Source of the DNA: Microbacterium murale | GTDB taxonomy: Bacteria; Actinomycetota; Actinomycetes; Actinomycetales; Microbacteriaceae | Length of the DNA stretch: 64,000 bases | Direction of reading: 5' to 3' | Assembly: GCF_014635185.1 (NCBI RefSeq) | Contig: NZ_BMCM01000008.1 | Coordinates: forward strand, 1 to 64,000 | Part shown: in pieces, positions 1 through 64,000 of the stretch | Layout of the letters: each line of letters starts with the position of its first letter | Numbering within the stretch: the first letter of the stretch is position 1 | Translations under genes and position numbers: made by a program | Notes under the pieces: generated by a model | Told to the model about the DNA's origin: nothing | The model's input: the letters and a program-made list of their open reading frames with translations, nothing else | Database searches by the model: none

Positions 1-351
1 TCCCACACGCTCATCCGATACCCCGATTCGCCGGTGTTGCGACGACCGGTTGAATACGGCCAGTTCCGAAGTCGGAAGTTCCTGCGTGCGCTGTCCCGTC
101 ATCGACTGGTCGGATCAATGGGACGGGTGGCGTCATGCGGCGACAACGCCGCAATGGAGTCGTTCTTCGCCCTGTTGCAGAAGAACGTCCTCGACCGTCG
201 CTCCTGGACCACCCGCGAGCAGCTGCGCATCGCGATCGCGACCTGGATCGAACGGACCTATCACCGGCGACGCCGACAGGCCGCCCTGGGACGTTTGACG
301 CCCATCGAATTCGAGACCATCATGAACACGACCGTCGCACTAGCGGCGTGA
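1..351 (+). pseudogene. IS3-family transposase (OrfB, integrase core), C-terminal remnant
   Basis: The frame is open from the first base of the window to a TGA at 349-351, so the 5' part lies outside. The residues AAMESFFALLQKN carry the third acidic residue of the DDE core, and the tail with YHRRRRQAALG and LTPIEFE is the usual end of IS3-family OrfB. The second catalytic motif, normally HSDxGxQ, is not intact: the frame reads VEYGQF there, so Asp is replaced by Glu and one codon appears lost. This suggests a decayed copy. Its right terminal repeat follows at once. What is seen is the family signature; inactivity is inferred. Confidence 0.8.
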
Positions 352-357
352 CTAGAA

Positions 358-384
358 CTGTCACCTATTCGTGCAGCAGTCCCC
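358..384 (+). repeat. Putative right terminal inverted repeat of the IS3 element
   Basis: The bases after the transposase stop include TGTCACCTATTCGTGCAGC followed by AGTCCCC. This resembles the ends of actinobacterial IS3 elements, which I recall as GGGGACTGCTGCAC-type termini. The left end is outside the window, so the pairing cannot be tested here. Confidence 0.45.
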
Positions 385-429
385 AACGCAGCTTTCCGAG
401 AATGTCTACGCCTGGTAGGTCGCCCGAAC

Positions 430-475
430 TGTCTCGCAACCTCGGTGTCCCGGAACCCATGTGTTCTGAAACGAC
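430..475. repeat. 44-bp palindromic element, copy 1
   Basis: Begins TGTCTCGCAACCTCGGTGTC and continues through GGAACCCATG to CTGAAACGA. It is the most diverged of four copies and lies between the IS end and the gene at 523. Shared layout: TGTCTCG, an internal second TCTCG or TCCCG, AACCCATG, then an inverted half ending GACA. Confidence 0.6.
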
Positions 476-510
476 CGAACTGACTCTTCCACGGATCGGG
501 CATATGCGAT

Positions 511-522
511 TAGGCTCGGCGC
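511..522 (+). promoter_or_regulatory. Leaderless promoter, -10 TAGGCT
   Basis: TAGGCT at 511-516 is followed by exactly 6 nt and the ATG at 523, so transcription would start at or next to the A of the start codon. No ribosome binding site is present. Confidence 0.6.
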
Positions 523-783
523 ATGCCTGAGCCTGTGAACCCGCTCCTCCCCGCGTGGTACGACGTGGCTTGGTCGGCCATGGTGGTGGTCATACTTGTT
601 CTGCTCGTCGTATGCTTGATCTCAATTGCACGTACCGCTAAATCGCTCTCGTCGTTCCAATCGCTCGCGTGGACGCTTGTTGCGATATTTGTCCCGATTG
701 TGGGGCCGCTGGCGTGGCTGTTCATCGGGAGGCGTTCGCTGGCCGAGCCAAGGGATGCCAGAAAGACAAGCGCGACGAGCTGA
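523..783 (+). CDS. Small membrane protein with PLDc_N-type domain
   Basis: An 86-residue protein with two hydrophobic segments, about residues 14-36 and 46-68. The second half, with SLAWTLVAIFVPIVGPLAWL and FIGRR, is the pattern of the PLDc_N (phospholipase D nuclease N-terminal) family of short actinobacterial membrane proteins, whose role is unknown. No catalytic domain follows. It stands alone between two copies of the 44-bp element, with the IS remnant upstream and a convergent small gene downstream. The start is fixed by the leaderless promoter, since no ribosome binding site precedes the ATG. The family call is firm; the function is not known. Confidence 0.8.
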   Translation: MPEPVNPLLPAWYDVAWSAMVVVILVLLVVCLISIARTAKSLSSFQSLAWTLVAIFVPIVGPLAWLFIGRRSLAEPRDARKTSATS

Positions 784-860
784 GAATAGGTGGCTCTCCG
801 CCGCAGTTTCGGCGAAATTTGCCAGATCGCGTGTATTGCTCGCGCATCGGCGACTTGCAG

Positions 861-903
861 TGTCTCGTACCCTCGGTGTCTCGAAACCCATGGGATGCGA
901 CAC
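861..903. repeat. 44-bp palindromic element, copy 2
   Basis: Starts TGTCTCGTACCCTCGGTGTC, then TCGAAACCCATGGGATGCGA and CAC. It lies between the convergent genes ending at 783 (+) and 919 (-), and its right end runs into the second repeat type at 894-940. Confidence 0.7.
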
Positions 904-940
904 GTCGCTGATCCGCGTCTAGTCCTCACGAGAAGGATCC
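894..940. repeat. 47-bp repeat, first copy (pairs with 4934-4980)
   Basis: Both copies share GATGCGA, ACGTCGC, CGTCTA and TCCTCACGAGA in the same order and spacing, about four fifths identical by eye. This copy contains the stop and last codons (Ser-Arg-Glu-Asp) of the minus-strand gene at 919-1083. Confidence 0.6.
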
Positions 941-1083
941 GTACGTTCCACCCTTTGCGGATTTTCTTTGCCCTTATACCTTCTCAAGAATCGACGGATC
1001 GAGAAGAAGAGGGCCGCCATCACGGTCAAGATGAGTGCCGCCATGAGGCCGACGTTCAGATGCCAAACAGCCAGCGGGTCCAT
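919..1083 (-). CDS. Small single-pass membrane protein, unknown
   Basis: A 54-residue protein starting MDPLAVWHLNVGLMAAL with one hydrophobic segment (about residues 7-28) and a highly charged C-terminal tail. The ATG at 1083 has a GGAG motif about 8 nt upstream, which favours it over an in-frame start 30 codons earlier. The stop and last codons lie inside the repeated 47-bp segment, so the C-terminus may have been changed by repeat insertion. No family recognised. It is convergent with the gene at 523 and divergent from the sigma factor at 1245. Confidence 0.55.
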   Translation of the reverse strand: MDPLAVWHLNVGLMAALILTVMAALFFSIRRFLRRYKGKENPQRVERTDPSRED

Positions 1084-1244
1084 CGTGCGGTCTCCTTTGC
1101 AACGTATGAACACGATAGTCGTCGGCTCCCAACGCGCAACAAATGCGCCGAGACTCGATACTCGTATCCGCAATCAAGGGCGGCTGAGGTTTGCCTTCAC
1201 GAATATTGGTGTGAACCGAATCGACGGAATCGAGCAATACGGAT

Positions 1245-1838
1245 GTGAGCCCCGATAACGAGGTAATTGAACGCTCGATACGCGAGCCGGCTGTCTTTGA
1301 CGAGCTCTACGGCCGCCATGCGACGCCGGTTTACCGATATGCGGCGCAACAGCTCGGCGACCATGCCGCGGAAGACGTGATGTCGGAAACGTTCCTCGTG
1401 GCGTTTGAGCGACGCTCTGCCTACGACATAACTGTGCAGAATGCGCGGCCCTGGCTGCTGGGCATTGCAACACGACTGATGCGCAAGCACGTGCGTTTGG
1501 AAGCCGTCTCCTGGAAAGGCATGTCGGCAGATCTCGCGGCACAGATCACTCCGGACTTCATCGAGCAGGCGGGCGCCCGCATTGACGCTAAGCGCCTTGC
1601 TCGACGTCTGGCGAAGGCTCTTCGTCGGCTGTCGGAATCGGACCGGGAAACTCTATTGCTCTACGCGTGGGGCGACCTCGACTATGCGTCGATAGCACTC
1701 GCCATGCAGGTGCCCATTGGCACCGTGCGCTCAAGACTCAACCGGGCACGGCGTCAGTTGCGCCGCGCCGCGGGGACCGAAACCATCGAACAGGAGACGG
1801 ATCATGGACGAGTTGACGCTTCTCCGCAGCACACGTGA
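1245..1838 (+). CDS. ECF-type RNA polymerase sigma factor
   Basis: A 197-residue protein with both sigma regions. Region 2 is near residues 15-85 (FDELYGRHATPVYRYAAQQL, then the AEDVMSETFLVAFERR helix). Region 4 is near 120-180 (RRLSESDRETLLLYAWGDLD, then the helix-turn-helix ending GTVRSRLNRARRQLRR). It would direct RNA polymerase to a small regulon. The downstream gene at 1804 overlaps its 3' end by 35 nt and encodes a membrane protein of a family often found with ECF factors, the probable anti-sigma partner. A GTG start is used; the exact start is not well fixed, and no clear ribosome binding site is seen. Confidence 0.85.
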   Translation: MSPDNEVIERSIREPAVFDELYGRHATPVYRYAAQQLGDHAAEDVMSETFLVAFERRSAYDITVQNARPWLLGIATRLMRKHVRLEAVSWKGMSADLAAQITPDFIEQAGARIDAKRLARRLAKALRRLSESDRETLLLYAWGDLDYASIALAMQVPIGTVRSRLNRARRQLRRAAGTETIEQETDHGRVDASPQHT

Positions 1839-2946
1839 TGACACGCGTGACCCAAGCCCTGAGGTATTGGCCCGGGGACGGTCCGCGCTGTTCGCTCGGA
1901 TCGACAGTGAGACCCCGATCGCACTTTTCGCGCAACTGGGCGACGACACGGCGTTCGCACCGATAAAGGCTCGGCGCCGCCGGCGCACCATCGCCTGGGC
2001 AGGATTCTCCGCTCTCGGAGCCGCGAGCGTGACCGTCGCCCTGGTGGCCACTAACGTGCTGGGATTTGCCGGCTGGAACGGCGGAGCCGACCCTGCGGCT
2101 GCGAGCGTGCTCAGTTCCGCAGCGGCCGCCACCGTGAAGGTCAGCGACCCCGTTGTAGGCCCCGGACAGTACCTGTTCATTCGAACCGACGGAGTCTTCG
2201 CGAGCACAGGAACCCTCAAAGCGGAGGACGCTGAAAGGATCGGAGAGGAGATCCTGCCCTCCGACGACGTCTCCGCGCTGGAGAAGACCCACGACGAGCT
2301 TTACGTGCCCGCGGATCGCAGCGAAGATTGGGTATCGATCCGCTGCACGCGTGCACCGTTCCAAACCTTCGGTCCCAGATCAGAAGCGTTCGCGGAACAA
2401 GAGGCAGCAGTCCACGAAGAGTACGAGCCGGACACCATCCGGCGCTTTCCTGGAGGTACCACGCCCAGTGGCGTCACTATCGGGGGCTACTTCGACGGGT
2501 TGCACTTCAGTGATGACTACGACGCTCTGCCCCGGGACCCACGTCAACTCCTCGACAGGATCTATGAGCTGAACGGCAATTTCGGACCTTCCCGCGATGG
2601 CCAAGCGCTCCAGTGGATCATTGACGCGCTCCGGGGAGGCACCGCACCAGCCGACTTCCGCGCCGCGCTCTACAAAGCAGTCGCGGAGATCCCCGGCGTG
2701 GAGATCACCGAGGACCAGGCCGCGCTCAACGGAACCACCGGCATCGCAATCGGCCGCGTGGAAACGACCTCCAACACACGCTATGACCTGATCATTGACG
2801 CTGAAACCGGGCAATTCATTGGCGAGCGAGAAGTCACCCTCGACGGCTACGCCAGCTTTCCCGCAGGTACGGCGACAAGCTGGACCGCCGTGACAACCAC
2901 GGTCGTTACGTCCGCGCCAACTGACGTCGCGATCTGCAGCGAATAG
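1804..2946 (+). CDS. Membrane-anchored CU044_5270-like protein, putative anti-sigma partner
   Basis: A 380-residue protein. The N-terminal ~55 residues are cytoplasmic and charged. One membrane segment (about residues 62-85, TIAWAGFSALGAASVTVALV) is followed by a long extracytoplasmic part with VVGPGQYLFIRTDG, typical of the CU044_5270 family encoded next to ECF sigma factors. AGGAGAC about 5 nt before the ATG supports this start, inside the end of the sigma gene. By position it should bind the sigma factor through its N-terminus. The anti-sigma role is inferred from context; I see no ZAS zinc motif. Confidence 0.75.
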   Translation: MDELTLLRSTRDDTRDPSPEVLARGRSALFARIDSETPIALFAQLGDDTAFAPIKARRRRRTIAWAGFSALGAASVTVALVATNVLGFAGWNGGADPAAASVLSSAAAATVKVSDPVVGPGQYLFIRTDGVFASTGTLKAEDAERIGEEILPSDDVSALEKTHDELYVPADRSEDWVSIRCTRAPFQTFGPRSEAFAEQEAAVHEEYEPDTIRRFPGGTTPSGVTIGGYFDGLHFSDDYDALPRDPRQLLDRIYELNGNFGPSRDGQALQWIIDALRGGTAPADFRAALYKAVAEIPGVEITEDQAALNGTTGIAIGRVETTSNTRYDLIIDAETGQFIGEREVTLDGYASFPAGTATSWTAVTTTVVTSAPTDVAICSE

Positions 2947-2957
2947 GAGACCCTGCC

Positions 2958-3107
2958 ATGCACGACCACTACAGTCCGCCGACGATCACTCCCGCCGACA
3001 TCTCGCTTCCGCCGACGATCACGCTCGATCTGACCTGGCTCGTCGCGGATACTCAACAATTCGGTTCCTCACGCATCAAAACCTCCTCCACTAACGGCAG
3101 CGATTGA
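2958..3107 (+). CDS. 49-residue peptide downstream of the sigma/anti-sigma pair, unknown
   Basis: This short frame begins 11 nt after the previous stop and has AGGAGA 7 nt before its ATG, as good a ribosome binding site as any in this strip. The peptide begins MHDHYSPPTITPADISLPPT and repeats the PPTIT motif at residues 7-11 and 18-22. It ends in a Ser/Thr-rich tail (residues 37-49) and has no Cys and no membrane segment. It reads as the last gene of the operon. No family is recognised. It may be a small regulator or a peptide substrate, but nothing in the sequence decides this. Confidence 0.5.
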   Translation: MHDHYSPPTITPADISLPPTITLDLTWLVADTQQFGSSRIKTSSTNGSD

Positions 3108-3150
3108 GTAGACAAGCTCCCTGCGTCGTGCGTTCCCCACCGGGGGCAGG

Positions 3151-3194
3151 TGTCTCGTAACCTAAGCGTCTCGTAACCCATGCGTTGTGCGACA
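3151..3194. repeat. 44-bp palindromic element, copy 3
   Basis: Starts TGTCTCGTAACCTAAGCGTC, then TCGTAACCCATGCGTTGTGC and GACAC. It lies between the convergent ends of the 49-residue gene (3107, +) and the lipoprotein gene (3229, -). Confidence 0.7.
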
Positions 3195-3228
3195 CGGAGC
3201 GAGCGCCGAACTCCAGAGCGGGATGTGT

Positions 3229-3627
3229 TTAGAGGGTGACCGTGACGCCATAGCCGAGGTCGACGGTGACCGGGGCCCCAGGCGAAACAGGCGCGGGCAC
3301 TTTGTACATAGCCGGGCCGATATCCGCCGTACAGGAGAAACCGCCTGCGGCTTCCAGCGTGACTTCGAACGCGCGCTCTCCGGTTTCGCGGATGTCGCGC
3401 GGCTCATTCGGGCATGTGGAGCTCCCGAAGGTGAGGAACAGCCACGATTCACCGTCTTCAGACCACACGACCGTTGGCTCCATCTCAGGCCCGGCCACTC
3501 CTTCGAGTTCTGGAGGTACTTCGTCCAGTCGTTCCGCACTGCTGCTGGAGCATCCCGCGAGAACGAGCACAAGCACCGGCACGAAGATCAATGCAGCACG
3601 CGTCATGCGGTGATTCTTCCAGCTCAT
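3229..3627 (-). CDS. Putative lipoprotein, unknown function
   Basis: A 132-residue protein with a signal peptide ending in the lipobox LVLAGC (Cys 26), so it should be lipid-anchored outside the membrane. Two further Cys residues in the mature part (TCPNEP and FSCTAD) could form a disulfide. Its ATG overlaps the stop of the sigma factor upstream by 4 nt (ATGA), so it is translationally coupled as the third gene of the module 4738 to 3229. No family recognised. It may sense an extracytoplasmic signal or be a target of the sigma factor; this is inferred from position only. Confidence 0.75.
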   Translation of the reverse strand: MSWKNHRMTRAALIFVPVLVLVLAGCSSSSAERLDEVPPELEGVAGPEMEPTVVWSEDGESWLFLTFGSSTCPNEPRDIRETGERAFEVTLEAAGGFSCTADIGPAMYKVPAPVSPGAPVTVDLGYGVTVTL

Positions 3628-4163
3628 CGCGTCACGTCGGCAGTCAGGTGGGCACGAAGCTTCGCCCGCGCCCTCGAGTACCTGCTGCGCACAGTCGCTG
3701 GCTTCTTCCCGAGGACCCTCGCTGCGTCCGCGAGAGAGAACCCATCCCAGTGAACGAGTTGAATGATCTCTCGATCAATCTCGGGGAGTGCACGCAGCGC
3801 CTCCCACACGTCGTCGCGCACGGGTCGTGTGTCGCCGCTGACGAGAGCTTCGCCTTTGAGTCGTTCGCTCAGCGAGCGCCGACGGACGATGCTGCGACTA
3901 TGGTTCGCGAGCACGTTCCGCGCGATTCCGAACGCCCACATTCGTGCCTCGGTGGGATCCGTCGGCAACGACGAAGACTTCTGCCACATCGTGAGCATGA
4001 CCTCACCGGTGAGGTCAGCTGCGTCCTCAGTGGAGACGACGCGTCGTGCGAAGTACGCGAACAGGGCGCGCTTGCTCCCGTCGACGAGACGAGGAAGATC
4101 GAGCGTGTCGTTGCTCCACATCCATTGGAGGGCTTCGATCGACTCTTCTGGCGGCCCGAGCAT
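3624..4163 (-). CDS. ECF-type RNA polymerase sigma factor (second module)
   Basis: A 179-residue protein from the ATG at 4163, with region 2 near residues 25-85 (LFAYFARRVVSTEDAADLTG) and region 4 near 120-172 (ALPEIDREIIQLVHWDGFSL, ending TVRSRYSRARAKLRAHL). The start is chosen because its ATG overlaps the stop of the upstream gene (TGATG), and upstream sequence in this frame is inside that gene. The order is unusual: the membrane protein gene comes first, then sigma, then a lipoprotein. It differs from the sigma factor at 1245, so the two modules are not a recent duplication. Confidence 0.85.
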   Translation of the reverse strand: MLGPPEESIEALQWMWSNDTLDLPRLVDGSKRALFAYFARRVVSTEDAADLTGEVMLTMWQKSSSLPTDPTEARMWAFGIARNVLANHSRSIVRRRSLSERLKGEALVSGDTRPVRDDVWEALRALPEIDREIIQLVHWDGFSLADAARVLGKKPATVRSRYSRARAKLRAHLTADVTR

Positions 4164-4738
4164 CAGTGCAGTTCCCACTTGCACGTCGACGTCCCCGCCG
4201 TACCGACGCCGAGACGATCCAGGTAGCCCTGCGGGATCTCTTGTACGACGACTGTTGAGATGCCCTTCGACACGGTCATCTGATCGAGGGTCTCCTGGGT
4301 GATCTCCGGATCCGTATCCGGGTCTCCGACCTTCAGGGGCTCTTGTATGGCGAGGTCGTAGCCGCGTTGACCGATACCGGCCCAGTCGTGTGAGGTGATC
4401 CATTCCTTCGCTGCGGTTACGTCAGTGCCGTTCCAGCTTCGGATTGCCAACGAGTAGGTGCATTCAACAGACCTGCCCGTGTCCGTCACGTAGGAGATCG
4501 GAATGACGGCATCCGGCGTGAAGTTTGGCGCGATGTACACAGTCGCAGCCGTTGCGAGCACTCCCGCGCCAAACAGCGCTCCGACAGCGGCAATCCGTGC
4601 ACCGCGGCGCCCGCGCGGCCGCCGATGTTCTTGTTCTGCCCGAGCAGCGATTCGCACGAGCATTGCGTCTAAAAGTTCAGGGGACTCTGCCCACGTATCG
4701 CGCGGGGAGAGAAGCTTGTCGAGCTGAGTGTCGTCCAC
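4163..4738 (-). CDS. Single-pass membrane protein, probable anti-sigma or sensor partner
   Basis: A 191-residue protein starting with GTG, with GGAGG about 6 nt upstream. A charged cytoplasmic part of about 48 residues (DDTQLDKLLSPRDTWAESPE) leads into one membrane segment near residues 49-70. The extracytoplasmic part of about 120 residues has two Cys (VECTYS and TSTCKW) that may pair. Topology and position as first gene of an ECF operon resemble an anti-sigma factor, but no known anti-sigma motif is visible. Confidence 0.65.
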   Translation of the reverse strand: MDDTQLDKLLSPRDTWAESPELLDAMLVRIAARAEQEHRRPRGRRGARIAAVGALFGAGVLATAATVYIAPNFTPDAVIPISYVTDTGRSVECTYSLAIRSWNGTDVTAAKEWITSHDWAGIGQRGYDLAIQEPLKVGDPDTDPEITQETLDQMTVSKGISTVVVQEIPQGYLDRLGVGTAGTSTCKWELH

Positions 4739-4777
4739 GGGTTTCCTCCGATGATCCGTTCACTCTGTTCATGTCTG

Positions 4778-4796
4778 GCAACCCTCAAAGTGTTGC
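4778..4796. promoter_or_regulatory. Inverted repeat in the promoter region of the second sigma module
   Basis: GCAAC at 4778-4782 and GTTGC at 4792-4796 flank 9 nt, about 40-58 nt upstream of the GTG at 4738. Read on the minus strand this places a GCAAC motif where ECF promoters often have a -35 of that kind, so it may be an autoregulated ECF promoter. Confidence 0.35.
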
Positions 4797-4933
4797 ATCT
4801 CGATCAAAAGGATTCCCGTGATGTCGTCATCGACGACAACTACGAGGACCGACCAGAGATCGACACGCGCATACTCGAGCAGCGACAGTGCGCTACATCG
4901 CTTGCGGCCTCCACTCCTGCCCAGAATCCGGGG

Positions 4934-4980
4934 ATGCGAGACGTCGCCGATGTACGTCTAATCCTCACGAGAGGGACCGT
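4934..4980. repeat. 47-bp repeat, second copy (pairs with 894-940)
   Basis: GATGCGAGACGTCGC followed by GTCTAATCCTCACGAGAGG matches the first copy in order and spacing. It lies just upstream of the promoter of the gene at 5015. Apart from this repeat and the two promoter regions, 4739-5002 holds nothing I can recognise. Confidence 0.6.
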
Positions 4981-5002
4981 CCTGACGCCGAAATCGCGCG
5001 AC

Positions 5003-5014
5003 TAGGCTCGCTTC
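5003..5014 (+). promoter_or_regulatory. Leaderless promoter, -10 TAGGCT
   Basis: TAGGCT at 5003-5008 and 6 nt to the ATG at 5015. The stretch around it (CGACTAGGCTCG) is nearly the same as the promoter at 511. Confidence 0.6.
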
Positions 5015-5311
5015 ATGGATCCCTTCGAAGTCTCTGTCGATGGCGAATTGTTCCGCATCAGCGAGAGGTGCGAACCAAGCGCGACCATCACCTACGATTT
5101 CACCTGGTTGAACGGACCAGCCAACGGAACCTACGGCTTCAGCCTCGGGGGCATTGCCATTAACGCTGATGAAACCGAGTCGTCCAAGGCTTCCAAGTTG
5201 TCCAGAGAACAACTGATCGCTCAGGTGCATGGGTTTGTGGACTCGTTCTTCGAAGACGGCGGAATAGGCCAAGAAGATTTTCCCGATCATGTACCGGCAC
5301 GGAGACGTTGA
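5015..5311 (+). CDS. Conserved-looking hypothetical protein, 98 residues
   Basis: A soluble protein starting MDPFEVSVDGELFRISERCE with mixed beta-strand-like content, a single Cys and an acidic C-terminal helix (LIAQVHGFVDSFFEDGG). No signal peptide or membrane segment. The frame is preferred over a longer antisense frame because it has its own leaderless promoter and normal codon use. It ends 23 nt before copy 4 of the 44-bp element and is convergent with the GrpB-like gene. No family recognised. Confidence 0.6.
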   Translation: MDPFEVSVDGELFRISERCEPSATITYDFTWLNGPANGTYGFSLGGIAINADETESSKASKLSREQLIAQVHGFVDSFFEDGGIGQEDFPDHVPARRR

Positions 5312-5334
5312 GGCGGGACCGTCTTCCGAGAGCG

Positions 5335-5378
5335 TGTCTCGTAACCTCCCTGTTTCGTATCCCATGGGTTACAAGACA
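5335..5378. repeat. 44-bp palindromic element, copy 4
   Basis: The clearest palindrome of the set: TGTCTCGTAACC at 5335-5346 is mirrored by GGTTACAAGACA at 5367-5378 with one mismatch. The interior carries a second TTTCGTATCCCATG. It lies between the convergent genes ending at 5311 (+) and 5429 (-). Confidence 0.75.
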
Positions 5379-5428
5379 GGATGGGTCGAGCAAAGGCTTG
5401 GCTGCACGGCTGGGCCGCCTTACGCGGT

Positions 5429-6031
5429 TCAGTGGCGAGTCGTTGCCCACGCCTCGAACTCTGACTGAACCTGGTCGAAGAACTGCGTTTTGGCCAGGGT
5501 GTAGTCGTCGTAGTCGGCTTTGCCGATCTGCTGCGCGCTGAGTGTCAGTTTTACAGTCTCGTAGCGTTGGCGGGCGTCGGTGTTTTCTCGAAGCCAGTTG
5601 CGGAACCAGATCGTGTACAGACCCCAGGGCGAGTCCGCACGACGGACGTGAAGTATCGCCTGGTCGTCTTCATGCCAGAACAGCAGCTTTTCCCAGACCA
5701 AGGCATCGACCTTCATCGACCCCCTGGGTATGTCGCGATCAACTCCTGGGGAGTCGGGACGTGAACCGCGTGCGCGCACGTAACCAAGCGGTTCGAGGCG
5801 GGTGACGAGATCAGTCTCCGAGGGAAGCGGGGAGATGCGCAGTTGCAGGTCCACGAACGGCTTCGCGGCGAGGCCCGGCACAGATGTCGAGCCGATGTGG
5901 TCCAGTGCCGCGGCATCCGCACCATCAAGTCCACCGATGGCGTCCTCGATGCCCGACAGCAAACGTAACGCTCGCTGTGCCCACTCTGCCTGATGCTCGA
6001 CCAGCGCGGCTGGGTTTTTCTCATCGCTCAC
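5429..6031 (-). CDS. GrpB family protein (UPF0157), nucleotidyltransferase fold
   Basis: A 200-residue protein with the family hallmark DHIGSTSVPGLAAKPFVDL near residues 45-63, where the GS and D residues match the nucleotidyltransferase core. The expected length fits. Substrates of this family are not established. The start is the GTG at 6031 rather than an in-frame ATG 13 codons upstream: TAGATT lies 7 nt before the GTG, and the upstream codons would cover that promoter. It is convergent with the gene at 5015. Confidence 0.85.
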   Translation of the reverse strand: MSDEKNPAALVEHQAEWAQRALRLLSGIEDAIGGLDGADAAALDHIGSTSVPGLAAKPFVDLQLRISPLPSETDLVTRLEPLGYVRARGSRPDSPGVDRDIPRGSMKVDALVWEKLLFWHEDDQAILHVRRADSPWGLYTIWFRNWLRENTDARQRYETVKLTLSAQQIGKADYDDYTLAKTQFFDQVQSEFEAWATTRH

Positions 6032-6038
6032 GCGGTCG

Positions 6039-6044
6039 AATCTA
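6039..6044 (-). promoter_or_regulatory. Leaderless promoter, -10 TAGATT
   Basis: On the minus strand TAGATT is followed by 7 nt and the GTG at 6031. There is no ribosome binding site. Confidence 0.5.
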
Positions 6045-6082
6045 CCGGTCTCGAATCTGACCTTGGGCAACCGTCGCGAGGC

Positions 6083-6727
6083 TCAGCTGAACGTGCTCAG
6101 CGCCCGCCGGTAGCTCTCGCTGTTCTCGCGCGTGGCTGCGGTCATGAGCAGGGCGTTCTCGCCGACTCTGCGAGTGAACTCACCCGAACAGGGAATGGTC
6201 ACGACCTTCGTCAGGCCCGCACGCCATGCGGGGATCAGGGCCGGCAGATCGCGATGCTCTGGTTGGTCGGAGAGGCTCTTGGGCATCGCCGCCAGATGCG
6301 CATCCATTCCACGTTGGAACCAGTCGCTGTGTGAATCGTCGTCGAACGCGCTGTCACCGAAATCGTCGCGCCCGGTCGGGCCGATCATCCGGTGCAGCAG
6401 ATCGGCTCGTTCGGTCGAGCCGTCTGCGGTGGTGCGAAGCTCATCGAACAGCCGCGGGTCGCTGTCTTGAGCGGCGTGCGACAGTGCGGCATGCCAAATA
6501 CGACGCCACGCACCCGCCCATTCCTCGCGAGTCTCGGCGCTGACGCCAGAGTCATGAACGGTCGCTGGTGTATCGGACAGCAGCGGAGGAAGGTCTTCAC
6601 CTCGCGGCTGCAGCTCGTAGGCCTCCCGAATCCAGAGCAACTCCAGGAGGGCGTTGGCTCGATCCTCGACCGTGATCGACATGTCGTGCGGCCACGGGTT
6701 TCCCGGTATTGGTGTGCTGGATCTCAT
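6083..6727 (-). CDS. Hypothetical protein, 214 residues
   Basis: A soluble, acidic, helix-rich protein with no signal peptide. Visible features are ANALLELLWIREAYELQPRG near residue 25 and ALIPAWRAGLTKVVTIPC near residue 170, a pattern I cannot place in a family. The ATG at 6727 is chosen because GAGAG and GGGAG motifs precede it; an ATG 16 codons inside is possible. It stands alone between the GrpB-like gene and the VOC gene, all on the minus strand. Confidence 0.6.
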   Translation of the reverse strand: MRSSTPIPGNPWPHDMSITVEDRANALLELLWIREAYELQPRGEDLPPLLSDTPATVHDSGVSAETREEWAGAWRRIWHAALSHAAQDSDPRLFDELRTTADGSTERADLLHRMIGPTGRDDFGDSAFDDDSHSDWFQRGMDAHLAAMPKSLSDQPEHRDLPALIPAWRAGLTKVVTIPCSGEFTRRVGENALLMTAATRENSESYRRALSTFS

Positions 6728-6801
6728 GACTCCCACTCTCGTCGTCGTCGTGCATCGAGCACCACCCCAGGTTGCCGATCCAGAATCCGGCCGCAGCGAG
6801 C

Positions 6802-7653
6802 TCAGGCGGCGAGCTCGGCCTTCAAGATGTTGTTCCACGGATCGGTGAAGGTCAGCGTCCGTCCGTCGTCGCGCACTTCGGTTCCGTAGTGCGCAAGACG
6901 CTCGTTCAGCTCACCCAGCGCATCCGCGTTCGGGAGCGCGAGGTCGACCTGACCCAGCCCGAGCGCCGGCATCCGCGGACCGGCTCCGCGCGAGTTCCAG
7001 ACGTTCATCGCCATGTGGTGGTGATATCCGCCGGCGCTGACGAACAGCGCTTGGTTGCCGAGGGATGCTGTCGCGTCGAAGCCGAGGCGGTTCACATAGA
7101 ACTCGCGCGCAGTCTCGACGTCACCGACCGACAGGTGCACGTGGCCGATCTGCGCCGCTCCGGTGTTCGGGGCGCCGTCGACGAGGTGCTCCTGCAGGAA
7201 CGCGTTCGGGTCGAGGTAGAGGGTCGCCATCTCGATCTGCCCGTGCGTCCATGACCAGTCGGAGCGGTCGCGATCCCAGTACAGCTCGATGCCGTTGCCC
7301 TCGGGGTCGGTGAGGTAGAACGCCTGGCTCACCAGGTGATCGGCGCTGCCGGTGAAGGTCTGCGGCGCGTGCTGTGCGACCGAGAACAGGGCGCCGGCGA
7401 GCGCCGCCTGCGACTCGAACACGATCGCCGTGTGGAACAGGCCGGCCGAGCCGGGGCTGGCATGGCGCAGCGTCGGCTCGTGGCGGAGGACCACCAGCGG
7501 CGTTCCGCTGCGTCCGAGCGTCACGGCGTCACCCGCGGCATCCTGCACCTGGAGCGTGATGACATCGCGGTAGAACGTGGTCATCGCGTCGAGGTCGGCG
7601 ACCAGCAGGGTGACAGCACCCATCGATGTTGCCGCGGCAAGTTTTTCATTCAT
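6802..7653 (-). CDS. Two-domain VOC family protein (CatE-like ring-cleavage or glyoxalase fold)
   Basis: A 283-residue protein with two vicinal-oxygen-chelate domains, residues about 8-130 and 165-280. Candidate metal ligands are His74 (LFHTAIVFE), Glu123 (GIELYWDRDRSDW), His171/His173 (GHVHLSVGD) and the His cluster at 211-213. The GIELYWDR motif and length fit the CatE-like group (catechol 2,3-dioxygenase annotation), but many members act on other substrates. It lies 37 nt downstream of the GntR gene on the same strand and may be transcribed with it. Confidence 0.8.
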   Translation of the reverse strand: MNEKLAAATSMGAVTLLVADLDAMTTFYRDVITLQVQDAAGDAVTLGRSGTPLVVLRHEPTLRHASPGSAGLFHTAIVFESQAALAGALFSVAQHAPQTFTGSADHLVSQAFYLTDPEGNGIELYWDRDRSDWSWTHGQIEMATLYLDPNAFLQEHLVDGAPNTGAAQIGHVHLSVGDVETAREFYVNRLGFDATASLGNQALFVSAGGYHHHMAMNVWNSRGAGPRMPALGLGQVDLALPNADALGELNERLAHYGTEVRDDGRTLTFTDPWNNILKAELAA

Positions 7654-7690
7654 GTCAATGGAAACGGGCTACGGCCGGAATGTATTCCCT

Positions 7691-8329
7691 TCAGCCGCGC
7701 CCCATTCGCGCGAAGGCGCCCAGCACGGTGCGCTCCGAGGTGATGAGGTAACTCTCCAGCGCGTCGGCCGCAGCATGCGGGCCGTCTTCGAGAAGCGTCT
7801 TGAGCACGATCCGGTTCTTGCGCACGAAGGGCTCGTGCAGTGCGCGAGGGTCGTCGATCTCGAGGAACACCAGACGGAGTTCGGCTGCGACATCCCGATA
7901 GGTGCGGGCAAGTCTCGGGCTGTCGGCGAGGGCGACGATCGCATCGTGGAAGGCCATGTTCGCGCTGCCGACGCGGTGCCACTCCTCGTTCGGGAGGTGC
8001 TGTTCGGCCTCGGCGAGCGCGGAGCGCATCAGCTGCACCGCCGGATGCTCCGGCTCCGACTGCCGCAGCGCAGAGCACTCGATCACGCGGCGCGCACGAT
8101 AGATGTCGATGACGTCGGCGATCGAAGGCGCCGCCACCGACACGCCGCGATGCGGGATGTGCTCGATGAGGCCCTGCTCGGCCAGAACCCGGAACGCCTC
8201 CCGCAGCGTGTTGCGCGAGACCTCGAAACGCTCGGCCAGCGCCGCCTCCGAGAGGCGGGCGCCCGGCGCGAAGTCGCCGTCGATGATCCTCTGACGCAGC
8301 ACATCGGCCAGTGCTCCCTGATGGTTCAC
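7691..8329 (-). CDS. GntR family regulator, FCD (FadR-type) subgroup
   Basis: A 212-residue protein. An N-terminal winged helix-turn-helix (residues 5-65, AALAERFEVSRNTLREAFRV) is followed by an all-helical FCD ligand domain (about 75-205). The His residues of the metal site are plausible in AFHDAIVALADS. It is divergent from the pxp operon, and a TTGTTGAACAA palindrome lies between them. It probably represses that operon and itself in response to a pathway acid such as 5-oxoproline; the ligand is inferred. Confidence 0.88.
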   Translation of the reverse strand: MNHQGALADVLRQRIIDGDFAPGARLSEAALAERFEVSRNTLREAFRVLAEQGLIEHIPHRGVSVAAPSIADVIDIYRARRVIECSALRQSEPEHPAVQLMRSALAEAEQHLPNEEWHRVGSANMAFHDAIVALADSPRLARTYRDVAAELRLVFLEIDDPRALHEPFVRKNRIVLKTLLEDGPHAAADALESYLITSERTVLGAFARMGRG

Positions 8330-8380
8330 GCCTTCATGTTAAGCGGACAGGACCCTGCGCGTAGCATCCCGGAAATAAAG

Positions 8381-8414
8381 TTGTTGAACAATCAGACCCA
8401 ATCCGTTCTACACT
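8381..8414 (+). promoter_or_regulatory. Promoter of the pxp operon with overlapping GntR operator
   Basis: TTGTTGAACAA at 8381-8391 is an 11-bp near-perfect palindrome, of the type bound by FCD GntR repressors. A -10 TACACT lies at 8409-8414, and a possible -35 (TTGAAC, 8384-8389) lies within the palindrome at a long 19-nt spacing. A repressor bound here would block the promoter. Confidence 0.55.
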
Positions 8415-8456
8415 CGGTGTCACCCGACACCCGCCAAAGACGATGGGAACCCCTTC

Positions 8457-9740
8457 ATGTCCGAGCAGTCCCCGACTGACGCCCAGACGACCGCGCAGAC
8501 CGAAGCGCAACTCGCCGCAGTGAAGAAGCGCGTCGGCCGCAGCGCCGTCATCGGTGCGATCTTCCTCATGGCCACCTCAGCCATCGGCCCCGGCTTCATC
8601 ACCCAGACCGCGACCTTCACCGCATCGATGGGAGCGGCGTTCGCCTTCGCCATCCTCGTGTCGGTGCTCATCGACATCGCCGTTCAGCTCAACGTCTGGC
8701 GCATGATCACCTCGTCCGGCAAGCGCGCCGGCGAACTCGCGAACTCGGCCATCCCGTTCTCCGGACACGTGATCGCGGTCCTCGTCGTGATCGGCGGTCT
8801 CGCGTTCAACATCGGCAACATCGCCGGTGGCGGCCTGGGGCTGAACGCGCTGCTGGGCATCGATCCCAAGATCGGCGGCCTGCTCACCGGGGCCCTGGCG
8901 ATCGTGATCTTCCTGATCAAGAAGGCCGGCAAGGTGATGGACATCGTGCTGGTGATCCTCGGCATCGGCATGATCGTCATGACGGTCGTCGTCGCGATCA
9001 TCGCCCAGCCCCCGATCGGCGACGCGCTGCGTCAGACGTTCGTTCCGGACGAGCTGAACTTCGCCACCATCACCACGATCGTCGGCGGCACCGTCGGCGG
9101 ATACATCACCTATTCCGGCGCGCACCGCTACCTCGACTCCGGCCACACCGGTCCGGAGTACGCGGGCCCGGTCATGCGGGCAGCGGCCAACGGCATCCTC
9201 ATCACCGGCATCATGCGCTACGTGCTGTTCCTCGCGATCCTCGGCGTCGTCGCATCCGGTGTCGTCCTCGACCTGTCCAGCCAGGCCGCCAACCCCGCGG
9301 GTCAGGCCTTCGGGTCTGTGCTGGGTGACGCGGGTCTGCGCATCTTCGGTGCGATCTTCTGGGCGGCCGCCCTCAGTTCGGTCATCGGCGCCGCGTACAC
9401 GTCGGCGACATTCCTGTCGTCGTTCCACAAGCGCTTCCTCGGCGGCTGGTCGCTGCAGATCGCCACGGTGGCGTTCATCGTCGTCTCGCTGATCGTGTAC
9501 CTGTCGATCGGCACCGCACCCGCGGCGATCCTGGTCTTCGTCGGCGGCTTCAACGGACTCATCCTCCCGATCGGCCTTACGGTGTTCATGTACATCGGAT
9601 GGTTCCGCCGCGACCTGCTCGGCACGAAGAAGTACCCGCTGGTGCTGCTGATCGCCGGCACACTGGTGACGCTGCTCACCTGGTACATGGGCATCGTCTC
9701 GGTCGGACCCATCTTCGCCTTCCTCGGAACCGGAGCGTGA
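8457..9740 (+). CDS. Nramp-like transporter lacking metal-binding motifs (YcsG type)
   Basis: A 427-residue membrane protein with about 11 hydrophobic segments and the LeuT/Nramp fold pattern. The metal-binding DPGN of true Nramp proteins is replaced by GPGF (residues 44-47), and the MPH of the sixth segment by GGY (214-216). It is therefore unlikely to carry divalent metals. The first gene of the pxp operon, it matches the place of YcsG beside ycsF/kipIA in Bacillus. A role in importing the lactam or acid that the operon consumes is inferred. It is followed 2 nt later by pxpA. Confidence 0.8.
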
Positions 9741-9742
9741 CC

Positions 9743-10507
9743 ATGCCCACCATCGACCTGAACTCCGACCTCGGCGAGAACGTCCCGGACCGTATTGTCA
9801 GCGACGACGTCGCGATGCTCGAGATCGTGACCAGTGCGAACGTGTCGTGCGGGTTCCACGCGGGCAGCCCGGAGGGCATCCGCGAGACTCTGGATGCTGC
9901 GGTGCGAAGCGGCGTCGTGATCGGCGCCCACCCCGGCTATCGCGACTACGAGAACTTCGGCCGTACGAACGTCGAAATCGACTCCCCGACGCTGCAGGCG
10001 CACGTCGAGTACCAGCTCGGCGCACTCATCGGATTGGCCTCTTCGGTCGGGGGCAAGGTCTCATACGTCAAGCCGCACGGTGCGCTGTACAACACGATCG
10101 CCCGCGACGAGCGGCAGTCCGCCGACGTGGTCGCGGCGATCAAGGCGATCGATCCGAGTCTCGTGCTGCTCGGCCTCGCGGGCGGCGTGGTGCTGGATGT
10201 CGCGTCGAAGGCCGGACTCGCGGTCGCCTCCGAAGCCTTTGCCGACCGGGCATACATGCCGGACGGGCAGCTCGTCTCGCGCACCCAGGAGGGCGCCGTG
10301 CTGCACGACCCCGCCGCGGTCGCCGAGCGCATGGTGCGGCTGGCGTCCGACGGCGTGATCCGCGCGATCGACGGTTCGGACGTGCGCGTCGAGGCGCAGT
10401 CGATCTGCGTGCATGGCGACAGCCCCGGTTCGATCGAGATGGCAGCGGAGACGAAGCGGATGCTGCAGGCAGCGGGCATCACGATCGCACCGTTCGCCGG
10501 AGTCTGA
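9743..10507 (+). CDS. pxpA: 5-oxoprolinase subunit A (LamB/YcsF family)
   Basis: A 254-residue cytoplasmic protein with the family motifs in order: DLNSDLGE at residues 4-11, [11 protein letters not shown] near 31-41, GAHPGYRD near 60-67 and VKPHGALYN near 107-115. These acidic and His residues line the hydrolase site. With PxpB and PxpC it performs ATP-dependent opening of 5-oxoproline to glutamate. The ATG at 9743 lies 3 nt after the transporter stop, so translation is coupled. All parts of the enzyme are encoded in this operon. Confidence 0.93.
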
Positions 10508-10508
10508 G

Positions 10509-11309
10509 ATGGGCGTGATTGCGACTTCTGATCAGCTCGCGACCGCGCGGGCGGCGCGTGGCGACTACCGTGCGGGACGTGCGGTGCCGACCAGCGGTGT
10601 CGCGGCCGGTCTCACGCAGGCGAACCTCATCGCGGTGCCGGCGGACTGGGCGTTCGAGACACTGCTTTATGCGCAGCGCAATCCGAAGCCGTGCCCGGTG
10701 CTCGAGGTCATCGAGCGGGGGCAGGTGGAATCGGTGCTGGCGCCGGGCAGCGACATCCGCACCGACATCGGCCGGTACCGGATCTGGCGCGACGGCGAAC
10801 TGGCCTCCGAGGTGACCGATGCGACGGACGCCTGGGACGAGCATCGGGATCTCGTCGCCTTCCTGATCGGATGCAGCTTCACTTTCGAGACGGGACTCGT
10901 GGATGCCGGCATCCCGATCCGCCACCAGGAACTCGGCCGCAACGTGCCGATGTACCGCACGAACATCGACTGCACTCCGGCCGGACGTCTGCGCGGCGAG
11001 ATGGTCGTGTCGATGCGGCCGATCCCCGCCGGGCGGGTGGCGGATGCTGTGCAGATCTCCGGACGGACGCCCGCCGTGCACGGCGCCCCTGTGCACATCG
11101 GCGACCCCTCATCGCTCGGCATCGCCGACCTGTCGCGCCCCGACTTCGGGGATGCCCCGGAGGTGCGCGAGGGCGAGATCCCGGTGTTCTGGGCCTGCGG
11201 CGTCACTCCCCAGGCGGCGATCATGGCGTCCAGGCCACCGTTCGCCGTCACCCACGCACCCGGCTACATGTTCATCACCGACGTGCCGGATGCGGAGTAC
11301 ATCGTCTGA
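10509..11309 (+). CDS. DUF1445 / UPF0317 protein (putative hydro-lyase, D-glutamate cyclase-like)
   Basis: A 266-residue protein starting 1 nt after pxpA. It shows the conserved blocks of DUF1445: [10 protein letters not shown] near residue 118, [18 protein letters not shown] near 136 and [12 protein letters not shown] near 226. A mammalian mitochondrial homologue converts D-glutamate to 5-oxo-D-proline, which suggests a link to the same metabolite pool. The Bacillus counterpart YcsI is also in the ycs-kip cluster. Its exact reaction in bacteria is not established; context supports a role in feeding or shaping the oxoprolinase substrate. Confidence 0.85.
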
Positions 11310-12976
11310 TGCGCATCCTCACAGCATCCGACCGCACGCTGCTCGTCGAGGCGGCCGACCTCGACGAGGCCATGCGACTCAATCTCGCGTGGGACGGCTT
11401 ACCCGGGGTCGTCGAGCGCATCCCCGGAGCCCGCACGGTGCTCGTGCGATTCGATCCGCTGCGCACGTCGGCTGCCGCGCTGGCTGAGGTGCTTTCGGCC
11501 ACGCGCGTGGATGCCGAGCACGTGCCGCACACCCGCGAGGTCGCTGTGCCGGTGCACTACGACGGCGAGGATCTCGCGGAGGCCGCAGGGCTGCTCGGCG
11601 TCTCGGCTGAGGAGCTCGTGAACCGCCACCTCGCGGCCGACTGGCAGGTCGCGTTCTCTGGCTTCGCGCCGGGATTCGGCTACGTGGTCAGCGGGGATCC
11701 GCTGTTCGACGTGCCGCGCCGCTCGTCGCCGCGCACGCGCGTGCCCGCCGGTTCGGTCGCGCTCGCCGGGCAGTTCACGGGCGTGTACCCCCGCGAGAGT
11801 CCGGGGGGCTGGCAACTGATCGGACATACGGATGCCGTGATGTGGGACATCGACCGCGACCCGCCGGCGCTGCTGTCGCCGGGGGCGCTGGTGAGGTTCG
11901 AGCGCGCGGGGCGGGAGGGGCTTCGACTCCCTGCGGTCGCTCAACCCGTTTCGTCTCCGGCTGCTTCGCAGCCTGCGCTCAACGACCCGCAAGCGGGGTC
12001 ATCGGTCGGGGGCGGGTCGTTGAGCGAGCGCAGCGAGTCGAAACGGGTTGAGCGAGCCGAAGGCGAGTCGAAGCCTTCCGCCCCCTCCGTCGAGATCATC
12101 CGCCCGTCCCTGCAACTGCTGGTGCAGGATGCCGGCAGACCAGGCCACGCGGCGCTCGGAGTCTCCGCATCCGGAGCCGCCGATCGCACGGCACTGCGCG
12201 ACGCCAACCGCGCCGTGGGCAATGAGATCGCGGCCGCGGTGCTCGAGAGCGTCGGCGGCCTGACCCTCCGCTTCCACGGCGACGGCGTCGTGGCCGTCAC
12301 CGGCGCGATCGGCGAACTCACGCTGACGGATGCCGGCGGCCTCACCCGCAGCATCCCGCACGGCGCCCCATTCGCCACGGTCGACGGCGACGAACTCACC
12401 CTCGGCCATCCGAGTCACGGGTTGCGCTACGTGATCGGCATTCGCGGCGGCCTGGCCGCAGCATCCGCTCTCGGCAGCCGAGCCAGCGATACGCTCGCAG
12501 GCCTCGGACCCGACCCGCTCGCCGCCGGTGATGTCGTCGATATCGGAGACGCCGCACGGCACGCGGTCGACCCGGTGGCCACCCCGCGCGAACTGCCTGC
12601 ATCCGGCGACCTCGTCGAACTCGACATCACGCTCGGCCCGCGTGACGACTGGTTCACGGCATCCGCTCTCGACACCCTGACGACGCAGGAGTGGCTGGTC
12701 ACGCCGCGCTCCGACCGTGTCGGCATCCGGCTGCAGGGCGACGTGCCGCTGGAGCGCACGACGCAGGGCGAGTTGCCCAGCGAGGGGGCCGTGACCGGGG
12801 CGATCCAGGTGCCGCCGGACGGCCAACCGGTGCTGTTCCTGCCGGATCATCCGCTCACCGGCGGCTATCCGATCATCGGCGCGCTCACCGATCGCTGCCT
12901 GGATCTCGCCGCCCAACTGCCGCCGGGTGCGCGCATCCGTTTCCGAATCTCCCGCATCGAAGAAGGACTGTCATGA
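11309..12976 (+). CDS. pxpBC: Fused 5-oxoprolinase subunits B and C (KipI-KipA; AHS1-AHS2)
   Basis: A 555-residue fusion. Residues 1-203 are PxpB/KipI (SGFAPGFGY at 117-125, VPAGSVALAG at 145-154, ESPGGWQLIG after it). Residues from about 258 are PxpC/KipA (LVQDAGRPGHAALGVSASG at 271-289). The linker, residues 204-256, is encoded by a palindromic repeat (see 11919-12075) and is rich in Ser, Ala, Glu and Lys. AHS1 and AHS2 are also the carboxyltransferase part of urea carboxylase. Its ATG overlaps the upstream stop (TGATG), and its own stop overlaps the ATG of the biotin carboxylase gene. Confidence 0.92.
   Translation: MRILTASDRTLLVEAADLDEAMRLNLAWDGLPGVVERIPGARTVLVRFDPLRTSAAALAEVLSATRVDAEHVPHTREVAVPVHYDGEDLAEAAGLLGVSAEELVNRHLAADWQVAFSGFAPGFGYVVSGDPLFDVPRRSSPRTRVPAGSVALAGQFTGVYPRESPGGWQLIGHTDAVMWDIDRDPPALLSPGALVRFERAGREGLRLPAVAQPVSSPAASQPALNDPQAGSSVGGGSLSERSESKRVERAEGESKPSAPSVEIIRPSLQLLVQDAGRPGHAALGVSASGAADRTALRDANRAVGNEIAAAVLESVGGLTLRFHGDGVVAVTGAIGELTLTDAGGLTRSIPHGAPFATVDGDELTLGHPSHGLRYVIGIRGGLAAASALGSRASDTLAGLGPDPLAAGDVVDIGDAARHAVDPVATPRELPASGDLVELDITLGPRDDWFTASALDTLTTQEWLVTPRSDRVGIRLQGDVPLERTTQGELPSEGAVTGAIQVPPDGQPVLFLPDHPLTGGYPIIGALTDRCLDLAAQLPPGARIRFRISRIEEGLS
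11919..12075. repeat. Nested palindromic (REP-like) repeat inside pxpBC
   Basis: The outer arms 11919-11953 and 12039-12075 are nearly complementary (GGCTTCGACTCCCTGCGG against CCGAAGGCGAGTCGAAGCC, continuing through CAACCCGTTTCG / CGAAACGGGTTG). The inner arms CGCTCAACGACCCGC (11976-11990) and GCGGGTCGTTGAGCG (12012-12026) are perfect. Motifs such as GTCGTTGAGCGAGCGCAGCG recur as intergenic palindromes in Microbacteriaceae as far as I recall. Here the repeat is in frame and supplies the fusion linker. Confidence 0.85.
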
Positions 12977-14685
12977 AGAAGGTGCTGATCGCCAATCGCG
13001 GCGAGATCGCGGTGCGCGTGATCCGCGCATGCGCCGAAGCCGGGTACGCCTCAGTCGCCGTGTACGCCGATCAGGATGCCGACGCGCTGCACGTGCGTCT
13101 GGCCGACGAGGCGGTGGGGTTGGGCGGGACGACCGCCGCCGACACGTACCTCTCGATCGCCGCTCTGCTGCGGGGCGCCGCCGACAGCGGGGCGGATGCC
13201 GTGCACCCCGGATACGGATTCCTCTCGGAGAGCGCGGAGTTCGCTCGCGCGGTCGAGGGCGCTGGACTCGTCTGGATCGGACCGTCACCCGAGAGCATCG
13301 ACGCGCTGGGCGACAAGATGACCGCGCGACGGATCGCGCAGAAGGTGAACGCACCCCTCGCGGCTGGCACGGATCAGCCGCTCGCGGGGCCGGCCGAAGC
13401 GGTCGCCTTCGCCGAAGAGCATGGGCTGCCGATCGCGATCAAGGCCGCGTTCGGGGGTGGGGGCCGAGGGCTGAAAGTCGTCCGCGAGTTGTCGGAGGTG
13501 GCGGAGGCATTCGACGCCGCGACCCGTGAGGCGATCGTGGCCTTCGGCCGCGGCGAGTGCTTCGTGGAGCGGTTCCTCGAGAGCCCGCGACACATCGAAG
13601 TGCAGGTGCTCGGCGACGGCCAGGGTGACATCGTGGTCGTCGGCGACCGCGACTGCTCGATGCAGCGGCGCAATCAGAAGCTGATCGAAGAGGCTCCGGC
13701 GCCCGGACTGACCGCTGCGCAGCGTTCCGAGATCCACGACGCCGCGCGCCGGATCTGCGCCGATGTCTCGTACCGCGGCGCGGGAACCGTCGAGTTCCTG
13801 CTTGCTGCGGATGGCACGATCTCGTTCCTCGAGGTGAACACGCGACTGCAGGTCGAACATCCGGTGACCGAGGAGGTCACGGGTGTCGATCTGGTGGCCG
13901 AGCAGTTCCGGATCGCGTCAGGGCTCGGCCCGTCGTTCAGCGATACCCCCGAGCCGCGGGGGCATGCGTTCGAGTTCCGGATCAATGCCGAAGACCCCGG
14001 TCGCGGATTCCTGCCCAGCCCGGGAGTCGTCTCGACGCTGCGGATTCCTGGCGGCCCTGGCGTGCGGTGGGACAGCGGGATCGAAGCAGGGGATGCCGTG
14101 CAGTCGGCGTTCGACTCGATGATCGCGAAGCTCATCGTGCACGCTGATTCGCGGGATGCTGCGCTGATCCGCGCGCGCCGCGCGTTGCGGGAGCTGTCGG
14201 TCGAAGGCCCCGCGACGGTCATTCCGTTCGATCGGCTGGCGGTCGACGAGCCGGAGTTCCAGACCGACACGTTCGCCGTGCACACGCAGTGGATCGAGGG
14301 CACTCTGCTGCCGCGGTTGGAGCCGCAGCTGCGGCCGGCGCCGGTCGAGGATGCCGCGCTGCAGCGCTTCGCCGTCGAGATCGATGGGCGCCGCGTGATG
14401 CTCGGAGTGCCTTCGGCGCTGCTGCGGGGATTCGCCGGTGGGGGTGTGCAGGCGGTTGCTCCGGCATCCGCTGATCCCGCCGAGCTGCGGGCGCCGGCTC
14501 CTGGCACGCTGGTGCGCTGGCTGGTGGATGACAGCGCTTCCGTGGAGGCGGGGGATGCCGTCGCCGTACTCGACGCGATGAAGATGGAGACTCAGGTCAC
14601 AGCGCATCGAGCCGGGGCGCTGGTGCACGCGGCATCCGTGGGTGATTCGATCGCTGCGGATGCTGTGATCGGCCGCATCGGCTGA
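12973..14685 (+). CDS. Biotin carboxylase fused to biotin carboxyl carrier domain
   Basis: A 570-residue protein. The biotin carboxylase part (about 1-445) starts KKVLIANRGEIAVRVIRACA and has the ATP-grasp glycine loop GGGGRG at 161-166 and EVNTRLQVEHP at 288-298. The C-terminal biotinyl domain (about 495-570) has AMKMET with the biotin-accepting Lys at 537. There is no dedicated carboxyltransferase gene nearby apart from AHS1-AHS2 in the preceding gene, which overlaps it by 4 nt. In context it looks like the energising half of a split urea-carboxylase-like enzyme rather than acetyl-CoA carboxylase. Last gene of the operon. Confidence 0.9.
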   Translation: MKKVLIANRGEIAVRVIRACAEAGYASVAVYADQDADALHVRLADEAVGLGGTTAADTYLSIAALLRGAADSGADAVHPGYGFLSESAEFARAVEGAGLVWIGPSPESIDALGDKMTARRIAQKVNAPLAAGTDQPLAGPAEAVAFAEEHGLPIAIKAAFGGGGRGLKVVRELSEVAEAFDAATREAIVAFGRGECFVERFLESPRHIEVQVLGDGQGDIVVVGDRDCSMQRRNQKLIEEAPAPGLTAAQRSEIHDAARRICADVSYRGAGTVEFLLAADGTISFLEVNTRLQVEHPVTEEVTGVDLVAEQFRIASGLGPSFSDTPEPRGHAFEFRINAEDPGRGFLPSPGVVSTLRIPGGPGVRWDSGIEAGDAVQSAFDSMIAKLIVHADSRDAALIRARRALRELSVEGPATVIPFDRLAVDEPEFQTDTFAVHTQWIEGTLLPRLEPQLRPAPVEDAALQRFAVEIDGRRVMLGVPSALLRGFAGGGVQAVAPASADPAELRAPAPGTLVRWLVDDSASVEAGDAVAVLDAMKMETQVTAHRAGALVHAASVGDSIAADAVIGRIG

Positions 14686-14686
14686 G

Positions 14687-14802
14687 TCGCGGCATCCGCG
14701 CCCTCGCGGCATCCGCGCCCTCGGGAGGAGAACTCTCCGAACGGAGGAGGCCCGGGCGTGATTCCTCCGCCCGAGAGGGAGATCTCCGCCCGAGGGGGTG
14801 AG
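14687..14802. repeat. Tandem and inverted repeats at the convergent end of the pxp operon
   Basis: A 17-bp unit TCGCGGCATCCGCGCCC occurs twice head to tail (14687-14703, 14704-14720). After it come CTCC/GGAG hairpins, including CGGAGG at 14742-14747 with CCTCCG at 14764-14769, and two CTCCGCCCGAG motifs. It lies between convergent genes and could terminate both, but there is no T-run. Confidence 0.5.
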
Positions 14803-14805
14803 CCG

Positions 14806-15000
14806 TCAGTGACGCAGTGAGCGGATCGCGGCGATGAGGATGCCGAACGCGAACACCGGGACGGCGCTGAAGATCGATCGCCAATTGCCGTTGAGCAACG
14901 GGAAGACGACTGCGATGATCACGCCGATCACGAAAATGGCGATGATGATGACGCGCCACATCGTGTCGGTTCTGGAAGGCGTCGGTGTCGGTGCGCTCAT
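14806..15000 (-). CDS. Small membrane protein with two hydrophobic segments
   Basis: A 64-residue protein. A polar Thr/Pro/Ser N-terminus is followed by a segment at about residues 15-34 (WRVIIIAIFVIGVIIAVVFP) and a second one near 42-60. It has an ATG start with GAGGGTGG 6 nt upstream. It resembles short membrane proteins common in this group, with no known role. It is downstream of the permease gene on the same strand, 63 nt away, and convergent with the biotin carboxylase gene. Confidence 0.6.
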   Translation of the reverse strand: MSAPTPTPSRTDTMWRVIIIAIFVIGVIIAVVFPLLNGNWRSIFSAVPVFAFGILIAAIRSLRH

Positions 15001-15063
15001 GTGTCCACCCTCATCGTCATAGTTGCTGCACTCGATACTGTCATCCGGCGTTCCCCGAGGTGC

Positions 15064-16404
15064 CTACTCGGGGTCGCCGCCCAACGGGCCGACGGCGGGG
15101 ATGGGACCGCCGTCATCCGCACCTGTCTTGCGGGCGCGGGCGATCGCATTGCCGAGGTGGTAGATGAGCAGGGCTGCGACCGTGCCGAGCACGATGGCAC
15201 CGAGCTGGAACGCGCCCCAGTTCATCGCGAAGCCGCCGACGGCGATCACGAACGACACCGCGACCGTGTACTGGTTCACCGGACGCGAGAAGTCGACGCG
15301 GTTGTCGACCCAGATCTTGATGCCGATGACGCCGATGAGGCCGTACAACGCCGTCGTCACACCTCCCAGCACTCCGGGCGGGATGGAGTTGAAGACGACG
15401 CCGATCTTGGGCGAGAACGCGAGCAGGATCGCCGCACCACCGGCCACCCAGTACGCGGCGGTCGAGTAGACGCGGGTCGCGGCCATCACACCGATGTTCT
15501 CGCCGTAGGTGGTGGTTGCCGATCCGCCGAATCCGCCGGCGAGCGTGGTTGCGAGACCGTCGGCGACCAGCGCCCGGCCGGTGTGCTTGTTGATCGACGG
15601 ATCGTTCGTCATGGTCGCGACGCCGCGCACGTGGCCGACGTTCTCGGCGATGAGCACGAGCACGACCGGGAGGAACATCGGCACGTACAGCCAGGCAGCG
15701 GGGTCGGTGACACCGGCGAGGTGGAACTCCGGCAGGCCGATCCACGCGGCCTCGTCGATGCCGTCGAACTTCACCTGGCCGGTGAAGACGGCCACGATGT
15801 AACCGACGATCACGCCCAGGAAGATCGAGATGCGACCGAGGAACCCTCGGAAGAGCACGCTGAACAGGATCACCGCGATGAGCGTGACCGAGGCGAGCTC
15901 TGGCTGCAGCGTGAAGTTGTTCCACGCGGCCGGAGCCAGGTTGAAGCCGATCAGCGCCACGATGGAGCCGGCGACGACCGGCGGCATGAACTTGTCGATC
16001 CAGTGGACACCGACCGCCTGCACGAGGAAGCCGACTCCGGCCAGCAGCACGCCGACCACGACGACACCGACGAGCGCCTGCGTGATCTGCTGCGCCGTCT
16101 CGAGCGCCTGACCGGCGTTGATCGCGGTGATCGGCGCGAGGAAGGCGAACGATGAACCCAGGTAACTGGGCAGGCGGTTGCGCGTGATCAGCAGGAAGAG
16201 CAGGGTTCCCACGCCCGAGAACAGCAGCGTCGTCGACACGGGGAAGCCGGTGATGATCGGCACCAGGAAGGTCGCGCCGAACATCGCGATCACATGCTGT
16301 GCGCCGATCGCGAAGGTGGCGGGCCAGCTCAGGCGCTCTTCGGGCCGTACGACCGCGCCGGGGGCGACGTTGCGGCCGTCGCCATGGATCTTCCACACGG
16401 GCAT
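15064..16404 (-). CDS. uraA: Uracil/xanthine-type nucleobase permease (NCS2 family)
   Basis: A 446-residue protein with about 14 membrane segments. The hallmark stretch AENVGHVRG (near 256) and the substrate-site region GGFGGSATTTYGENIGVMA near residue 290 fit UraA/PyrP/RutG-type uracil permeases better than xanthine carriers. The ATG at 16404 has GAGGAG 6 nt upstream; the reading frame is open for 250 codons further upstream but that lies over purC. A 5' leader with two alternative hairpins precedes it (16510-16584). purC is upstream on the same strand, so nucleotide supply links the two. Confidence 0.88.
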   Translation of the reverse strand: MPVWKIHGDGRNVAPGAVVRPEERLSWPATFAIGAQHVIAMFGATFLVPIITGFPVSTTLLFSGVGTLLFLLITRNRLPSYLGSSFAFLAPITAINAGQALETAQQITQALVGVVVVGVLLAGVGFLVQAVGVHWIDKFMPPVVAGSIVALIGFNLAPAAWNNFTLQPELASVTLIAVILFSVLFRGFLGRISIFLGVIVGYIVAVFTGQVKFDGIDEAAWIGLPEFHLAGVTDPAAWLYVPMFLPVVLVLIAENVGHVRGVATMTNDPSINKHTGRALVADGLATTLAGGFGGSATTTYGENIGVMAATRVYSTAAYWVAGGAAILLAFSPKIGVVFNSIPPGVLGGVTTALYGLIGVIGIKIWVDNRVDFSRPVNQYTVAVSFVIAVGGFAMNWGAFQLGAIVLGTVAALLIYHLGNAIARARKTGADDGGPIPAVGPLGGDPE

Positions 16405-16509
16405 GGGTGCTCCTCGGAAATCGGGGTGAGGGGAATCGGGGGATGCTGGAGAAACACTATCGAGTCGGGAGCGCGCGCTGTGCACGACGCGATTCGCGCG
16501 CGACAGAAT

Positions 16510-16584
16510 GGGGGTCGCAGTGACAGATGTCGGACAGTTCGGGCCTCTGGGTCCGACATCTGTGCATTCGACCCCCGAACTGTC
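16510..16584. promoter_or_regulatory. Two mutually exclusive stem-loops between purC and the permease
   Basis: Pairing one: 16510-16517 with 16569-16576 (GGGGGTCG/CGACCCCC) enclosing 16523-16535 with 16551-16563 (ACAGATGTCGGAC/GTCCGACATCTGT), loop 15 nt. Pairing two: 16533-16543 with 16574-16584 (GACAGTTCGGG/CCCGAACTGTC). Both are perfect and share bases, so only one can form. It may be the purC terminator, an attenuator of the permease gene, or a mobile palindrome. Confidence 0.6.
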
Positions 16585-16610
16585 TGCCGCGGGTGAGCCG
16601 GCGCCCGGAG

Positions 16611-17471
16611 CTACGCGGTCAGGCGCTCGATGAGCTCGCGGTACCGGTCGGCCGTGCGCTGGACGATCTCGTCGGGCAGCACGGGCGGCTCGCCCTGCTT
16701 GTCCCAGTTCGATGCCAGCCAGTCGCGGACGATCTGCTTGTCGAAGCTCGCCATGCGCTCGGTCGGGGTCGTTCCGGACTCCCACGCCGCAGCATCCCAG
16801 TACCGCGACGAGTCGCTCGTGAGCACCTCGTCGGCCAGGCGCAGGGTGCCGTCGGCATCCGTCCCGAACTCGAACTTGGAGTCGGCGAGGATCAGCCCGT
16901 GCTGCTCGGCGATCGCCGCGGCCTTCGCGTATATCGAGAGGGAGGCGTCGCGCAGCTCGGTCGCACGCTCGGCGCCGACCAGCTCGACGACGCGCTCGAA
17001 CGTGATGTTCTCGTCGTGCTCGCCCATCGGCGCCTTGTAGGCGGGGGTGAACAGCGGCTCGGGAAGACGGTCGCCGTTCTCGAGCCCAGAGGGCAGAGAG
17101 ATGCCGCACACGGTGCCGCTCTGCTGATACTCGGCCCATCCGGTGCCGGTGATGTATCCGCGGACGACGCACTCGATCGGCAGCATCTCCAGCGACTGCG
17201 CGAGCATCGCGCGGTCGGCGACGGCATCCGGGATCTCACCGTCGGCAAGATGATTCGGGAAGTCGAGCTGTGCGAACCACCAGCGGCTGAGCGTGGTCAG
17301 CAGTGCACCCTTCTCGGGGATGCCGGGGGAGAGCACGAAGTCGAATGCGCTGACCCGGTCGCTCGCGACGACGAGGATGCGGGTGTCGGCGGGGTCCTGC
17401 GATGCATAGAGGTCGCGGACCTTTCCCGAGTAGAGGTGACGCCAGCCGGGGATGTTCAGTGCATCGCTCAT
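16611..17471 (-). CDS. purC: Phosphoribosylaminoimidazole-succinocarboxamide synthase
   Basis: A 286-residue enzyme of purine synthesis that joins CAIR with aspartate using ATP. It shows GWRHLYSGKVRDLY at the start, VVASDRVSAFDFVL near 35, PIECVVRGYITGTGWAEY near residue 98 and LADSKFEFG near 196, all standard SAICAR synthetase blocks. Length is as for the longer single-domain form. GAAGAT lies 6 nt before the ATG, a weak leaderless -10. purD, purM and purF are elsewhere in this window, so the pathway is dispersed. Confidence 0.96.
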   Translation of the reverse strand: MSDALNIPGWRHLYSGKVRDLYASQDPADTRILVVASDRVSAFDFVLSPGIPEKGALLTTLSRWWFAQLDFPNHLADGEIPDAVADRAMLAQSLEMLPIECVVRGYITGTGWAEYQQSGTVCGISLPSGLENGDRLPEPLFTPAYKAPMGEHDENITFERVVELVGAERATELRDASLSIYAKAAAIAEQHGLILADSKFEFGTDADGTLRLADEVLTSDSSRYWDAAAWESGTTPTERMASFDKQIVRDWLASNWDKQGEPPVLPDEIVQRTADRYRELIERLTA

Positions 17472-17511
17472 CCGCCCATCTTCGCAGAACAGCAGGCCGT
17501 CGACGGCAGGG

Positions 17512-17542
17512 TTGACCTCCTGTTATAGTCCATCTGGACTAT
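17512..17542 (+). promoter_or_regulatory. Promoter and PadR-type operator of the PadR-MFS pair
   Basis: TTGACC at 17512-17517 is a -35 box. A perfect dyad ATAGTCC-ATCT-GGACTAT covers 17525-17542, including a possible -10 (GACTAT, 17537-17542, spacing 19). Only 13 nt separate it from the PadR start codon, so autorepression is likely. Confidence 0.65.
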
Positions 17543-17555
17543 TTAGAGTGGAGCA

Positions 17556-18182
17556 ATGACGTTGGATGCTGTGACGAAGATCACGCCGATGGGCGTGATG
17601 ATCCTCGCGCTGCTCAGCGAGGGCGACATGCACCCGTACGAGATGGCGCGGCTGCTGCGGCTCCGCCGCGACGATCGGCTGATGAAGATCACCAACGGCA
17701 CGCTGTATCACTCTGTCGCGCGGCTGCTGGAGCAGGGCCTCATCGCCGAGGTCGGCGTCGATCGCGAGGGCAATCGCCCGGAGCGCACCACCTACACGGT
17801 CACCCCGGTCGGCAGTGATGTCGTGCTCGATTGGGTGCGGCGCGAACTGCCCAGCGCTGAGGGTTCCACGAAGTTCCGTGTTGCGCTCGCCGAGGCGCAC
17901 AACCTCGATCGCGAGGAGGTCATCGATCTCCTGCGCATCCGTCAGGTCGCTCTCGAGGAGGAGTACGGGCTGCACGCATTCGGAATCAGCGAGGCGCGTG
18001 CCAAGGGCGTTCCGCTGCAGTTCCTGCTCGAGATCGAGCGGCAGCAGGCACTCCTCGACGCCGAGGTGGAATGGATGCGCTCGCTGATCACCCGCCTCGA
18101 AGCCGACGAGATCCCGTGGGGATCCGCCGGATTCGACGACTCAGACCGCTACCGTGCCCAACGAAAGGCCGCACAGCAATGA
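17556..18182 (+). CDS. PadR family transcriptional regulator
   Basis: A 208-residue regulator. The N-terminal winged helix (about 10-90) includes ILALLSEGDMHPYEMARLL and ITNGTLYHSVARLLEQGLI, the classic PadR pattern. A C-terminal helical dimerisation part has AHNLDREEVIDLLRIRQVAL. GGAG precedes the ATG by 3 nt. Its stop overlaps the start of the MFS exporter (ATGA), so it most likely represses this operon and is released by an exporter substrate. Confidence 0.92.
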   Translation: MTLDAVTKITPMGVMILALLSEGDMHPYEMARLLRLRRDDRLMKITNGTLYHSVARLLEQGLIAEVGVDREGNRPERTTYTVTPVGSDVVLDWVRRELPSAEGSTKFRVALAEAHNLDREEVIDLLRIRQVALEEEYGLHAFGISEARAKGVPLQFLLEIERQQALLDAEVEWMRSLITRLEADEIPWGSAGFDDSDRYRAQRKAAQQ

Positions 18183-19711
18183 CAGATTCGCCTGCTTCCG
18201 GACGCGCGACATCCTCCGGCCCTTCGACCGGAACCTACGCCACCGGGCACCGCCCGCGCAGCCCGTGGCCCGCCCTGTGGGCGATGGTCATCGGGTTCTT
18301 CATGATCCTCGTGGACACGACCATCGTCGGTGTCGCGAACCCTGCGATCAAGGAAGCACTGGACCCGACCTCGAACAACCTCGACCGCGTCGTATGGGTC
18401 ACGAGCGCCTACCTGCTCGCCTATGCGGTGCCGCTGCTGATCACCGGGCGACTGGGTGACCGCTTCGGACCGAAGAACCTCTACCTCATCGGCCTCGCAG
18501 TGTTCACGCTGGCCTCGCTGTGGTGCGGTCTGTCGACGACATTGGACGGCCTCATCTGGGCGCGCGCCGTTCAGGGTCTCGGTGCGGCGCTGCTGACGCC
18601 GCAGACGATGGCGGTGATCACCCGCACCTTCCCGCCGGAGCGCCGAGGCGCGGCGATGGGGCTGTGGGGCGCAGCATCCGGCGTCGCCATGCTCGTCGGG
18701 CCGCTCGCCGGCGGATTCCTCGTCGACGGTCTCGGCTGGGAATGGATCTTCTTCATCAACCTGCCGGTCGGTGTCATCGGGTTCATCCTGGCGTGCATCC
18801 TCGTGCCGAAGCTGCAGACGCACAAGCACCGCTTCGACGTGCCAGGCGTCTTCCTCAGCGCGATCGCCCTGTTCCTCATCGTCTTCGGACTGCAGGAGGC
18901 GGAGGCGTACGACTGGGGCGTCATCTGGGGGCCGATCTCGGTGTGGAGCCTGATCATCACCGGCGTCGTCGTGCTGGTGCTCTTCCTCTGGTACCAGTCG
19001 CGCACGAAGAACGAGCCGCTCGTACCGCTGGAGCTGTTCCGCAACCGCAACTTCGCCTGGTCGAACATCACGATCGCGATCGTCGGATTCACGGTGACCG
19101 CGCAGGGCCTGCCACTGATGTTCTTCCTGCAGCTCGCGCGTGGCCTGACCCCGACGGAGTCGGCGTTGCTGCTGATCCCCATGGCACTTGCGGCCGGCAT
19201 CATCTCACCGTTCGCCGGCAAGCTGCTCGACCGGATCGACCCGCGCCTCATGCTCGTGCCGGGGCTGCTGCTGGTCTCGATCTCCCTGTTCCTGTTCGCG
19301 ATGATGATGAACACCGAGATCCCGATCGGCTGGATGCTGATCCCGTCGCTGATCCTCGGGTTCGGCAACGCGGGTATGTGGGGTCCGCTCGCCACGACAG
19401 CCACCCGCGACCTGCCGCCGCGTCAGGCCGGCGCAGGGTCTGGCATCTACAACACCATGCGCACGGTCGGCTCGGTTCTCGGCTCGGCGGCGATCGCCGC
19501 ATTCATGCAGAACCGGCTCGAGACGAACCTGCCTGGCGCATCGGATGCCACCGGCGGATTCGGCGGGGGTCAGATGCCGGATGCTGTCGCCGGGCCCTTC
19601 GCGGATGCCATGGCGCAGACGATGCTGCTGCCAGCGGCCGTCATCCTGCTGGGCGTCGCGGCGGTGCTGGTGCTGCGCCGACCGAAGCACCTGGCTGCGC
19701 GGACGAAGTAG
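18179..19711 (+). CDS. MFS multidrug exporter, DHA2 (14-segment) family
   Basis: A 510-residue membrane protein. Motif A is near residue 97 (GRLGDRFGPK) and motif C-like residues near 175 (ASGVAMLVGPLAGG), with Asp in the first segment (MILVDTTIVGVANPAI). Fourteen hydrophobic segments fit the EmrB/QacA-type drug:proton antiporters. Translationally coupled to PadR. The drug substrate cannot be told from sequence. Confidence 0.9.
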   Translation: MTDSPASGRATSSGPSTGTYATGHRPRSPWPALWAMVIGFFMILVDTTIVGVANPAIKEALDPTSNNLDRVVWVTSAYLLAYAVPLLITGRLGDRFGPKNLYLIGLAVFTLASLWCGLSTTLDGLIWARAVQGLGAALLTPQTMAVITRTFPPERRGAAMGLWGAASGVAMLVGPLAGGFLVDGLGWEWIFFINLPVGVIGFILACILVPKLQTHKHRFDVPGVFLSAIALFLIVFGLQEAEAYDWGVIWGPISVWSLIITGVVVLVLFLWYQSRTKNEPLVPLELFRNRNFAWSNITIAIVGFTVTAQGLPLMFFLQLARGLTPTESALLLIPMALAAGIISPFAGKLLDRIDPRLMLVPGLLLVSISLFLFAMMMNTEIPIGWMLIPSLILGFGNAGMWGPLATTATRDLPPRQAGAGSGIYNTMRTVGSVLGSAAIAAFMQNRLETNLPGASDATGGFGGGQMPDAVAGPFADAMAQTMLLPAAVILLGVAAVLVLRRPKHLAARTK

Positions 19712-19764
19712 CCGGCTGGCGCGTCAGATTGCGCGCATGGATGCGCTCATGATGAGGTGGTCCG

Positions 19765-20295
19765 ATGAAAATCGAGCTCACCCGTCCCTCCACCGCGCTC
19801 TTCGACTCCTGGGCGGACACTGTCACCGAGTTCGACGGCGTGCACATCGACGGCGGTGGGTATGAGCTCGGGATGGCGCCAGACCGTGCCGCGTGCGAGG
19901 CCTCGGTCGAGAAAGCGGTGCGATATGCCGATGCTGACGCCGAACTCCCTGAGGGGCACGTCCCGTGCGACTTCCTGTGGATCACCGACACCGGTGAGGT
20001 CGTCGGCTTCATCGCGTTGCGCCGTGAACTGAATGAGCACCTGCGGCATTTCGGCGGACACATCGGTTACGCCGTGCGACCGTCGCGCCGCCGGGAGGGT
20101 ATCGCGAAGGAAGCGCTGAGGCTGATGCTCGAGACGGCGCGTGCGCAAGGACTCGACCGGGTCATGCTGACCTGCGATGACGACAACCCCGGCTCGTTCC
20201 GCACGATCGAGGGAGCCGGTGGCGAGCTGCAGGACGTCATCGACGCATCGAGTGAAGGCCACCCGCAGCTGCGCCGCTACTGGATCGCGCTGTAA
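19765..20295 (+). CDS. GNAT family N-acetyltransferase
   Basis: A 176-residue protein. The acetyl-CoA binding motif is seen as HIGYAVRPSRRREGIAKEAL near residue 94, with the R-x-x-G-x-A loop, preceded by a strand WITDTGEVVGFIALRRELN. The acceptor is unknown; members of this group acetylate small amines or ribosomal proteins. GAGGTGG precedes the ATG. A strong bidirectional hairpin follows. Confidence 0.88.
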   Translation: MKIELTRPSTALFDSWADTVTEFDGVHIDGGGYELGMAPDRAACEASVEKAVRYADADAELPEGHVPCDFLWITDTGEVVGFIALRRELNEHLRHFGGHIGYAVRPSRRREGIAKEALRLMLETARAQGLDRVMLTCDDDNPGSFRTIEGAGGELQDVIDASSEGHPQLRRYWIAL

Positions 20296-20311
20296 CTCGC
20301 ACTCCGTTCAC

Positions 20312-20367
20312 GCTGCAGAAGTCGGCAGGCGCTACACGAAGATGTAGCGCCTGCCGATAAGTGCAGC
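20312..20367. terminator. Bidirectional terminator hairpin
   Basis: TCGGCAGGCGCTACA (20322-20336) and TGTAGCGCCTGCCGA (20343-20357) are perfectly complementary with a 6-nt loop. An outer GCTGCA/TGCAGC pair (20312-20317, 20362-20367) extends the stem. It lies between genes converging at 20295 and 20387. Confidence 0.85.
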
Positions 20368-20386
20368 GCGAGCCGAACGGCGCGTG

Positions 20387-21394
20387 TCAGTGCGAGGAGA
20401 AGGCGCTGTCGAACGCGGCATCCGACGGCTTGTACGTCGACAGCTTGCGCACGAACTCCAGTGCCTCTGGTGCGCCGACGAGGCGGTCCATTCCGGCGTC
20501 CTCCCACTCGACCGACAGCGGGCCGGTGTAGCCGATCGCGTTCATCATACGGAACGCGTCCTCCCAGGGCACGTCGCCGTGACCGGTGGAGATGAAGTCC
20601 CAGCCGCGCCGGGGGTCTGCCCATGGCAGGTGCGAGGACAGGCGGCCGTTGCGTCCGTTGCCGAGGCGCTTCTTCGTGTCCTTGCAGTGCACGTGGTAGA
20701 TCCGGTCCTGGAAATCCCACAGGAATCCGACCGGGTCGATGTCCTGCCAGACCATGTGCGACGGATCCCAGTTGAGTCCGAACGCCTCGCGGTGCCCGAT
20801 CGCCTCGAGCGCGCGCTTGGTGGTCCAGTAGTCGTACGCGATCTCCGACGGATGCACCTCGTGGGCGAAGCGCACGCCGACCTCATCGAACACGTCGAGG
20901 ATAGGGTTCCAGCGGTCGGCGAAGTCCTGGTATCCGGCCTCGACCATCTCGTCAGTGGCCGGCGGGAACATCGCGACGTACTTCCAGATCGACGAGCCGG
21001 TGAACCCGGTGACGGTCTTGACGCCCAGCGCGGCGGCCAGGCGTGCGGTGTTCTTCATCTCCTCCGCGGCGCGCTGGCGCACGCCCTCGGGGTCGCCGTC
21101 TCCCCAGACATGATCGGAGACGATGTTGCGGTGACGCTGATCGATCGGGTCGTCGCACACCACCTGACCCTTGAGGTGGTTCGAGATCGTCCAGACCTTC
21201 AACCCGTTGCGCTCGAGGATGTCGAGTCGCCTCTGCACATACTCGGCGTCATCCCAGCGCCATGGGTCGAGGTGATCGCCCCAGCACGCGATCTCGAGGC
21301 CGTCATAGCCCCACTCGCCCGCGAGCCGTGCGACCTCTTCGAACGGCAGGTCGGCCCACTGGCCGGTGAACAGGGTGACAGGTCGTGACATCAT
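20387..21394 (-). CDS. Sugar phosphate isomerase/epimerase family (AP endonuclease-2-like TIM barrel)
   Basis: A 335-residue TIM barrel. The metal-site residues typical of this group are visible in [42 protein letters not shown] and LSVEWED. Members catalyse isomerisation, epimerisation or beta-elimination of sugars and keto-sugars. It is 36 nt from a Gfo/Idh/MocA dehydrogenase on the same strand and near a ribose-type ABC importer, a combination common in inositol-like or 3-keto-sugar degradation. AGAGGA precedes a double ATG; the first is taken. Confidence 0.85.
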
Positions 21395-21430
21395 CGTCCT
21401 CTTCTCGTGAGATTCGTATCGTGGTCGTGT

Positions 21431-22594
21431 TCAGACGCCGGTCCAGGCGGAACCGTTCGAGGAGCTGCGTTCGACCGCATCCAGTACCCGCTGCACGTGC
21501 AGCCCTTCAGTGAACGTCGGATGCGGGGCGTTGCCGCCCGCGATCGCCTCGACGAAGTCCTTCGCCTGGTGCGAGAAACCGTGCTCGTAGCCGAGCATAT
21601 GCCCGGTCGGCCACCACCCCGCCAGGTACGGATGCTCGGGTTCGGTGACCAGGATCCGAGTGAAACCCTGCTCTCCCGCGGACTGGGTGGCGTCGTAGAA
21701 ATCGAGCACATTCAGGTCTTCGAGGTTCCAGTGCAGCGCACCCGCATCACCCGAGATCTCGATGTCGAGCGCGTTCTTGCGTCCGGTCGCGAACCGGGTC
21801 GCCTCGAACGTCGCCAGAGTGCCTGACGCGAGTCGTCCGGTGAACAGGGCGACGTCGTCGACCGTCACCCTCCCGCGCTCGGCGCTCGCGGTGCCGCTGA
21901 GACCGACGGATTCGCCCAGCAGGGGACGTTCTTCGACGAGCGTCTCCAGCACCGCGGAGACCTGGGTCAGCGACTGCCCGGTGACGAACTGCGTCATATC
22001 GATGATGTGCGCGCCGATGTCGCCCAGCGAACCGGATCCTGCGCGGTCCTTGTCGAGGCGCCACGTCATCGGCGACTCCGGATCGGCGAGCCAGTCCTGA
22101 CGGTAGCTGGCCCGAACCTGTCGCACCGAGCCGACGCGTCCTGCCGCGATCATGTCGCGCATGAGCGTGACGGCGGGAACCCTGCGGTAGGTGAAGCCCA
22201 CCATGGCGTGGATGCCGTTCGCCGCAGCATCCTGCGCCGCCTGCTCCATCGCCTCGGCTTCTGCGACCGAATTCGCCAGCGGCTTTTCGCACAGCACGTG
22301 CTTGCCGGCCGCGAGTGCGGCGATCGCGATCTCGGCGTGCGATTCCCCAGGGGTGACGATGTCGATCACGTCGATGTCGTCACGGGCGATGACCTCCCGC
22401 CAATCAGTCGAGGTCTCGGCCCAGCCCCACTTGCGAGCCGCGGCGGCCGTCTTGTCGGGATCGCGCCCGACGAGCACCGCCATCGATGGCGACAGCGGCA
22501 GATCGAACGCCGCGGGCGCCTGTCTCCAGCCGACGGAGTGCGCCGCTCCCATGAATCCGTGGCCGATCATGGCCACCCGCAGCTCAGTTGTCAT
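21431..22594 (-). CDS. Gfo/Idh/MocA family NAD(P)-dependent sugar dehydrogenase
   Basis: A 387-residue protein. The N-terminal Rossmann fold has MIGHGFMGAAHS near residue 9, and EKPLANS near residue 103 has the catalytic Lys of the family. The C-terminal beta-sheet domain has GSLGDIGAHIIDMTQF near 188, with the Asp and His of the active site. It probably oxidises an imported sugar, polyol or anhydrosugar to a keto form handled by the neighbouring TIM barrel. The substrate cannot be named. Confidence 0.9.
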   Translation of the reverse strand: MTTELRVAMIGHGFMGAAHSVGWRQAPAAFDLPLSPSMAVLVGRDPDKTAAAARKWGWAETSTDWREVIARDDIDVIDIVTPGESHAEIAIAALAAGKHVLCEKPLANSVAEAEAMEQAAQDAAANGIHAMVGFTYRRVPAVTLMRDMIAAGRVGSVRQVRASYRQDWLADPESPMTWRLDKDRAGSGSLGDIGAHIIDMTQFVTGQSLTQVSAVLETLVEERPLLGESVGLSGTASAERGRVTVDDVALFTGRLASGTLATFEATRFATGRKNALDIEISGDAGALHWNLEDLNVLDFYDATQSAGEQGFTRILVTEPEHPYLAGWWPTGHMLGYEHGFSHQAKDFVEAIAGGNAPHPTFTEGLHVQRVLDAVERSSSNGSAWTGV

Positions 22595-22654
22595 ATCTAC
22601 TCCCGGGAAACGGTGCGGGGCGAGCGCGTCGGCGCTCGCCCCGCGGGTTGGTGG

Positions 22655-23707
22655 TCAGGACTCGAATGCGAGGTCGATGAACTCTTCGACGTTGTCCTTG
22701 GTCACCACTGGCGCGTCCAGCACGATGCGGTAAGGAACACTCGGCGTGATCAGGTCGCTCATCGTCTTGTCCTGTGCGATCAGGCGGGCCATGGCAACGC
22801 CGTCGGCAGCCTGTGTTGACGGGTAGATGACGGTCGCTTTGATGACGCTGTCGTCCGCGGCGATGCGGTCCATCATATTGACGCTGCCTGCACCTCCGAC
22901 GAGGAAGAACTCATCGCGTCCTGCCGAGTCGATCGCGGCCATGACACCGACGCCCTGGTCGTCATCGTGGTTCCAGATCGCGTCGATCTGCGGGTTCGCC
23001 GAGAGGAGCTGGGATGCTGCGCTCTCGCCGCCGGCGACGGTGAAGTCTGCCGCGACTCGGGCGCCGACCTCGAGGTCGCAGGTTTCGAGAGCGTCCTTGA
23101 AGCCCTGCGAACGGTCCTGGGTCAGGGGCAGGGAGTCGATCCCGGCGATCTCTGCGACGACGGCATCGCTCTGGCCGTCGAGCTGCTCGCAGATGTACAT
23201 GCCGGCGCTGACGCCCATGCCGTAGTTGTCGCCGAGGATCGTGAGACGTGAGGCGGATGTGTCGGAGAATTCACGGTCGACGTTGATGACGGGGATTCCG
23301 GCATCCATCGCCTTCTGCGCGACCTGGGTGAGCGCAGCGCCGTCGGTCGGAAGGAGCACGATCGCGTCGACGCCCTCGTTGATGAACTGCTCGACTGCGG
23401 CGATCTGCTGGTTGGCGTCGTTGGTTCCCTCGGCCTGACGCAGTTCGACGTCGTCGAAGCCCTCTGCGGCATTGATGGCGCCGGTGTTGATCGCGCCGAG
23501 CCATCCGTGATCGGCCTCTGGGCCGGACCAGCCGATGACGACGGTGTCGCCCGAGGCCGTATTCTCCTCGCTCGTGGTGCCCTGGTTCCCGGTATCCCCT
23601 TCGCCCTCTGCACCATCGCTGGTACATCCGGCCAGCAGGGTGACGGCGAACAGTGCTGCCGCTCCCGCCATCAACGGGCGGAGCCCGCGTGTGCGCATGC
23701 CGTGCAT
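22655..23707 (-). CDS. Sugar ABC transporter substrate-binding lipoprotein (ribose/RbsB type)
   Basis: A 350-residue lipoprotein with the lipobox LLAGC (Cys 28) and a Gly/Glu/Asn-rich tether. The periplasmic-binding fold of cluster B follows (VIGWSGPEADHGWLGAINTG, then GVDAIVLLPTDGAALTQVAQ). AGGAGG about 6 nt before the ATG fixes the start. The ATPase and permease genes are transcribed divergently from 23976, so the importer is split over two operons around one control region. Confidence 0.92.
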   Translation of the reverse strand: MHGMRTRGLRPLMAGAAALFAVTLLAGCTSDGAEGEGDTGNQGTTSEENTASGDTVVIGWSGPEADHGWLGAINTGAINAAEGFDDVELRQAEGTNDANQQIAAVEQFINEGVDAIVLLPTDGAALTQVAQKAMDAGIPVINVDREFSDTSASRLTILGDNYGMGVSAGMYICEQLDGQSDAVVAEIAGIDSLPLTQDRSQGFKDALETCDLEVGARVAADFTVAGGESAASQLLSANPQIDAIWNHDDDQGVGVMAAIDSAGRDEFFLVGGAGSVNMMDRIAADDSVIKATVIYPSTQAADGVAMARLIAQDKTMSDLITPSVPYRIVLDAPVVTKDNVEEFIDLAFES

Positions 23708-23828
23708 GTCTTTCCTCCTTGAAATGTGATGCAGATGCGTGCGGTGCCGGCACCTCGATCGAGACCGATTCGGTGTGCACCGCGCACTGACAAGGTCAAG
23801 CTAGCAGAACATGCCGCCGCATAGCCAG

Positions 23829-23852
23829 CTTTTGCCGTAACTAGGTCAAAAG
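23829..23852. promoter_or_regulatory. Inverted repeat CTTTTG-N12-CAAAAG, candidate ROK operator
   Basis: Lies in the 268-nt divergent region between the binding-protein gene and the ATPase gene. Its position suits control of both operons by the ROK protein encoded at 26647. The rest of that region shows only a possible minus-strand -35 (TTGACC near 23795) and the promoter at 23964. Confidence 0.45.
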
Positions 23853-23963
23853 TCGAAGATCGCTCGCAAACCCCGGAATTGCGGGGGATTGTTGTGGCTT
23901 TGGTATACCGCCACGGGCGGAGCGATCGAAAGATCGCCTATCGCCTTCGTGATTCGAGCATGT

Positions 23964-23975
23964 TATGTTCGTTGC
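23964..23975 (+). promoter_or_regulatory. Leaderless promoter, -10 TATGTT
   Basis: TATGTT at 23964-23969 is 6 nt before a GTG at 23976. It decides the start of the ATPase gene, because in-frame codons further upstream lie in the promoter. Confidence 0.6.
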
Positions 23976-25496
23976 GTGATCAAAGATGACCAGGCTCCGG
24001 CATTACTGGAGATGCGCGGTGTCGAGAAGAGCTTCGTCGGTGTGCGCGCGTTGCGCGGTGTCGACCTCGAGGTGAAGCCCGGCGAGGTGCACTGCCTGCT
24101 CGGCCAGAACGGTGCGGGCAAATCGACGCTGATCAAGACGCTCGCGGGCGTGCACACGCCGGATGCCGGCGAGATCCGCTGGATGGGTGAGCCTGTCGAG
24201 ATCGCGAATCCGCAGACGGCCATCTCGCTCGGCATCTCGACCATGTATCAGGAGCTCGACGTCGTCGACGGTCTGACTGTGGCTGAGAACGTCTTCCTCG
24301 GCCACGAGTTCGACAGGTTCGGTTTCACCCGCCGCGGCCAGCTCATCCATGAGACCCGCAGGCTGCTCGAGCGACTCGGCCACGGCTCGATGTCGCCGCA
24401 CGCCGATGTCGGCTCGCTCAGCGCGGCACAGAAGCAGATCGTCAGCATGACCCGCGCGTTGTCGCACGACACGAAGCTCATCATCATGGACGAGCCATCC
24501 GCAGTGCTCGACTCCGAAGAGGTGCGCAACCTGTTCGCGGTCGTGCGCGAGCTGACATCGCAGGGCATCGCGGTGGTCTACATCACCCACCGCCTCGAGG
24601 AGATCCGACAGATCGGCGATCGCATCACGGTGCTGAAAGACGGCTCGACAGTGGCAAGCAACCTGTCCGTCGCCGACACGACCACGGCCGAGCTGATCAA
24701 GCACATGACCGGTCGCGCCGTGCAGAACGTCTTCCCTCCGGCGGAGCCCATCGCGGCTGACGCGCCCGTGCTGCTCGAAGTCGAAGGGCTGGGTCTTGAC
24801 GGGGTGTTCGAGGACGTGTCGTTCTCGGTGCGCGCGGGCGAGATCATCGGCCTCGCGGGTCTCGTAGGATCAGGACGCAGCGAGATCATCGAGACGATCT
24901 ACGGTGCACGGCGCGCATCCAGCGGAACCGTTCGGGTCGCCGGGAAGGAGCTTCCGCGCGGATCCGTCCCCGCAGCGGTCGCCGCCGGTGTCGGACTGAG
25001 TCCGGAGGAGCGCAAATCGCAGGGCCTCGTGCTCGGGGAGCCGATCTTCAAGAACGTCACGCTGTCGTCATTCGCACGGTTCGCCAAGGGACCGCTGCTG
25101 GAAGAGCGCAGCGAGCGCCGCACGGCCAAAGAGCAGATCGCAGCCCTTGAGCTGAGGCCGGCGGACCCCGACCGTCCGGCGGCGACCCTGTCGGGCGGCA
25201 ATCAGCAGAAGATCCTCCTCGCACGCTGGCTCGTGCACGGCAGCTCCGTGCTGCTGCTGGACGAGCCCACCCGCGGAGTCGACATCGGCGCGCGCTCCGA
25301 GATCTACGCGCTGATCCGTCGGCTCGCAGCATCCGGCCACGCCATCGTGGTCATCTCGAGCGAGATCGAAGAGGTCCTCGGCCTCGCCGACTCGGTCCTC
25401 GTCATCGGCGACGGACGCGTCCTCACGACTGTTCCCGCATCTCAGATCGACGAGCACGGCGTGCTCGACCTCGTCATGAAAGGAGTCGCCGCGTGA
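23976..25496 (+). CDS. Sugar ABC transporter ATP-binding protein, two-domain (RbsA/MglA type)
   Basis: A 506-residue protein with two nucleotide-binding domains. First: Walker A GQNGAGKST, signature LSAAQKQ, Walker B LIIMDEPS. Second: degenerate Walker A GLVGSGRSE, signature LSGGNQQK, Walker B LLLDEPTRGVD. The degenerate second P-loop is normal in this subfamily. It energises uptake with the permease at 25493 and the binding protein at 22655. The start is the GTG 6 nt after TATGTT. Confidence 0.95.
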   Translation: MIKDDQAPALLEMRGVEKSFVGVRALRGVDLEVKPGEVHCLLGQNGAGKSTLIKTLAGVHTPDAGEIRWMGEPVEIANPQTAISLGISTMYQELDVVDGLTVAENVFLGHEFDRFGFTRRGQLIHETRRLLERLGHGSMSPHADVGSLSAAQKQIVSMTRALSHDTKLIIMDEPSAVLDSEEVRNLFAVVRELTSQGIAVVYITHRLEEIRQIGDRITVLKDGSTVASNLSVADTTTAELIKHMTGRAVQNVFPPAEPIAADAPVLLEVEGLGLDGVFEDVSFSVRAGEIIGLAGLVGSGRSEIIETIYGARRASSGTVRVAGKELPRGSVPAAVAAGVGLSPEERKSQGLVLGEPIFKNVTLSSFARFAKGPLLEERSERRTAKEQIAALELRPADPDRPAATLSGGNQQKILLARWLVHGSSVLLLDEPTRGVDIGARSEIYALIRRLAASGHAIVVISSEIEEVLGLADSVLVIGDGRVLTTVPASQIDEHGVLDLVMKGVAA

Positions 25497-26554
25497 GCGT
25501 GCAGACCACACCCACCTCCTCGCCGGGCCAGCCCCCGGCTGAGACCACGTCGGCGCTGCGCCGGCTGATGTCCGGATCCGTCGGTCGCAATCTCGGCCTG
25601 GTCCTGGCGCTGCTGGTGATCATCATCGTGGGGGCCGTGACCTCCTCGAACTTCCTGAACTTCGACAATGCGCTCGTGATCCTTCGTCAGGCATCGATCA
25701 TCGGCGTCATCAGCGTCGGCATGACCTTCGTGATCATCGCCGGCGGCATCGACCTCTCGGTCGGGGCGGTGCTGGCACTCGCATCCGTCGTCGGCTCACT
25801 GGCGGCCATCCAGGACATCGCGAGCTCCAGCCACTGGATCGTGATGGTCGTCATCGCGCTGCTGGTCGGCGTCGGCGCCGGACTCATCAACGGAGTCGTG
25901 ATCGCCTACGGCAAGGTCGCAGCCTTCATGGCGACGCTCGCGATGATGGTCGGTGCGCGCGGCCTGGCCGAGATCATCGCCAACAACCGCACCCTGGTGA
26001 TCTCTGACCGCGGCTTCGTCCGCGCCCTGAACGTCGACCTGCTGGGTGTCGACATCCTCATCTGGATCTTCGCCGTCGTGGCGGCTGCCGGATGGTTCCT
26101 GCTCAACCGCACGACGTTCGGACGCCGCACCGTCGCGATCGGCGGCAACCCGGAAGCCGCGCGTCTGGCCGGCATCAAGGTCAAGCGGCACACCATGTGG
26201 CTGTACGCGCTCGTCGGTCTGACCGCCGGGATCGCCGCCGTCATGCTCATGGGCCGCACCACGGCCGGCACCTCGACGCACGGCAACCTGTACGAATTGG
26301 ATGCGATCGCCGCTGTCGTCGTCGGCGGCACGTTGCTCGTCGGTGGGCGAGGCACGATCACCGGCACGGTGTTCGGCGTTCTCATCTTCGCGACGCTGTC
26401 CAACGTGTTCGTGCAGAACAACCTCACCTCTTCCGCGCAGGCCGTGGCCAAGGGCGTGATCATCGTCGTGGCCGTGCTGCTGCAGCAGCGCTTCGCCGTC
26501 GGACGCGTCGCCAAGAGCCGACTGACGCAGATCAAGGCGGTGCCCTCCGCGTAG
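25493..26554 (+). CDS. Sugar ABC transporter permease (RbsC/MglC type)
   Basis: A 353-residue membrane protein with 8-10 hydrophobic segments. GGIDLSVGAVLALASVVGSL near residue 83 and GRRTVAIGGNPEAARLAGI near 212 are the standard signatures of ribose-type permeases. The start GTG overlaps the ATPase stop (GTGA). A polar N-terminal tail of about 30 residues precedes the first segment. Confidence 0.95.
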   Translation: MSVQTTPTSSPGQPPAETTSALRRLMSGSVGRNLGLVLALLVIIIVGAVTSSNFLNFDNALVILRQASIIGVISVGMTFVIIAGGIDLSVGAVLALASVVGSLAAIQDIASSSHWIVMVVIALLVGVGAGLINGVVIAYGKVAAFMATLAMMVGARGLAEIIANNRTLVISDRGFVRALNVDLLGVDILIWIFAVVAAAGWFLLNRTTFGRRTVAIGGNPEAARLAGIKVKRHTMWLYALVGLTAGIAAVMLMGRTTAGTSTHGNLYELDAIAAVVVGGTLLVGGRGTITGTVFGVLIFATLSNVFVQNNLTSSAQAVAKGVIIVVAVLLQQRFAVGRVAKSRLTQIKAVPSA

Positions 26555-26646
26555 AATCAACAGACGCAGAGGGGTCGTCGCCGGGGCCTGGATGCCGTGC
26601 CGCATGCATGATGCGCGTGGCCGTTCACGAGAAGTACAGGGTAGGA

Positions 26647-27825
26647 ATGGCAAGCAATCTCAACGCCGGCGGTGTCGGACAGCTCTTCCAGCTGCTGCGC
26701 GACGGTGAGCCTCGCACTCGCGCGGAGCTCGCGAAGACGTCGGGCCTGGCCCGATCGACGGTTGCTGCGCGCGTGGACGAGCTCATGCGCAAGGGCCTGA
26801 TCGCCCCTGTCGCGGACGCTGCATCGACCGGGGGGCGACCGCCGTCGCAGTTCGCCCTGAACCCCACGGCGAAGGTCGTCATCGCCGCCGACATCGGCGC
26901 ATCCCACACCACGGTGGCGGTCACGGATCTCGCCGGCACCATCCTCGCCGAGCGTACCGGCAGGCTTGCCGTGTCGCTCGGGCCGGAGCCGGTGCTGTCC
27001 TGGCTCGTCGAAGCCGCGAACGAACTGATCGCCGAGGCGGGGCTCACCCATGAGCGCGTCGCGGCCGTCGGCGTCGGCGTTCCTGGGCCCGTCGAGCATG
27101 CCACTGGCCGTCCGGCGAAACCGCCGATCATGCCAGGGTGGGACGGATTCGACGTGCCGGGCTGGGTGCAGCAGCATCTGCAGGTTCCCGTGCTCGTCGA
27201 CAACGACGTGAACATCTCGGCACTCGGTGAACGTGCCGCAGCCTGGCCGATGACCGATCACATGATCTTCGTCAAGGTCGCCACCGGCATCGGCGCGGGG
27301 ATCATCTCTGACGGACGACTGCTGCGCGGTGCCCAGGGCATCGCAGGCGACTTCGGGCACGTTCGCGTCGCGAGGGGTGCGGATGTGCCGTGCCACTGCG
27401 GGAACACCGGCTGCCTCGAGGCTCTCGCCTCCGGTCCCGCGATCGCCCGAGCGCTCAGCCAGCGCGGTATCGAGGCGACGGACGGCAACGACGTCGTCGA
27501 ACTGGTCAAATCCGGCAACCTCGAAGCGATCCAGGCCGTGCGCCAGGCCGGACGTGACCTCGGAGAGGTGCTCACAGCATCCGTGAGCCTGCTCAATCCG
27601 TCGGTGATCGCGATCGGCGGCGCGATGGCGCGCGTCGGAGAGCACCTGATCGCCGGCGTTCGCGAGGTCGTCTACACGCACTCGATGCCGTTGGCCACCG
27701 AGCACCTCGCGATCGTTCAGTCCGTGACGGCTGGTGAGGCCGCGGTGCGCGGAGCGAGCCTGCTCGCGATCGAGCACGCCCTGAGTCCCGAGATCCTTCC
27801 CCAGAGCTTCGCGCTCGCCGACTGA
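26647..27825 (+). CDS. ROK family transcriptional repressor
   Basis: A 392-residue protein. A winged helix-turn-helix at about 10-60 (TRAELAKTSGLARSTVAARV) is joined to a sugar-kinase-like ROK domain. That domain has the zinc motif CHCGNTGCLE near residue 256 and GVGVPGPVEHATG near residue 140. It is probably an NagC/XylR-like repressor of the importer and dehydrogenase genes, with the transported sugar as ligand. A TAGAAT -10 at 26553-26558 could give it its own leader. It ends 12 nt before the convergent purD. Confidence 0.9.
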   Translation: MASNLNAGGVGQLFQLLRDGEPRTRAELAKTSGLARSTVAARVDELMRKGLIAPVADAASTGGRPPSQFALNPTAKVVIAADIGASHTTVAVTDLAGTILAERTGRLAVSLGPEPVLSWLVEAANELIAEAGLTHERVAAVGVGVPGPVEHATGRPAKPPIMPGWDGFDVPGWVQQHLQVPVLVDNDVNISALGERAAAWPMTDHMIFVKVATGIGAGIISDGRLLRGAQGIAGDFGHVRVARGADVPCHCGNTGCLEALASGPAIARALSQRGIEATDGNDVVELVKSGNLEAIQAVRQAGRDLGEVLTASVSLLNPSVIAIGGAMARVGEHLIAGVREVVYTHSMPLATEHLAIVQSVTAGEAAVRGASLLAIEHALSPEILPQSFALAD

Positions 27826-27848
27826 CGCGCTTCGCGCTTACTCGGCGA
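27815..27848. terminator. Bidirectional hairpin spanning both stop codons
   Basis: TCGCCGA (27815-27821) pairs with TCGGCGA (27842-27848), and inside it GCGC-TTC-GCGC forms a second stem (27827-27837). The stem covers the end of the ROK gene and the end of purD, so termination is built into the coding ends. Confidence 0.6.
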
Positions 27849-29130
27849 CGCGGGCGGCGATGTCGCTGCGGAAGTGCGCGCCGTCCAGGCCGATGCGGCC
27901 CATCGCGTCGTACGCCTGCGCGCGCGCAGCGGCGAAGTCGGAGCCGACGGCGACCACGTTCAGCACTCGTCCGCCGGTCGCAAGCAGGTCTCCGCCAGGA
28001 GCGTCCGGTCCGGCGGTGGCGGCGTGGACGATCCGCACGCCGTCGACGCTCGCAGCATCCGATAGTCCTGAGATCTGGCGACCGGTCTGCGGCGCCTCAG
28101 GATAGCCCTCGCTCGCGAGCACGACGGTGATCGCGACGTCGTCCGAGAACACCGGCTCCGGCTGGTCCTCGAGGGTGCCGGATGCCGCGGCGAACAGCAG
28201 CTCGGACAGTGGGGTCACCAGGCGCGGCAGCACGACCTGCGTCTCCGGGTCGCCGAAGCGGGCGTTGAACTCGATGACCTTGATGCCCTTGTCCGTGAGG
28301 ATGAGCCCCGCGTACAGCAGCCCGATGAACGGCGTGCCCTCGGCATCCAACTGGCGGATCACGGGCAGCGCGACCTGCTCTGTGACCTGCTGGACGAACG
28401 CCTGCTCGCTGCCGAACTGCTCGTCGAGCCATGGCAGAGGCGAGTACGCGCCCATTCCGCCGGTGTTGGGGCCTTCGTCGCCGTCGTACGCGCGCTTGAA
28501 GTCCTGCGCCGGGCTGAGCGCCCGCACGGTGTCTCCGTCGGAGAGGAAGAACAGGGAGACCTCGGGGCCGGAGAGGAACTCCTCGATCAGCACCGGTCCC
28601 TGGGGAAGGTAGTGCGACGCGTGGGCGAGAGCCTCGACGCGGTCGGACGTGACGATGACGCCCTTGCCGGCCGCGAGTCCGTCGGCCTTGACGACGTACG
28701 GGGCGCCCAGGTCATCGAACGCGGCCTCGACGTCGGCGACGGATGCTGCGCGCACGGCACGTCCGGTCGGCACGGATGCCGCTTCCATCACGCGCTTCGC
28801 GAAGGCCTTCGATCCCTCCAACTGTGCGGCGGCCCTGCCGGGACCGAACACGGGAATGCCGCGTTCGCGCAGCGCATCGGCGACTCCTGCGACGAGCGGA
28901 GCCTCTGGGCCGATGACGACGAGATCGATCCCGTTCTCGTTCGCGAAGGTCGTGACCGCGCCGCCGTCGAGCTGGTCGACGGTGACGAGTGCGGCATCCT
29001 GTGCGATACCCGCGTTGCCCGGTGCGGCGAGGATCTCGTGCTGCGCACCCCCGGCCTTCTCGGACTCCGCCTTCAGGGCGAGGATGATCGCGTGCTCACG
29101 GGCACCGGAACCGAGGACGAGGATCTTCAC
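27838..29130 (-). CDS. purD: Phosphoribosylamine-glycine ligase
   Basis: A 430-residue ATP-grasp enzyme of purine synthesis (GAR synthetase). It shows KILVLGSGAREHAI at the N-terminus, PYVVKADGLAAGKGV near 144, and GGMGAYSP, NARFGDPETQ near residues 224-290. The length fits the monofunctional enzyme. The start is a GTG 6 nt after a -10 TAGTCT, hence leaderless. Confidence 0.96.
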   Translation of the reverse strand: MKILVLGSGAREHAIILALKAESEKAGGAQHEILAAPGNAGIAQDAALVTVDQLDGGAVTTFANENGIDLVVIGPEAPLVAGVADALRERGIPVFGPGRAAAQLEGSKAFAKRVMEAASVPTGRAVRAASVADVEAAFDDLGAPYVVKADGLAAGKGVIVTSDRVEALAHASHYLPQGPVLIEEFLSGPEVSLFFLSDGDTVRALSPAQDFKRAYDGDEGPNTGGMGAYSPLPWLDEQFGSEQAFVQQVTEQVALPVIRQLDAEGTPFIGLLYAGLILTDKGIKVIEFNARFGDPETQVVLPRLVTPLSELLFAAASGTLEDQPEPVFSDDVAITVVLASEGYPEAPQTGRQISGLSDAASVDGVRIVHAATAGPDAPGGDLLATGGRVLNVVAVGSDFAAARAQAYDAMGRIGLDGAHFRSDIAARVAE

Positions 29131-29136
29131 CCATCC

Positions 29137-29142
29137 AGACTA
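29137..29142 (-). promoter_or_regulatory. Leaderless promoter of purD, -10 TAGTCT
   Basis: On the minus strand TAGTCT is followed by GGATGG and the GTG of purD. It is the same hexamer and spacing as at purM (48950). Confidence 0.65.
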
Positions 29143-29161
29143 CCGAGCCGGTCGAGCCGCG

Positions 29162-29839
29162 TCAGACGGTGACGGGACGTTCGTCGGCCTCGTCCCACGG
29201 GACGGTCCAGCCGCAGGTGTCGAAAAGCCGATCCAGCACCATGGCGGTGAACCCCCACACGATCGTGCCGTCGACGTCGAATGCCGGGCCGCTGAATCGG
29301 AATCCGTCACGCGTGATGACCGAGGTGAAGCGCGTCGCAGGATCGAGCAGCTGCGCGACCGGTATGCGGAACACCTCGACCGTCTCGGCGTGATCGACCG
29401 CGGCGACCTTCGACGGTTCGGTCCACCAGCCGAGCACCGGCGTCACCAGGTGGTTGCTGGCGGCGAGGGGGAGCTCGGGGAGCACCCCGAGGATCTCGAC
29501 CCCGTCAGGATCCAGCCCGGTCTCCTCCACGGCCTCGCGCAACGCTGTCTCGATGAAGTCCGCATCGGCCGCTTCGCGACCTCCGCCGGGAAACGACACC
29601 TGGCCGGGATGCGATGACAGGGTCGACGCGCGCCGCTGCAGCAGCACATCCAGATCCTTCGCGACGGCCGCGTCGACGACCGGGGCGGGGGTGCTGTCGA
29701 GCACGCCGAACAGGATCAGCACGGCCGATTCGCGGGCGGCGTCCGGGTCGGCCAGCCGCGGCAGGATGCCCCAGTCGCCGGACTGCGCAGCGGCGAGCAG
29801 CTGAGCGCGGGCGCCCTCCGGATGCTGCGGATCGGTCAT
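29162..29839 (-). CDS. Nudix hydrolase, CoA pyrophosphatase (NudL) type
   Basis: A 225-residue protein. Before the Nudix box it carries the CoA-specific motif as LLQRRASTLSSHPGQVSFPG (near 77-96), followed by the Nudix helix with TALREAVEETGL. Together these mark CoA/acyl-CoA pyrophosphatases, which cut CoA to phosphopantetheine and ADP. The start ATG lies 6 nt after a TACGCT -10; an in-frame upstream start would cross that promoter. Confidence 0.88.
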   Translation of the reverse strand: MTDPQHPEGARAQLLAAAQSGDWGILPRLADPDAARESAVLILFGVLDSTPAPVVDAAVAKDLDVLLQRRASTLSSHPGQVSFPGGGREAADADFIETALREAVEETGLDPDGVEILGVLPELPLAASNHLVTPVLGWWTEPSKVAAVDHAETVEVFRIPVAQLLDPATRFTSVITRDGFRFSGPAFDVDGTIVWGFTAMVLDRLFDTCGWTVPWDEADERPVTV

Positions 29840-29845
29840 CGTTCG

Positions 29846-29851
29846 AGCGTA
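29846..29851 (-). promoter_or_regulatory. Leaderless promoter, -10 TACGCT
   Basis: Minus strand TACGCT, then CGAACG, then the ATG at 29839. No ribosome binding site. Confidence 0.6.
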
Positions 29852-29918
29852 TCCCGTGGGCCGCACGAGTGGCCGACGCTGAGGTGGAGTCTGCTGGAGG
29901 CTCGACGGATCGGGCTGC

Positions 29919-30728
29919 TCAGGCGATGATGACCGTGACCCCGGCCGAGCGAATGCGGTCGAGCTCGTCAGGATCCGCGCTGTCATCCGTGATGAGCGTG
30001 CCAATGTTCTCGGTCGCGGTCATCTGCGCAAGAGCGACCTTGCCGATCTTCGAGCCGTCGGCGACGACCACCGTGTGCTGCGCCTTGGCCACCATGGCGT
30101 GATTCGTGCGGGCCTCGGTCTCATCGTGTGTGGTGACGCCCGCCTCGGCGGAGAAGCCGTCGGCGCCGAGGATCGCGGTGCCGACGTTGATCGCGCTGAA
30201 CGTCCCCTCGGCCAGCACGCCGACGAGCTCGAGGGACTGCGGGCGAAGGATGCCGCCCGTCATGACGACGCGCAGCCGCGGATGCGGCGCCGCGAGCGAC
30301 GCGATCGAGAGGGAGTTCGTGACGATCGTGAGATCGGCGTGATTGACGAGTTCGCGTGCGACACCGGCCGTGGTGGTGCCGCCGCTGAGTGCGATCGCGT
30401 ATCTCTCGCGCGGGATCGACCCCGCGGCCGCCCTGGCGATCCGGCGCTTGGCGTCCTGCGCCCTGGTGTCGCGCAGTGCAACAGGCAGTTCGGCGAGGGA
30501 TCCCGCAGCCTTCGCGCCGCCGTGCGTGCGGACGATCAAGCCCTGGTCGGCCAGGATCGTGAGATCGCGTCGCAGCGTGGCCGCCGAACTGCCGAACTGC
30601 TCGGCGAGCTCGGCGAGGGACACCTCCCGACGCTCGGCGATGGTGTCGAGGATCCCCGCCATGCGACGGGAACGCTTGGGCGAGCCGCCGAGCTCGGCGA
30701 CGGTGCTGGTGCTGTAGGCGGTGGCCAT
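29919..30728 (-). CDS. DeoR family transcriptional repressor (sugar metabolism)
   Basis: A 269-residue regulator. The DeoR-type helix-turn-helix is at about 24-72 (VSLAELAEQFGSSAATLRRD, then LIVRTHGGAKA). A C-terminal sugar-phosphate-isomerase-like domain has ALSGGTTTAGVAREL and the metal/ligand residues in VVVADGSKIGKVAL. The ligand would be a phosphosugar. It is divergent from the GH4 glycosidase gene, with a TGAGTG/CACTCA dyad between them, and the PfkB-kinase operon is close, so it probably controls galactoside or amino-sugar use. Confidence 0.92.
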   Translation of the reverse strand: MATAYSTSTVAELGGSPKRSRRMAGILDTIAERREVSLAELAEQFGSSAATLRRDLTILADQGLIVRTHGGAKAAGSLAELPVALRDTRAQDAKRRIARAAAGSIPRERYAIALSGGTTTAGVARELVNHADLTIVTNSLSIASLAAPHPRLRVVMTGGILRPQSLELVGVLAEGTFSAINVGTAILGADGFSAEAGVTTHDETEARTNHAMVAKAQHTVVVADGSKIGKVALAQMTATENIGTLITDDSADPDELDRIRSAGVTVIIA

Positions 30729-30755
30729 GGCAAGTGAGCATGACAGATGAGCGAT

Positions 30756-30773
30756 TGAGTGTCAATTCACTCA
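30756..30773. promoter_or_regulatory. DeoR operator dyad TGAGTG-TCAATT-CACTCA
   Basis: Perfect 6-bp arms at 30756-30761 and 30768-30773, ending just before the -35 box of the GH4 gene and 28 nt from the DeoR start codon. A repressor here would reach both promoters. Confidence 0.65.
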
Positions 30774-30778
30774 TTTAC

Positions 30779-30808
30779 TTGCGCACAATGCGCATTCCTT
30801 CTCAGAAT
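30779..30808 (+). promoter_or_regulatory. Leaderless promoter of the GH4 gene
   Basis: -35 TTGCGC at 30779-30784, 18-nt spacer, -10 CAGAAT at 30803-30808, 6 nt to the ATG at 30815. Confidence 0.55.
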
Positions 30809-30814
30809 CGTGTC

Positions 30815-32149
30815 ATGCCTACCATCACCTTCCTCGGTGCCGGCAGCGTCGTCTTCACACGACAGCTGCTCACCGATCTGCTGCGCTTCTCCGACCTTCC
30901 CGTGCTCGATGTCGCCCTGCACGACATCGATGCGGATCGCCTGGCGCTCGCCCAGCTCACCGCTTCCAACGTGGCGAAGCAGCTCGGGCGGGAGGTCCGC
31001 GTCACGGCATCCGGTGACCGGCGCGAGGCGCTCGCCGGAGCGGATTTCGTGATCAACATGATCCAGGTCGGAGGCATCGATGCCACGCGCAAGGATCTCG
31101 AGATCCCCGCCGCGAAGGGGCTGAAGCAGACGATCGGCGACACCACCGGCATCGGCGGCGTCTTCCGCGCGCTGCGAACCTTCCCCGTGCTGACCGGCAT
31201 CGCCAGGGACATGCAGGAGATCTGCCCTGACGCCTGGTTCCTGAACTACACCAACCCGATGGCGATGAACATCTGGTGGATGTCGGTGATCGCGCCCGAC
31301 ATCAAAGCGGTCGGCCTGTGTCACAGCGTGTACTGGACGGTCAACGACCTGTGCGAACTCATCGGCGTCCCGCTCGAGGGCACCCACTATCGCGCCGCCG
31401 GAGTCAATCACCAGGCGTGGCTGACGGAGTGGAGCCGCGATGGCGAAGACCTCTACCCGCGCCTGCGTGCGCTGATCGACGGTGACGAGGATCTGCAGCG
31501 TCGCGTGCGTGCCGAGATCTTCCGTCGCATCGGCTTCTACCCCACCGAGACCAGCGAGCACTCCTCGGAGTACCTGGACTGGTTCCTGCGCGACGATGCC
31601 CAGATCGAGCGCTTCCGCATCGAGCCGCTGCAGTACATCGGCATATCCGAGGACAACGTGCGCGAGTTCCACGACGCCCAGCAGATCCTCGCGGCCGGCG
31701 GCGACGTGCCACTGCACGAGGAGGGGGATGCCGCGGAGTACGCCCCGCAGATCATCCATTCCATGCTGACCGGCACCGTGCGCGAGATCCACGTCAACGT
31801 GCCCAACCGTGACCTCATCGACAACCTCCCGGAGGGTGCCGTCGTAGAGGTCCCGGCCACGGTCGATGCCGACGGTGTGCACCCGATCACGTGGGGCTCG
31901 GTCCCCGCTGCCGGTGCGGCGCTCAATCGCACCTACCTCTCGGTCGCCGATCTCACGATCCGGGCCGCATTGGAGGGCGATCCCGAACTCGTCCGTCGTG
32001 CTGTGCTGACAGATCCGAACGCGAGCTCCTCGCTCACGCCTGCCGAGATCTGGGAGGTGTGCGACGAGCTCACCGCCGCCCACTCGCCGTTGCTCCCGCG
32101 CGCGCTGGGAGGCGTTCTCGACGACGCCGGGGTGAGTCCAGGAGCCTGA
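30815..32149 (+). CDS. Glycoside hydrolase family 4 enzyme, alpha-galactosidase (MelA-like)
   Basis: A 444-residue GH4 enzyme. It has the NAD-binding loop ITFLGAGSVVFTRQLLTDL at the N-terminus, NYTNPM at 144-149, the metal-binding Cys-His pair in GLCHS at 167-171 and GVNHQ at 196-200. GH4 enzymes use NAD and Mn to cleave by oxidation and elimination. The Cys-His arrangement points to the alpha-galactosidase/alpha-glucosidase side of the family. The exact sugar is uncertain. It has no signal peptide, so it acts on imported oligosaccharide. Confidence 0.9.
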   Translation: MPTITFLGAGSVVFTRQLLTDLLRFSDLPVLDVALHDIDADRLALAQLTASNVAKQLGREVRVTASGDRREALAGADFVINMIQVGGIDATRKDLEIPAAKGLKQTIGDTTGIGGVFRALRTFPVLTGIARDMQEICPDAWFLNYTNPMAMNIWWMSVIAPDIKAVGLCHSVYWTVNDLCELIGVPLEGTHYRAAGVNHQAWLTEWSRDGEDLYPRLRALIDGDEDLQRRVRAEIFRRIGFYPTETSEHSSEYLDWFLRDDAQIERFRIEPLQYIGISEDNVREFHDAQQILAAGGDVPLHEEGDAAEYAPQIIHSMLTGTVREIHVNVPNRDLIDNLPEGAVVEVPATVDADGVHPITWGSVPAAGAALNRTYLSVADLTIRAALEGDPELVRRAVLTDPNASSSLTPAEIWEVCDELTAAHSPLLPRALGGVLDDAGVSPGA

Positions 32150-32190
32150 CCCCGGCTCTTCTTCAGAGTCCGAGGATGCGGCCTGCGTTC

Positions 32191-33273
32191 TCAGAGCCCG
32201 AGGATGCGGCGTGCGTTGGTGCGATAGATCCGCTCCAGCGACGCAGCATCCAATCCCAGCGCCGACACCGCCCAGCGACCCTGTGGCGGGATCGGCGATC
32301 CCGGTGCGTACTCGAACGCCTCATCCTCGGTCTCCAGGAACCTGAAGTGCAGGCGGAAGTACTCGAGATCGGCGGGATAGATGTCGGTGCCGAACAGCAC
32401 GCGATCCGGATACCGGGCGATGAGCTGTGTGAACCGGCGCGGCTGCCTGCCCAGCTCCGCCATGCGGCCGGCGATGTCGATCGTGTAGTTCGGGCAGGCG
32501 GCGAGCATCTCCTCCACGAGGTCGAGATCCTCGGCGGCGCAGCCGGCGTGCGCACCGATGAAGCGCACTCCGGGGCAGGCCTGCACGAGCGCGCGATGCG
32601 CTGCCAGCAGTCGCTCGAACGTCGGGTGGACGTCGGTGTCACCGAACCACCATTCGCGCACCTGCATGAGCTCGTCGAGGCGCTCGTTGCACGCGTCCAG
32701 CGGATCGAAGAACGCCTTCGGATCGGCAGTGTGGATGAGCACCGGCATGCCCAGGTCGCCGGCGTGCTCGACGACGGCGATGACGCGCGGGTCATCGGGC
32801 AGGATCAGGGCGCCGTCGTGATCCCGGACCGTCAGCCCGAGGTTCTTCCAGATCTTCAGTCCGCGCGCTCCTCGTGCGGCGCTGTCGTCCAACGACGCCC
32901 GCAGTTCTGCCACGCCGCCGGGCTCGGCGAGCTTCTCCCACTCCAGCTGGCAGAACGTCAGGAACCGTCCAGGAAACGACCGGTCGTAGCGTTCGACGTT
33001 GGCCGTGACCTCATCGCCCCACATCCCGTCGAGGTTGACGATCAGCTCGACGTTCGTCTGGTCCATGACCGCCACCAGCGCCGCCGGGTCCTCGATCATC
33101 CACTCGCCGTCGCTGAGCCAGCGGCCGAGGTGGTTGTGGATGTCGATGGCTGGGAACGCCGCCCGCGGGACGTGCGTGGGCGGGAGCTGCAGACGGGGCA
33201 CGGGGGTCCAAGACGACAGCGGAAGCTCGCGGATCTCGTCCCGGGACAGGGCGGCGCGCTGGGTCTCGGTCAC
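32191..33273 (-). CDS. Amidohydrolase family protein (metal-dependent, TIM barrel)
   Basis: A 360-residue protein of the amidohydrolase_2 group. It shows AIDIHNHLGRW near residue 42, PVLIHTADPKAFFDP near 175, FIGAHAGC near 239 and LFGTDIYPAD near 291, in the order of the metal-binding residues. Reactions in this group include hydrolysis, decarboxylation and lactone opening, so the substrate is open. The GTG at 33273 is chosen because AAGGAG lies 5 nt upstream; an ATG 25 codons earlier lies over that site. It is divergent from the sugar ABC operon. Confidence 0.85.
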   Translation of the reverse strand: MTETQRAALSRDEIRELPLSSWTPVPRLQLPPTHVPRAAFPAIDIHNHLGRWLSDGEWMIEDPAALVAVMDQTNVELIVNLDGMWGDEVTANVERYDRSFPGRFLTFCQLEWEKLAEPGGVAELRASLDDSAARGARGLKIWKNLGLTVRDHDGALILPDDPRVIAVVEHAGDLGMPVLIHTADPKAFFDPLDACNERLDELMQVREWWFGDTDVHPTFERLLAAHRALVQACPGVRFIGAHAGCAAEDLDLVEEMLAACPNYTIDIAGRMAELGRQPRRFTQLIARYPDRVLFGTDIYPADLEYFRLHFRFLETEDEAFEYAPGSPIPPQGRWAVSALGLDAASLERIYRTNARRILGL

Positions 33274-33380
33274 AGGGTCTCCTTCGGGGCGAGGGTGTGT
33301 TTCGAGCGTAGGGCGCGGGAACGGAGGTCGATAGAAACGTGCATTCAAAATGACCGATTCGCGCAGATTACTGATTGGTT

Positions 33381-33410
33381 ATTGACCGTTTACCCGAGCG
33401 GGGGTCAGTA
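33381..33410 (+). promoter_or_regulatory. Promoter of the sugar ABC operon
   Basis: TTGACC at 33381-33386, 18 nt, then CAGTAT at 33405-33410, about 34 nt upstream of the first ATG, which leaves room for the GAGAGGA ribosome binding site. The rest of 33274-33443 shows no clear operator. Confidence 0.55.
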
Positions 33411-33443
33411 TCTAGCCACCACCATTCGCCCAGAGAGGATTAC

Positions 33444-34751
33444 ATGATGCGACGAAGCAGCAGACGAATCGCGGTCACCGCGCTCACCGCGGCCGCGCTG
33501 GTGGGCAGCCTTGCCGGCTGTGCAGGGGGCCAGGGCGCCACCGAGCTCGATCCCGATGCGGATGTCACCCTCACGTGGTGGACGGGTCAGAGTGATCAGG
33601 CGGAAGAGATCCTGGAGGGACTTGCGGCGGACTTCGAAGAACTCCACCCCAACGTCACGATCGACATCTCCTCCGGTGCGTCCTCCACCGAGGAGCTCCT
33701 TCAGAAGCTCTCGGCGGGCTTCGCCGGCAACAGCTATCCGAACATCTCCTACGCGTTCGGCGCATGGGCGAGCGAGTTGGAGTCCTCTCAGCGCACTCTG
33801 GACATCACCGAACAGGTGTCCGATCCCGACGTCGGGTGGGATGAGTTCTCCGAGGCTGCCCGCTCGACGGTGCAGCCCACCGGCGAGGGCATCATCGGGT
33901 TCCCGGCGCTCGTCGACAACATCTCTCTCATCTACAACAAGACGGTCTTCGACGCCGCCGGTGTCGACTATCCGACAGACCAGTGGAGCTGGGACGAGTT
34001 CCGCGACGCGGCGAAGAAGCTCACGGATCCCGCGAACGAGACATACGGCTACGCGTACTCGGTGTCAGGCTCGGAGGAGACCACCTGGCAGTTCTGGCCG
34101 CACCTGTGGCAGCACGGTGGCGAGATCCTGAACGATGACGGCACCGCCGCGTTCGCGAGCGACGAAGGCGTCGAAGCCCTTGAGTTCCTGCGCCAGATGG
34201 CCGTCGACGACAAGAGCGTCTACCTCGACCAGACCGACACGAAGTTCGCGCAGCTGTTCGCGGCCGACCGCATCGGCATGATGACCTCCGGGCCCTGGCA
34301 GCTCTACGATCTGAACACCGCAGGCACCGAGTACGGGGTGACGACGCTTCCGGGTACGGACGGCGATCACCAGACCGTCTCCGGCCCCGACATCTGGGCG
34401 CTGTTCGACACGCAGGACGTCAACGAGAATCACTGGTCGTTCGAGCTCATGAAGTGGCTCACGGCGCCCGAACAGGATCTTCGCTGGAACGTCGCATACG
34501 GCAATCTCCCGCTGCGCGCGAGCGAGATCGAGACTCCCGAGTTCCAGGCGCAGGTCGAGGCGCTTCCCGGGCTGGACGTCATGGCTGAGAACAACGCCAA
34601 TGCCGTCAACGCGCGTCCGACGGTCGCCGGCTACGTGGGGCTGTCCGAGGCGATCGGGTCGCAGATCTCCCAGGTGCTGCAGGGTCAGGGCACCGCGGAC
34701 GAGGCTCTCAAGGCCGCTGCCGAGAAGGCGAACCAGGCTCTGGCCGACTGA
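33444..34751 (+). CDS. Sugar ABC transporter substrate-binding lipoprotein (family 1)
   Basis: A 435-residue lipoprotein with the lipobox SLAGC (Cys 26) after a twin-Arg-rich N-terminus. The mature part has VTLTWWTGQSDQAEEIL, FGAWASELE and GIIGFPALVDNISLIYNKTV, all typical of MalE/UgpB-type binding proteins. There are two adjacent ATG codons; both suit the GAGAGGA site. It captures an oligosaccharide or glycoside for the permeases at 35717 and 36682. Confidence 0.93.
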   Translation: MMRRSSRRIAVTALTAAALVGSLAGCAGGQGATELDPDADVTLTWWTGQSDQAEEILEGLAADFEELHPNVTIDISSGASSTEELLQKLSAGFAGNSYPNISYAFGAWASELESSQRTLDITEQVSDPDVGWDEFSEAARSTVQPTGEGIIGFPALVDNISLIYNKTVFDAAGVDYPTDQWSWDEFRDAAKKLTDPANETYGYAYSVSGSEETTWQFWPHLWQHGGEILNDDGTAAFASDEGVEALEFLRQMAVDDKSVYLDQTDTKFAQLFAADRIGMMTSGPWQLYDLNTAGTEYGVTTLPGTDGDHQTVSGPDIWALFDTQDVNENHWSFELMKWLTAPEQDLRWNVAYGNLPLRASEIETPEFQAQVEALPGLDVMAENNANAVNARPTVAGYVGLSEAIGSQISQVLQGQGTADEALKAAAEKANQALAD

Positions 34752-34818
34752 TCCATCCGGTAGGGCGACCGACGCGGCCGCCGTGCCACCCCATCAACAA
34801 CTCGTAGGAAAGAGAGTC

Positions 34819-35694
34819 ATGAACGTCACCTCTGTCGAGATCGACAGCCAGCCGGACGTATGGCGGGCGGCATGGGAGTTGCGCGAAGAGGCGACCCGTG
34901 TGCTGGCTCGCCCTGGCGAGCGGATGCTGGTGATCGGATGCGGCACCTCCGCATTCGTCGCCGAATCCTTCGCGCAGTTGCGCGAAGAGGCCGGTCTCGG
35001 CGAGACGGATGCCGCCTATGCGTCGGAGCCCCGACCATGGCGCCCTTACGACGTGGTGGTGAGCATCAGCCGCTCCGGGACGACGACCGAGGTCATCGAC
35101 GCGATGAACGCCCTGCCGGACGGCGTGCGCAAGATCGTCATCACGGGGGTCTCTGACTCGCCGTGCGCACGACTGGCCGATGAGGTGGTCCTGCTCGACT
35201 TCGCCGACGAGGAATCCGTCGTGCAGACGCGGTTCCCCACCACGCTGCTGTTCCTTGCTCGTGCGGCGTTCGGCGAAGACGTGTCGCGACTGCCCGATCT
35301 GGCGGCTGCTGCGCTCGCCGATCCGCCGGCGCTCACGGGTGACTTCGAGCATGTCGTGTATCTCGGTCGCGGCTGGACCTACGGGCTGGCGCAGGAGGCC
35401 GCGTTGAAGATCCGCGAGGCCGCGCAGGCGTGGGCGGAGTCGTACCCCCTTCTGGACTACCGCCATGGGCCGCTCGCGGTGGCGCACGAGGGGTCCCTGG
35501 TCTGGTTCATCGGCGTGCGCAATGACGCACTGGCCCGTGAGATCGAGGCAACCGGAGCGGTGGTCGTGCAGGGCACCGCCGACCCGCTCATCGAACTGGC
35601 TCTCGCACAGCGCTTCGCCGTGCGCACGGCCGAGCAGCGAGGACTGGATCCCGACAGCCCTCGCCACCTCACGAGGTCGATTGTGCTTTCCTGA
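34819..35694 (+). CDS. SIS-domain sugar isomerase/deaminase (AgaS-like)
   Basis: A 291-residue protein with two SIS (phosphosugar-binding) domains. VIGCGTSAFVAESFA near residue 38 and VVSISRSGTTTEVIDAM near 82 form the first, LGRGWTYGLAQEAALKIREA near 184 the second. Proteins of this kind isomerise or deaminate aminosugar 6-phosphates (tagatose/galactosamine routes) or bind phosphosugars. With the PfkB kinase downstream, a pathway through a phosphorylated ketose is plausible. GGAAAGAGAG precedes the ATG. Confidence 0.85.
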   Translation: MNVTSVEIDSQPDVWRAAWELREEATRVLARPGERMLVIGCGTSAFVAESFAQLREEAGLGETDAAYASEPRPWRPYDVVVSISRSGTTTEVIDAMNALPDGVRKIVITGVSDSPCARLADEVVLLDFADEESVVQTRFPTTLLFLARAAFGEDVSRLPDLAAAALADPPALTGDFEHVVYLGRGWTYGLAQEAALKIREAAQAWAESYPLLDYRHGPLAVAHEGSLVWFIGVRNDALAREIEATGAVVVQGTADPLIELALAQRFAVRTAEQRGLDPDSPRHLTRSIVLS

Positions 35695-35716
35695 GTTCGG
35701 GTCCGGAGGAGCGGCG

Positions 35717-36682
35717 ATGACGATGACGACACGCGATACAGCAACGCCTCAGGCGCGAGCCGATGACGAGCCCGCGGCTCCGGCAGCCCCGGCGCGCAGA
35801 CCCCGCAAGTGGCTGCTGCGCAATGATCTCACCGGCTGGGCGTTCGTCGCCCCGGCGATGCTGATCATCCTCGGCCTGTCGATCTTCCCGGCAGTATGGG
35901 CGTTCGTGCTCTCGCTGCAGAAGTGGAACGGCTTCGCACCGCCGGAGTTCGTCGGCGGCGACAACTACAGCCGGTTGATGAGCGATGCGGAGTTCTGGGA
36001 TGCGGTGACGCACACCGGAATCTACGTCGTGCTGTTCGTCCCGGCATCCGTGCTCCTCGGGCTGTTCCTCGCCGTCGCCCTGAATCGCAACATCCGGTTC
36101 GTCGGCATCTACCGCACCGCGATCTTCGTGCCCTTCGTCGCGTCGGCCGCGGCCACCGGCATCCTGTCGACCTACCTGTTCAGTCCTCAGTACGGGCTCG
36201 CCAACAACGCGCTGCGCACGGTGGGTCTGCCCGCACAAGGGTGGCTGGAGGATCCGCAGCAGGCGATGCTCGTCATCGCGATCATGTCGCTGTGGGGCCA
36301 GGCCGCGTTCACGACGGTGATCTATCTCGCAGCGCTGCAAGACATCCCGACCGACCTGCTGGAGGCCGCGCGCATCGATGGCGCGAACCCATGGCAGACG
36401 TTCTGGCGGATCGTATGGCCCGAGCTCGGACCGGTGACGGTGTTCGTCACGATCTGGCAGATGATCGGCGCCCTGCAGCTGTTCGACCTCGTCTACACGA
36501 CGACGAGGGGAGGGCCGCTGGATGCGACGAAGACGATCGTGTACTTCCTGTGGGAGAAGGCGTTCAAGACTCTCGAGTTCGGGTACGGATCGGCGGCGGC
36601 GTACGTGCTGTTCGCCGTGACGCTGCTCATCACGATCGGCATGGTCGTCTACGCGCGCAGCCGGAAGATGGAGGCGTTCTGA
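35717..36682 (+). CDS. Sugar ABC transporter permease (MalF-type)
   Basis: A 321-residue protein with six hydrophobic segments. The binding-protein-dependent transport motif EAARIDGANPWQTFWRIVWP near residue 215 contacts the ATPase. A disordered Ala/Pro N-terminus of about 35 residues precedes the first segment. GGAGGAG precedes the ATG by 6 nt. Its stop overlaps the next permease start (TGATG). Confidence 0.95.
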   Translation: MTMTTRDTATPQARADDEPAAPAAPARRPRKWLLRNDLTGWAFVAPAMLIILGLSIFPAVWAFVLSLQKWNGFAPPEFVGGDNYSRLMSDAEFWDAVTHTGIYVVLFVPASVLLGLFLAVALNRNIRFVGIYRTAIFVPFVASAAATGILSTYLFSPQYGLANNALRTVGLPAQGWLEDPQQAMLVIAIMSLWGQAAFTTVIYLAALQDIPTDLLEAARIDGANPWQTFWRIVWPELGPVTVFVTIWQMIGALQLFDLVYTTTRGGPLDATKTIVYFLWEKAFKTLEFGYGSAAAYVLFAVTLLITIGMVVYARSRKMEAF

Positions 36683-37560
36683 TGGCACTGGACATGCTGG
36701 ACACGGTCACCCTCACGACAGGGAAGAGCGAGCGCCCACCGCGTCGCCGCCGGGGGATGAGCGGGTGGCATTTCGTGCTCGCGCCGATCGCGCTGCTGTT
36801 CGTGATCCCGTTCGCGCAGATGGTCATGGCCTCGCTGTCGCCGGCGGACGAGCTGGTGAAGTTCCCGCCGCCGTTCGTGCCGTCGCGCTTCACACTCGAC
36901 GGTTTCATCGCCCTGTTCACGACGACGGATGTGCTGACCTGGCTGCTCAACAGCACGATCGTCTCCATCATCGCGATCGTCGCCCACGTGATCCTGTGCT
37001 CGCTCGCCGGCTACGGATTCGCCCGGCTGCAGTTCCGCGGACGCAACGTCGGGTTCTTCATGATCGTCGCCACGATCATGATCCCGACCCAGCTGCTGAT
37101 GATTCCGACGTACGTGATGTTCTCGAAGCTCGGCGTCATCAACACTCTCGCCGCGGCATTCGTGCCTTGGCTGGCTTCGGCGTTCGGCATCTTCCTGATG
37201 CGGCAGTTTTTCCTCTCGATCCCGAAGGAGATCGAGGAGGCGGCGGCGCTGGACGGCGCGAACCGCCTGCAGACCTTCCTGCGGGTCGTGCTGCCGCTGG
37301 CCAAGCCCGCGATCGCGACGCTCGCGATCTTCACGCTGCTCAGTTCGTGGAATGATCTGATCTGGCCGCTGATCGCGATCAACGACGACAGCATCTTCAC
37401 CGTGCAGCTGGGCATCGCCAACTTCCAGAGCACGAGGCGCACACAATGGGAGTTGCTCATGGCGGCGAACGTCATCGCCACGGCACCACTGGTGCTGTTC
37501 TTCCTCTTCGCCCAGAAGCAGTTCGTGCAGACCATGACGATGTCTGGACTGAAGGGATGA
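36682..37560 (+). CDS. Sugar ABC transporter permease (MalG-type)
   Basis: A 292-residue protein with six segments and the EAAALDGANRLQTFLRVVLP motif near residue 192. It pairs with the preceding permease. No ATPase gene is present in the operon, so the shared MsiK-type ATPase known from actinobacteria probably drives it; that gene is outside the window. The last four bases overlap the kinase start (ATGA). Confidence 0.95.
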   Translation: MALDMLDTVTLTTGKSERPPRRRRGMSGWHFVLAPIALLFVIPFAQMVMASLSPADELVKFPPPFVPSRFTLDGFIALFTTTDVLTWLLNSTIVSIIAIVAHVILCSLAGYGFARLQFRGRNVGFFMIVATIMIPTQLLMIPTYVMFSKLGVINTLAAAFVPWLASAFGIFLMRQFFLSIPKEIEEAAALDGANRLQTFLRVVLPLAKPAIATLAIFTLLSSWNDLIWPLIAINDDSIFTVQLGIANFQSTRRTQWELLMAANVIATAPLVLFFLFAQKQFVQTMTMSGLKG

Positions 37561-38498
37561 CCGCGCGGGTGCTCGTCGCCGGCGATGCCAATCTCGATCT
37601 CGTGCTGCGCGGCGACGTCGTTCCTCGGTTCGGTCAGGCGGAGCAGCTGCTGGACGGTGCGGATCTCGTGCTCGGCTCGAGCGCCGGCATCTGCGCAGTG
37701 GGACTCGCGCGGCTGGACGTCGACACTGCGCTCGTCGCCCGCGTCGGGGCCGATGTGTTCGGCGACCGGACCCGCGAGCTGCTCGCGGAGGCGGGAGTCG
37801 ACACCGGCGCTGTGCGGGTCGTCGACGAGCCGACGGGTGTGTCCGTCATCCTCTCCGCGCTCGATGATCGCGCCATTCTCACGCTCACCGGCGCGCTCGC
37901 CGGTGTCACCGCCGATGAGGTGCTGGCGGCAGCGGATGGAGCGGCGCATGTGCATTTCGCGTCGTACTTCCTCACTCCCGCTCTCGCCCGCGAGCTGCCA
38001 TCGGTGCTGGCCGCGCTGCGTGAGCAGGGCATCACGACGAGCCTCGACACCAATTGGGATCCGGCCGAACGGTGGGAGGGCGTGGAGGCATGCCTTCCGG
38101 TACTCGACCTTCTGCTGCCCAACGCCGCAGAGGCGATCGCGCTTGCGGCAGCACTCGGCGCGGATGCCGCAGACGTCGAAACGGCAGCTCGAGCACTCGC
38201 CGCGCACGGACCGGCCGTGATCGTCAAGGACGGTGCCGCCGGCGGACTGGCGGTGACGAACGGACGCGTCATGCGTGCCGCCGGGCTGTCTCTCGACGTC
38301 GTCGACACGACCGGAGCGGGCGACAGTTTCGACGCGGGGTTCCTCGCCTCGTGGCTCGAAGACGGCGACGTCGCCCGTGCACTGCGTTGGGCGGCGGTCG
38401 CCGGTTCCCTCTCCACCCGCGGCGCCGGTGGCACTGGCGGGCAGGCGAGTCGCGCCGAGGTCGGGCAATACGTCGAAGATGCGGTCAGTGCGCCGTGA
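37557..38498 (+). CDS. PfkB family carbohydrate kinase
   Basis: A 313-residue kinase. LVAGDANLDLVLRGDVV opens the fold, and the second PfkB signature DTTGAGDSFDAGFLAS near residues 243-258 contains the catalytic Asp. Candidates by context are tagatose 6-phosphate kinase, ketohexokinase or an aminosugar kinase. It is coupled to the permease upstream (ATGA) and overlaps the following lipoprotein gene by about 20 nt. Confidence 0.92.
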   Translation: MTARVLVAGDANLDLVLRGDVVPRFGQAEQLLDGADLVLGSSAGICAVGLARLDVDTALVARVGADVFGDRTRELLAEAGVDTGAVRVVDEPTGVSVILSALDDRAILTLTGALAGVTADEVLAAADGAAHVHFASYFLTPALARELPSVLAALREQGITTSLDTNWDPAERWEGVEACLPVLDLLLPNAAEAIALAAALGADAADVETAARALAAHGPAVIVKDGAAGGLAVTNGRVMRAAGLSLDVVDTTGAGDSFDAGFLASWLEDGDVARALRWAAVAGSLSTRGAGGTGGQASRAEVGQYVEDAVSAP

Positions 38499-40203
38499 GG
38501 TCGCGGCGGTCGCCGTCGTCGCGGTGCTCGCCTCTCTCGCCGGATGCACCGTGACCGGCGAGGCGGCGCTGCCGGATGACGGTTCACTCGAGGTTGAACT
38601 CGACGTCGGTCCGCAGGCGGAGTTCGTCGATGCCGGTCCAGATGGCGTCCGCGTGGTCGACGGCGATGACTGGACTCTGCCGCAGGGTGCTCGTCCTGCG
38701 CAGAACTCGGGGTTCTTCTCGGAGGATGCCTCGCCCGACGATCTCGTCGCGGTCCGCTCCATCGACGTCAGCTGGCGGCAGATCCGGCCGGATCGGGATG
38801 GGGCGATCGACCGGCAGTCGACGGGCACTGCTCAGGACATGAGCTTCGATGCGCTGGAGGCGCAGCTCTCCGAACCCGGTGACTTCTGGATGCGCATCTT
38901 CGCCAGCGGCGAGGACTGGGCGCCGCAGTGGGTGGCGGACGACTGCGGGGTCACGACGTACGGGCCGGACTACGACGGCCAGTCGCATCTGCCGATCTGG
39001 GACGAGTGCGTCTGGGGGCATCTGCTCGACACGTATCGTGCGCTGTTCATCGACCTCGATCTTGCCGATGATCCCCGGCTGCGTTTCGTCTACGTGCCTG
39101 GCGCATTCACCTGGGCGGAGTTCGACTACGAGATGGTCACCGCAGCAGTGGAGAGCGGCGATCTCGACGAGCAGACGTATCTCTCCTGGTACGCGCACGC
39201 CTGGACCGACCTCGTCGAACTGTTCGGTGACAACGCGCACAAGCTCGTCTTCACCGGCGAGGACTACCCGTGGGGGCCGTTCGATGCTGCCGACGACCTC
39301 CTCGCCGTTCAGGCGGTGGATGCCGGGATGGGTATCCGCACCGGGATCACCGAGCCGAGCAACTTCCATCTCAGCGAGGCTCCGGCATACGGCTCGCACA
39401 TCCAGCCGGACGGGCACATGGTGGTGGACGAGTCGCTGCCGATCCACTCCGGCCGCTTCATCGTCGCCACCGAGAACGAGTGCTTCACGGACTGCGGCTA
39501 CGACACGTCGGACCCGTACTACGCGGTGCGGCAGGCGAATCTCAAGGCGCTGCAGTTGCGGATGAACTGGATGTACGTCGTTCCGGGGCCCTCGTACATG
39601 TCGGAGTACGCCGAGCACTGGGACTGGGTGCGGCTGGAGCTGGGACAGACAGTCGAGACTGCGCCGGATGCGTGGGCGGCGCTGCGCGATGCGGAGGACA
39701 CCTTCTGGGCGGATGACGCGCAGACCGGTCCGTTCGAGGATGAGAGCGACTGGCCGTCACGGCCGTGGGTGCGCAATCTGGAGCGCTGGCTCGTGCAGGT
39801 CGACGAGCCCGGTTCTGTCGCGCACCGCACCGACGTCGACACCCATACGGGAGAACTCGAAGAGGCCAACGGCACAGCTCACGAGGGCCTGTCCACCGAG
39901 GCCGCTGCGGGCGATACCGGGTTCGTCTTCGAGGTGGATCCGCGGTTCGCTGCGGCAGTTGACGGACAGCAGGTGGTGACGAAGGTGACGTTCCTGGACG
40001 AAGGGTCGGGCTCGTTCGCGGTCGATTCGGATGCCGGGTCATCCGCTGCCGTGGAGCGAACCGGATCCGGAGAATGGCGCACCGCGACGATCGCGCTGCC
40101 GGACGGTGGCATCGGAACGGATGCCACGCGTCTGCGCATCTCTCTCGCTGACGGCGCGGACGACCTCGTCGTCCGGTTCGTGCGCCTCATTCCCCGGGGG
40201 TGA
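38479..40203 (+). CDS. Secreted lipoprotein with glycosidase-like barrel and C-terminal beta domain
   Basis: A 574-residue lipoprotein with the lipobox SLAGC (Cys 22). Residues about 60-420 look like a TIM-barrel glycosidase: WRQIRPDRDGA, FWMRIFASGEDWAPQWVADD, LVFTGEDYPWGPFDA and VATENECFTDC carry acidic residues at strand ends as in clan GH-A enzymes. Residues about 440-574 form a beta-rich module that may bind sugar. No GH family could be assigned. Placed last in the ABC operon, it may trim a glycan outside the cell. The ATG at 38479 overlaps the kinase; a GTG at 38488 is possible. Confidence 0.7.
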   Translation: MRSVRREVAAVAVVAVLASLAGCTVTGEAALPDDGSLEVELDVGPQAEFVDAGPDGVRVVDGDDWTLPQGARPAQNSGFFSEDASPDDLVAVRSIDVSWRQIRPDRDGAIDRQSTGTAQDMSFDALEAQLSEPGDFWMRIFASGEDWAPQWVADDCGVTTYGPDYDGQSHLPIWDECVWGHLLDTYRALFIDLDLADDPRLRFVYVPGAFTWAEFDYEMVTAAVESGDLDEQTYLSWYAHAWTDLVELFGDNAHKLVFTGEDYPWGPFDAADDLLAVQAVDAGMGIRTGITEPSNFHLSEAPAYGSHIQPDGHMVVDESLPIHSGRFIVATENECFTDCGYDTSDPYYAVRQANLKALQLRMNWMYVVPGPSYMSEYAEHWDWVRLELGQTVETAPDAWAALRDAEDTFWADDAQTGPFEDESDWPSRPWVRNLERWLVQVDEPGSVAHRTDVDTHTGELEEANGTAHEGLSTEAAAGDTGFVFEVDPRFAAAVDGQQVVTKVTFLDEGSGSFAVDSDAGSSAAVERTGSGEWRTATIALPDGGIGTDATRLRISLADGADDLVVRFVRLIPRG

Positions 40204-40217
40204 GCCTCACGTGGTCG

Positions 40218-40223
40218 TAGGCT
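40218..40223 (+). promoter_or_regulatory. Leaderless promoter, -10 TAGGCT
   Basis: TAGGCT, then GATCGC, then the GTG at 40230. Confidence 0.6.
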
Positions 40224-40229
40224 GATCGC

Positions 40230-40598
40230 GTGGCCAGGAAGATCGACGTGAGTGAAGGGCGCAGCGCCCTGGATGCCGTGCGCGTATCCCGCGCAGACGC
40301 GGCGAAGCCCGCGCGTACAGAGCTCGCGACCGCCGTGCGCTACCTGCTGCAGCTGCTCGATGAGAAGGCGCCGGGCAACAGCGTCGAGGTGAGGGTGCCG
40401 CCGTTCGGTGCGGTGCAGGTCGTCCAGGGTCCCCGTCACACGCGCGGCACGCCGCCCAATGTCATCGAGATGGATGCCGCGACCTGGATCGACCTCGCGA
40501 CGGGCGTCGAGACGTGGGTCGAGGTCGTCGCGGCAGGTCGTGTACAGGCATCCGGCACGCGCGCCGACCTGTCGGACCTGATGCCCCTGCGCCCTTAG
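40230..40598 (+). CDS. Sterol carrier-like (SCP2 fold) family protein
   Basis: A 122-residue protein of the actinobacterial sterol-carrier family. ATAVRYLLQLLDEKAPGNSV, VEVRVPPFGAVQ and IEMDAATWIDLATG are the conserved blocks. The ligand is not known. The GTG start is set by the leaderless promoter. Its TAG (40596-40598) overlaps the stop of the convergent hmuV gene, with no room for a terminator. Homologues often sit near purine genes, and purM-purF are about 8 kb downstream. Confidence 0.85.
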   Translation: MARKIDVSEGRSALDAVRVSRADAAKPARTELATAVRYLLQLLDEKAPGNSVEVRVPPFGAVQVVQGPRHTRGTPPNVIEMDAATWIDLATGVETWVEVVAAGRVQASGTRADLSDLMPLRP

Positions 40599-41368
40599 CG
40601 CCGCGGCACCACCAGCGGAACGCCGGTGATGGGATGCGGGAACACGTCCACCGCCTGCCCGTACACCTCTGCGATCCGCTCGGCGGTCAGGACTTCGGCC
40701 GGCGGCCCCGACGCGATGACCCGCCCTGATGCGAGCAGCGTCAGTCGGTCGGCGTGGGCGAGAGCGGCGTTCAGATCATGCAGGACGACGGCGACGGCGG
40801 TACCGGCATCCGCTGTGGCACGCGCCAGACGCATGACGTCTTCATGGTGCTTGAGATCGAGCGAGGCCGTCGGCTCGTCGAGCAGCATGATCGGCGTCGC
40901 CTGCGCGAGAACACGCGCGATGGCCACCCTCGCCCGTTCACCTCCCGACAGTGACGACACCGACCGCTGGGCGAGGCCATCGATCTCCATGGCACTCATG
41001 GCCGCCGCGATCAGGGTGTCGTCGTCGTTCTCGTATTCCGTGCGCGCCCAGGGCGCCCGCCCCATCCGCACCACCTGCTCCGCGCTGAACGGGAACGACA
41101 CCGCGTTCTCCTGCAGCAGCACCGCCCTCGTACGCGCGAGCTCACGAGGACGGATGTCGGTGATCGAACGCCCGTCGATCTCGACTGCGCCGGTCTCCGG
41201 AGCGATGTCTCCGGCGAGCACCCCGAACAGCGTGGACTTTCCTGCGCCGTTCGGTCCGACCAGCGCGTGGATCTCACCGGGATTCACGTCGATCGAGGCA
41301 TCCTCGAGGATCGCCCTCCCTCCGGCGACCCGGACCGTGACCTCAGCCGACCGCAGCCGCACGCTCAT
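40595..41368 (-). CDS. hmuV: Heme ABC transporter ATP-binding protein
   Basis: A 257-residue ATPase with Walker A GPNGAGKST, Q-loop LLQENAVSFPF, signature LSGGERARVAIARVL, Walker B IMLLDEPTASLD and H-loop VVLHDLN. The PFSAEQVVRMGRAPW stretch is typical of heme/siderophore ATPases (HmuV). AGGAGG about 6 nt before the ATG at 41368 fixes the start. It overlaps the permease gene by 4 nt (41365-41368). Confidence 0.93.
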   Translation of the reverse strand: MSVRLRSAEVTVRVAGGRAILEDASIDVNPGEIHALVGPNGAGKSTLFGVLAGDIAPETGAVEIDGRSITDIRPRELARTRAVLLQENAVSFPFSAEQVVRMGRAPWARTEYENDDDTLIAAAMSAMEIDGLAQRSVSSLSGGERARVAIARVLAQATPIMLLDEPTASLDLKHHEDVMRLARATADAGTAVAVVLHDLNAALAHADRLTLLASGRVIASGPPAEVLTAERIAEVYGQAVDVFPHPITGVPLVVPRR

Positions 41369-42438
41369 GCCCAGCCTCCTGACCGGCGGCGGGTGCGCAC
41401 GAGGAGCCACAGGAAGAACGGGCCGCCGACCAGCGAAGTGATCATCCCGATCGGCATGTCGGCCAGCGGCACGGCCGTGCGGGCGACGAGGTCAGCGAGG
41501 GCGATGAGCAGCGCACCGCCGACGGTCGAGGAGATGATCAACGGCAGATGTGCGGGCCCGATGATCATGCGCATGAGATGCGGGATCACGAGTCCAACGA
41601 ATCCGATGATGCCCGCGAAGGCGACAGCTGCGCAGACCAGGATCGCGACGGTCACGATCACGACGATCCGCAGCCGCTCGACCTGCACGCCGAGGTGGCG
41701 TGCCGTGCGCTCGCCGAGGGCGAAGAGGTCGAGCTGATGCGCGACGATCACCGCGATCACGACGCCGATTCCGGTCAACGGCGCGACGACCGCGATGTTC
41801 GGCCACAGCGCGCCGTTGAGCGAACCGAGCTGCCAGAAGACGATCTGCTCGCGCGTCGATGTGGTGCCGAGGAACGTCATGAACGCCATGCCCGCACCGC
41901 CGATCGCATTGATCGCGATGCCGGTGAGCAGCAGCGTGACGACCTCGGTCCGGCCTCCGGATCGGCTGATGAAGTACACCGAGAACACCGCGATGAGTCC
42001 GCCGATGAACGACAGGGCCGGGGTGGTCCACATCCCGAACGTCGAGAGTCCGAAGGTGAGACTCGCCGCGGCGCCCAGCGCCGCTCCGGATGAGACGCCG
42101 ACGACGCTGGCATCCGCCAATGGGTTCCCGAAGATCGCCTGCATCAGCACACCGGCGACCGCCAGCGCGGCGCCGACCAGGATGCCGAGCACGAGACGGG
42201 GAAGGCGGATGTTGAAGATCACGCCCGAGTCCGACGCGTTCGCCGGCGCCCACGCGGTGTCGATGCCGGCGCCGTGCAGGAGGATGCCGACGATCTCGGT
42301 CGGCGACAGCGAGTACTGTCCGCTGGCGAGCGACACGATGCAGGTGACGACGAGCGCGGCGGCGAGGGCGAGCGTGACCACAGCGAACCTCACCCCGCGG
42401 TGCCGCTCGGGCGTGCGGGTGACGACCTCTGCGGTCAT
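41365..42438 (-). CDS. hmuU: Heme ABC transporter permease (FecCD family)
   Basis: A 357-residue membrane protein with about 10 segments. RLPRLVLGILVGAALAVAGV near residue 76 and GFVGLVIPHLMRMI near 282 are hallmarks of the FecCD/BtuC fold. The ATG overlaps the binding-protein stop (ATGA). Confidence 0.94.
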   Translation of the reverse strand: MTAEVVTRTPERHRGVRFAVVTLALAAALVVTCIVSLASGQYSLSPTEIVGILLHGAGIDTAWAPANASDSGVIFNIRLPRLVLGILVGAALAVAGVLMQAIFGNPLADASVVGVSSGAALGAAASLTFGLSTFGMWTTPALSFIGGLIAVFSVYFISRSGGRTEVVTLLLTGIAINAIGGAGMAFMTFLGTTSTREQIVFWQLGSLNGALWPNIAVVAPLTGIGVVIAVIVAHQLDLFALGERTARHLGVQVERLRIVVIVTVAILVCAAVAFAGIIGFVGLVIPHLMRMIIGPAHLPLIISSTVGGALLIALADLVARTAVPLADMPIGMITSLVGGPFFLWLLVRTRRRSGGWA

Positions 42439-43568
42439 TCTGCGTTCCCGCCGGCGGAGGACGCCGCGCCGGAGGCGGGCGCATACAGGGCGCGCGCGAT
42501 CGCGCGGATGATCTCGGGCGACCGCGGACCGAAGCTCAGAATCTCTCCGTCGGCCATGTCGATCACGCGGCGGTTGACGCCGGCAGGGGTCTCGGCCACG
42601 GCCGGCACGCGCTCGATGAGCCCGTCGATCCCGTCGACGGATTCCAGCCCATCCGTCATCATCACCAGGACGTCTGGCTGTGCGGCGACGAGCGCCTCGG
42701 CCGTCATGGGCTTGTTGCCCTCCCACCCGATCTCGCTCGCGACATCGATGCCGCCGACCGCCTCGATGAGCGAATCCGCGCCGGAGTCCTTGCCGAAGAT
42801 GTAATACACGTTCGCGCTGCCGCGCACATAGAGGAACAGCATCCGTGCGCGGTCGGACTCGTCCGCCGGCGCGACCTCGGCGATCTCCGCACGCGCCGCG
42901 TCGAGGTCGGATTCCACCTGGGCGATGAGCTCCTGACCACGGCTCGGGATGCCGAGGGCCGAAGCCACCTCATCGACGAGCTGGTCGGTGTTGTCGAGGC
43001 GCAGCTCATCGGAGATGACGACGATCGGGATGCCGGCATCCCGAAGTTGCTGGCGCACCTCTTTCGGGCCGATCGTGGTGTCGGTGAGGATCACGGTCGG
43101 GGCGAGTTCGAGGATCGCCTCCGGGTTGAGCGAGTGGCCGGTCTTGGTGACGACCGGCAGATCTTGCGTCCCGTCGAAGGTCGTCGAGGAGTCGCGCCCC
43201 ACGACGTCGTCTCCCATGCCGAGCGCGAAGACCGTGGCGGCGATGGTGCCGGAGATGTCGATCGGCAGGATGCGGCTGACGTCGGTGATCTCGACGTCGC
43301 GCCCTTCGGCGTCGGTGACGGTGACGGGGAGGTCGGGTGCGGTCGTGTCGGAGACGGGGTTGATCGCGTGACCGGGAAGGCACGCGGTCGAGCCCCCGGT
43401 CGCGGTGCGGACGTCGTCGACGAGCTCGAGATCAGAGAGCTGCTGCTCTGCGGCCGGGCAGGCATCGGATGCTGCGTCCTCTGATCCCGCGGTCGCGACA
43501 GGGGCGGCACATCCGGCGAGGCCGAAGAGCAGCACGGCCGCGATGAGTGGGGAGAGACGTGAGCGCAT
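42435..43568 (-). CDS. hmuT: Heme ABC transporter substrate-binding lipoprotein
   Basis: A 377-residue lipoprotein with the lipobox GLAGC (Cys 20). The class III binding-protein fold has VTVTDAEGRDVEITDVSRIL, VVGRDSSTTFDGTQDLPVVT and TGHSLNPEAILELAPTVIL. The His in TGHSLNPE and the Tyr in LYVRGSANVYYIFGKD are candidate heme ligands. First gene of hmuTUV; an iron box sits directly before its start codon. Confidence 0.92.
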   Translation of the reverse strand: MRSRLSPLIAAVLLFGLAGCAAPVATAGSEDAASDACPAAEQQLSDLELVDDVRTATGGSTACLPGHAINPVSDTTAPDLPVTVTDAEGRDVEITDVSRILPIDISGTIAATVFALGMGDDVVGRDSSTTFDGTQDLPVVTKTGHSLNPEAILELAPTVILTDTTIGPKEVRQQLRDAGIPIVVISDELRLDNTDQLVDEVASALGIPSRGQELIAQVESDLDAARAEIAEVAPADESDRARMLFLYVRGSANVYYIFGKDSGADSLIEAVGGIDVASEIGWEGNKPMTAEALVAAQPDVLVMMTDGLESVDGIDGLIERVPAVAETPAGVNRRVIDMADGEILSFGPRSPEIIRAIARALYAPASGAASSAGGNAE

Positions 43569-43587
43569 TGAGGGTAGCCTGTCCTAA
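43569..43587. promoter_or_regulatory. DtxR/IdeR-type iron box before hmuT
   Basis: Reads TGAGGGTAGCCTGTCCTAA, a good match to the 19-bp DtxR consensus TTAGGTTAGCCTAACCTAA, and touches the hmuT start codon. It would shut off hmuTUV when iron is plentiful. Confidence 0.7.
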
Positions 43588-43629
43588 TTTTTGACGAGAT
43601 GACTCGGATCAGTCTATGGTCAGAGGTGG

Positions 43630-43648
43630 AGGTTAGCTAAGCCTAACC
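43630..43648. promoter_or_regulatory. DtxR/IdeR-type iron box before the HtaA gene
   Basis: Reads AGGTTAGCTAAGCCTAACC, a near-perfect palindrome of the same consensus, 93 nt before the HtaA start. Together with 43569 it puts both divergent heme operons under iron control. Confidence 0.8.
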
Positions 43649-43740
43649 AACATCACCCGCAGCATCAGACCCGAAGAGGTTTCTGCCGTCGCGCTCGCCC
43701 TGGTGAACAGGCGTACGCGGCCTCACGCCTGGAGGCATCC

Positions 43741-46700
43741 GTGAATCACACCGAGATCCGCGCGACGAACAGTCGCACCCGAGCAGCGTTCGCGGCGGTG
43801 CTCGCCGTGCTGATGACGTTGTTCGGCACGCTCACCGCGCCGGCCGCCTTTGCCGCCGACGGCGCGAGCGTCGCGCCGCAGGTCACGGCGGCATCCGAGT
43901 CGGGCTTGACGATCCAGGTGGACGCTACCGGCCTTCCCGGTGATGTCACCGGAACGTATGCGGCACTCATCGTGCAGGGGAACGACGAGGCGCTGAACAG
44001 CCAGGAGTACGTCGCGTTCGCGCTGCCGTTCCCCGCGGTCGCAGGCGGATCGACCTCGTTCACCTTGACCGCTGCGACCCCGAAGCTGGACAGAGCGCTG
44101 ACCTACGAAGTGGTCATGTGGAAGCAGCACAGTGCGTTCACGGCCGAGAACCTCTACGGCCGCTCGGTCGTGTCGATCTCTGATGGGCAGTGGGACGCGG
44201 TGTTCCCGCCCGAGGTCCCTGTCGAGCCGGAGACACCGGTCGAGCCCGAAACCCCGGTTGAACCCGAGACACCTGTCGAACCCGAGATCCCGACTCCGGC
44301 CGTCGCGGCCGCGGTGTCGTCGGCATCCGTCGATGGTGGCCTGGTCGTCAGCGTCGCGGGCTCGGATTTCGCCGGCGTCGCCGGCGAGTACGTGGCGCTG
44401 ATCGAGAAGGGCACCGAGGCGGACGTCACCGCAGGGGGCGGCTTCCTCGCGATGCAGTACGTGCGCGGCATCGCCGACGGTGCGTTCCAGGTGAACCTGA
44501 CCGCGGCTGCGGAAGCGCTCGACCAGGCCGTCTCATACGAGGTGATCGCGTGGCAGCAGCACACGATGCCGAACGCCGACACGATCCACGCGCGCACCGA
44601 CGTCGCCATCAGCGCCGAGCAGTGGGCGGCGCTCAAGCCCGCCCCGCTGCAGCCCTCGATCGAGGTCTTCCTCGCCGACGGCACCACGCCGGCCGCGGAC
44701 TCTGCGCTCAAGGAGGGTGACACGATCGTCGTCAAGGGCAGCGGATACGACCCGGCGGCGAACGTGGGCGGACGCGGCGTGCCGATCCCGTCGAACCTTC
44801 CCCAGGGCACCTACGTGGTCTTCGGCGACTTCGCTCCGAGCTGGCAGCCGTCCACGGGTGCGCCCTCCAGTGCGCGATCGGTCGGTGCGCAGGTGTGGGC
44901 ACTCGCGGAGACCGTGCTCGACCAGGTTCCGGCGCAGTACCAGGGGGCGATCCGTGCGCAGTGGGTCGATATCGCGGCCGACGGCACTTTCACCGCGGAA
45001 CTGACGCTCAAGGACGCGCCGGCCGAGCCTGAGGGCGGCGCATACGGCGTGTACACCTACGCCGCCGGCGGTGTGAAGAATGCCGCGCAGGAGCAGAGCG
45101 CGCTGCTGGACTACCGGACGGCACAGGAAAAGGTCGTGGAGACTGTCGTGTCCGTCGACGGGTCCGACTTCGTCGTCGATGTGGACGGTCGAGGGTTCGA
45201 AGGCGAGCCAGGCGTCTACGCCGCGCTGATCGAAGCCGGCACCGAAGCCGATGTCACGGCAGGCGGAGGATTCCTTGCGATGCAGTACGTGCGCGGCATC
45301 ACCGACGGCGCGTTCGCCACGACGCTGACCGCCGCCGGCGACACCCTGGATGAGGCGAAGTCGTACGAGGTGATCGTCTGGAAGCAGCACACGATGCCGA
45401 ACGCCGACACGATCCACGCACGCAGCGCTGTGACGATCACGGCGGAGCAGTGGAAGACGCTCACAGGCGAGACGCCGATCCCGCCGACGACGCCGCCCAC
45501 GGCTCCGCCGACGACGCCGCCCACTGCGCCGCAGCAGCCCGTCGCGGGCGGCTCGCTGCGCTGGGCGATCTCGTCGTCGTTCGTCGAGTACGTGACAGGG
45601 CCCATAGCCCACGGCGAGATCCGGGTCTCCGGCGGTGCCACGCGCTCCGGAGGGCAGTTCCAATTCGGACAGGCCGCCGGCACCACCTACGACGCGAAGA
45701 CCGGTCTCGGTGCGGTGAGCTACACCGGTGCGGTCCGCTTCACCGGTCACAACGGCGTGCTCAATGTGACGATCTCCAACCCGCGGATCGAGATCGCCTC
45801 AGCATCCGCGGCGACGCTCTACGTCACGCACGACGGCACTCGGGTGCCTTTCGCGACGATCGACATCGCCTCCGCAGCGAAGACGACTTCGGGGGGTGCG
45901 ACGACGTACACCGCCGCACCCGCAAGCCTGACGTCCGCCGGGCAGAATCAGGTGCTCGGCGGTTTCAGCACCGTCCTGAACCCGGTGACGTTCACGATCG
46001 GCACTCCGGCCGCGGCGCCCAACGGCACCGTCGGCACGGTGGCGGCAGCATCCGTCCAGCAGAAGGCAGTACTGCCCTCCGCGCCGCCCGCGACGGACGG
46101 GATCGTGATCGACGAGGAGAACCTCAAGGCTCTGCAGTCAGGTGCATCTGCGACCGTCTCAGCATCCGGTTTCCAGCCGGATGAGCAGGGCATCAAGGTC
46201 GTCGTGTACTCGACTCCGGTACTGCTCGACACCGTCACCGCCGACGCGAACGGCGTCGCGACGTGGACCGGTGCGTTGCCGGCCACACTCGAGGCCGGCG
46301 CGCACACGCTGACCTTCCAGGGCTCGATCGACCGCGGTCTCGCCTTCACTCTTGACCGGGCGGCAGCGGCTATCGGCGTCTGCACGGTCGAAGGCGCCAC
46401 GCTCGACTGGGGTTACAAGGAGAGCTTCCGCAACTACATCGAGGGCATCGCGCACGGCGGCTGGAACCTCACCGGCGTCGTCTACGAGTTCCCCGAGTTC
46501 GTCTGGTCTGAGGGAGCAGGTTCGTTCGAGTCCGAAGCCGGAACCGGTCTCGTCGACTTCGGAGGCACCATCGCGTTCCACGGGCACGACGGCGCACTCG
46601 ACACGAAGCTCAACAACGCGCGGGTCGAACTCGCCGGAGACAAGGGCTACATCCTGTTCGACATCGCCGGCACCACCCAGGGCGGCGAGGCGATCGATCA

Positions 46701-47085
46701 GAAGGACGTGCGGTTCGTGGAATTCTCGATCGCGGATGCTGAGATCGTCGACGGCGTGCTGACATTGAGCGACGCGGCATCCACCCTCACCGAGAGCGGC
46801 GCTGCCGCGTTCGGCACCTACGCGGCCGGCGAATCGTTCGACCCGGTGTCGTTCCGCATCCCCGTCGGCGCAGATTGCGGTGTGGTCCCCGCTGAAGAGG
46901 AGAGCATCGACGAGCCGGTCGCCGCGATCAGCGCCGAGGTGACCCCCATCTCGGCCGAGACCGGAGGGTTCCCGATCTGGGCGTGGGTGGTCATCGGGCT
47001 GCTCGTGGTCGGCGCGGGAGTCGGGACCGGCGTGGTCGTCAAGCGGCGCCGGGATGCGGCATCCGCCACCATCGGAGAGGATTGA
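43741..47085 (+). CDS. Large cell-surface heme-binding protein with two HtaA domains
   Basis: An 1114-residue protein with a signal peptide cut near residue 39 (AAFA-AD). In order: repeat A (44-155); a VEPETP linker (160-182); repeat B (187-298); a beta domain (305-460); repeat D (466-577); a Pro/Thr linker (580-598); HtaA domain 1 (603-765, RWAISSSFVEYVTGPIAHG); an Ig-like part; HtaA domain 2 (881-1060, WGYKESFRNYIEGIAHGGW); and a membrane anchor (1077-1100) ending in KRRRD. HtaA domains bind heme in Corynebacterium. It would pass heme to HmuT. GTG start with TGGAGG 6 nt upstream. Confidence 0.9.
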   Translation: MNHTEIRATNSRTRAAFAAVLAVLMTLFGTLTAPAAFAADGASVAPQVTAASESGLTIQVDATGLPGDVTGTYAALIVQGNDEALNSQEYVAFALPFPAVAGGSTSFTLTAATPKLDRALTYEVVMWKQHSAFTAENLYGRSVVSISDGQWDAVFPPEVPVEPETPVEPETPVEPETPVEPEIPTPAVAAAVSSASVDGGLVVSVAGSDFAGVAGEYVALIEKGTEADVTAGGGFLAMQYVRGIADGAFQVNLTAAAEALDQAVSYEVIAWQQHTMPNADTIHARTDVAISAEQWAALKPAPLQPSIEVFLADGTTPAADSALKEGDTIVVKGSGYDPAANVGGRGVPIPSNLPQGTYVVFGDFAPSWQPSTGAPSSARSVGAQVWALAETVLDQVPAQYQGAIRAQWVDIAADGTFTAELTLKDAPAEPEGGAYGVYTYAAGGVKNAAQEQSALLDYRTAQEKVVETVVSVDGSDFVVDVDGRGFEGEPGVYAALIEAGTEADVTAGGGFLAMQYVRGITDGAFATTLTAAGDTLDEAKSYEVIVWKQHTMPNADTIHARSAVTITAEQWKTLTGETPIPPTTPPTAPPTTPPTAPQQPVAGGSLRWAISSSFVEYVTGPIAHGEIRVSGGATRSGGQFQFGQAAGTTYDAKTGLGAVSYTGAVRFTGHNGVLNVTISNPRIEIASASAATLYVTHDGTRVPFATIDIASAAKTTSGGATTYTAAPASLTSAGQNQVLGGFSTVLNPVTFTIGTPAAAPNGTVGTVAAASVQQKAVLPSAPPATDGIVIDEENLKALQSGASATVSASGFQPDEQGIKVVVYSTPVLLDTVTADANGVATWTGALPATLEAGAHTLTFQGSIDRGLAFTLDRAAAAIGVCTVEGATLDWGYKESFRNYIEGIAHGGWNLTGVVYEFPEFVWSEGAGSFESEAGTGLVDFGGTIAFHGHDGALDTKLNNARVELAGDKGYILFDIAGTTQGGEAIDQKDVRFVEFSIADAEIVDGVLTLSDAASTLTESGAAAFGTYAAGESFDPVSFRIPVGADCGVVPAEEESIDEPVAAISAEVTPISAETGGFPIWAWVVIGLLVVGAGVGTGVVVKRRRDAASATIGED
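44386..44600 (+). repeat. Internal repeat unit B of the HtaA gene (pairs with 45211-45424)
   Basis: Encodes IEKGTEADVTAGGGFLAMQY and HTMPNADTIHAR; unit D repeats these almost exactly. Some stretches are identical in DNA (GCGATGCAGTACGTGCGCGG; CACGATGCCGAACGCCGACA) while other codons differ, so the duplication is old or under selection on the protein. Unit A is a third, diverged copy. Confidence 0.8.
45211..45424 (+). repeat. Internal repeat unit D of the HtaA gene
   Basis: Second near-copy of unit B: GTEADVTAGGGFLAMQYVRG, then SYEVIVWKQHTMPNADTIHA. Conserved Tyr and His residues could bind heme. Confidence 0.8.
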
Positions 47086-47089
47086 CACC

Positions 47090-47920
47090 ATGACAACCTC
47101 CGAACGTCCCCAGCGACGCCACCGTCCTCAGATCGTGCTGGAGGTCATCGAGTCCATCCGGCTGACACCCCACCTGGTGCGCATCGTCGCAGGTGGACCG
47201 GGCATCGTGGCCGTCGAGGACAACGGCTTCACCGACGCCTACACGAAGATGCAGTTCGCACCGTCCGAGGCGAACCTCACGCCGCCGTACGACATGGAGG
47301 AGCTGCGAGAGCGTCTGCCCGTCGAATTGCTGCCGTCGGTGCGCACCTATTCGATCCGTCGGTTCGACCTCGACGCGGGTCAGATCTGGATCGACTTCGT
47401 CACGCACGGCGACGAGGGCGTGGCGGGGCCATGGGCAGCGAGCGCGAAGCCCGGTGATCCGGTCGTGCTCGGCGGGATCGGCGGCGGCTACGCACCCGAC
47501 GCGACGGCGGATTGGCATCTGCTCGTCGGCGACGAGTCGGCGATCCCTGCGATCTCGGCGGCGCTCGAGGCGATGCCGGCAGATGCTGTCGGTACGGTGC
47601 TGCTCGAGGTGCAGGATGATTCCGAGCACCTCGAGCTGACCGTTCCCGAGGGGATAGAGGTGCGCTGGCTGCACCGCGGCGATCGTGAGGCCGGGACGAC
47701 CACCGAGCTCGTCGACGCCGTGCGCGCTCTCGAGTGGCGTTCGGGGCGGGTGCAGATCTTCGCGCACGGCGAGCGCGGCGCGATGAAGCAGCTTCGTCCG
47801 TTCCTCACCGATGAGCGCGGAGTTGAGCGTGCACAGCTGTCGCTGTCGGCCTACTGGGCCTATGGTCGTCGCGAGGATGCGTTCCAGGCGGAGAAGCGCG
47901 AGGCCGTCGGGCAGGTATAG
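47090..47920 (+). CDS. Siderophore-interacting protein, FAD-binding reductase
   Basis: A 276-residue flavoprotein of the ViuB/SIP group. The FAD-binding motif RTYSIRRFD lies near residue 86, WAASAKPGDPVVLGGIGGGY near 118 and LVGDESAIPAISAALEAMP near 145. C-terminal SAYWAYGRREDAFQAEKRE is typical. It reduces ferric siderophores or supports heme iron release. It starts 4 nt after the HtaA stop and is under the same iron box. Confidence 0.92.
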   Translation: MTTSERPQRRHRPQIVLEVIESIRLTPHLVRIVAGGPGIVAVEDNGFTDAYTKMQFAPSEANLTPPYDMEELRERLPVELLPSVRTYSIRRFDLDAGQIWIDFVTHGDEGVAGPWAASAKPGDPVVLGGIGGGYAPDATADWHLLVGDESAIPAISAALEAMPADAVGTVLLEVQDDSEHLELTVPEGIEVRWLHRGDREAGTTTELVDAVRALEWRSGRVQIFAHGERGAMKQLRPFLTDERGVERAQLSLSAYWAYGRREDAFQAEKREAVGQV

Positions 47921-47961
47921 GGCGCACGCGCACCTGAGGTCCGCTCGACGGTGAACAGTGG

Positions 47962-47967
47962 GACAAT
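47962..47967 (+). promoter_or_regulatory. Leaderless promoter, -10 GACAAT
   Basis: GACAAT, then GGATGC, then the ATG at 47974. Confidence 0.5.
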
Positions 47968-47973
47968 GGATGC

Positions 47974-48288
47974 ATGTCCTCCACCGATTCCCACGAGACC
48001 GTCGAGGCGACCGTTCGGCGGGTGCCCCGCTACGGCGTGTTCATGGGCATCGGCGTCGTGCTCGGGATCATCGCCGCCGGCATCCTGACCATGGTCGGAG
48101 GCTACGAGCCGTCCCAGGCGCTCGACGTGATCTACCCGCCGAGTCAGGTCTTCGGCTTCGCACTGCTGTGGACGGTGCCGATCGGGCTCGCGCTCGGGGG
48201 AGTGGCCGCGATCTTCCTGGAGCGGCTGGGCCGTCGCCACGATCGCGTCGTGCGCGTCGACCGCGAGACGATCATCGAAGCCGACTGA
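47974..48288 (+). CDS. Conserved actinobacterial membrane protein, 104 residues
   Basis: Two hydrophobic segments (about 20-42 and 58-82) separated by GGYEPSQALDVIYPPSQVFG, with a charged C-terminal tail. I recall this kind of short protein near purine genes in related genomes but know no function. Leaderless start. It is convergent with the gene at 48295, 6 nt apart. Confidence 0.65.
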   Translation: MSSTDSHETVEATVRRVPRYGVFMGIGVVLGIIAAGILTMVGGYEPSQALDVIYPPSQVFGFALLWTVPIGLALGGVAAIFLERLGRRHDRVVRVDRETIIEAD

Positions 48289-48294
48289 GCGTCA

Positions 48295-48900
48295 CTACGC
48301 CATTTCCGCGATGATCGGGCGGATGGCGGCGTCGAACGCCACCACGTCGCGCCTGAGCCCGTCGGTGACGGCGACCGTGAGCGCGCCGATCCACCAGATG
48401 CCGCGCTGCGAGAACGGCAGCACCTGCACGTTCAGTTCGAACGAGTGCGCGCGGCGGCCGATCTCGCGCTCGAACTCGGCGATCGCGCTCGCATAGGCGC
48501 GGTACGCGCCGCCCCCGGTGGCCGTCTTCATCGTGCCCAGGTACCGGTTGTGGGCATCGCGGGCGTATTGCAGGGCGGATGCCGCGAGTGGGGAGATCGC
48601 GTCGCGCAGCTCTTCGGCTCCGGTGGCAGGCAGCGCGACCAGGGTGTCGAATCCGTCGACCAGCTCCAGCGGCCCCTCGGCGGGGTGCGCACGCGGCTCC
48701 ACCGCCATGTCCCAGTAGTCGCGCCACTGCGCTTCCAGCTCGGCGCTGGCGTCGGTGGCGTCCGGGGCGCGCACCTGCAGGTCGCGCAGGCTCGGCAGGC
48801 CCTCTGGCTCGCGGATGCCGAGCATCTGGCGCAGGGCGAGCGCGACGAGCGCCGGCATCCCGGCATCCTCTCGGATCAACCACTGCGGCTTCTCGGCCAT
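48295..48900 (-). CDS. Conserved hypothetical protein, 201 residues
   Basis: A soluble protein starting MAEKPQWLIREDAGMPALVA with a conserved-looking C-terminal half (NVQVLPFSQRGIWWIGALTV). No zinc or nucleotide motif is seen. The start ATG is 6 nt after TAGGAT, making a leaderless promoter that is divergent from purM. No family is recognised with confidence. Confidence 0.7.
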   Translation of the reverse strand: MAEKPQWLIREDAGMPALVALALRQMLGIREPEGLPSLRDLQVRAPDATDASAELEAQWRDYWDMAVEPRAHPAEGPLELVDGFDTLVALPATGAEELRDAISPLAASALQYARDAHNRYLGTMKTATGGGAYRAYASAIAEFEREIGRRAHSFELNVQVLPFSQRGIWWIGALTVAVTDGLRRDVVAFDAAIRPIIAEMA

Positions 48901-48906
48901 GGCCCC

Positions 48907-48912
48907 ATCCTA
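48907..48912 (-). promoter_or_regulatory. Leaderless promoter, -10 TAGGAT
   Basis: Minus strand TAGGAT, then GGGGCC, then the ATG at 48900. Confidence 0.55.
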
Positions 48913-48949
48913 TGGAGGTCGCGCGGAGATTCGCAGGCTCGGGCACCGG

Positions 48950-48955
48950 TAGTCT
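48950..48955 (+). promoter_or_regulatory. Leaderless promoter of purM, -10 TAGTCT
   Basis: TAGTCT, then TGTCAG, then the GTG at 48962. Confidence 0.6.
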
Positions 48956-48961
48956 TGTCAG

Positions 48962-50080
48962 GTGGCAGCCTCCTCCACCAATCCCTATTCCGAAGCCGGC
49001 GTCGACACCGCTGCAGGTGATCGTGCCGTCGAGCTGATGAAGTCCTCCGTGCGCGCTACGCACGGCCCCGAAGTGCTCGGCGGTGTCGGCGGGTTCGCCG
49101 GCCTGTTCGACGCCTCCGCTCTGCTCGGCTACACCAAGCCGCTGCTCGCGACCAGCACCGACGGCGTCGGCACCAAGGTCGCGATCGCGCAGGCGATCGA
49201 CAAGCACGACACGATCGGGCAAGACCTGGTCGGGATGGTCGTCGACGACATCGTCGTGGTGGGGGCGAAGCCCCTGTTCATGACCGACTACATCGCGTGC
49301 GGCAAGGTCGTCCCCGAGCGCATCGCCGACATCGTCCGCGGCATCGCCGACGGCTGCACCGCCACGGGCACCGCCCTGGTCGGCGGCGAGACGGCAGAGC
49401 ACCCGGGTCTCCTCGGACCCCGCGACTACGACGTCGCAGGCGCCGCGACCGGAATCGTCGAGGCGGATGCCGTGCTCGGTGCGGAACGCGTCCAGGACGG
49501 CGACGTCGTGCTGGCTCTCGCATCGAGCGGTCTGCACTCCAACGGCTACTCGCTCGTGCGCCACATCGTCGCCGGCGCCGGCATCGGCTACGGCGACAAC
49601 GCCGCCGATTTCGGCACCACCTGGGGCGAGGCCCTGCTCGAGCCGACGCGTCTCTACACGCTCCCGCTGCTGCGTCTTCTCACCACGCTCGCAGACGGCA
49701 GCATCCATTCCCTCAGCCATGTCACCGGGGGAGGCATCGCCGCGAACCTCGCCCGTGTGCTCCCGGTGGGCAGCTGGGCCGAGGTCGATCGTGCGACCTG
49801 GTCGCCGAGCCCGATCTTCCGCGTGCTCAGCGACATCTCCGGCACCAGCCTCGAGTCGACCGAGGGCACCTGGAACCTCGGCATCGGCTTCCTCGCCGTG
49901 ATCGATCAGCGCCAGAAGGATGCTGCGATCACCGCGCTCGCCGCAGAGGGAATCGACGCGTGGCAGGTCGCGACCGTCGGAACGGGCGCACGCCCGGCCG
50001 GAGAATTCGAAGAAGGCGCCAAGGGCGTCGATGGCGGTGCGGTGCGTCTCGTCGGCGCATACGCGGATGGAGCAGAGTAA
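48962..50080 (+). CDS. purM: Phosphoribosylformylglycinamidine cyclo-ligase (AIR synthase)
   Basis: A 372-residue enzyme of purine synthesis that closes the imidazole ring using ATP. Blocks seen: YSEAGVDTAAGDRAVELMK, LATSTDGVGTKVAIAQAIDK, GGETAEHPG and ASSGLHSNGYSLVRHIV. Length is as expected. It is followed 6 nt later by purF. Confidence 0.96.
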   Translation: MAASSTNPYSEAGVDTAAGDRAVELMKSSVRATHGPEVLGGVGGFAGLFDASALLGYTKPLLATSTDGVGTKVAIAQAIDKHDTIGQDLVGMVVDDIVVVGAKPLFMTDYIACGKVVPERIADIVRGIADGCTATGTALVGGETAEHPGLLGPRDYDVAGAATGIVEADAVLGAERVQDGDVVLALASSGLHSNGYSLVRHIVAGAGIGYGDNAADFGTTWGEALLEPTRLYTLPLLRLLTTLADGSIHSLSHVTGGGIAANLARVLPVGSWAEVDRATWSPSPIFRVLSDISGTSLESTEGTWNLGIGFLAVIDQRQKDAAITALAAEGIDAWQVATVGTGARPAGEFEEGAKGVDGGAVRLVGAYADGAE

Positions 50081-50086
50081 TACCCC

Positions 50087-51544
50087 ATGTGCGGAATCGT
50101 CGGAGTGGTCGCTGGCGGCCCGGTCAATCAGGACATCTACGATGCGCTCCTCCTGCTGCAGCACCGCGGGCAGGACGCCACCGGCATCTCCACTGCAGAG
50201 CCCAACGGCGTCATGCACACGATCAAGGCCGAGGGCATGGTGCGCGAAGCGTTCCGCACCCGCGACATGCGCTCTCTCCTCGGCAACGTGGGCCTCGGTC
50301 ACGTTCGCTACGCGACCAAGGGCACCGCATCCAGCGAGGAGGAGGCGCAGCCGTTCTACGTGAACGCGCCGTACGGCATCGTCCTCATCCACAACGGCAA
50401 CCTCACCAACACGCGTGAGCTCACCGCCGACATGGCCAAGCGCGACCGCCGGCACCTGAACTCCTCCAGCGACACCGAGCTGCTGCTCAACGTCCTCGCC
50501 GGCGAGCTGCAGGCGACGACGAGCGACGTCGACCTCGAGCCCGAGCGCATCTTCGAAGCCGTCAGCCGCACGCACGAGCGCATCGAGGGCGCGTACGCGG
50601 TGATCGCCGTGATCGCGGGCTACGGTCTGCTGGCGTTCCGTGATCCGTACGGCATCCGTCCGCTGATCCTCGGGCGCCGTGACGGCGTCGAGCACGACGA
50701 ATGGGTCGTCACCAGTGAATCCCTCGTGCTCGAGAACGGCGACTACGAGGTCGTCCGCGAGGTCGCGCCGGGTGAGGCCGTGTTCATCACCGACCAGGGC
50801 GAGCTGTTCAGCCGGCAGTGCGCGGCGAACCCCACGCTCACGCCCTGCGCGTTCGAGTACGTGTATCTCGCCCGCCCCGACTCGACGATGAACGGCATCG
50901 CCGTGTACGAGTCGCGTCTGCGGATGGGAGAGCGCCTCGCCGACACGATCGCCAAGCACGTGCCTCGCGAGAAGATCGACGTCGTCATGCCGATCCCCGA
51001 CTCCGCGCGTCCGTCTGCGATGGAGGTCGCCCGCAAACTCGGCATCGAGTACCGCGAGGGCTTCTACAAGAACCGCTACGTCGGACGCACCTTCATCATG
51101 CCGGGCCAGGCGGTGCGCAAGAAGAGCGTCCGCCAGAAGCTCAACGCGATGTCGACCGAGTTCCAGGGAAAGAACGTGCTGCTGATCGATGACTCGATCG
51201 TGCGCGGCACGACGAGCAAGCAGATCATCCAGATGGCGCGGGATGCCGGCGCCCTCTCCGTGACGTTCGCCTCGGCAGCGCCTCCGGTGCGATACCCGCA
51301 TGTGTACGGCATCAACATGCCCTCCAAGCACGAGCTCATCGCCCACGACCGCACGATTCCCGAGATCGCCGCCGAGCTCGGCGCCGATCATCTGGTGTAC
51401 CAGGAGGTCGAGGATCTGAAGGCCGCGATCATCGAGGGCTCTGACGTCACCGACCTCGACATGAGCTGCTTCGACGGCCGCTACGTCACTGGCACCGTCA
51501 CCGACGAGTACCTGTCCTGGGTCGAGAGCTCGCAGTCGTCGTGA
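50087..51544 (+). CDS. purF: Amidophosphoribosyltransferase
   Basis: A 485-residue enzyme for the first step of purine synthesis. The N-terminal glutaminase begins MCGIVGVV, where Cys2 becomes the nucleophile after Met removal. HNGNLTN and SSSDTELLL follow. The PRPP-binding loop is LLIDDSIVRGTTSKQI near residue 365. The next gene (GTG) overlaps its stop. Confidence 0.96.
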   Translation: MCGIVGVVAGGPVNQDIYDALLLLQHRGQDATGISTAEPNGVMHTIKAEGMVREAFRTRDMRSLLGNVGLGHVRYATKGTASSEEEAQPFYVNAPYGIVLIHNGNLTNTRELTADMAKRDRRHLNSSSDTELLLNVLAGELQATTSDVDLEPERIFEAVSRTHERIEGAYAVIAVIAGYGLLAFRDPYGIRPLILGRRDGVEHDEWVVTSESLVLENGDYEVVREVAPGEAVFITDQGELFSRQCAANPTLTPCAFEYVYLARPDSTMNGIAVYESRLRMGERLADTIAKHVPREKIDVVMPIPDSARPSAMEVARKLGIEYREGFYKNRYVGRTFIMPGQAVRKKSVRQKLNAMSTEFQGKNVLLIDDSIVRGTTSKQIIQMARDAGALSVTFASAAPPVRYPHVYGINMPSKHELIAHDRTIPEIAAELGADHLVYQEVEDLKAAIIEGSDVTDLDMSCFDGRYVTGTVTDEYLSWVESSQSS

Positions 51545-52857
51545 CCGCGCCACGCCCGCTCTGGCAGGGTCGGGCGCTCGCGGTGCTCGGCATTCTGCTG
51601 TGCGCATTCTCGCTGCGCTCCGCCGTGGCTTCGCTGTCGCCGCTGTTCGATCACGTGGCGGCGGACTTCCCGGTCTCCTCGGCCGTGGTCGGACTCATCG
51701 GCACCGCGCCGCCGGTGTGCTTCGCGATCTTCGGACTGCTGACACCGCTGCTCGAACGCCGACTGGGACTCGAACGCGTCACGGTGATCGCCCTGATCGC
51801 GATCGCCGCCGGTCTCGTACTGCGCGGGTTCTCGGTCGACGCCATCACACTGCTGCTCTCGACCGCGCTGATCTTCGCCGGTGTCGGGATGGGGAACATC
51901 CTCCTGCCGCCGCTGGTGAAGAAGCACTTCCCCGATCGCCTTGGCGTGATGATGACGCTGTACACGACGGCGATGGCACTGTCGACGTTCGTGCCGCCGT
52001 TGGTCGCCGTGCCGGTGGCGGATGCTACCGGGTGGCGTTTCTCGCTGGCGATGTGGGGCGTGTTCGCACTCGCCGGCAGCATCCCGTGGATCCTCATGCT
52101 GCTGCGCGGGCGCACCGAGGGCGCGCCAGTACCGGCCGCTCGCGAAGAACGCCCGGCGCGCGAAACGTCGACATCGGATGCCGACGCCCCCGAGCCTGCG
52201 ACTCTCGTCACCGGCCCGATCGCCGTCGCGCCGGCGAACTCGCGAGTGTTCGCACGGCTCGTCCGTCTGCCCCTCGCCTGGGCGATCGCGGTCGTCTTCG
52301 GCACTTCGTCGACGATGGCCTACGTCTCCTTCGCCTGGTTGCCGACCATCCTCATCGACCGGACGGGTGTGTCGGCATCCGTCGCCGGATTGCTGCTCTC
52401 ACTGTTCGCGTTCATGGGCTTGCCCGCGTCGCTGGTCGTGCCGGTGCTGGTCGTCCGATTCCAGGCGACCAGGCCCCTTTTCCTCGTTGCCGTCGTCTGC
52501 GGCGTCCTGGGCCTTGCCGGGCTCATCATGCTGCCGTCGGCCGCGCTGGTGGGGCTGTGGGTCGCGCTGTTCGGCATCGTCGGGGTGCTCTTCCCTCTGG
52601 CGCTGGTGCTGATCAGCGTACGCGCGCGCACACCTGAGACGGCTGTCGCGCTGAGCAGTTTCGTGCAGAGCGCCGGCTACATCGGTGCCGCTGCGTTCCC
52701 GCTCCTGCTCGGCATCATGCACGACCAGACGGGCGACTGGCTGGTGCCGCTGCTGATCATCGGCGCCGTACTCGTCGTCGTCATCCCGTTCGGGCTGATC
52801 GCCGGCCGGCGGCAGACGATCGAGGACGCGTGGGAGCGTCGGCACGGGCGCTGGTGA
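51541..52857 (+). CDS. MFS transporter, CynX/NimT family
   Basis: A 438-residue protein with 12 hydrophobic segments. The N-terminus LAVLGILLCAFSLRSAVASL and GTAPPVCFAIFGLLTPLLER match the cyanate/nitroimidazole transporter group. A polar central loop (about 200-235) is typical. The GTG start overlaps purF (GTGA), so it is transcribed with the purine genes. The substrate is unknown; export of a purine-related compound is possible from context. Confidence 0.88.
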   Translation: MTAPRPLWQGRALAVLGILLCAFSLRSAVASLSPLFDHVAADFPVSSAVVGLIGTAPPVCFAIFGLLTPLLERRLGLERVTVIALIAIAAGLVLRGFSVDAITLLLSTALIFAGVGMGNILLPPLVKKHFPDRLGVMMTLYTTAMALSTFVPPLVAVPVADATGWRFSLAMWGVFALAGSIPWILMLLRGRTEGAPVPAAREERPARETSTSDADAPEPATLVTGPIAVAPANSRVFARLVRLPLAWAIAVVFGTSSTMAYVSFAWLPTILIDRTGVSASVAGLLLSLFAFMGLPASLVVPVLVVRFQATRPLFLVAVVCGVLGLAGLIMLPSAALVGLWVALFGIVGVLFPLALVLISVRARTPETAVALSSFVQSAGYIGAAAFPLLLGIMHDQTGDWLVPLLIIGAVLVVVIPFGLIAGRRQTIEDAWERRHGRW

Positions 52858-52910
52858 AGTTCGCTGCGGCTGAGCGCTGTCCCGCCGGCATCGCCTCTGG
52901 GCATGACGAA

Positions 52911-52935
52911 ACCCCCGCACGGAGTACGGGGGTTG
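52911..52935. terminator. Bidirectional terminator hairpin
   Basis: AACCCCCG (52911-52918) pairs with CGGGGGTT (52928-52935), with a 9-nt loop. It lies between the convergent MFS and DUF3073 genes. Confidence 0.8.
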
Positions 52936-52948
52936 TCAGATCAGGCGG

Positions 52949-53134
52949 TCAGGCCTTCTCTAGTTCGTCTTCGTCTTCGTCCGCGTAGTCGTCCGCCCAC
53001 TTGTCCACGTAGGCGTCTTCATCCGTCGGATGAGCAAGCTCCCGCTCGAGCGCGGAGTAGTTCACGGAAGGACTGAAGGACTTTAGTTCGCGAGCGATCT
53101 TGGTGTGCTTCGCCTTTTGACGGCCACGGCCCAT
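52949..53134 (-). CDS. DUF3073 family protein
   Basis: A 61-residue protein. MGRGRQKAKHTKIARELKSF is the invariant start of this actinobacterial family, and the acidic C-terminus (DDYADEDEDELEKA) is usual. Its role is unknown; homologues occur next to purF/purM in many actinobacteria, as here. AGGGGG precedes the ATG. Confidence 0.92.
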   Translation of the reverse strand: MGRGRQKAKHTKIARELKSFSPSVNYSALERELAHPTDEDAYVDKWADDYADEDEDELEKA

Positions 53135-53283
53135 GCGCGAGACCCCCTAACGATTTAAGCTGTCGGACAATCAGGTGCCCGAGGCATTCACGACACCGGC
53201 GTGCGGCCGGTAAGAGTAGCATTCAGGATAGCACGAGGGCCAGGTGTGCTGGCCTTCGCCGGCAGGTGAAGGGAACGATTCAC

Positions 53284-53826
53284 ATGACAGATGCAGGCTC
53301 CTCCCCGTCCGACGAAACGGCACAGAACGCCGCGTTGCAGAAGGCCGTGATCGTCGGCATGCAACCGGGCCAAGCCGTTCATGTGTTGCAGGAGGCCGCT
53401 CGCTTCGCGAGCCTCCTGAGCGCACCGCTCGTCGTCGCCCACGTGGACGTCACCCGGTTCGTCACATACGAGGATCCGGACGGTTACGTGCACTCCGCGC
53501 CGATCGACCTGAACATCGAGGCCGGCGCCGCCGAGTTCGAAGAGGTCCAGGCTGCTGCAGCCGCCGAGCTCGACGGCAAGGGCCTCACGTGGACCGCGCG
53601 GCAGCTCGTCGGCGACCCCGCCCTCGCGATCAAACAGCTCGCGAACAAGATCGACGCGCAGCTCATCGTCGTCGGCACGCGCAAGCGGGGCCTCGGCGAG
53701 TCGATCCGCGAGTTCTTCACCGGATCCGTGGCCGCTCGTCTCGCACACCGGCAGCACCGTTCGGTGCTGGTGGTGCCGCTCGAGGAGTCGGTCCCCGACG
53801 ACCAGCAGGACATCTGGACCGAGTAG
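53284..53826 (+). CDS. Universal stress protein family
   Basis: A 180-residue UspA-fold protein. ALQKAVIVGMQPGQAVHVLQ opens the fold, and the ATP-binding region is IVVGTRKRGLGESIREFFTG followed by SVAARL. The C-terminal strand is HRSVLVVPLEE. AAGGGAA precedes the ATG at 53284; a GTG six codons earlier is possible. It is divergent from DUF3073. Confidence 0.88.
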   Translation: MTDAGSSPSDETAQNAALQKAVIVGMQPGQAVHVLQEAARFASLLSAPLVVAHVDVTRFVTYEDPDGYVHSAPIDLNIEAGAAEFEEVQAAAAAELDGKGLTWTARQLVGDPALAIKQLANKIDAQLIVVGTRKRGLGESIREFFTGSVAARLAHRQHRSVLVVPLEESVPDDQQDIWTE

Positions 53827-53843
53827 CGTCTCCCTCGTGCGCT

Positions 53844-53919
53844 GAGACCCCGTCTTCGTGCCCAGACCCCACCGTATCGACGTGAATACGACGGGGTCTC
53901 GACAGCAGGACGGGGTCTC
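53844..53919. terminator. Nested GAGACCCC/GGGGTCTC palindromes
   Basis: GAGACCCCGTC (53844-53854) is the exact complement of both GACGGGGTCTC at 53890-53900 and GACGGGGTCTC at 53909-53919. Inside, 53863-53877 pairs with 53886-53900 with two mismatches. It lies between convergent genes and probably terminates both. Confidence 0.6.
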
Positions 53920-53928
53920 GGCGAAGGT

Positions 53929-54564
53929 TCAGGGGCGGGACGAGCTCAGAGCCTGCGTGACGGCCCTGGCCGCGGCATCCAGCGCGGCATCCAGATCGGT
54001 GACGGTGGATGCCGAGAGCACGCCGCCTCGCGCGACATGCGTGCGCAGATCGGTGCGCACGCGGGCGCGGAACGCGTTGATCGACGCATCTGCGCGATGC
54101 AGCTCCTCGCGGCTCGTGACGCGATCATCGGGCAGTGAAGACGAGGTCGACCGAGGGCGGCCCTTCGCTGCCGTCCGCTCGTCGTTCGCCGCAGCGGCCA
54201 GGTCGGCGCGCAGGCTCTTCATGGCGTCCTGCACGCTCTGGCGCACCTCGTTGGCGATCAGGCGCACAGAGTCGGCGAGACCGGATTCGATGCCCGCGAG
54301 GTCGCCCTCGCGGCCGGTGAGTTCGGCGCGACCGGCATCAGTGATCGAGTAGATCGTGGTGCGCCCGTCGACCGTCTTGGAGACCAGGCCCTCCTCCTCG
54401 AGCTTCGCGAGTCGAGGGTAGATTGTGCCGGCGCTGGGCGTGTAGGTGCCGCCGGTGCGATCGGTCAGCGCCTGGATGATGCCGTAGCCGTGCTGCGGCG
54501 CCTCTGCGAGCAGCGACAGCAGGTACAGACGCAGGTCGCCGTGGGAGAAGACGGCGGGGGTCAT
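53929..54564 (-). CDS. PadR family regulator of the DUF4097 operon
   Basis: A 211-residue regulator. The PadR winged helix is at about 8-85 (LYLLSLLAEAPQHGYGIIQA, GTIYPRLAKLEEEGLVSK). A long helical C-terminal half follows. Its ATG overlaps the stop of the DUF4097 gene (ATGA). It probably binds the two GATATATC palindromes upstream of that gene and represses the pair. Confidence 0.9.
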   Translation of the reverse strand: MTPAVFSHGDLRLYLLSLLAEAPQHGYGIIQALTDRTGGTYTPSAGTIYPRLAKLEEEGLVSKTVDGRTTIYSITDAGRAELTGREGDLAGIESGLADSVRLIANEVRQSVQDAMKSLRADLAAAANDERTAAKGRPRSTSSSLPDDRVTSREELHRADASINAFRARVRTDLRTHVARGGVLSASTVTDLDAALDAAARAVTQALSSSRP

Positions 54565-55400
54565 GAGTCCCACTCCTCGTCGTCGGCCACGGTGATGATG
54601 GGCTGGCGCAGCACGGTGATGTTCCCGGAGACCGAGTTCGAGCGCACGTCGACGAACGAGCCGGCGAGCTCGCCGGTCGAGCCGGTGTAGTTGGTCGGTC
54701 CGGAGTTTCCGCGGTCGACGCCGTCGATCAGCATCCGTCCGCTCAGGGAGCGCGCCACGTAATTGGCGGGCAGTGTCTCCTCCAGGCGGATCGTGCTGCT
54801 GCCGGAGACGGTGTTCAGGTTGATGGAGTTCACGGCGCCGGTCGCATCCACCAGGATCGCGCCGGAGACCGTGTCGACCGTCGCCTTGCGCACCGATCCG
54901 GTGATCGCGACGTCGCCCGAGACGCTGTTCGCGTTCGCGGAGCCGGTCAGACCGCGCACCTGCACGTCGCCGGAGACGGAGTTCACCGTCAGATCGCCCG
55001 TGTGGGTGTCGACGATGAGGTCGCCGGAGACGGTGTTCAGCCGCGCGTCGTTGGTGAGGCCCGAGATGAGCGCCCCCGCGCTCACGACGCCGAGGTTCAG
55101 GGCGATGCTGCGAGGCACGGCGACGCTGACTTCAGCGCGGGGGCCGCCCGAGCCGAAGTTGCGGAACACCTCGAGGAAGTTGTCCCAGCCCAGCTGCGGG
55201 TGGTCGATCTCGATCTCGTCGCCGTCGGATTCGATGCGGAGATCTTTGGTTGTGACACCGTGCACCTCGATGCGGATGCCTGGTTCGTCGTGGGCGATGA
55301 CGTCCACCTGTCCGCCGACGAGGCCGACCTTGAGCCGGGTCGCCTGAGCGATGTCGATGACGCGTTCCTCGCCGGGGGCGATGAGCCACTTCTCGGTCAT
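54561..55400 (-). CDS. DUF4097 family beta-strand repeat protein
   Basis: A 279-residue protein made of short repeating strands with the pattern SVSGDxxVxxxTGxLxVNSV (for instance NTVSGDLIVDTHTGDLTVNS near residue 123). The repeats build a beta-helix. There is no signal peptide or membrane segment. Members are often coupled to PadR regulators or sensor proteins and their role is unknown. The ATG start is preceded by AGGAGAG. Confidence 0.88.
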   Translation of the reverse strand: MTEKWLIAPGEERVIDIAQATRLKVGLVGGQVDVIAHDEPGIRIEVHGVTTKDLRIESDGDEIEIDHPQLGWDNFLEVFRNFGSGGPRAEVSVAVPRSIALNLGVVSAGALISGLTNDARLNTVSGDLIVDTHTGDLTVNSVSGDVQVRGLTGSANANSVSGDVAITGSVRKATVDTVSGAILVDATGAVNSINLNTVSGSSTIRLEETLPANYVARSLSGRMLIDGVDRGNSGPTNYTGSTGELAGSFVDVRSNSVSGNITVLRQPIITVADDEEWDS

Positions 55401-55424
55401 GTTCTCTCCTGAGGTTGGATTAGT

Positions 55425-55476
55425 CGCGATATATCGCGTGTGAAGAGAATAACACGATATATCGCGAGTTTGTCAA
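55425..55476 (-). promoter_or_regulatory. Promoter with two PadR operators
   Basis: On the minus strand TTGACA (55471-55476), a 19-nt spacer and TATTCT (55446-55451). One palindrome with core CGATATATCG (55455-55464) lies in the spacer. A perfect CGCGATATATCGCG (55425-55438) lies downstream of the -10. Their centres are 28 bp apart. Confidence 0.75.
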
Positions 55477-55485
55477 GAGATCCGG

Positions 55486-55516
55486 TTGACATTGACGTGA
55501 CGTCAACTTTTACGCT
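55486..55516 (+). promoter_or_regulatory. MerR-type promoter with 19-bp spacer and central dyad
   Basis: TTGACA (55486-55491), then 19 bp, then TACGCT (55511-55516). The spacer holds TTGACGTGACGTCAA (55492-55506), a 15-bp palindrome with only the central pair off. The long spacer is the MerR-family hallmark. Confidence 0.8.
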
Positions 55517-55545
55517 GGTCATATCGACACGAAAGGGAGGATGCC

Positions 55546-56340
55546 GTGGACACGCAGGACTGGTCGATCCAAGAGATCGCACGCCACGCCGGAACGACGA
55601 GCAGAACGCTTCGTCACTATGACGACATCGGTCTGCTGACGCCGTCGCGCATCGCGCACAACGGCTACCGGCACTACGACCAGAGCGCGCTCGTCCGGCT
55701 GCAGCGGATTCTGCTGCTGCGCGCCCTCGGGCTCGGGCTGCCCCAGATCGCCGAGGCCCTCGAGGCCTCGACGGACAAGGGTGCGGCAGCCGAGGCATCC
55801 GCTCTCGAGGCGCACCTCGCGTATCTGCGCGAGGAGCAGAACAGGCTGGCGCGACAGATCGCGTCGGTCGAGACCACGATCAGCACATTGAAAGAAGGAG
55901 GACCCCTCATGGCCGAGAACATGTTCGACGGCTTCGACCACACCCAGTACAAGGACGAGGTCGAGGACCGTTGGGGAAAGAAGGCGTACGCCGACAGCGA
56001 CCGCTGGTGGCGAGGACTCTCGAAGTCCGAGCGTGCCGAATGGCAGCAGCTCGTGTCCGATCTCGGACGCGACTGGATCGCCGCCGCGGAGAGCGGCGCC
56101 GACCCGGCATCCGACGAAGCACAGCTACTCGCCCAGCGCCACGTCGAATGGCTGACGAGCGTGCCGGGGACTCCGGCATCCGCGTCGGGCGGCGACGTCA
56201 AGGGCTACGTGACCGGACTCGGCGAGATGTATGTCGCCGATCCGCGGTTCGGAGCCAACTACGCCACCGCCGACGGCGGCACGCGAGGCGCGGAGTTCGT
56301 CCGCGACGCGCTGCGCATCTACGCCGAGGCGAATCTGTAG
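55546..56340 (+). CDS. MerR family regulator, TipA-like
   Basis: A 264-residue protein. A MerR DNA-binding part (about 6-75, SIQEIARHAGTTSRTLRHYD) and a coiled coil (about 80-118) lead to a TipAS effector domain (about 124-264, DHTQYKDEVEDRWGKKAYAD). TipAS domains capture thiopeptides or other drugs. GGGAGG precedes the GTG. It likely activates its own MerR-type promoter; no target other than itself is obvious next to it. Confidence 0.9.
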   Translation: MDTQDWSIQEIARHAGTTSRTLRHYDDIGLLTPSRIAHNGYRHYDQSALVRLQRILLLRALGLGLPQIAEALEASTDKGAAAEASALEAHLAYLREEQNRLARQIASVETTISTLKEGGPLMAENMFDGFDHTQYKDEVEDRWGKKAYADSDRWWRGLSKSERAEWQQLVSDLGRDWIAAAESGADPASDEAQLLAQRHVEWLTSVPGTPASASGGDVKGYVTGLGEMYVADPRFGANYATADGGTRGAEFVRDALRIYAEANL

Positions 56341-56359
56341 GCCACACGGATGCCGGGCG

Positions 56360-56365
56360 TAGGGT
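56360..56365 (+). promoter_or_regulatory. Leaderless promoter, -10 TAGGGT
   Basis: TAGGGT, then CTATGC, then the ATG at 56372. Confidence 0.55.
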
Positions 56366-56371
56366 CTATGC

Positions 56372-56746
56372 ATGCCCGGCCGCTCGACCACCACGAACAC
56401 GGCGCCGCTGTTCGTGGCTGCGGCACTCGGCTACGCGGCGAACTGCGCACTGGGACTGGCCGTCGCAGTGAGGTTCGTCGACACCCGCAGATTCCGATGG
56501 CTGCACCATGCGCTCTACATCACGACGTGCACGGCCGTCGCCGCGGCGCTCAGCACAGCGTGCTGGGGCAGGCCGCGGCGCGCGAGCCGGCATGCCGCGC
56601 TGACGCTCGTACCGGCCGCCGTGCCGCTCGCCGCGATCGCATACGTGCCGACGCACAGCCGCCGGCATCCGCTCGTCGCGCTCGCCGCAGCCCCTTTCTT
56701 CGTCGCGAGCGTCGTGCGCTCGCTCCGCCCCTCCGACCGGAAGTGA
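56372..56746 (+). CDS. Hypothetical four-segment membrane protein
   Basis: A 124-residue protein with hydrophobic segments near 10-30, 45-63, 73-92 and 101-115 and many Arg between them. No family recognised. Leaderless start. It ends 4 nt before the nitroreductase gene and may be transcribed with it. Confidence 0.6.
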
Positions 56747-56750
56747 TCGC

Positions 56751-57563
56751 ATGGAACTGCTCGACGCCATCCGCCGCCGCAAGACCACGAACGGGCCGTT
56801 CCTGCCCGATCCCGTCTCAGAGGAGCACCAGCGGATCCTCCTCGAGGCCGCGGGTCGTGCGCCGTCGCAGTTGAACAGCCAGCCCTGGCGGTTCGTCGTG
56901 ATCGAGAGCCGCGAGACGATCGATGAGATCGCACGCATCTCGGGGGAGAGCATGACCGAGGCGATGTCGAACGGCACGTTCTTCGAGCGGTACAAGCCGT
57001 ACTTCCGCTTCAGCAAGGCCGAGATGGAGCAGAAGCGCAGCGGGATGCTGTTCGACAGGCTGCCGGCGCCGCTGCGCCCCTTCACCGGTCAGGTCTTCAC
57101 GAAGCGGGGGCAGACCCTCATGAACGCCTTCGGCGTGCCCAAGACGCTGGGCGCGGAGAACCGCAAGCTCGTCGCGGGTTCCCCGCTGCTGCTGGGCGTG
57201 ATGCTGGACCGCAGCGAGTACCGCCCTGGACAGCTGTCGTCGTTCTACTCGGTGTTCAGCATGGGGGCGGCGATGGAGAACATCTGGCTCACCACGGTCG
57301 AGCTCGGCATGGGCATCCAGTTCATCTCGTTCCCGATGGAGGTGCCGGGCCGGTGGGATGAGATCGTCCGGCTCCTGCACGTGCCTGACGACCTGGAGCT
57401 GATGGCCGTGTACCGGCTGGGCTACCTGCCGCCCGAGCAGCGTCGCCCGGCCATCGACTGGTCGAGCAGCGAGCGCAAGCACCCGTCGCAGTACGTCTAT
57501 CGCGAGAACTGCGAGACACCGCAGGAGGGGTGGGACGGCGTGCAGCTCCGGCACGAGAGCTGA
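56751..57563 (+). CDS. Nitroreductase family protein (FMN-dependent)
   Basis: A 270-residue protein. [20 protein letters not shown] and [20 protein letters not shown] contain the FMN phosphate contacts, and [20 protein letters not shown] is the core helix. It is longer than typical members because of an insertion at about 65-125. It may reduce nitro compounds, quinones or flavin-linked substrates; the substrate is unknown. Confidence 0.9.
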
Positions 57564-57586
57564 TCCGCGCCGGCTACCGCAACCCG

Positions 57587-59113
57587 TCAGCTGCCCTCGC
57601 GAGGCAGCAGCTTCAGATCCTTCAGCGCCGGACCTTCGATGCGGGTGCCGTCCGGTGCGAAGCGCGAGGCATGCAGAGGGCAGTCCCACGTGCACTCGGC
57701 GTCGTTCCAGTCGAGCACGCCGCCGAGATGCGTGCACACTGCGGAGACGGCGCGCGTGGCACCGCCCACCGTCGACACCGCCACCGGGCGTCCCGCGCGG
57801 TTGGCCACGACGCCACTGCCCTCCGCCGGTCGAGGAACCGGCACGGGCCGGGATTCTGCGCGAGACCATCCCGATGCGACCGCAGCTGCGACCCGGCCGC
57901 TCTCGGCCGCTCCGCGCGCGATGTCGGCCGGCACGGTCAGTCGTGTGCCTATCGAGGTCATCCAGCGCGGTCGATCGTGCCGGTCGGCGCCGAGGATCTC
58001 GGCGGTGAGGCGCATCGCGGCCGCCGGCGCATTCGACAGCCCCCATTTGGCGTAACCGGTGGCGAATCGGATGCGCCCGAGTCCCCGCGGCATTGCGCCG
58101 ACGAAAGGGATCAGATTGTGCGATTCGTAGTCCTGAGCCGACCAGCGATGCGTCTCCTCGGCATCAGGGAAGTACTGCCGGGTCCACGCCACGAGATCCT
58201 CGATCGCGGCCGTCTCGCCATCCGAGCGGCCGACCGGATGTCCGTTCCCGCCGACGACGAGCTGCGCCGTCGCGCCGGGCCCATCGGTGGGCGAGACAGG
58301 ACGGATCGACCGGTTCGGATCGTCCACGGAGATGAAGGTTCCATCGAGCGCGTCTCCGGGGACGCGGAAGGCGACGCAGTACGACCTGAGACCGCGGGTC
58401 TTCGCGAAGTAGAGGCCGCGGTCGATGATCGGCGTGCCAGTGGCGAGAACGATGTGGTGGGCGAACAGCGGCCCGGCGGCGGTCTCCACGCGCGACTCGG
58501 GGAGTGCGTGTGCGCCGGTGGCGCGGATGCCGGTGTGCAGTGTCCCGCCCGCGGCCAGCAGTTCTCGGGCCAGGGCCTGCGCGACGAGCATCGGGTCGAT
58601 CGTCACCTGATCTTCGAGCGCGACGGCACCGACGATCGGGAAGGGAGTCGCCGGCAGATCGGCCGGTGCCAGTATGCGCGTCGGCAACCCTGCCTCACGC
58701 GCCGCGAAGTGCTGCGCCCTCACGGCGTCGAGACTACCCGGGCTCTGCGCGTACGTGTGGTCCGTGCACCGGGAGTATGCGACTCCGGCGCCGTCGGCGA
58801 ATCCGGTCAGCCACTGCATTCCCGCGCGGTTGGCATCGACGTACGCCCTCACGAGCCCGATCGGATGGTGGCGGCGGATCCCCGCCAAGGTCTGCCCCTG
58901 AAGCAGGGTCAGCTTCCCGGTGTTCGCGCCGGTGGTGAGTTCGCCGACCTCGCCGGCATCGATCACGGCGACGTCGAGCCCCTTGCGTGCGAGCATGACG
59001 GCGGTCGACAGGCCAGTGAGTCCTGCACCCACGATGATCACGTCATGACGTGCGTCGGGTTCGAACGGCGATCCGAGAGAGGCGGTTGGTTCGTGCTTCC
59101 ACAGTGGCTTCAT
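57587..59113 (-). CDS. FAD-dependent oxidoreductase with C-terminal Rieske domain
   Basis: A 508-residue protein. An N-terminal DAO-type FAD domain (VIIVGAGLTGLSTAVMLARK near 25) is fused to a Rieske [2Fe-2S] domain with CTH at 460-462 and CPLH at 478-481, so both cluster ligand pairs are intact. Such fusions carry electrons between a flavin and a Rieske cluster; the substrate is unknown. It is convergent with the nitroreductase gene. Confidence 0.9.
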   Translation of the reverse strand: MKPLWKHEPTASLGSPFEPDARHDVIIVGAGLTGLSTAVMLARKGLDVAVIDAGEVGELTTGANTGKLTLLQGQTLAGIRRHHPIGLVRAYVDANRAGMQWLTGFADGAGVAYSRCTDHTYAQSPGSLDAVRAQHFAAREAGLPTRILAPADLPATPFPIVGAVALEDQVTIDPMLVAQALARELLAAGGTLHTGIRATGAHALPESRVETAAGPLFAHHIVLATGTPIIDRGLYFAKTRGLRSYCVAFRVPGDALDGTFISVDDPNRSIRPVSPTDGPGATAQLVVGGNGHPVGRSDGETAAIEDLVAWTRQYFPDAEETHRWSAQDYESHNLIPFVGAMPRGLGRIRFATGYAKWGLSNAPAAAMRLTAEILGADRHDRPRWMTSIGTRLTVPADIARGAAESGRVAAAVASGWSRAESRPVPVPRPAEGSGVVANRAGRPVAVSTVGGATRAVSAVCTHLGGVLDWNDAECTWDCPLHASRFAPDGTRIEGPALKDLKLLPREGS

Positions 59114-59125
59114 GCCGCCAAGTCA

Positions 59126-59188
59126 ACGTCGCCTGCGGCGACGTCGATACAGCCTTGACAATCACGTCGTCCGCAGGCACGGGACGAC
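59126..59188. promoter_or_regulatory. Two inverted repeats between the Rieske oxidoreductase and crcB genes
   Basis: ACGTCGCC-TGC-GGCGACGT at 59126-59144 and GTCGTCC-N9-GGACGAC at 59166-59188. They could be operators for the divergent promoters. No fluoride riboswitch is expected, because the crcB mRNA appears leaderless. Confidence 0.4.
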
Positions 59189-59192
59189 GGGC

Positions 59193-59198
59193 TAGAGT
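59193..59198 (+). promoter_or_regulatory. Leaderless promoter, -10 TAGAGT
   Basis: TAGAGT, then GGCCGC, then the GTG at 59205. Confidence 0.6.
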
Positions 59199-59204
59199 GG
59201 CCGC

Positions 59205-59573
59205 GTGACTCTCCGCCGGCTGCTGCTCGTCGCGCTCGGCGGGACGGTCGGCACGGCGGCACGGCTCGCGATCGCACTGCTGATCCCGGATGCCGGGGCC
59301 TTCCCCCTCGCGACCCTCGCCGTGAATCTCGTCGGGGCGCTGCTGATCGGCATCCTCGCCACACGTCTTCCTGGCAGCTCGGACACCCGAGTCTTCCTCG
59401 GCACCGGCATCCTCGGCGGGTTCACCACCTACAGCGCCTTCGCCGTCGGCGCAGTGCAGCTCTGGGCTCAGTCGCCATTGCTCGCGGGGCTGTACGTGAT
59501 CCTCACCCTGACGCTCGGTGTCGCAGCCGCTGTTCTCGGGATGCGCGTCGGCAGGCGGAGGGGCACACGATGA
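59205..59573 (+). CDS. crcB: Fluoride ion channel CrcB/Fluc, subunit 1
   Basis: A 122-residue protein with four hydrophobic segments. VNLVGALLIGIL (Asn of the pore) and GILGGFTTYSAFAVG (the sodium-site/pore loop) are family hallmarks. With the second copy it should form a heterodimeric channel that expels fluoride. Confidence 0.93.
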   Translation: MTLRRLLLVALGGTVGTAARLAIALLIPDAGAFPLATLAVNLVGALLIGILATRLPGSSDTRVFLGTGILGGFTTYSAFAVGAVQLWAQSPLLAGLYVILTLTLGVAAAVLGMRVGRRRGTR

Positions 59574-59929
59574 CTCCGCTCGTCTTCCTGCTCGCATCAG
59601 TGGCCGGCGGTGTCGGCGCCGCCCTGCGCTACGCGGCCGACGTCGGCGTCAGCCGGTTCGCAGGGCGTCGGTTCCCCTGGGGCATCGTCATCGTGAACGT
59701 GACAGGGTCGTTCGTCGTCGGCGTCGTCACTGCAGCCTTGCCGGATGCCGCGTTCGTCGTCGGCGCCGGACTCCTCGGGGGTTACACGACCTTCAGTACG
59801 GCGATGCTCGACAGCATCGCCCTCTGGAAGGGCGGCGAGCGGCCGGCGTCGGTGCTGCACCTGCTCGGCACATTCGCGGCATCCGTGATCGCGGCACTCG
59901 TGGGCCTCGCCATCGGCGCTGCCCTCTGA
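59570..59929 (+). CDS. crcB: Fluoride ion channel CrcB/Fluc, subunit 2
   Basis: A 119-residue protein with the same plan: GGVGAALRYAADV, VNVTGSFVVGVV and GLLGGYTTFSTAMLD. It is coupled to the first gene (ATGA overlap). Heterodimeric pairs like this are common in Gram-positives. Confidence 0.93.
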   Translation: MTPLVFLLASVAGGVGAALRYAADVGVSRFAGRRFPWGIVIVNVTGSFVVGVVTAALPDAAFVVGAGLLGGYTTFSTAMLDSIALWKGGERPASVLHLLGTFAASVIAALVGLAIGAAL

Positions 59930-59994
59930 GGTCGGTCGGGGCAGTCGCCGCCCGACGTCCCGAGCCGCGCTCAGCATCCTCACAAATGCGAGAA

Positions 59995-60014
59995 TGTACA
60001 AAAGTACATGTACA
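59995..60014. promoter_or_regulatory. TetR operator candidate
   Basis: Overlapping dyads TGTAC-AAAA-GTACA (59995-60008) and GTACATGTAC (60004-60013), 21 nt before the TetR start codon. Likely the site of autorepression and control of the RND exporter. Confidence 0.6.
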
Positions 60015-60034
60015 GCAGTCCAGAGGGGAGAGCC

Positions 60035-60625
60035 GTGGCTGAAGCAGTCCGCCGCAGGCGCGACCCGGAGACACGCCGCCTTGCCATCATCACCGCTGCG
60101 GCCGAGCTCATCACCGAGGTCGGTGTCGATGCGATCACTCACCGCATGGTCGCCGCCCGCGCCGACGTTCCGCTCGGTGCGACGACGCAGTACTTCGCCA
60201 CTCTCGACGACCTCCGAGACGCCGCGCTTCAGCTGCTCGCCGCTCACGTGGCCGAGCGGATGGCCGAGATCCGTGAGGTCATCACGGAGCGCGGCGCGAC
60301 CCCCGCTCTGCTGGCCGAGCTGATCCACACCGCCCTCGCCGACGCGACGGCCGTCCAGGCCGATCGCGCCGTCGTCACTGCGGCGGTGCACGACCCGAGG
60401 CTGCGAGAGCTCGCACAGCAGTGGTCGGACGAACTCGTCGGGATCTTCGCCCCCGTTCACGGAATCGACCGCGCGCAGGCCGCAGCCGTTTTCATCGACG
60501 GCGTACTCTGGCACGCACAGATCCACGAGAACCCGCTCGATCAGCGCTTCATCGAGGCGGCGCTCATCAGCATCCTCGGGACCGCCGACGCCGCAGCATC
60601 CCCTTCACCGCAGTCCACCGCATAG
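60035..60625 (+). CDS. TetR family transcriptional regulator
   Basis: A 196-residue regulator with an N-terminal helix-turn-helix (about 12-58, ELITEVGVDAITHRMVAARA, then VPLGATTQYFATLDDL) and a helical ligand domain. GAGGGGAG precedes the GTG at 60035; an ATG nine codons earlier would sit inside the operator and is less likely. The exporter gene follows 19 nt later. Confidence 0.9.
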   Translation: MAEAVRRRRDPETRRLAIITAAAELITEVGVDAITHRMVAARADVPLGATTQYFATLDDLRDAALQLLAAHVAERMAEIREVITERGATPALLAELIHTALADATAVQADRAVVTAAVHDPRLRELAQQWSDELVGIFAPVHGIDRAQAAAVFIDGVLWHAQIHENPLDQRFIEAALISILGTADAAASPSPQSTA

Positions 60626-60644
60626 AGACAACCGAGAGATCACC

Positions 60645-63600
60645 GTGTCGAAACTCGCCATCCTCAGCCTGCGCAACCGCGCGCTGATCGCTCTCATCAC
60701 GATCGTGGCCGCCGTGTTCGGCGGCCTTGCGTTGACGAACCTCAAGCAGGAGCTCATCCCCTCGCTCGAGCTGCCGTCGCTCATCGTCATGACGACGTAC
60801 CCGGGCGCATCCCCCGAGGTCGTCGAGAACGACGTCTCCACGCCGATCGAGACGGCGATCCAGGGCGTTCCGGGGCTTGAATCCACGAGCGCCACGAGTT
60901 CGACGAACTCCTCGATCATCCAGGCGACCTTCACGTACGGCGAGAACCTCGCCACCGCCGAGCAGAAGATGCAGCAGGCGATCAACCGCATCTCCTCACA
61001 GCTGCCGGAGGACGTCGAACCGCAGGTGCTGTCGGTGTCGATCGACGACTTCCCGGTGATCCAGGTCGCCGTCACCGGATTCGACGATGCCGAGACCGCG
61101 CAGGCCGATCTCGAGAACGTCGCGATCCCCGACCTCGAAGACATCGACGGCGTCAACGCCGCGCAGATCGTCGGCGGCATCGGCCAGCGCATCACGATCA
61201 CTCCCGACAACGCGAAACTCGCGGCGGAGGGCGTGAGCAGTCAGGCGATCCGCGACGCGCTGCAGCAGAACGGCACGCTCTTCCCTGGTGGCGACATCAC
61301 AGAGGACGGTCAGACGCTGACGGTGCAGACCGGCGCGAAGATCACCTCGGTCGACGACATCGCGGCGCTTCCGCTCGTGGGCACCACCGCCACGATCGCC
61401 GACGTCTCCACGGTCGCGCTGGAGTCCGACCCGGTGTCGTCGCTGTCGCGCGTGAACGGCGAGGATGCGCTCTCGATCTCGATCACGAAGCTCCCCTCAG
61501 CGAACACCGTCGAGGTGTCCGACGGAGTGATCGCCGAGCTCGACGAACTGCGCAAGACCTTCCCCGACGCGGAGTTCACTGTCGTGTTCGACCAGGCGCC
61601 GTTCATCGTGCAGTCGATCGAGACGCTCGCCACCGAGGGACTGCTCGGCCTCGTCTTCGCCGTGATCGTCATCCTCGTCTTCCTGCTGTCGATCCGTTCG
61701 ACGCTGGTCACGGCGATCTCGATCCCGACCAGCGTGCTCATCACGTTCATCGGTCTGCAGGCGTTCGGGTACTCGCTGAACATCCTCACGCTCGGCGCGC
61801 TGACGATCGCGATCGGTCGCGTCGTCGACGACTCGATCGTCGTGATCGAGAACATCAAACGCCACTACGTCGGCGATGCCGACAAGGGCGATGCGATCCG
61901 TCTCGCGGTGCGCGAGGTGGCCTCTGCCATCACGGCATCCACGATCACGACCGTCGCGGTGTTCCTGCCCATCGTGTTCGTCGGCGACATGGTCGGCGAG
62001 CTGTTCCGGCCGTTCGCGATGACGGTGACGATCGCGATGGTCGCATCGCTCCTCGTCGCGCTGACGATCGTGCCGGTGCTCGCGTACTGGTTCCTGCGTC
62101 CGGGCAAGGAACTGCGCGACGAGAACGGGAACGTGATCGACCCCGAGCATCAGGATGCTCCGCCGACGCCGTTGCAGAAGATGTACCGGCCGATCCTCGG
62201 ATGGACCCTGAAGCACTCGGCCGTCACGGTGATCATCGCGGTCGTGGTCCTCGGCGGCACGCTCGCAGCCGCTCCGCTGATGAAGATCAACTTCCTCAGC
62301 GACTCCGGCCAGAACACGATGACCGTCACGCAGGACCTCGGCCCGACCGCGAGCCTCGCGACGAAGGATGCTGCGGCATCCGTCGTCGAGGAAGCTCTCG
62401 AAGACGTGGACGGCATCGAGAACGTGCAGGTGTCGATCGGCTCGAGCGGCTCGTCGCTCATGGATGCGTTCTCCGGTGGAGCCGGCGTGACGTACTCGAT
62501 CATGACGTCGGCGGATGTCGACCAGGAGACACTTCGCGCCGACGTGCAGGATGCTGTCGACGGCCTGGAGGACGTCGGAGACATCAGCGTCAACGCCTCT
62601 GCGGGCTTCGGCTCGAGTGACATCGAGGTGAACGTCACGGCGCCGAGCGGAGACGCACTCGCCGAGGCGACCTCAGCGGTCACCGAAGAGCTCGACGGGC
62701 GCGACGGCATCGGCGCGGTCACCGACAACCTCGCCGCATCGCTGCCCTACATCGCTGTGGTCGTGGATCGACAGGCCGCGGCCGACAACGGGCTCTCCGA
62801 GGTCGCCGTCGGAACGCTCGTCTCGGGCACGATGCGGCCGCAGCAGGTCGGATCCGTCGAGCTGGATGAAACGGCCCTCACCGTGTACATCGCCGCGACC
62901 GAGCCGCCGGCGACGATCGATGAGCTGCGTGCGCTCAGCATCCCCAGCCCCCGCGGGATCATCTCGCTGCAGGACATCGCACTCGTCGAGCAGCGCGAGG
63001 GACCGACGTCGATCACCACAGAGCAGGGGCGCCGCACCGCGACGATCACGGTGCCGCCGGCGTCCGACAACCTCGCGACCGCGACCGCATCGGTGACGGC
63101 TGCTCTCGAGGCGGTCGACCTGCCCGACGGCGCATCGGCCGAAGTCGGCGGTGTCGCCTCTCAGCAGGCGGACTCGTTCTCGCAGCTCGGACTCGCGATG
63201 CTCGCGGCGATCCTGATCGTCTACGTCGTGATGGTGGCGACCTTCAAGTCGCTGCGTCAGCCGCTGCTGCTGCTGGTCTCGGTGCCGTTCGCGGCCACCG
63301 GGGCGATCCTGCTGCAGATCGTCACGGGTGTGCCGCTCGGTGTCGCATCGCTCATCGGTGTGCTGATGCTGATCGGCATCGTGGTGACGAACGCGATCGT
63401 CCTCGTCGACCTCGTGAACCAGTACCGGGAGAAGGGGCTGTCGACGCGCGATGCGGTCATGGCGGGTGGTGAGAAGCGTCTGCGCCCGATCCTCATGACG
63501 GCGCTCGCGACGATCTTCGCCCTCACTCCGATGGCGCTCGGGATCACCGGGCACGGCGGATTCATCTCGCAGCCGCTCGCGATCGTCGTGATCGGCGGAC

Positions 63601-63812
63601 TCGTGTCGTCGACCGTGCTGACGCTGATCGTGCTGCCGACGCTCTACAACCTCGTCGAGGGAGCGAAGGAGCGTCGCCGGGCTCGCAAGGCGGGGCCGGA
63701 TGCCGGTGGCAGCGACGTTCCCGCGCCGGAGGCTCCAGGGCCCGACGGATCCGATCCCGACGGATCCGAGCATCCACTGACCCGCCGCGAACTGCGCGAG
63801 CACCACGGCTGA
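60645..63812 (+). CDS. RND family exporter (AcrB/SwrC-like, Gram-positive type)
   Basis: A 1055-residue protein with 12 membrane segments in two halves. The proton-relay Asp residues are seen in GRVVDDSIVVIENI near residue 389. Large extracytoplasmic loops (about 40-325 and 555-845) replace the porter/docking parts. There is no membrane-fusion or outer-membrane partner gene, as expected for a Gram-positive. The C-terminal tail is Pro/Asp-rich and charged. GAGA precedes the GTG. It probably exports lipids, lipopeptides or drugs sensed by the TetR protein. Confidence 0.92.
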   Translation: MSKLAILSLRNRALIALITIVAAVFGGLALTNLKQELIPSLELPSLIVMTTYPGASPEVVENDVSTPIETAIQGVPGLESTSATSSTNSSIIQATFTYGENLATAEQKMQQAINRISSQLPEDVEPQVLSVSIDDFPVIQVAVTGFDDAETAQADLENVAIPDLEDIDGVNAAQIVGGIGQRITITPDNAKLAAEGVSSQAIRDALQQNGTLFPGGDITEDGQTLTVQTGAKITSVDDIAALPLVGTTATIADVSTVALESDPVSSLSRVNGEDALSISITKLPSANTVEVSDGVIAELDELRKTFPDAEFTVVFDQAPFIVQSIETLATEGLLGLVFAVIVILVFLLSIRSTLVTAISIPTSVLITFIGLQAFGYSLNILTLGALTIAIGRVVDDSIVVIENIKRHYVGDADKGDAIRLAVREVASAITASTITTVAVFLPIVFVGDMVGELFRPFAMTVTIAMVASLLVALTIVPVLAYWFLRPGKELRDENGNVIDPEHQDAPPTPLQKMYRPILGWTLKHSAVTVIIAVVVLGGTLAAAPLMKINFLSDSGQNTMTVTQDLGPTASLATKDAAASVVEEALEDVDGIENVQVSIGSSGSSLMDAFSGGAGVTYSIMTSADVDQETLRADVQDAVDGLEDVGDISVNASAGFGSSDIEVNVTAPSGDALAEATSAVTEELDGRDGIGAVTDNLAASLPYIAVVVDRQAAADNGLSEVAVGTLVSGTMRPQQVGSVELDETALTVYIAATEPPATIDELRALSIPSPRGIISLQDIALVEQREGPTSITTEQGRRTATITVPPASDNLATATASVTAALEAVDLPDGASAEVGGVASQQADSFSQLGLAMLAAILIVYVVMVATFKSLRQPLLLLVSVPFAATGAILLQIVTGVPLGVASLIGVLMLIGIVVTNAIVLVDLVNQYREKGLSTRDAVMAGGEKRLRPILMTALATIFALTPMALGITGHGGFISQPLAIVVIGGLVSSTVLTLIVLPTLYNLVEGAKERRRARKAGPDAGGSDVPAPEAPGPDGSDPDGSEHPLTRRELREHHG

Positions 63813-63818
63813 CCAGCG

Positions 63819-63885
63819 CGAGACCGCACGACCACGCCGAGACCGGGCCGATACGCCTCTGTCTCGGCGTGGTCTTGCAGTTTCG
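63819..63885. terminator. Terminator hairpin after the RND exporter
   Basis: GACCACGCCGAGAC (63830-63843) and GTCTCGGCGTGGTC (63861-63874) pair perfectly with a 17-nt loop. Flanking GAGACCGCA / TGCAGTTTC extends the stem imperfectly. After it, up to 64000, I see no complete gene. Confidence 0.75.
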
Positions 63886-64000
63886 GTGGAATAGTCCGCG
63901 ACCGGGTGCTGTTCAGCGACTAGTGCGCTGGCCGCAAACCCGGCGCACAGAGCCTCAGACCCCGCACACAGAGAGAGTGTCAGTGCCCCTGGACGACGTC

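Follow-up and report, generated by a model that had tools for sequence, protein, structure and literature searches.

An operon of Microbacterium murale, analyzed within a window of 64,000 nucleotides (the whole stretch of DNA under study), would encode an inducible, self-contained and biotin-dependent 5-oxoprolinase in which a PxpB–PxpC fusion (PxpBC) carboxylates the lactam nitrogen and PxpA opens the ring, a reading to which we assign a probability of roughly 0.7. The original prediction was that a lactam could here undergo biotin-dependent N-carboxylation, which is supported, at the level of sequence, by an exclusive pairing of the biotin carboxylase (BC) with PxpC in the family sample, repeated recruitment of BC, the CT_A_B core and the operator, and by the title and chain names of PDB entry 9yx5. 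In the proposed scheme, BC would use ATP and bicarbonate to form carboxybiotin on BCCP, PxpBC would act as the carboxyltransferase (CT) and carboxylate 5-oxoproline at its lactam nitrogen, PxpA would hydrolyze the activated ring, and the carbamate would lose CO2 to give glutamate. NRAMP-type uptake and a PxpR-like repressor would complete the module, and where a pxp locus has no BC, a general one would be borrowed, either AccA3 or AccB and AccC. The roles of BC, BCCP and PxpBC are proposed because of their protein families, and we infer the acceptor atom, the order of the steps, the true substrate of PxpA and the borrowing.

Results

A compact operon with all urea carboxylase–like domains

The genes for PxpA, DUF1445, the PxpB–PxpC fusion and a BC–BCCP fusion had been described as tightly packed, which Pfam matches and gene junctions confirmed (Table 1). 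All are on the + strand, and from the transporter gene onward the junctions are, in order, gaps of 2 and 1 bases and then overlaps of 1 and 4 bases. The gene for the NRAMP-type transporter lies within the same interval and was absent from the earlier description. PxpA is recognized as such by the NCBIfam PxpA subfamily model (324.3 bits against a cut-off of 226), and PF07286 (DUF1445) now carries the name D-glutamate cyclase. The further claim that every urea carboxylase–like domain is present, split over two proteins, was borne out by Pfam for BC, BCCP and both CT halves. Since there are two chains here, the one-chain order of urea carboxylase (BC, CT_A_B, CT_C_D, BCCP) is absent, and the urea carboxylase equivalog TIGR02712 gave 144.6 and 513.3 bits, below its cut-off of 1303.85.

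Table 1. Features of the pxp operon and its upstream region (positions in the window)
Feature	Position	Strand	Basis or remark
GntR/FCD regulator, PxpR-like by place and family	7691..8329	-	PF00392, PF07729; divergent layout as in C. glutamicum pxpR-pxpT
Operator-like palindrome TTGTTGAACAA	8381..8391		center 71 bases upstream of the start of the transporter gene
NRAMP-type transporter (PxpT-like), likely importer of 5-oxoproline	8457..9740	+	PF01566, E 2.1e-20; role of C. glutamicum PxpT
PxpA, proposed hydrolase of the carboxylated lactam	9743..10507	+	PF03746, E 3.2e-89
DUF1445/D-glutamate cyclase family protein	10509..11309	+	PF07286, E 3.8e-68
PxpB–PxpC fusion, proposed carboxyltransferase, CT_C_D then CT_A_B	11309..12976	+	PF02682, E 7e-60; PF02626, E 4.1e-74
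Repeat-like stretch in the disordered linker of the PxpB–PxpC fusion	11921..12043	+	inverted pair in the window
Biotin carboxylase fused to BCCP	12973..14685	+	PF00289, PF02786, PF02785, PF00364

Both CT Pfam families score above their cut-offs in PxpBC, and the curated models score below theirs: PxpB 125.9 bits (cut-off 145.55), the PxpC equivalog 158.3 (500) and TIGR00724 228.3 (230.2). An AlphaFold model of PxpBC (37 aligned rows, mean pLDDT of 88.8) matches TTHA0988, MSMEG_0435, E. coli YbgK and, from K. lactis, the carboxyltransferase of urea carboxylase. Residues 203 to 253 form a linker in the predicted model, with pLDDT below 50, and the core of the repeat-like stretch in this linker has 30 exact copies in the genome. 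The mechanism published for PxpABC is phosphorylation (PMC13274462, in its accessible parts), and according to a second-hand report (PMC8453981, likewise) PxpB and PxpC hydrolyze ATP when co-purified. Both favor an alternative, which we regard as unlikely, where PxpABC phosphorylates as assumed and BC–BCCP serves another carboxylation, for example with a CoA-type CT; it is at odds with the finding by Pfam of no ATP-binding family in PxpBC.

The BC domain agrees with E. coli AccC at 19 of 20 compared positions (AccC numbering); the remaining one, His236, is Asn. The BCCP domain has the motif AMKM, with Lys 537 as the biotinyl lysine (codon 14581–14583). At the sequence level, the operon thereby has the makings of a biotin-dependent carboxylase: BC active-site residues (with Asn for His236), a biotinyl lysine and a CT domain.

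The genome contains four BCs and two CoA-type CTs (PF01039). A second BC is part of a 1148-aa pyruvate-carboxylase-like frame, a third adjoins a CT on contig C3, and the fourth, which is AccA3-like, lies ~5 kb from the other CT on contig C4. That both CoA-type CTs have a BC of their own nearby argues against a phosphorylating PxpABC with BC–BCCP engaged elsewhere. The sole CT beside the operon BC–BCCP is PxpBC, both PF01039 matches being on those other contigs. BC–BCCP is 57% identical to the AccA3-like protein of its own genome and falls outside a group of 11 AccA3-like rows in the BC tree (group support 94). Given this placement and the lack of an adjoining CoA-type CT, we rejected the idea that it is an AccA3, that is, a general acyl-CoA carboxylase subunit. 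Descent of the operon BC from urea carboxylase was also rejected, the two having different places in the BC tree.

BC–BCCP is paired with PxpC in Microbacteriaceae

We surveyed the co-occurrence of BC–BCCP and pxp genes, as had been suggested, in 150 Microbacteriaceae genomes, in which 41 BC–BCCP relatives passed an E-value of 1e-196 (at most nine candidates per genome were scored). The outcome favors the proposed link: the 15 top-scoring relatives (59–100% identical) are all less than 200 bases from PxpC, while none of the remaining 26, AccA3-like and 57–60% identical, adjoins PxpC, the nearest being 24 kb away. PxpBC is found elsewhere in 14 of the 26 genomes with a non-adjoining BC–BCCP. 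Such an exclusive pairing speaks against the phosphorylating alternative. In seven Microbacterium-type genomes with a BC-less pxp locus (L040, L048, L049, L057, L058, L061 and L079, among 24 chosen genomes), the best BC–BCCP is only AccA3-like, at 58–59% identity. In one Burkholderiales genome, the pxp locus (L080) contains no BC and a lone BC–BCCP (L122) lies elsewhere; the BC of L122 is sister to that of locus L077 (support 83) and the PxpC of L080 is sister to that of L077 (99). A chance neighborhood of BC and pxp was rejected, both by the ranking in this survey and by the excess of linked loci over expectation that is given next.

BC accompanies pxp genes in distant lineages

A BC was found near 20 of 64 Pxp-type loci in an Actinomycetota sample and 12 of 40 in a Pseudomonadota sample, when ~1.4% would be expected from 224 BCs in the 261.5 Mb of 65 genomes and a fetched stretch of ~17 kb; binomial values overstate the certainty of this excess because the rows share descent. 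For Actinomycetota, we used 77 of 79 distinct places (the window itself and one 171-base fragment were left out), and subtracting 12 with urea carboxylase domain order and one unclassed gives the 64. For Pseudomonadota, 40 of 61 places were used, leaving out 19 frames of at least 1180 aa, the center genome's own place and one contig-edge fragment. Within ~17 kb, 44 of the 64 and 28 of the 40 loci have no BC. Since this is the case for most sampled pxp loci, BC would there be supplied from elsewhere or not be needed, the latter being what a phosphorylating PxpABC would have in its favor. Among the 80 named near relatives (the best 80 of at least 555, biased to near kin), 61 have a BC, and two of the 19 without, L074 and L111, stop at a contig edge just past PxpBC. 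Finding a BC in 63 of 65 PF02626-bearing genomes (65 of the 70 with a match) is weak evidence because nearly all bacteria have one; of the two BC-less genomes, one is 62% complete and the other has a CT of urea carboxylase order, with no PxpA found in the locus.

Layouts vary, including a fused BC–BCCP after PxpBC, the order PxpB-PxpC-BCCP-BC-DUF1445-PxpA, and a divergent BC with BCCP after PxpA. In the five plasmid records that we opened, the gene order of the window recurs on a Klebsiella pneumoniae plasmid, a Bradyrhizobium plasmid pxp locus has two BCCP genes and a BC, and a plasmid of the haloarchaeon Natronorubrum aibiense carries PxpB, PxpC, BCCP, PxpA and BC; no BC is annotated near pxp in the Azospirillum oryzae and Deinococcus gobiensis records. 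CT homologues have also been reported in Thermococcales (PMC3199775, accessible parts). The combination of BC with the pxp set is widespread and not peculiar to the M. murale genome.

Among the ten BC positions counted, Lys116, Lys159, His209, Lys238, Glu288, Glu296 and Arg338 are kept in 42 of 42 pxp-linked rows and Asn290 and Arg292 in 41, leaving His236 as the only variable one. Together with the AMKM motif retained by the BCCP of the window, this conservation makes it barely credible that BC–BCCP is only a structural or regulatory partner of PxpBC whose biotin chemistry goes unused in ring opening, an idea that finds its support in three Frigoribacterium loci where BCCP is missing and BC is without three residues (Asn, Arg and Gln) of its active-site stretch.

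BC was recruited repeatedly to a conserved, proposed carboxyltransferase

A tree of 76 BCs requires six changes to account for pxp linkage; a single clade of the pxp-linked ones is rejected (AU p = 0.00055), and a single clade of the fused ones is compatible (p = 0.40). The trees indicate that pxp-linked BCs stem from several BC lineages, that is, repeated recruitment, which would be hard to square with a BC serving some unrelated carboxylation beside a phosphorylating PxpABC. In the PxpC tree (193 rows, FastTree, several long branches), BC linkage changes 17 times, 12 of them forced by starred branches, and it flips even among close Microbacterium species.

We compared CT positions conserved in both 95 BC-linked and 94 unlinked PxpBC rows with 12 urea carboxylase–type rows. 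For CT_A_B, 34 of 38 conserved positions are common to urea carboxylase, but for CT_C_D only 8 of 20. No conserved CT position switches between the 95 BC-linked and the 94 unlinked rows. With this, and with linkage flipping repeatedly on the PxpC tree, we rejected a division of PxpBC into two kinds of enzyme, one linked to BC and one not. Since no position switches, the CT core is shared and linkage is scattered, the simplest account of these sequences would be one chemistry, with BC either encoded nearby or supplied from elsewhere.

A putative PxpR-type operator is frequent in BC-bearing operons

In C. glutamicum, pxpTABC serves for 5-oxoproline, PxpT being NRAMP-type, and the GntR repressor PxpR binds 5-oxoproline (KD of 726 nM) and has the native operator agattgttcaacaatct (PMC13274462, accessible parts). 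The window has TTGTTGAACAA as its sole match with at most one mismatch (0.08 expected), and this site agrees with the C. glutamicum one at 14 of 17 positions, on the reverse strand. By analogy, the NRAMP-type protein is likely to be a 5-oxoproline importer. The operator site was counted 62 times over the named set of 80 loci (the top 80 of at least 555) against 0.1 expected under an order-1 model. It is present in 45 of the 61 BC-linked loci, close to a pxp gene start in 33 of these, and in 1 of the 19 unlinked ones, namely L111, cut at a contig edge; inspection of 10 AccA3 loci and of one unlinked locus from the Microbacterium family revealed no such site. The difference between linked and unlinked loci suggests that BC-bearing operons tend to be of the inducible 5-oxoproline kind. 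A simple rule that joins operator and BC is countered by C. glutamicum, where the operator is present and the cluster as described includes no BC.

The carboxylase might act on another lactam or amide, or on another atom, with 5-oxoproline as the inducer or one of several substrates, and the inclusion of urea carboxylase in the family points that way. We find this quite improbable, however, since PxpA, the NRAMP-type transporter and the PxpR-like operator all belong to the known 5-oxoproline system.

Discussion

Our preferred reading, a biotin-dependent 5-oxoprolinase, has several observations against it: the BC-less loci (44/64 and 28/40), the CT_C_D count of 8/20, the Frigoribacterium BCs and the second-hand ATPase. 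C. glutamicum also grows on 5-oxoproline via pxpTABC, and a linked BC is not described in the accessible parts of PMC13274462. On the other side, a PDB sequence search identified entry 9yx5 (released 2025-11-26), known here from its title and chain names, in which chains called "Allophanate hydrolase subunit 1" and "subunit 2" share an entry with the AccA3 alpha subunit; the title is of an M. smegmatis long chain acyl-CoA carboxylase complex "with MSMEG_0435-MSMEG_0436 bound." These names count against the phosphorylating alternative. Because the entry places PxpB and PxpC homologues with an AccA3-containing carboxylase, loci without a BC may borrow one. It is an even bet whether all PxpABC enzymes, those of E. 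coli, B. subtilis and C. glutamicum among them, combine a biotin-dependent lactam N-carboxylase with a hydrolase and, where a dedicated BC–BCCP is missing, borrow the BC and BCCP of acetyl-CoA carboxylase. A literature search found no paper describing 9yx5 and none proposing a biotin mechanism for prokaryotic 5-oxoprolinase, subscription papers being mostly outside its reach.

Glutamate and glutamine give rise to 5-oxoproline spontaneously, and PxpABC has been reported to be the commonest prokaryotic enzyme for its removal (PMC13274462, accessible parts). If our reading is true, a widespread enzyme does not work as assumed, lactam-acting enzymes form an additional class among the biotin enzymes, and a function can be given to genes that currently carry the name of acetyl-CoA carboxylase or allophanate hydrolase subunits. 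One subunit would then be common to nitrogen recycling and fatty-acid synthesis, and the enzyme could serve in degradation of lactams (nylon monomer). If it holds family-wide, most 5-oxoprolinase activity in bacteria would depend on biotin and be coupled to the machinery of fatty-acid synthesis, and catabolic operons would have gained their own BC–BCCP several times, freeing them from that coupling.

Several known systems invite comparison. PxpABC of B. subtilis, E. coli (ybgJKL) and C. glutamicum (pxpTABC) has PxpA, PxpB and PxpC homologues in common with our operon, and C. glutamicum shares its NRAMP-type transporter, divergent GntR regulator and operator type. In contrast, PxpB and PxpC are fused here and the operon has its own BC–BCCP and DUF1445, while no BC gene is among the annotated neighbors of the E. 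coli pxp region. The M. smegmatis entry 9yx5 likewise unites PxpB and PxpC homologues with a BC–BCCP, a fusion typical of AccA3-type alpha subunits, but there it is the shared acyl-CoA carboxylase subunit, and here a separate paralogue within the pxp operon. Caprolactamase CapAB also opens a lactam with ATP and bicarbonate, a carboxylated lactim being one proposed intermediate in the accessible account, yet it belongs to the hydantoinase/acetone carboxylase family and has no biotin carboxylase. The old P. putida 5-oxoprolinase, whose component A is quoted at 64 and 51 kDa and whose component B at 82 kDa (PMC8453981, accessible parts), might, speculatively and only roughly, fit BC–BCCP, PxpBC and three PxpA, for which we computed 59.6, 57.7 and 26.3 kDa (one PxpA), respectively. 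In public annotation, the name "biotin-dependent carboxyltransferase family protein" is already given to PxpC homologues, and in 2011 split urea carboxylase CT genes were pointed out as unstudied (PMC3199775, accessible parts). Urea carboxylase itself is alike in its BC, BCCP, both CT halves, CT_A_B core and the fold match of PxpBC, and differs in that here there are two proteins, the CT halves are reversed (C_D before A_B) and BC is of another lineage. The proposed logic would be that of urea carboxylase plus allophanate hydrolase, with PxpA taking the place that the latter has in urea amidolyase.

Residue 234 of the biotin carboxylase

Residue 234 of the biotin carboxylase (BC) encoded in the window corresponds to His236 in E. 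coli. Among BCs encoded near a Pxp-type locus, 18 of the 25 that are fused to a biotin carrier domain (BCCP) in one chain have Asn at this position, as do 6 of the 7 compared rows with a urea carboxylase label. His is found in 23/26 AccA3, AccC, MCC/PCC, and pyruvate carboxylase rows, and pxp-linked BCs without BCCP in their chain have His, Arg, or Gln.

Variation in the BC gene and its location

In three Frigoribacterium loci (L086, L087, and L090), a BC frame is retained in the operon after the PxpB-PxpC fusion. This frame has no BCCP domain, and its active-site stretch lacks Asn, Arg, and Gln, with Gly, Ala, and Ala or Ser there instead. Judging from these sequences, the Frigoribacterium BC looks inactive.

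One Burkholderiales genome (G306) has a pxp locus without BC (L080) and, at another place, a lone BC-BCCP gene (L122), each of which is sister to its own counterpart in locus L077. Pxp loci that include a BC gene also occur on plasmids (Table).

Features in the window and in plasmid loci
Sequence	Position	Feature	Context
Window	11921-12043	Inverted, repeat-like element	Within the PxpB-PxpC fusion gene; encodes the fusion's linker
Klebsiella pneumoniae IncFIB plasmid (L250)	3169-10329	Gene order of the window's operon	
L250	932-2398	Second BC-BCCP frame, partial	Close to IS1 transposase
Bradyrhizobium plasmid (L252)	5378-10126	PxpB-PxpC between two biotin/lipoyl-domain genes, then PxpA and BC	
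Natronorubrum plasmid (L254)	10033-10431 and 10415-10813	Pair of 132-aa frames in opposite orientations, each a match to the BC profile	Next to the complete BC gene

Linker and domain order of the carboxyltransferase

The core of the repeat-like element in the window has 30 exact copies genome-wide, while its reversed control has 0. The linker that it encodes is predicted to be disordered and differs from that of a close relative (L038). In five other loci (L153, L155, L179, L190, and L201), the carboxyltransferase frame, itself without BC, has the order A_B then C_D, as in urea carboxylase.
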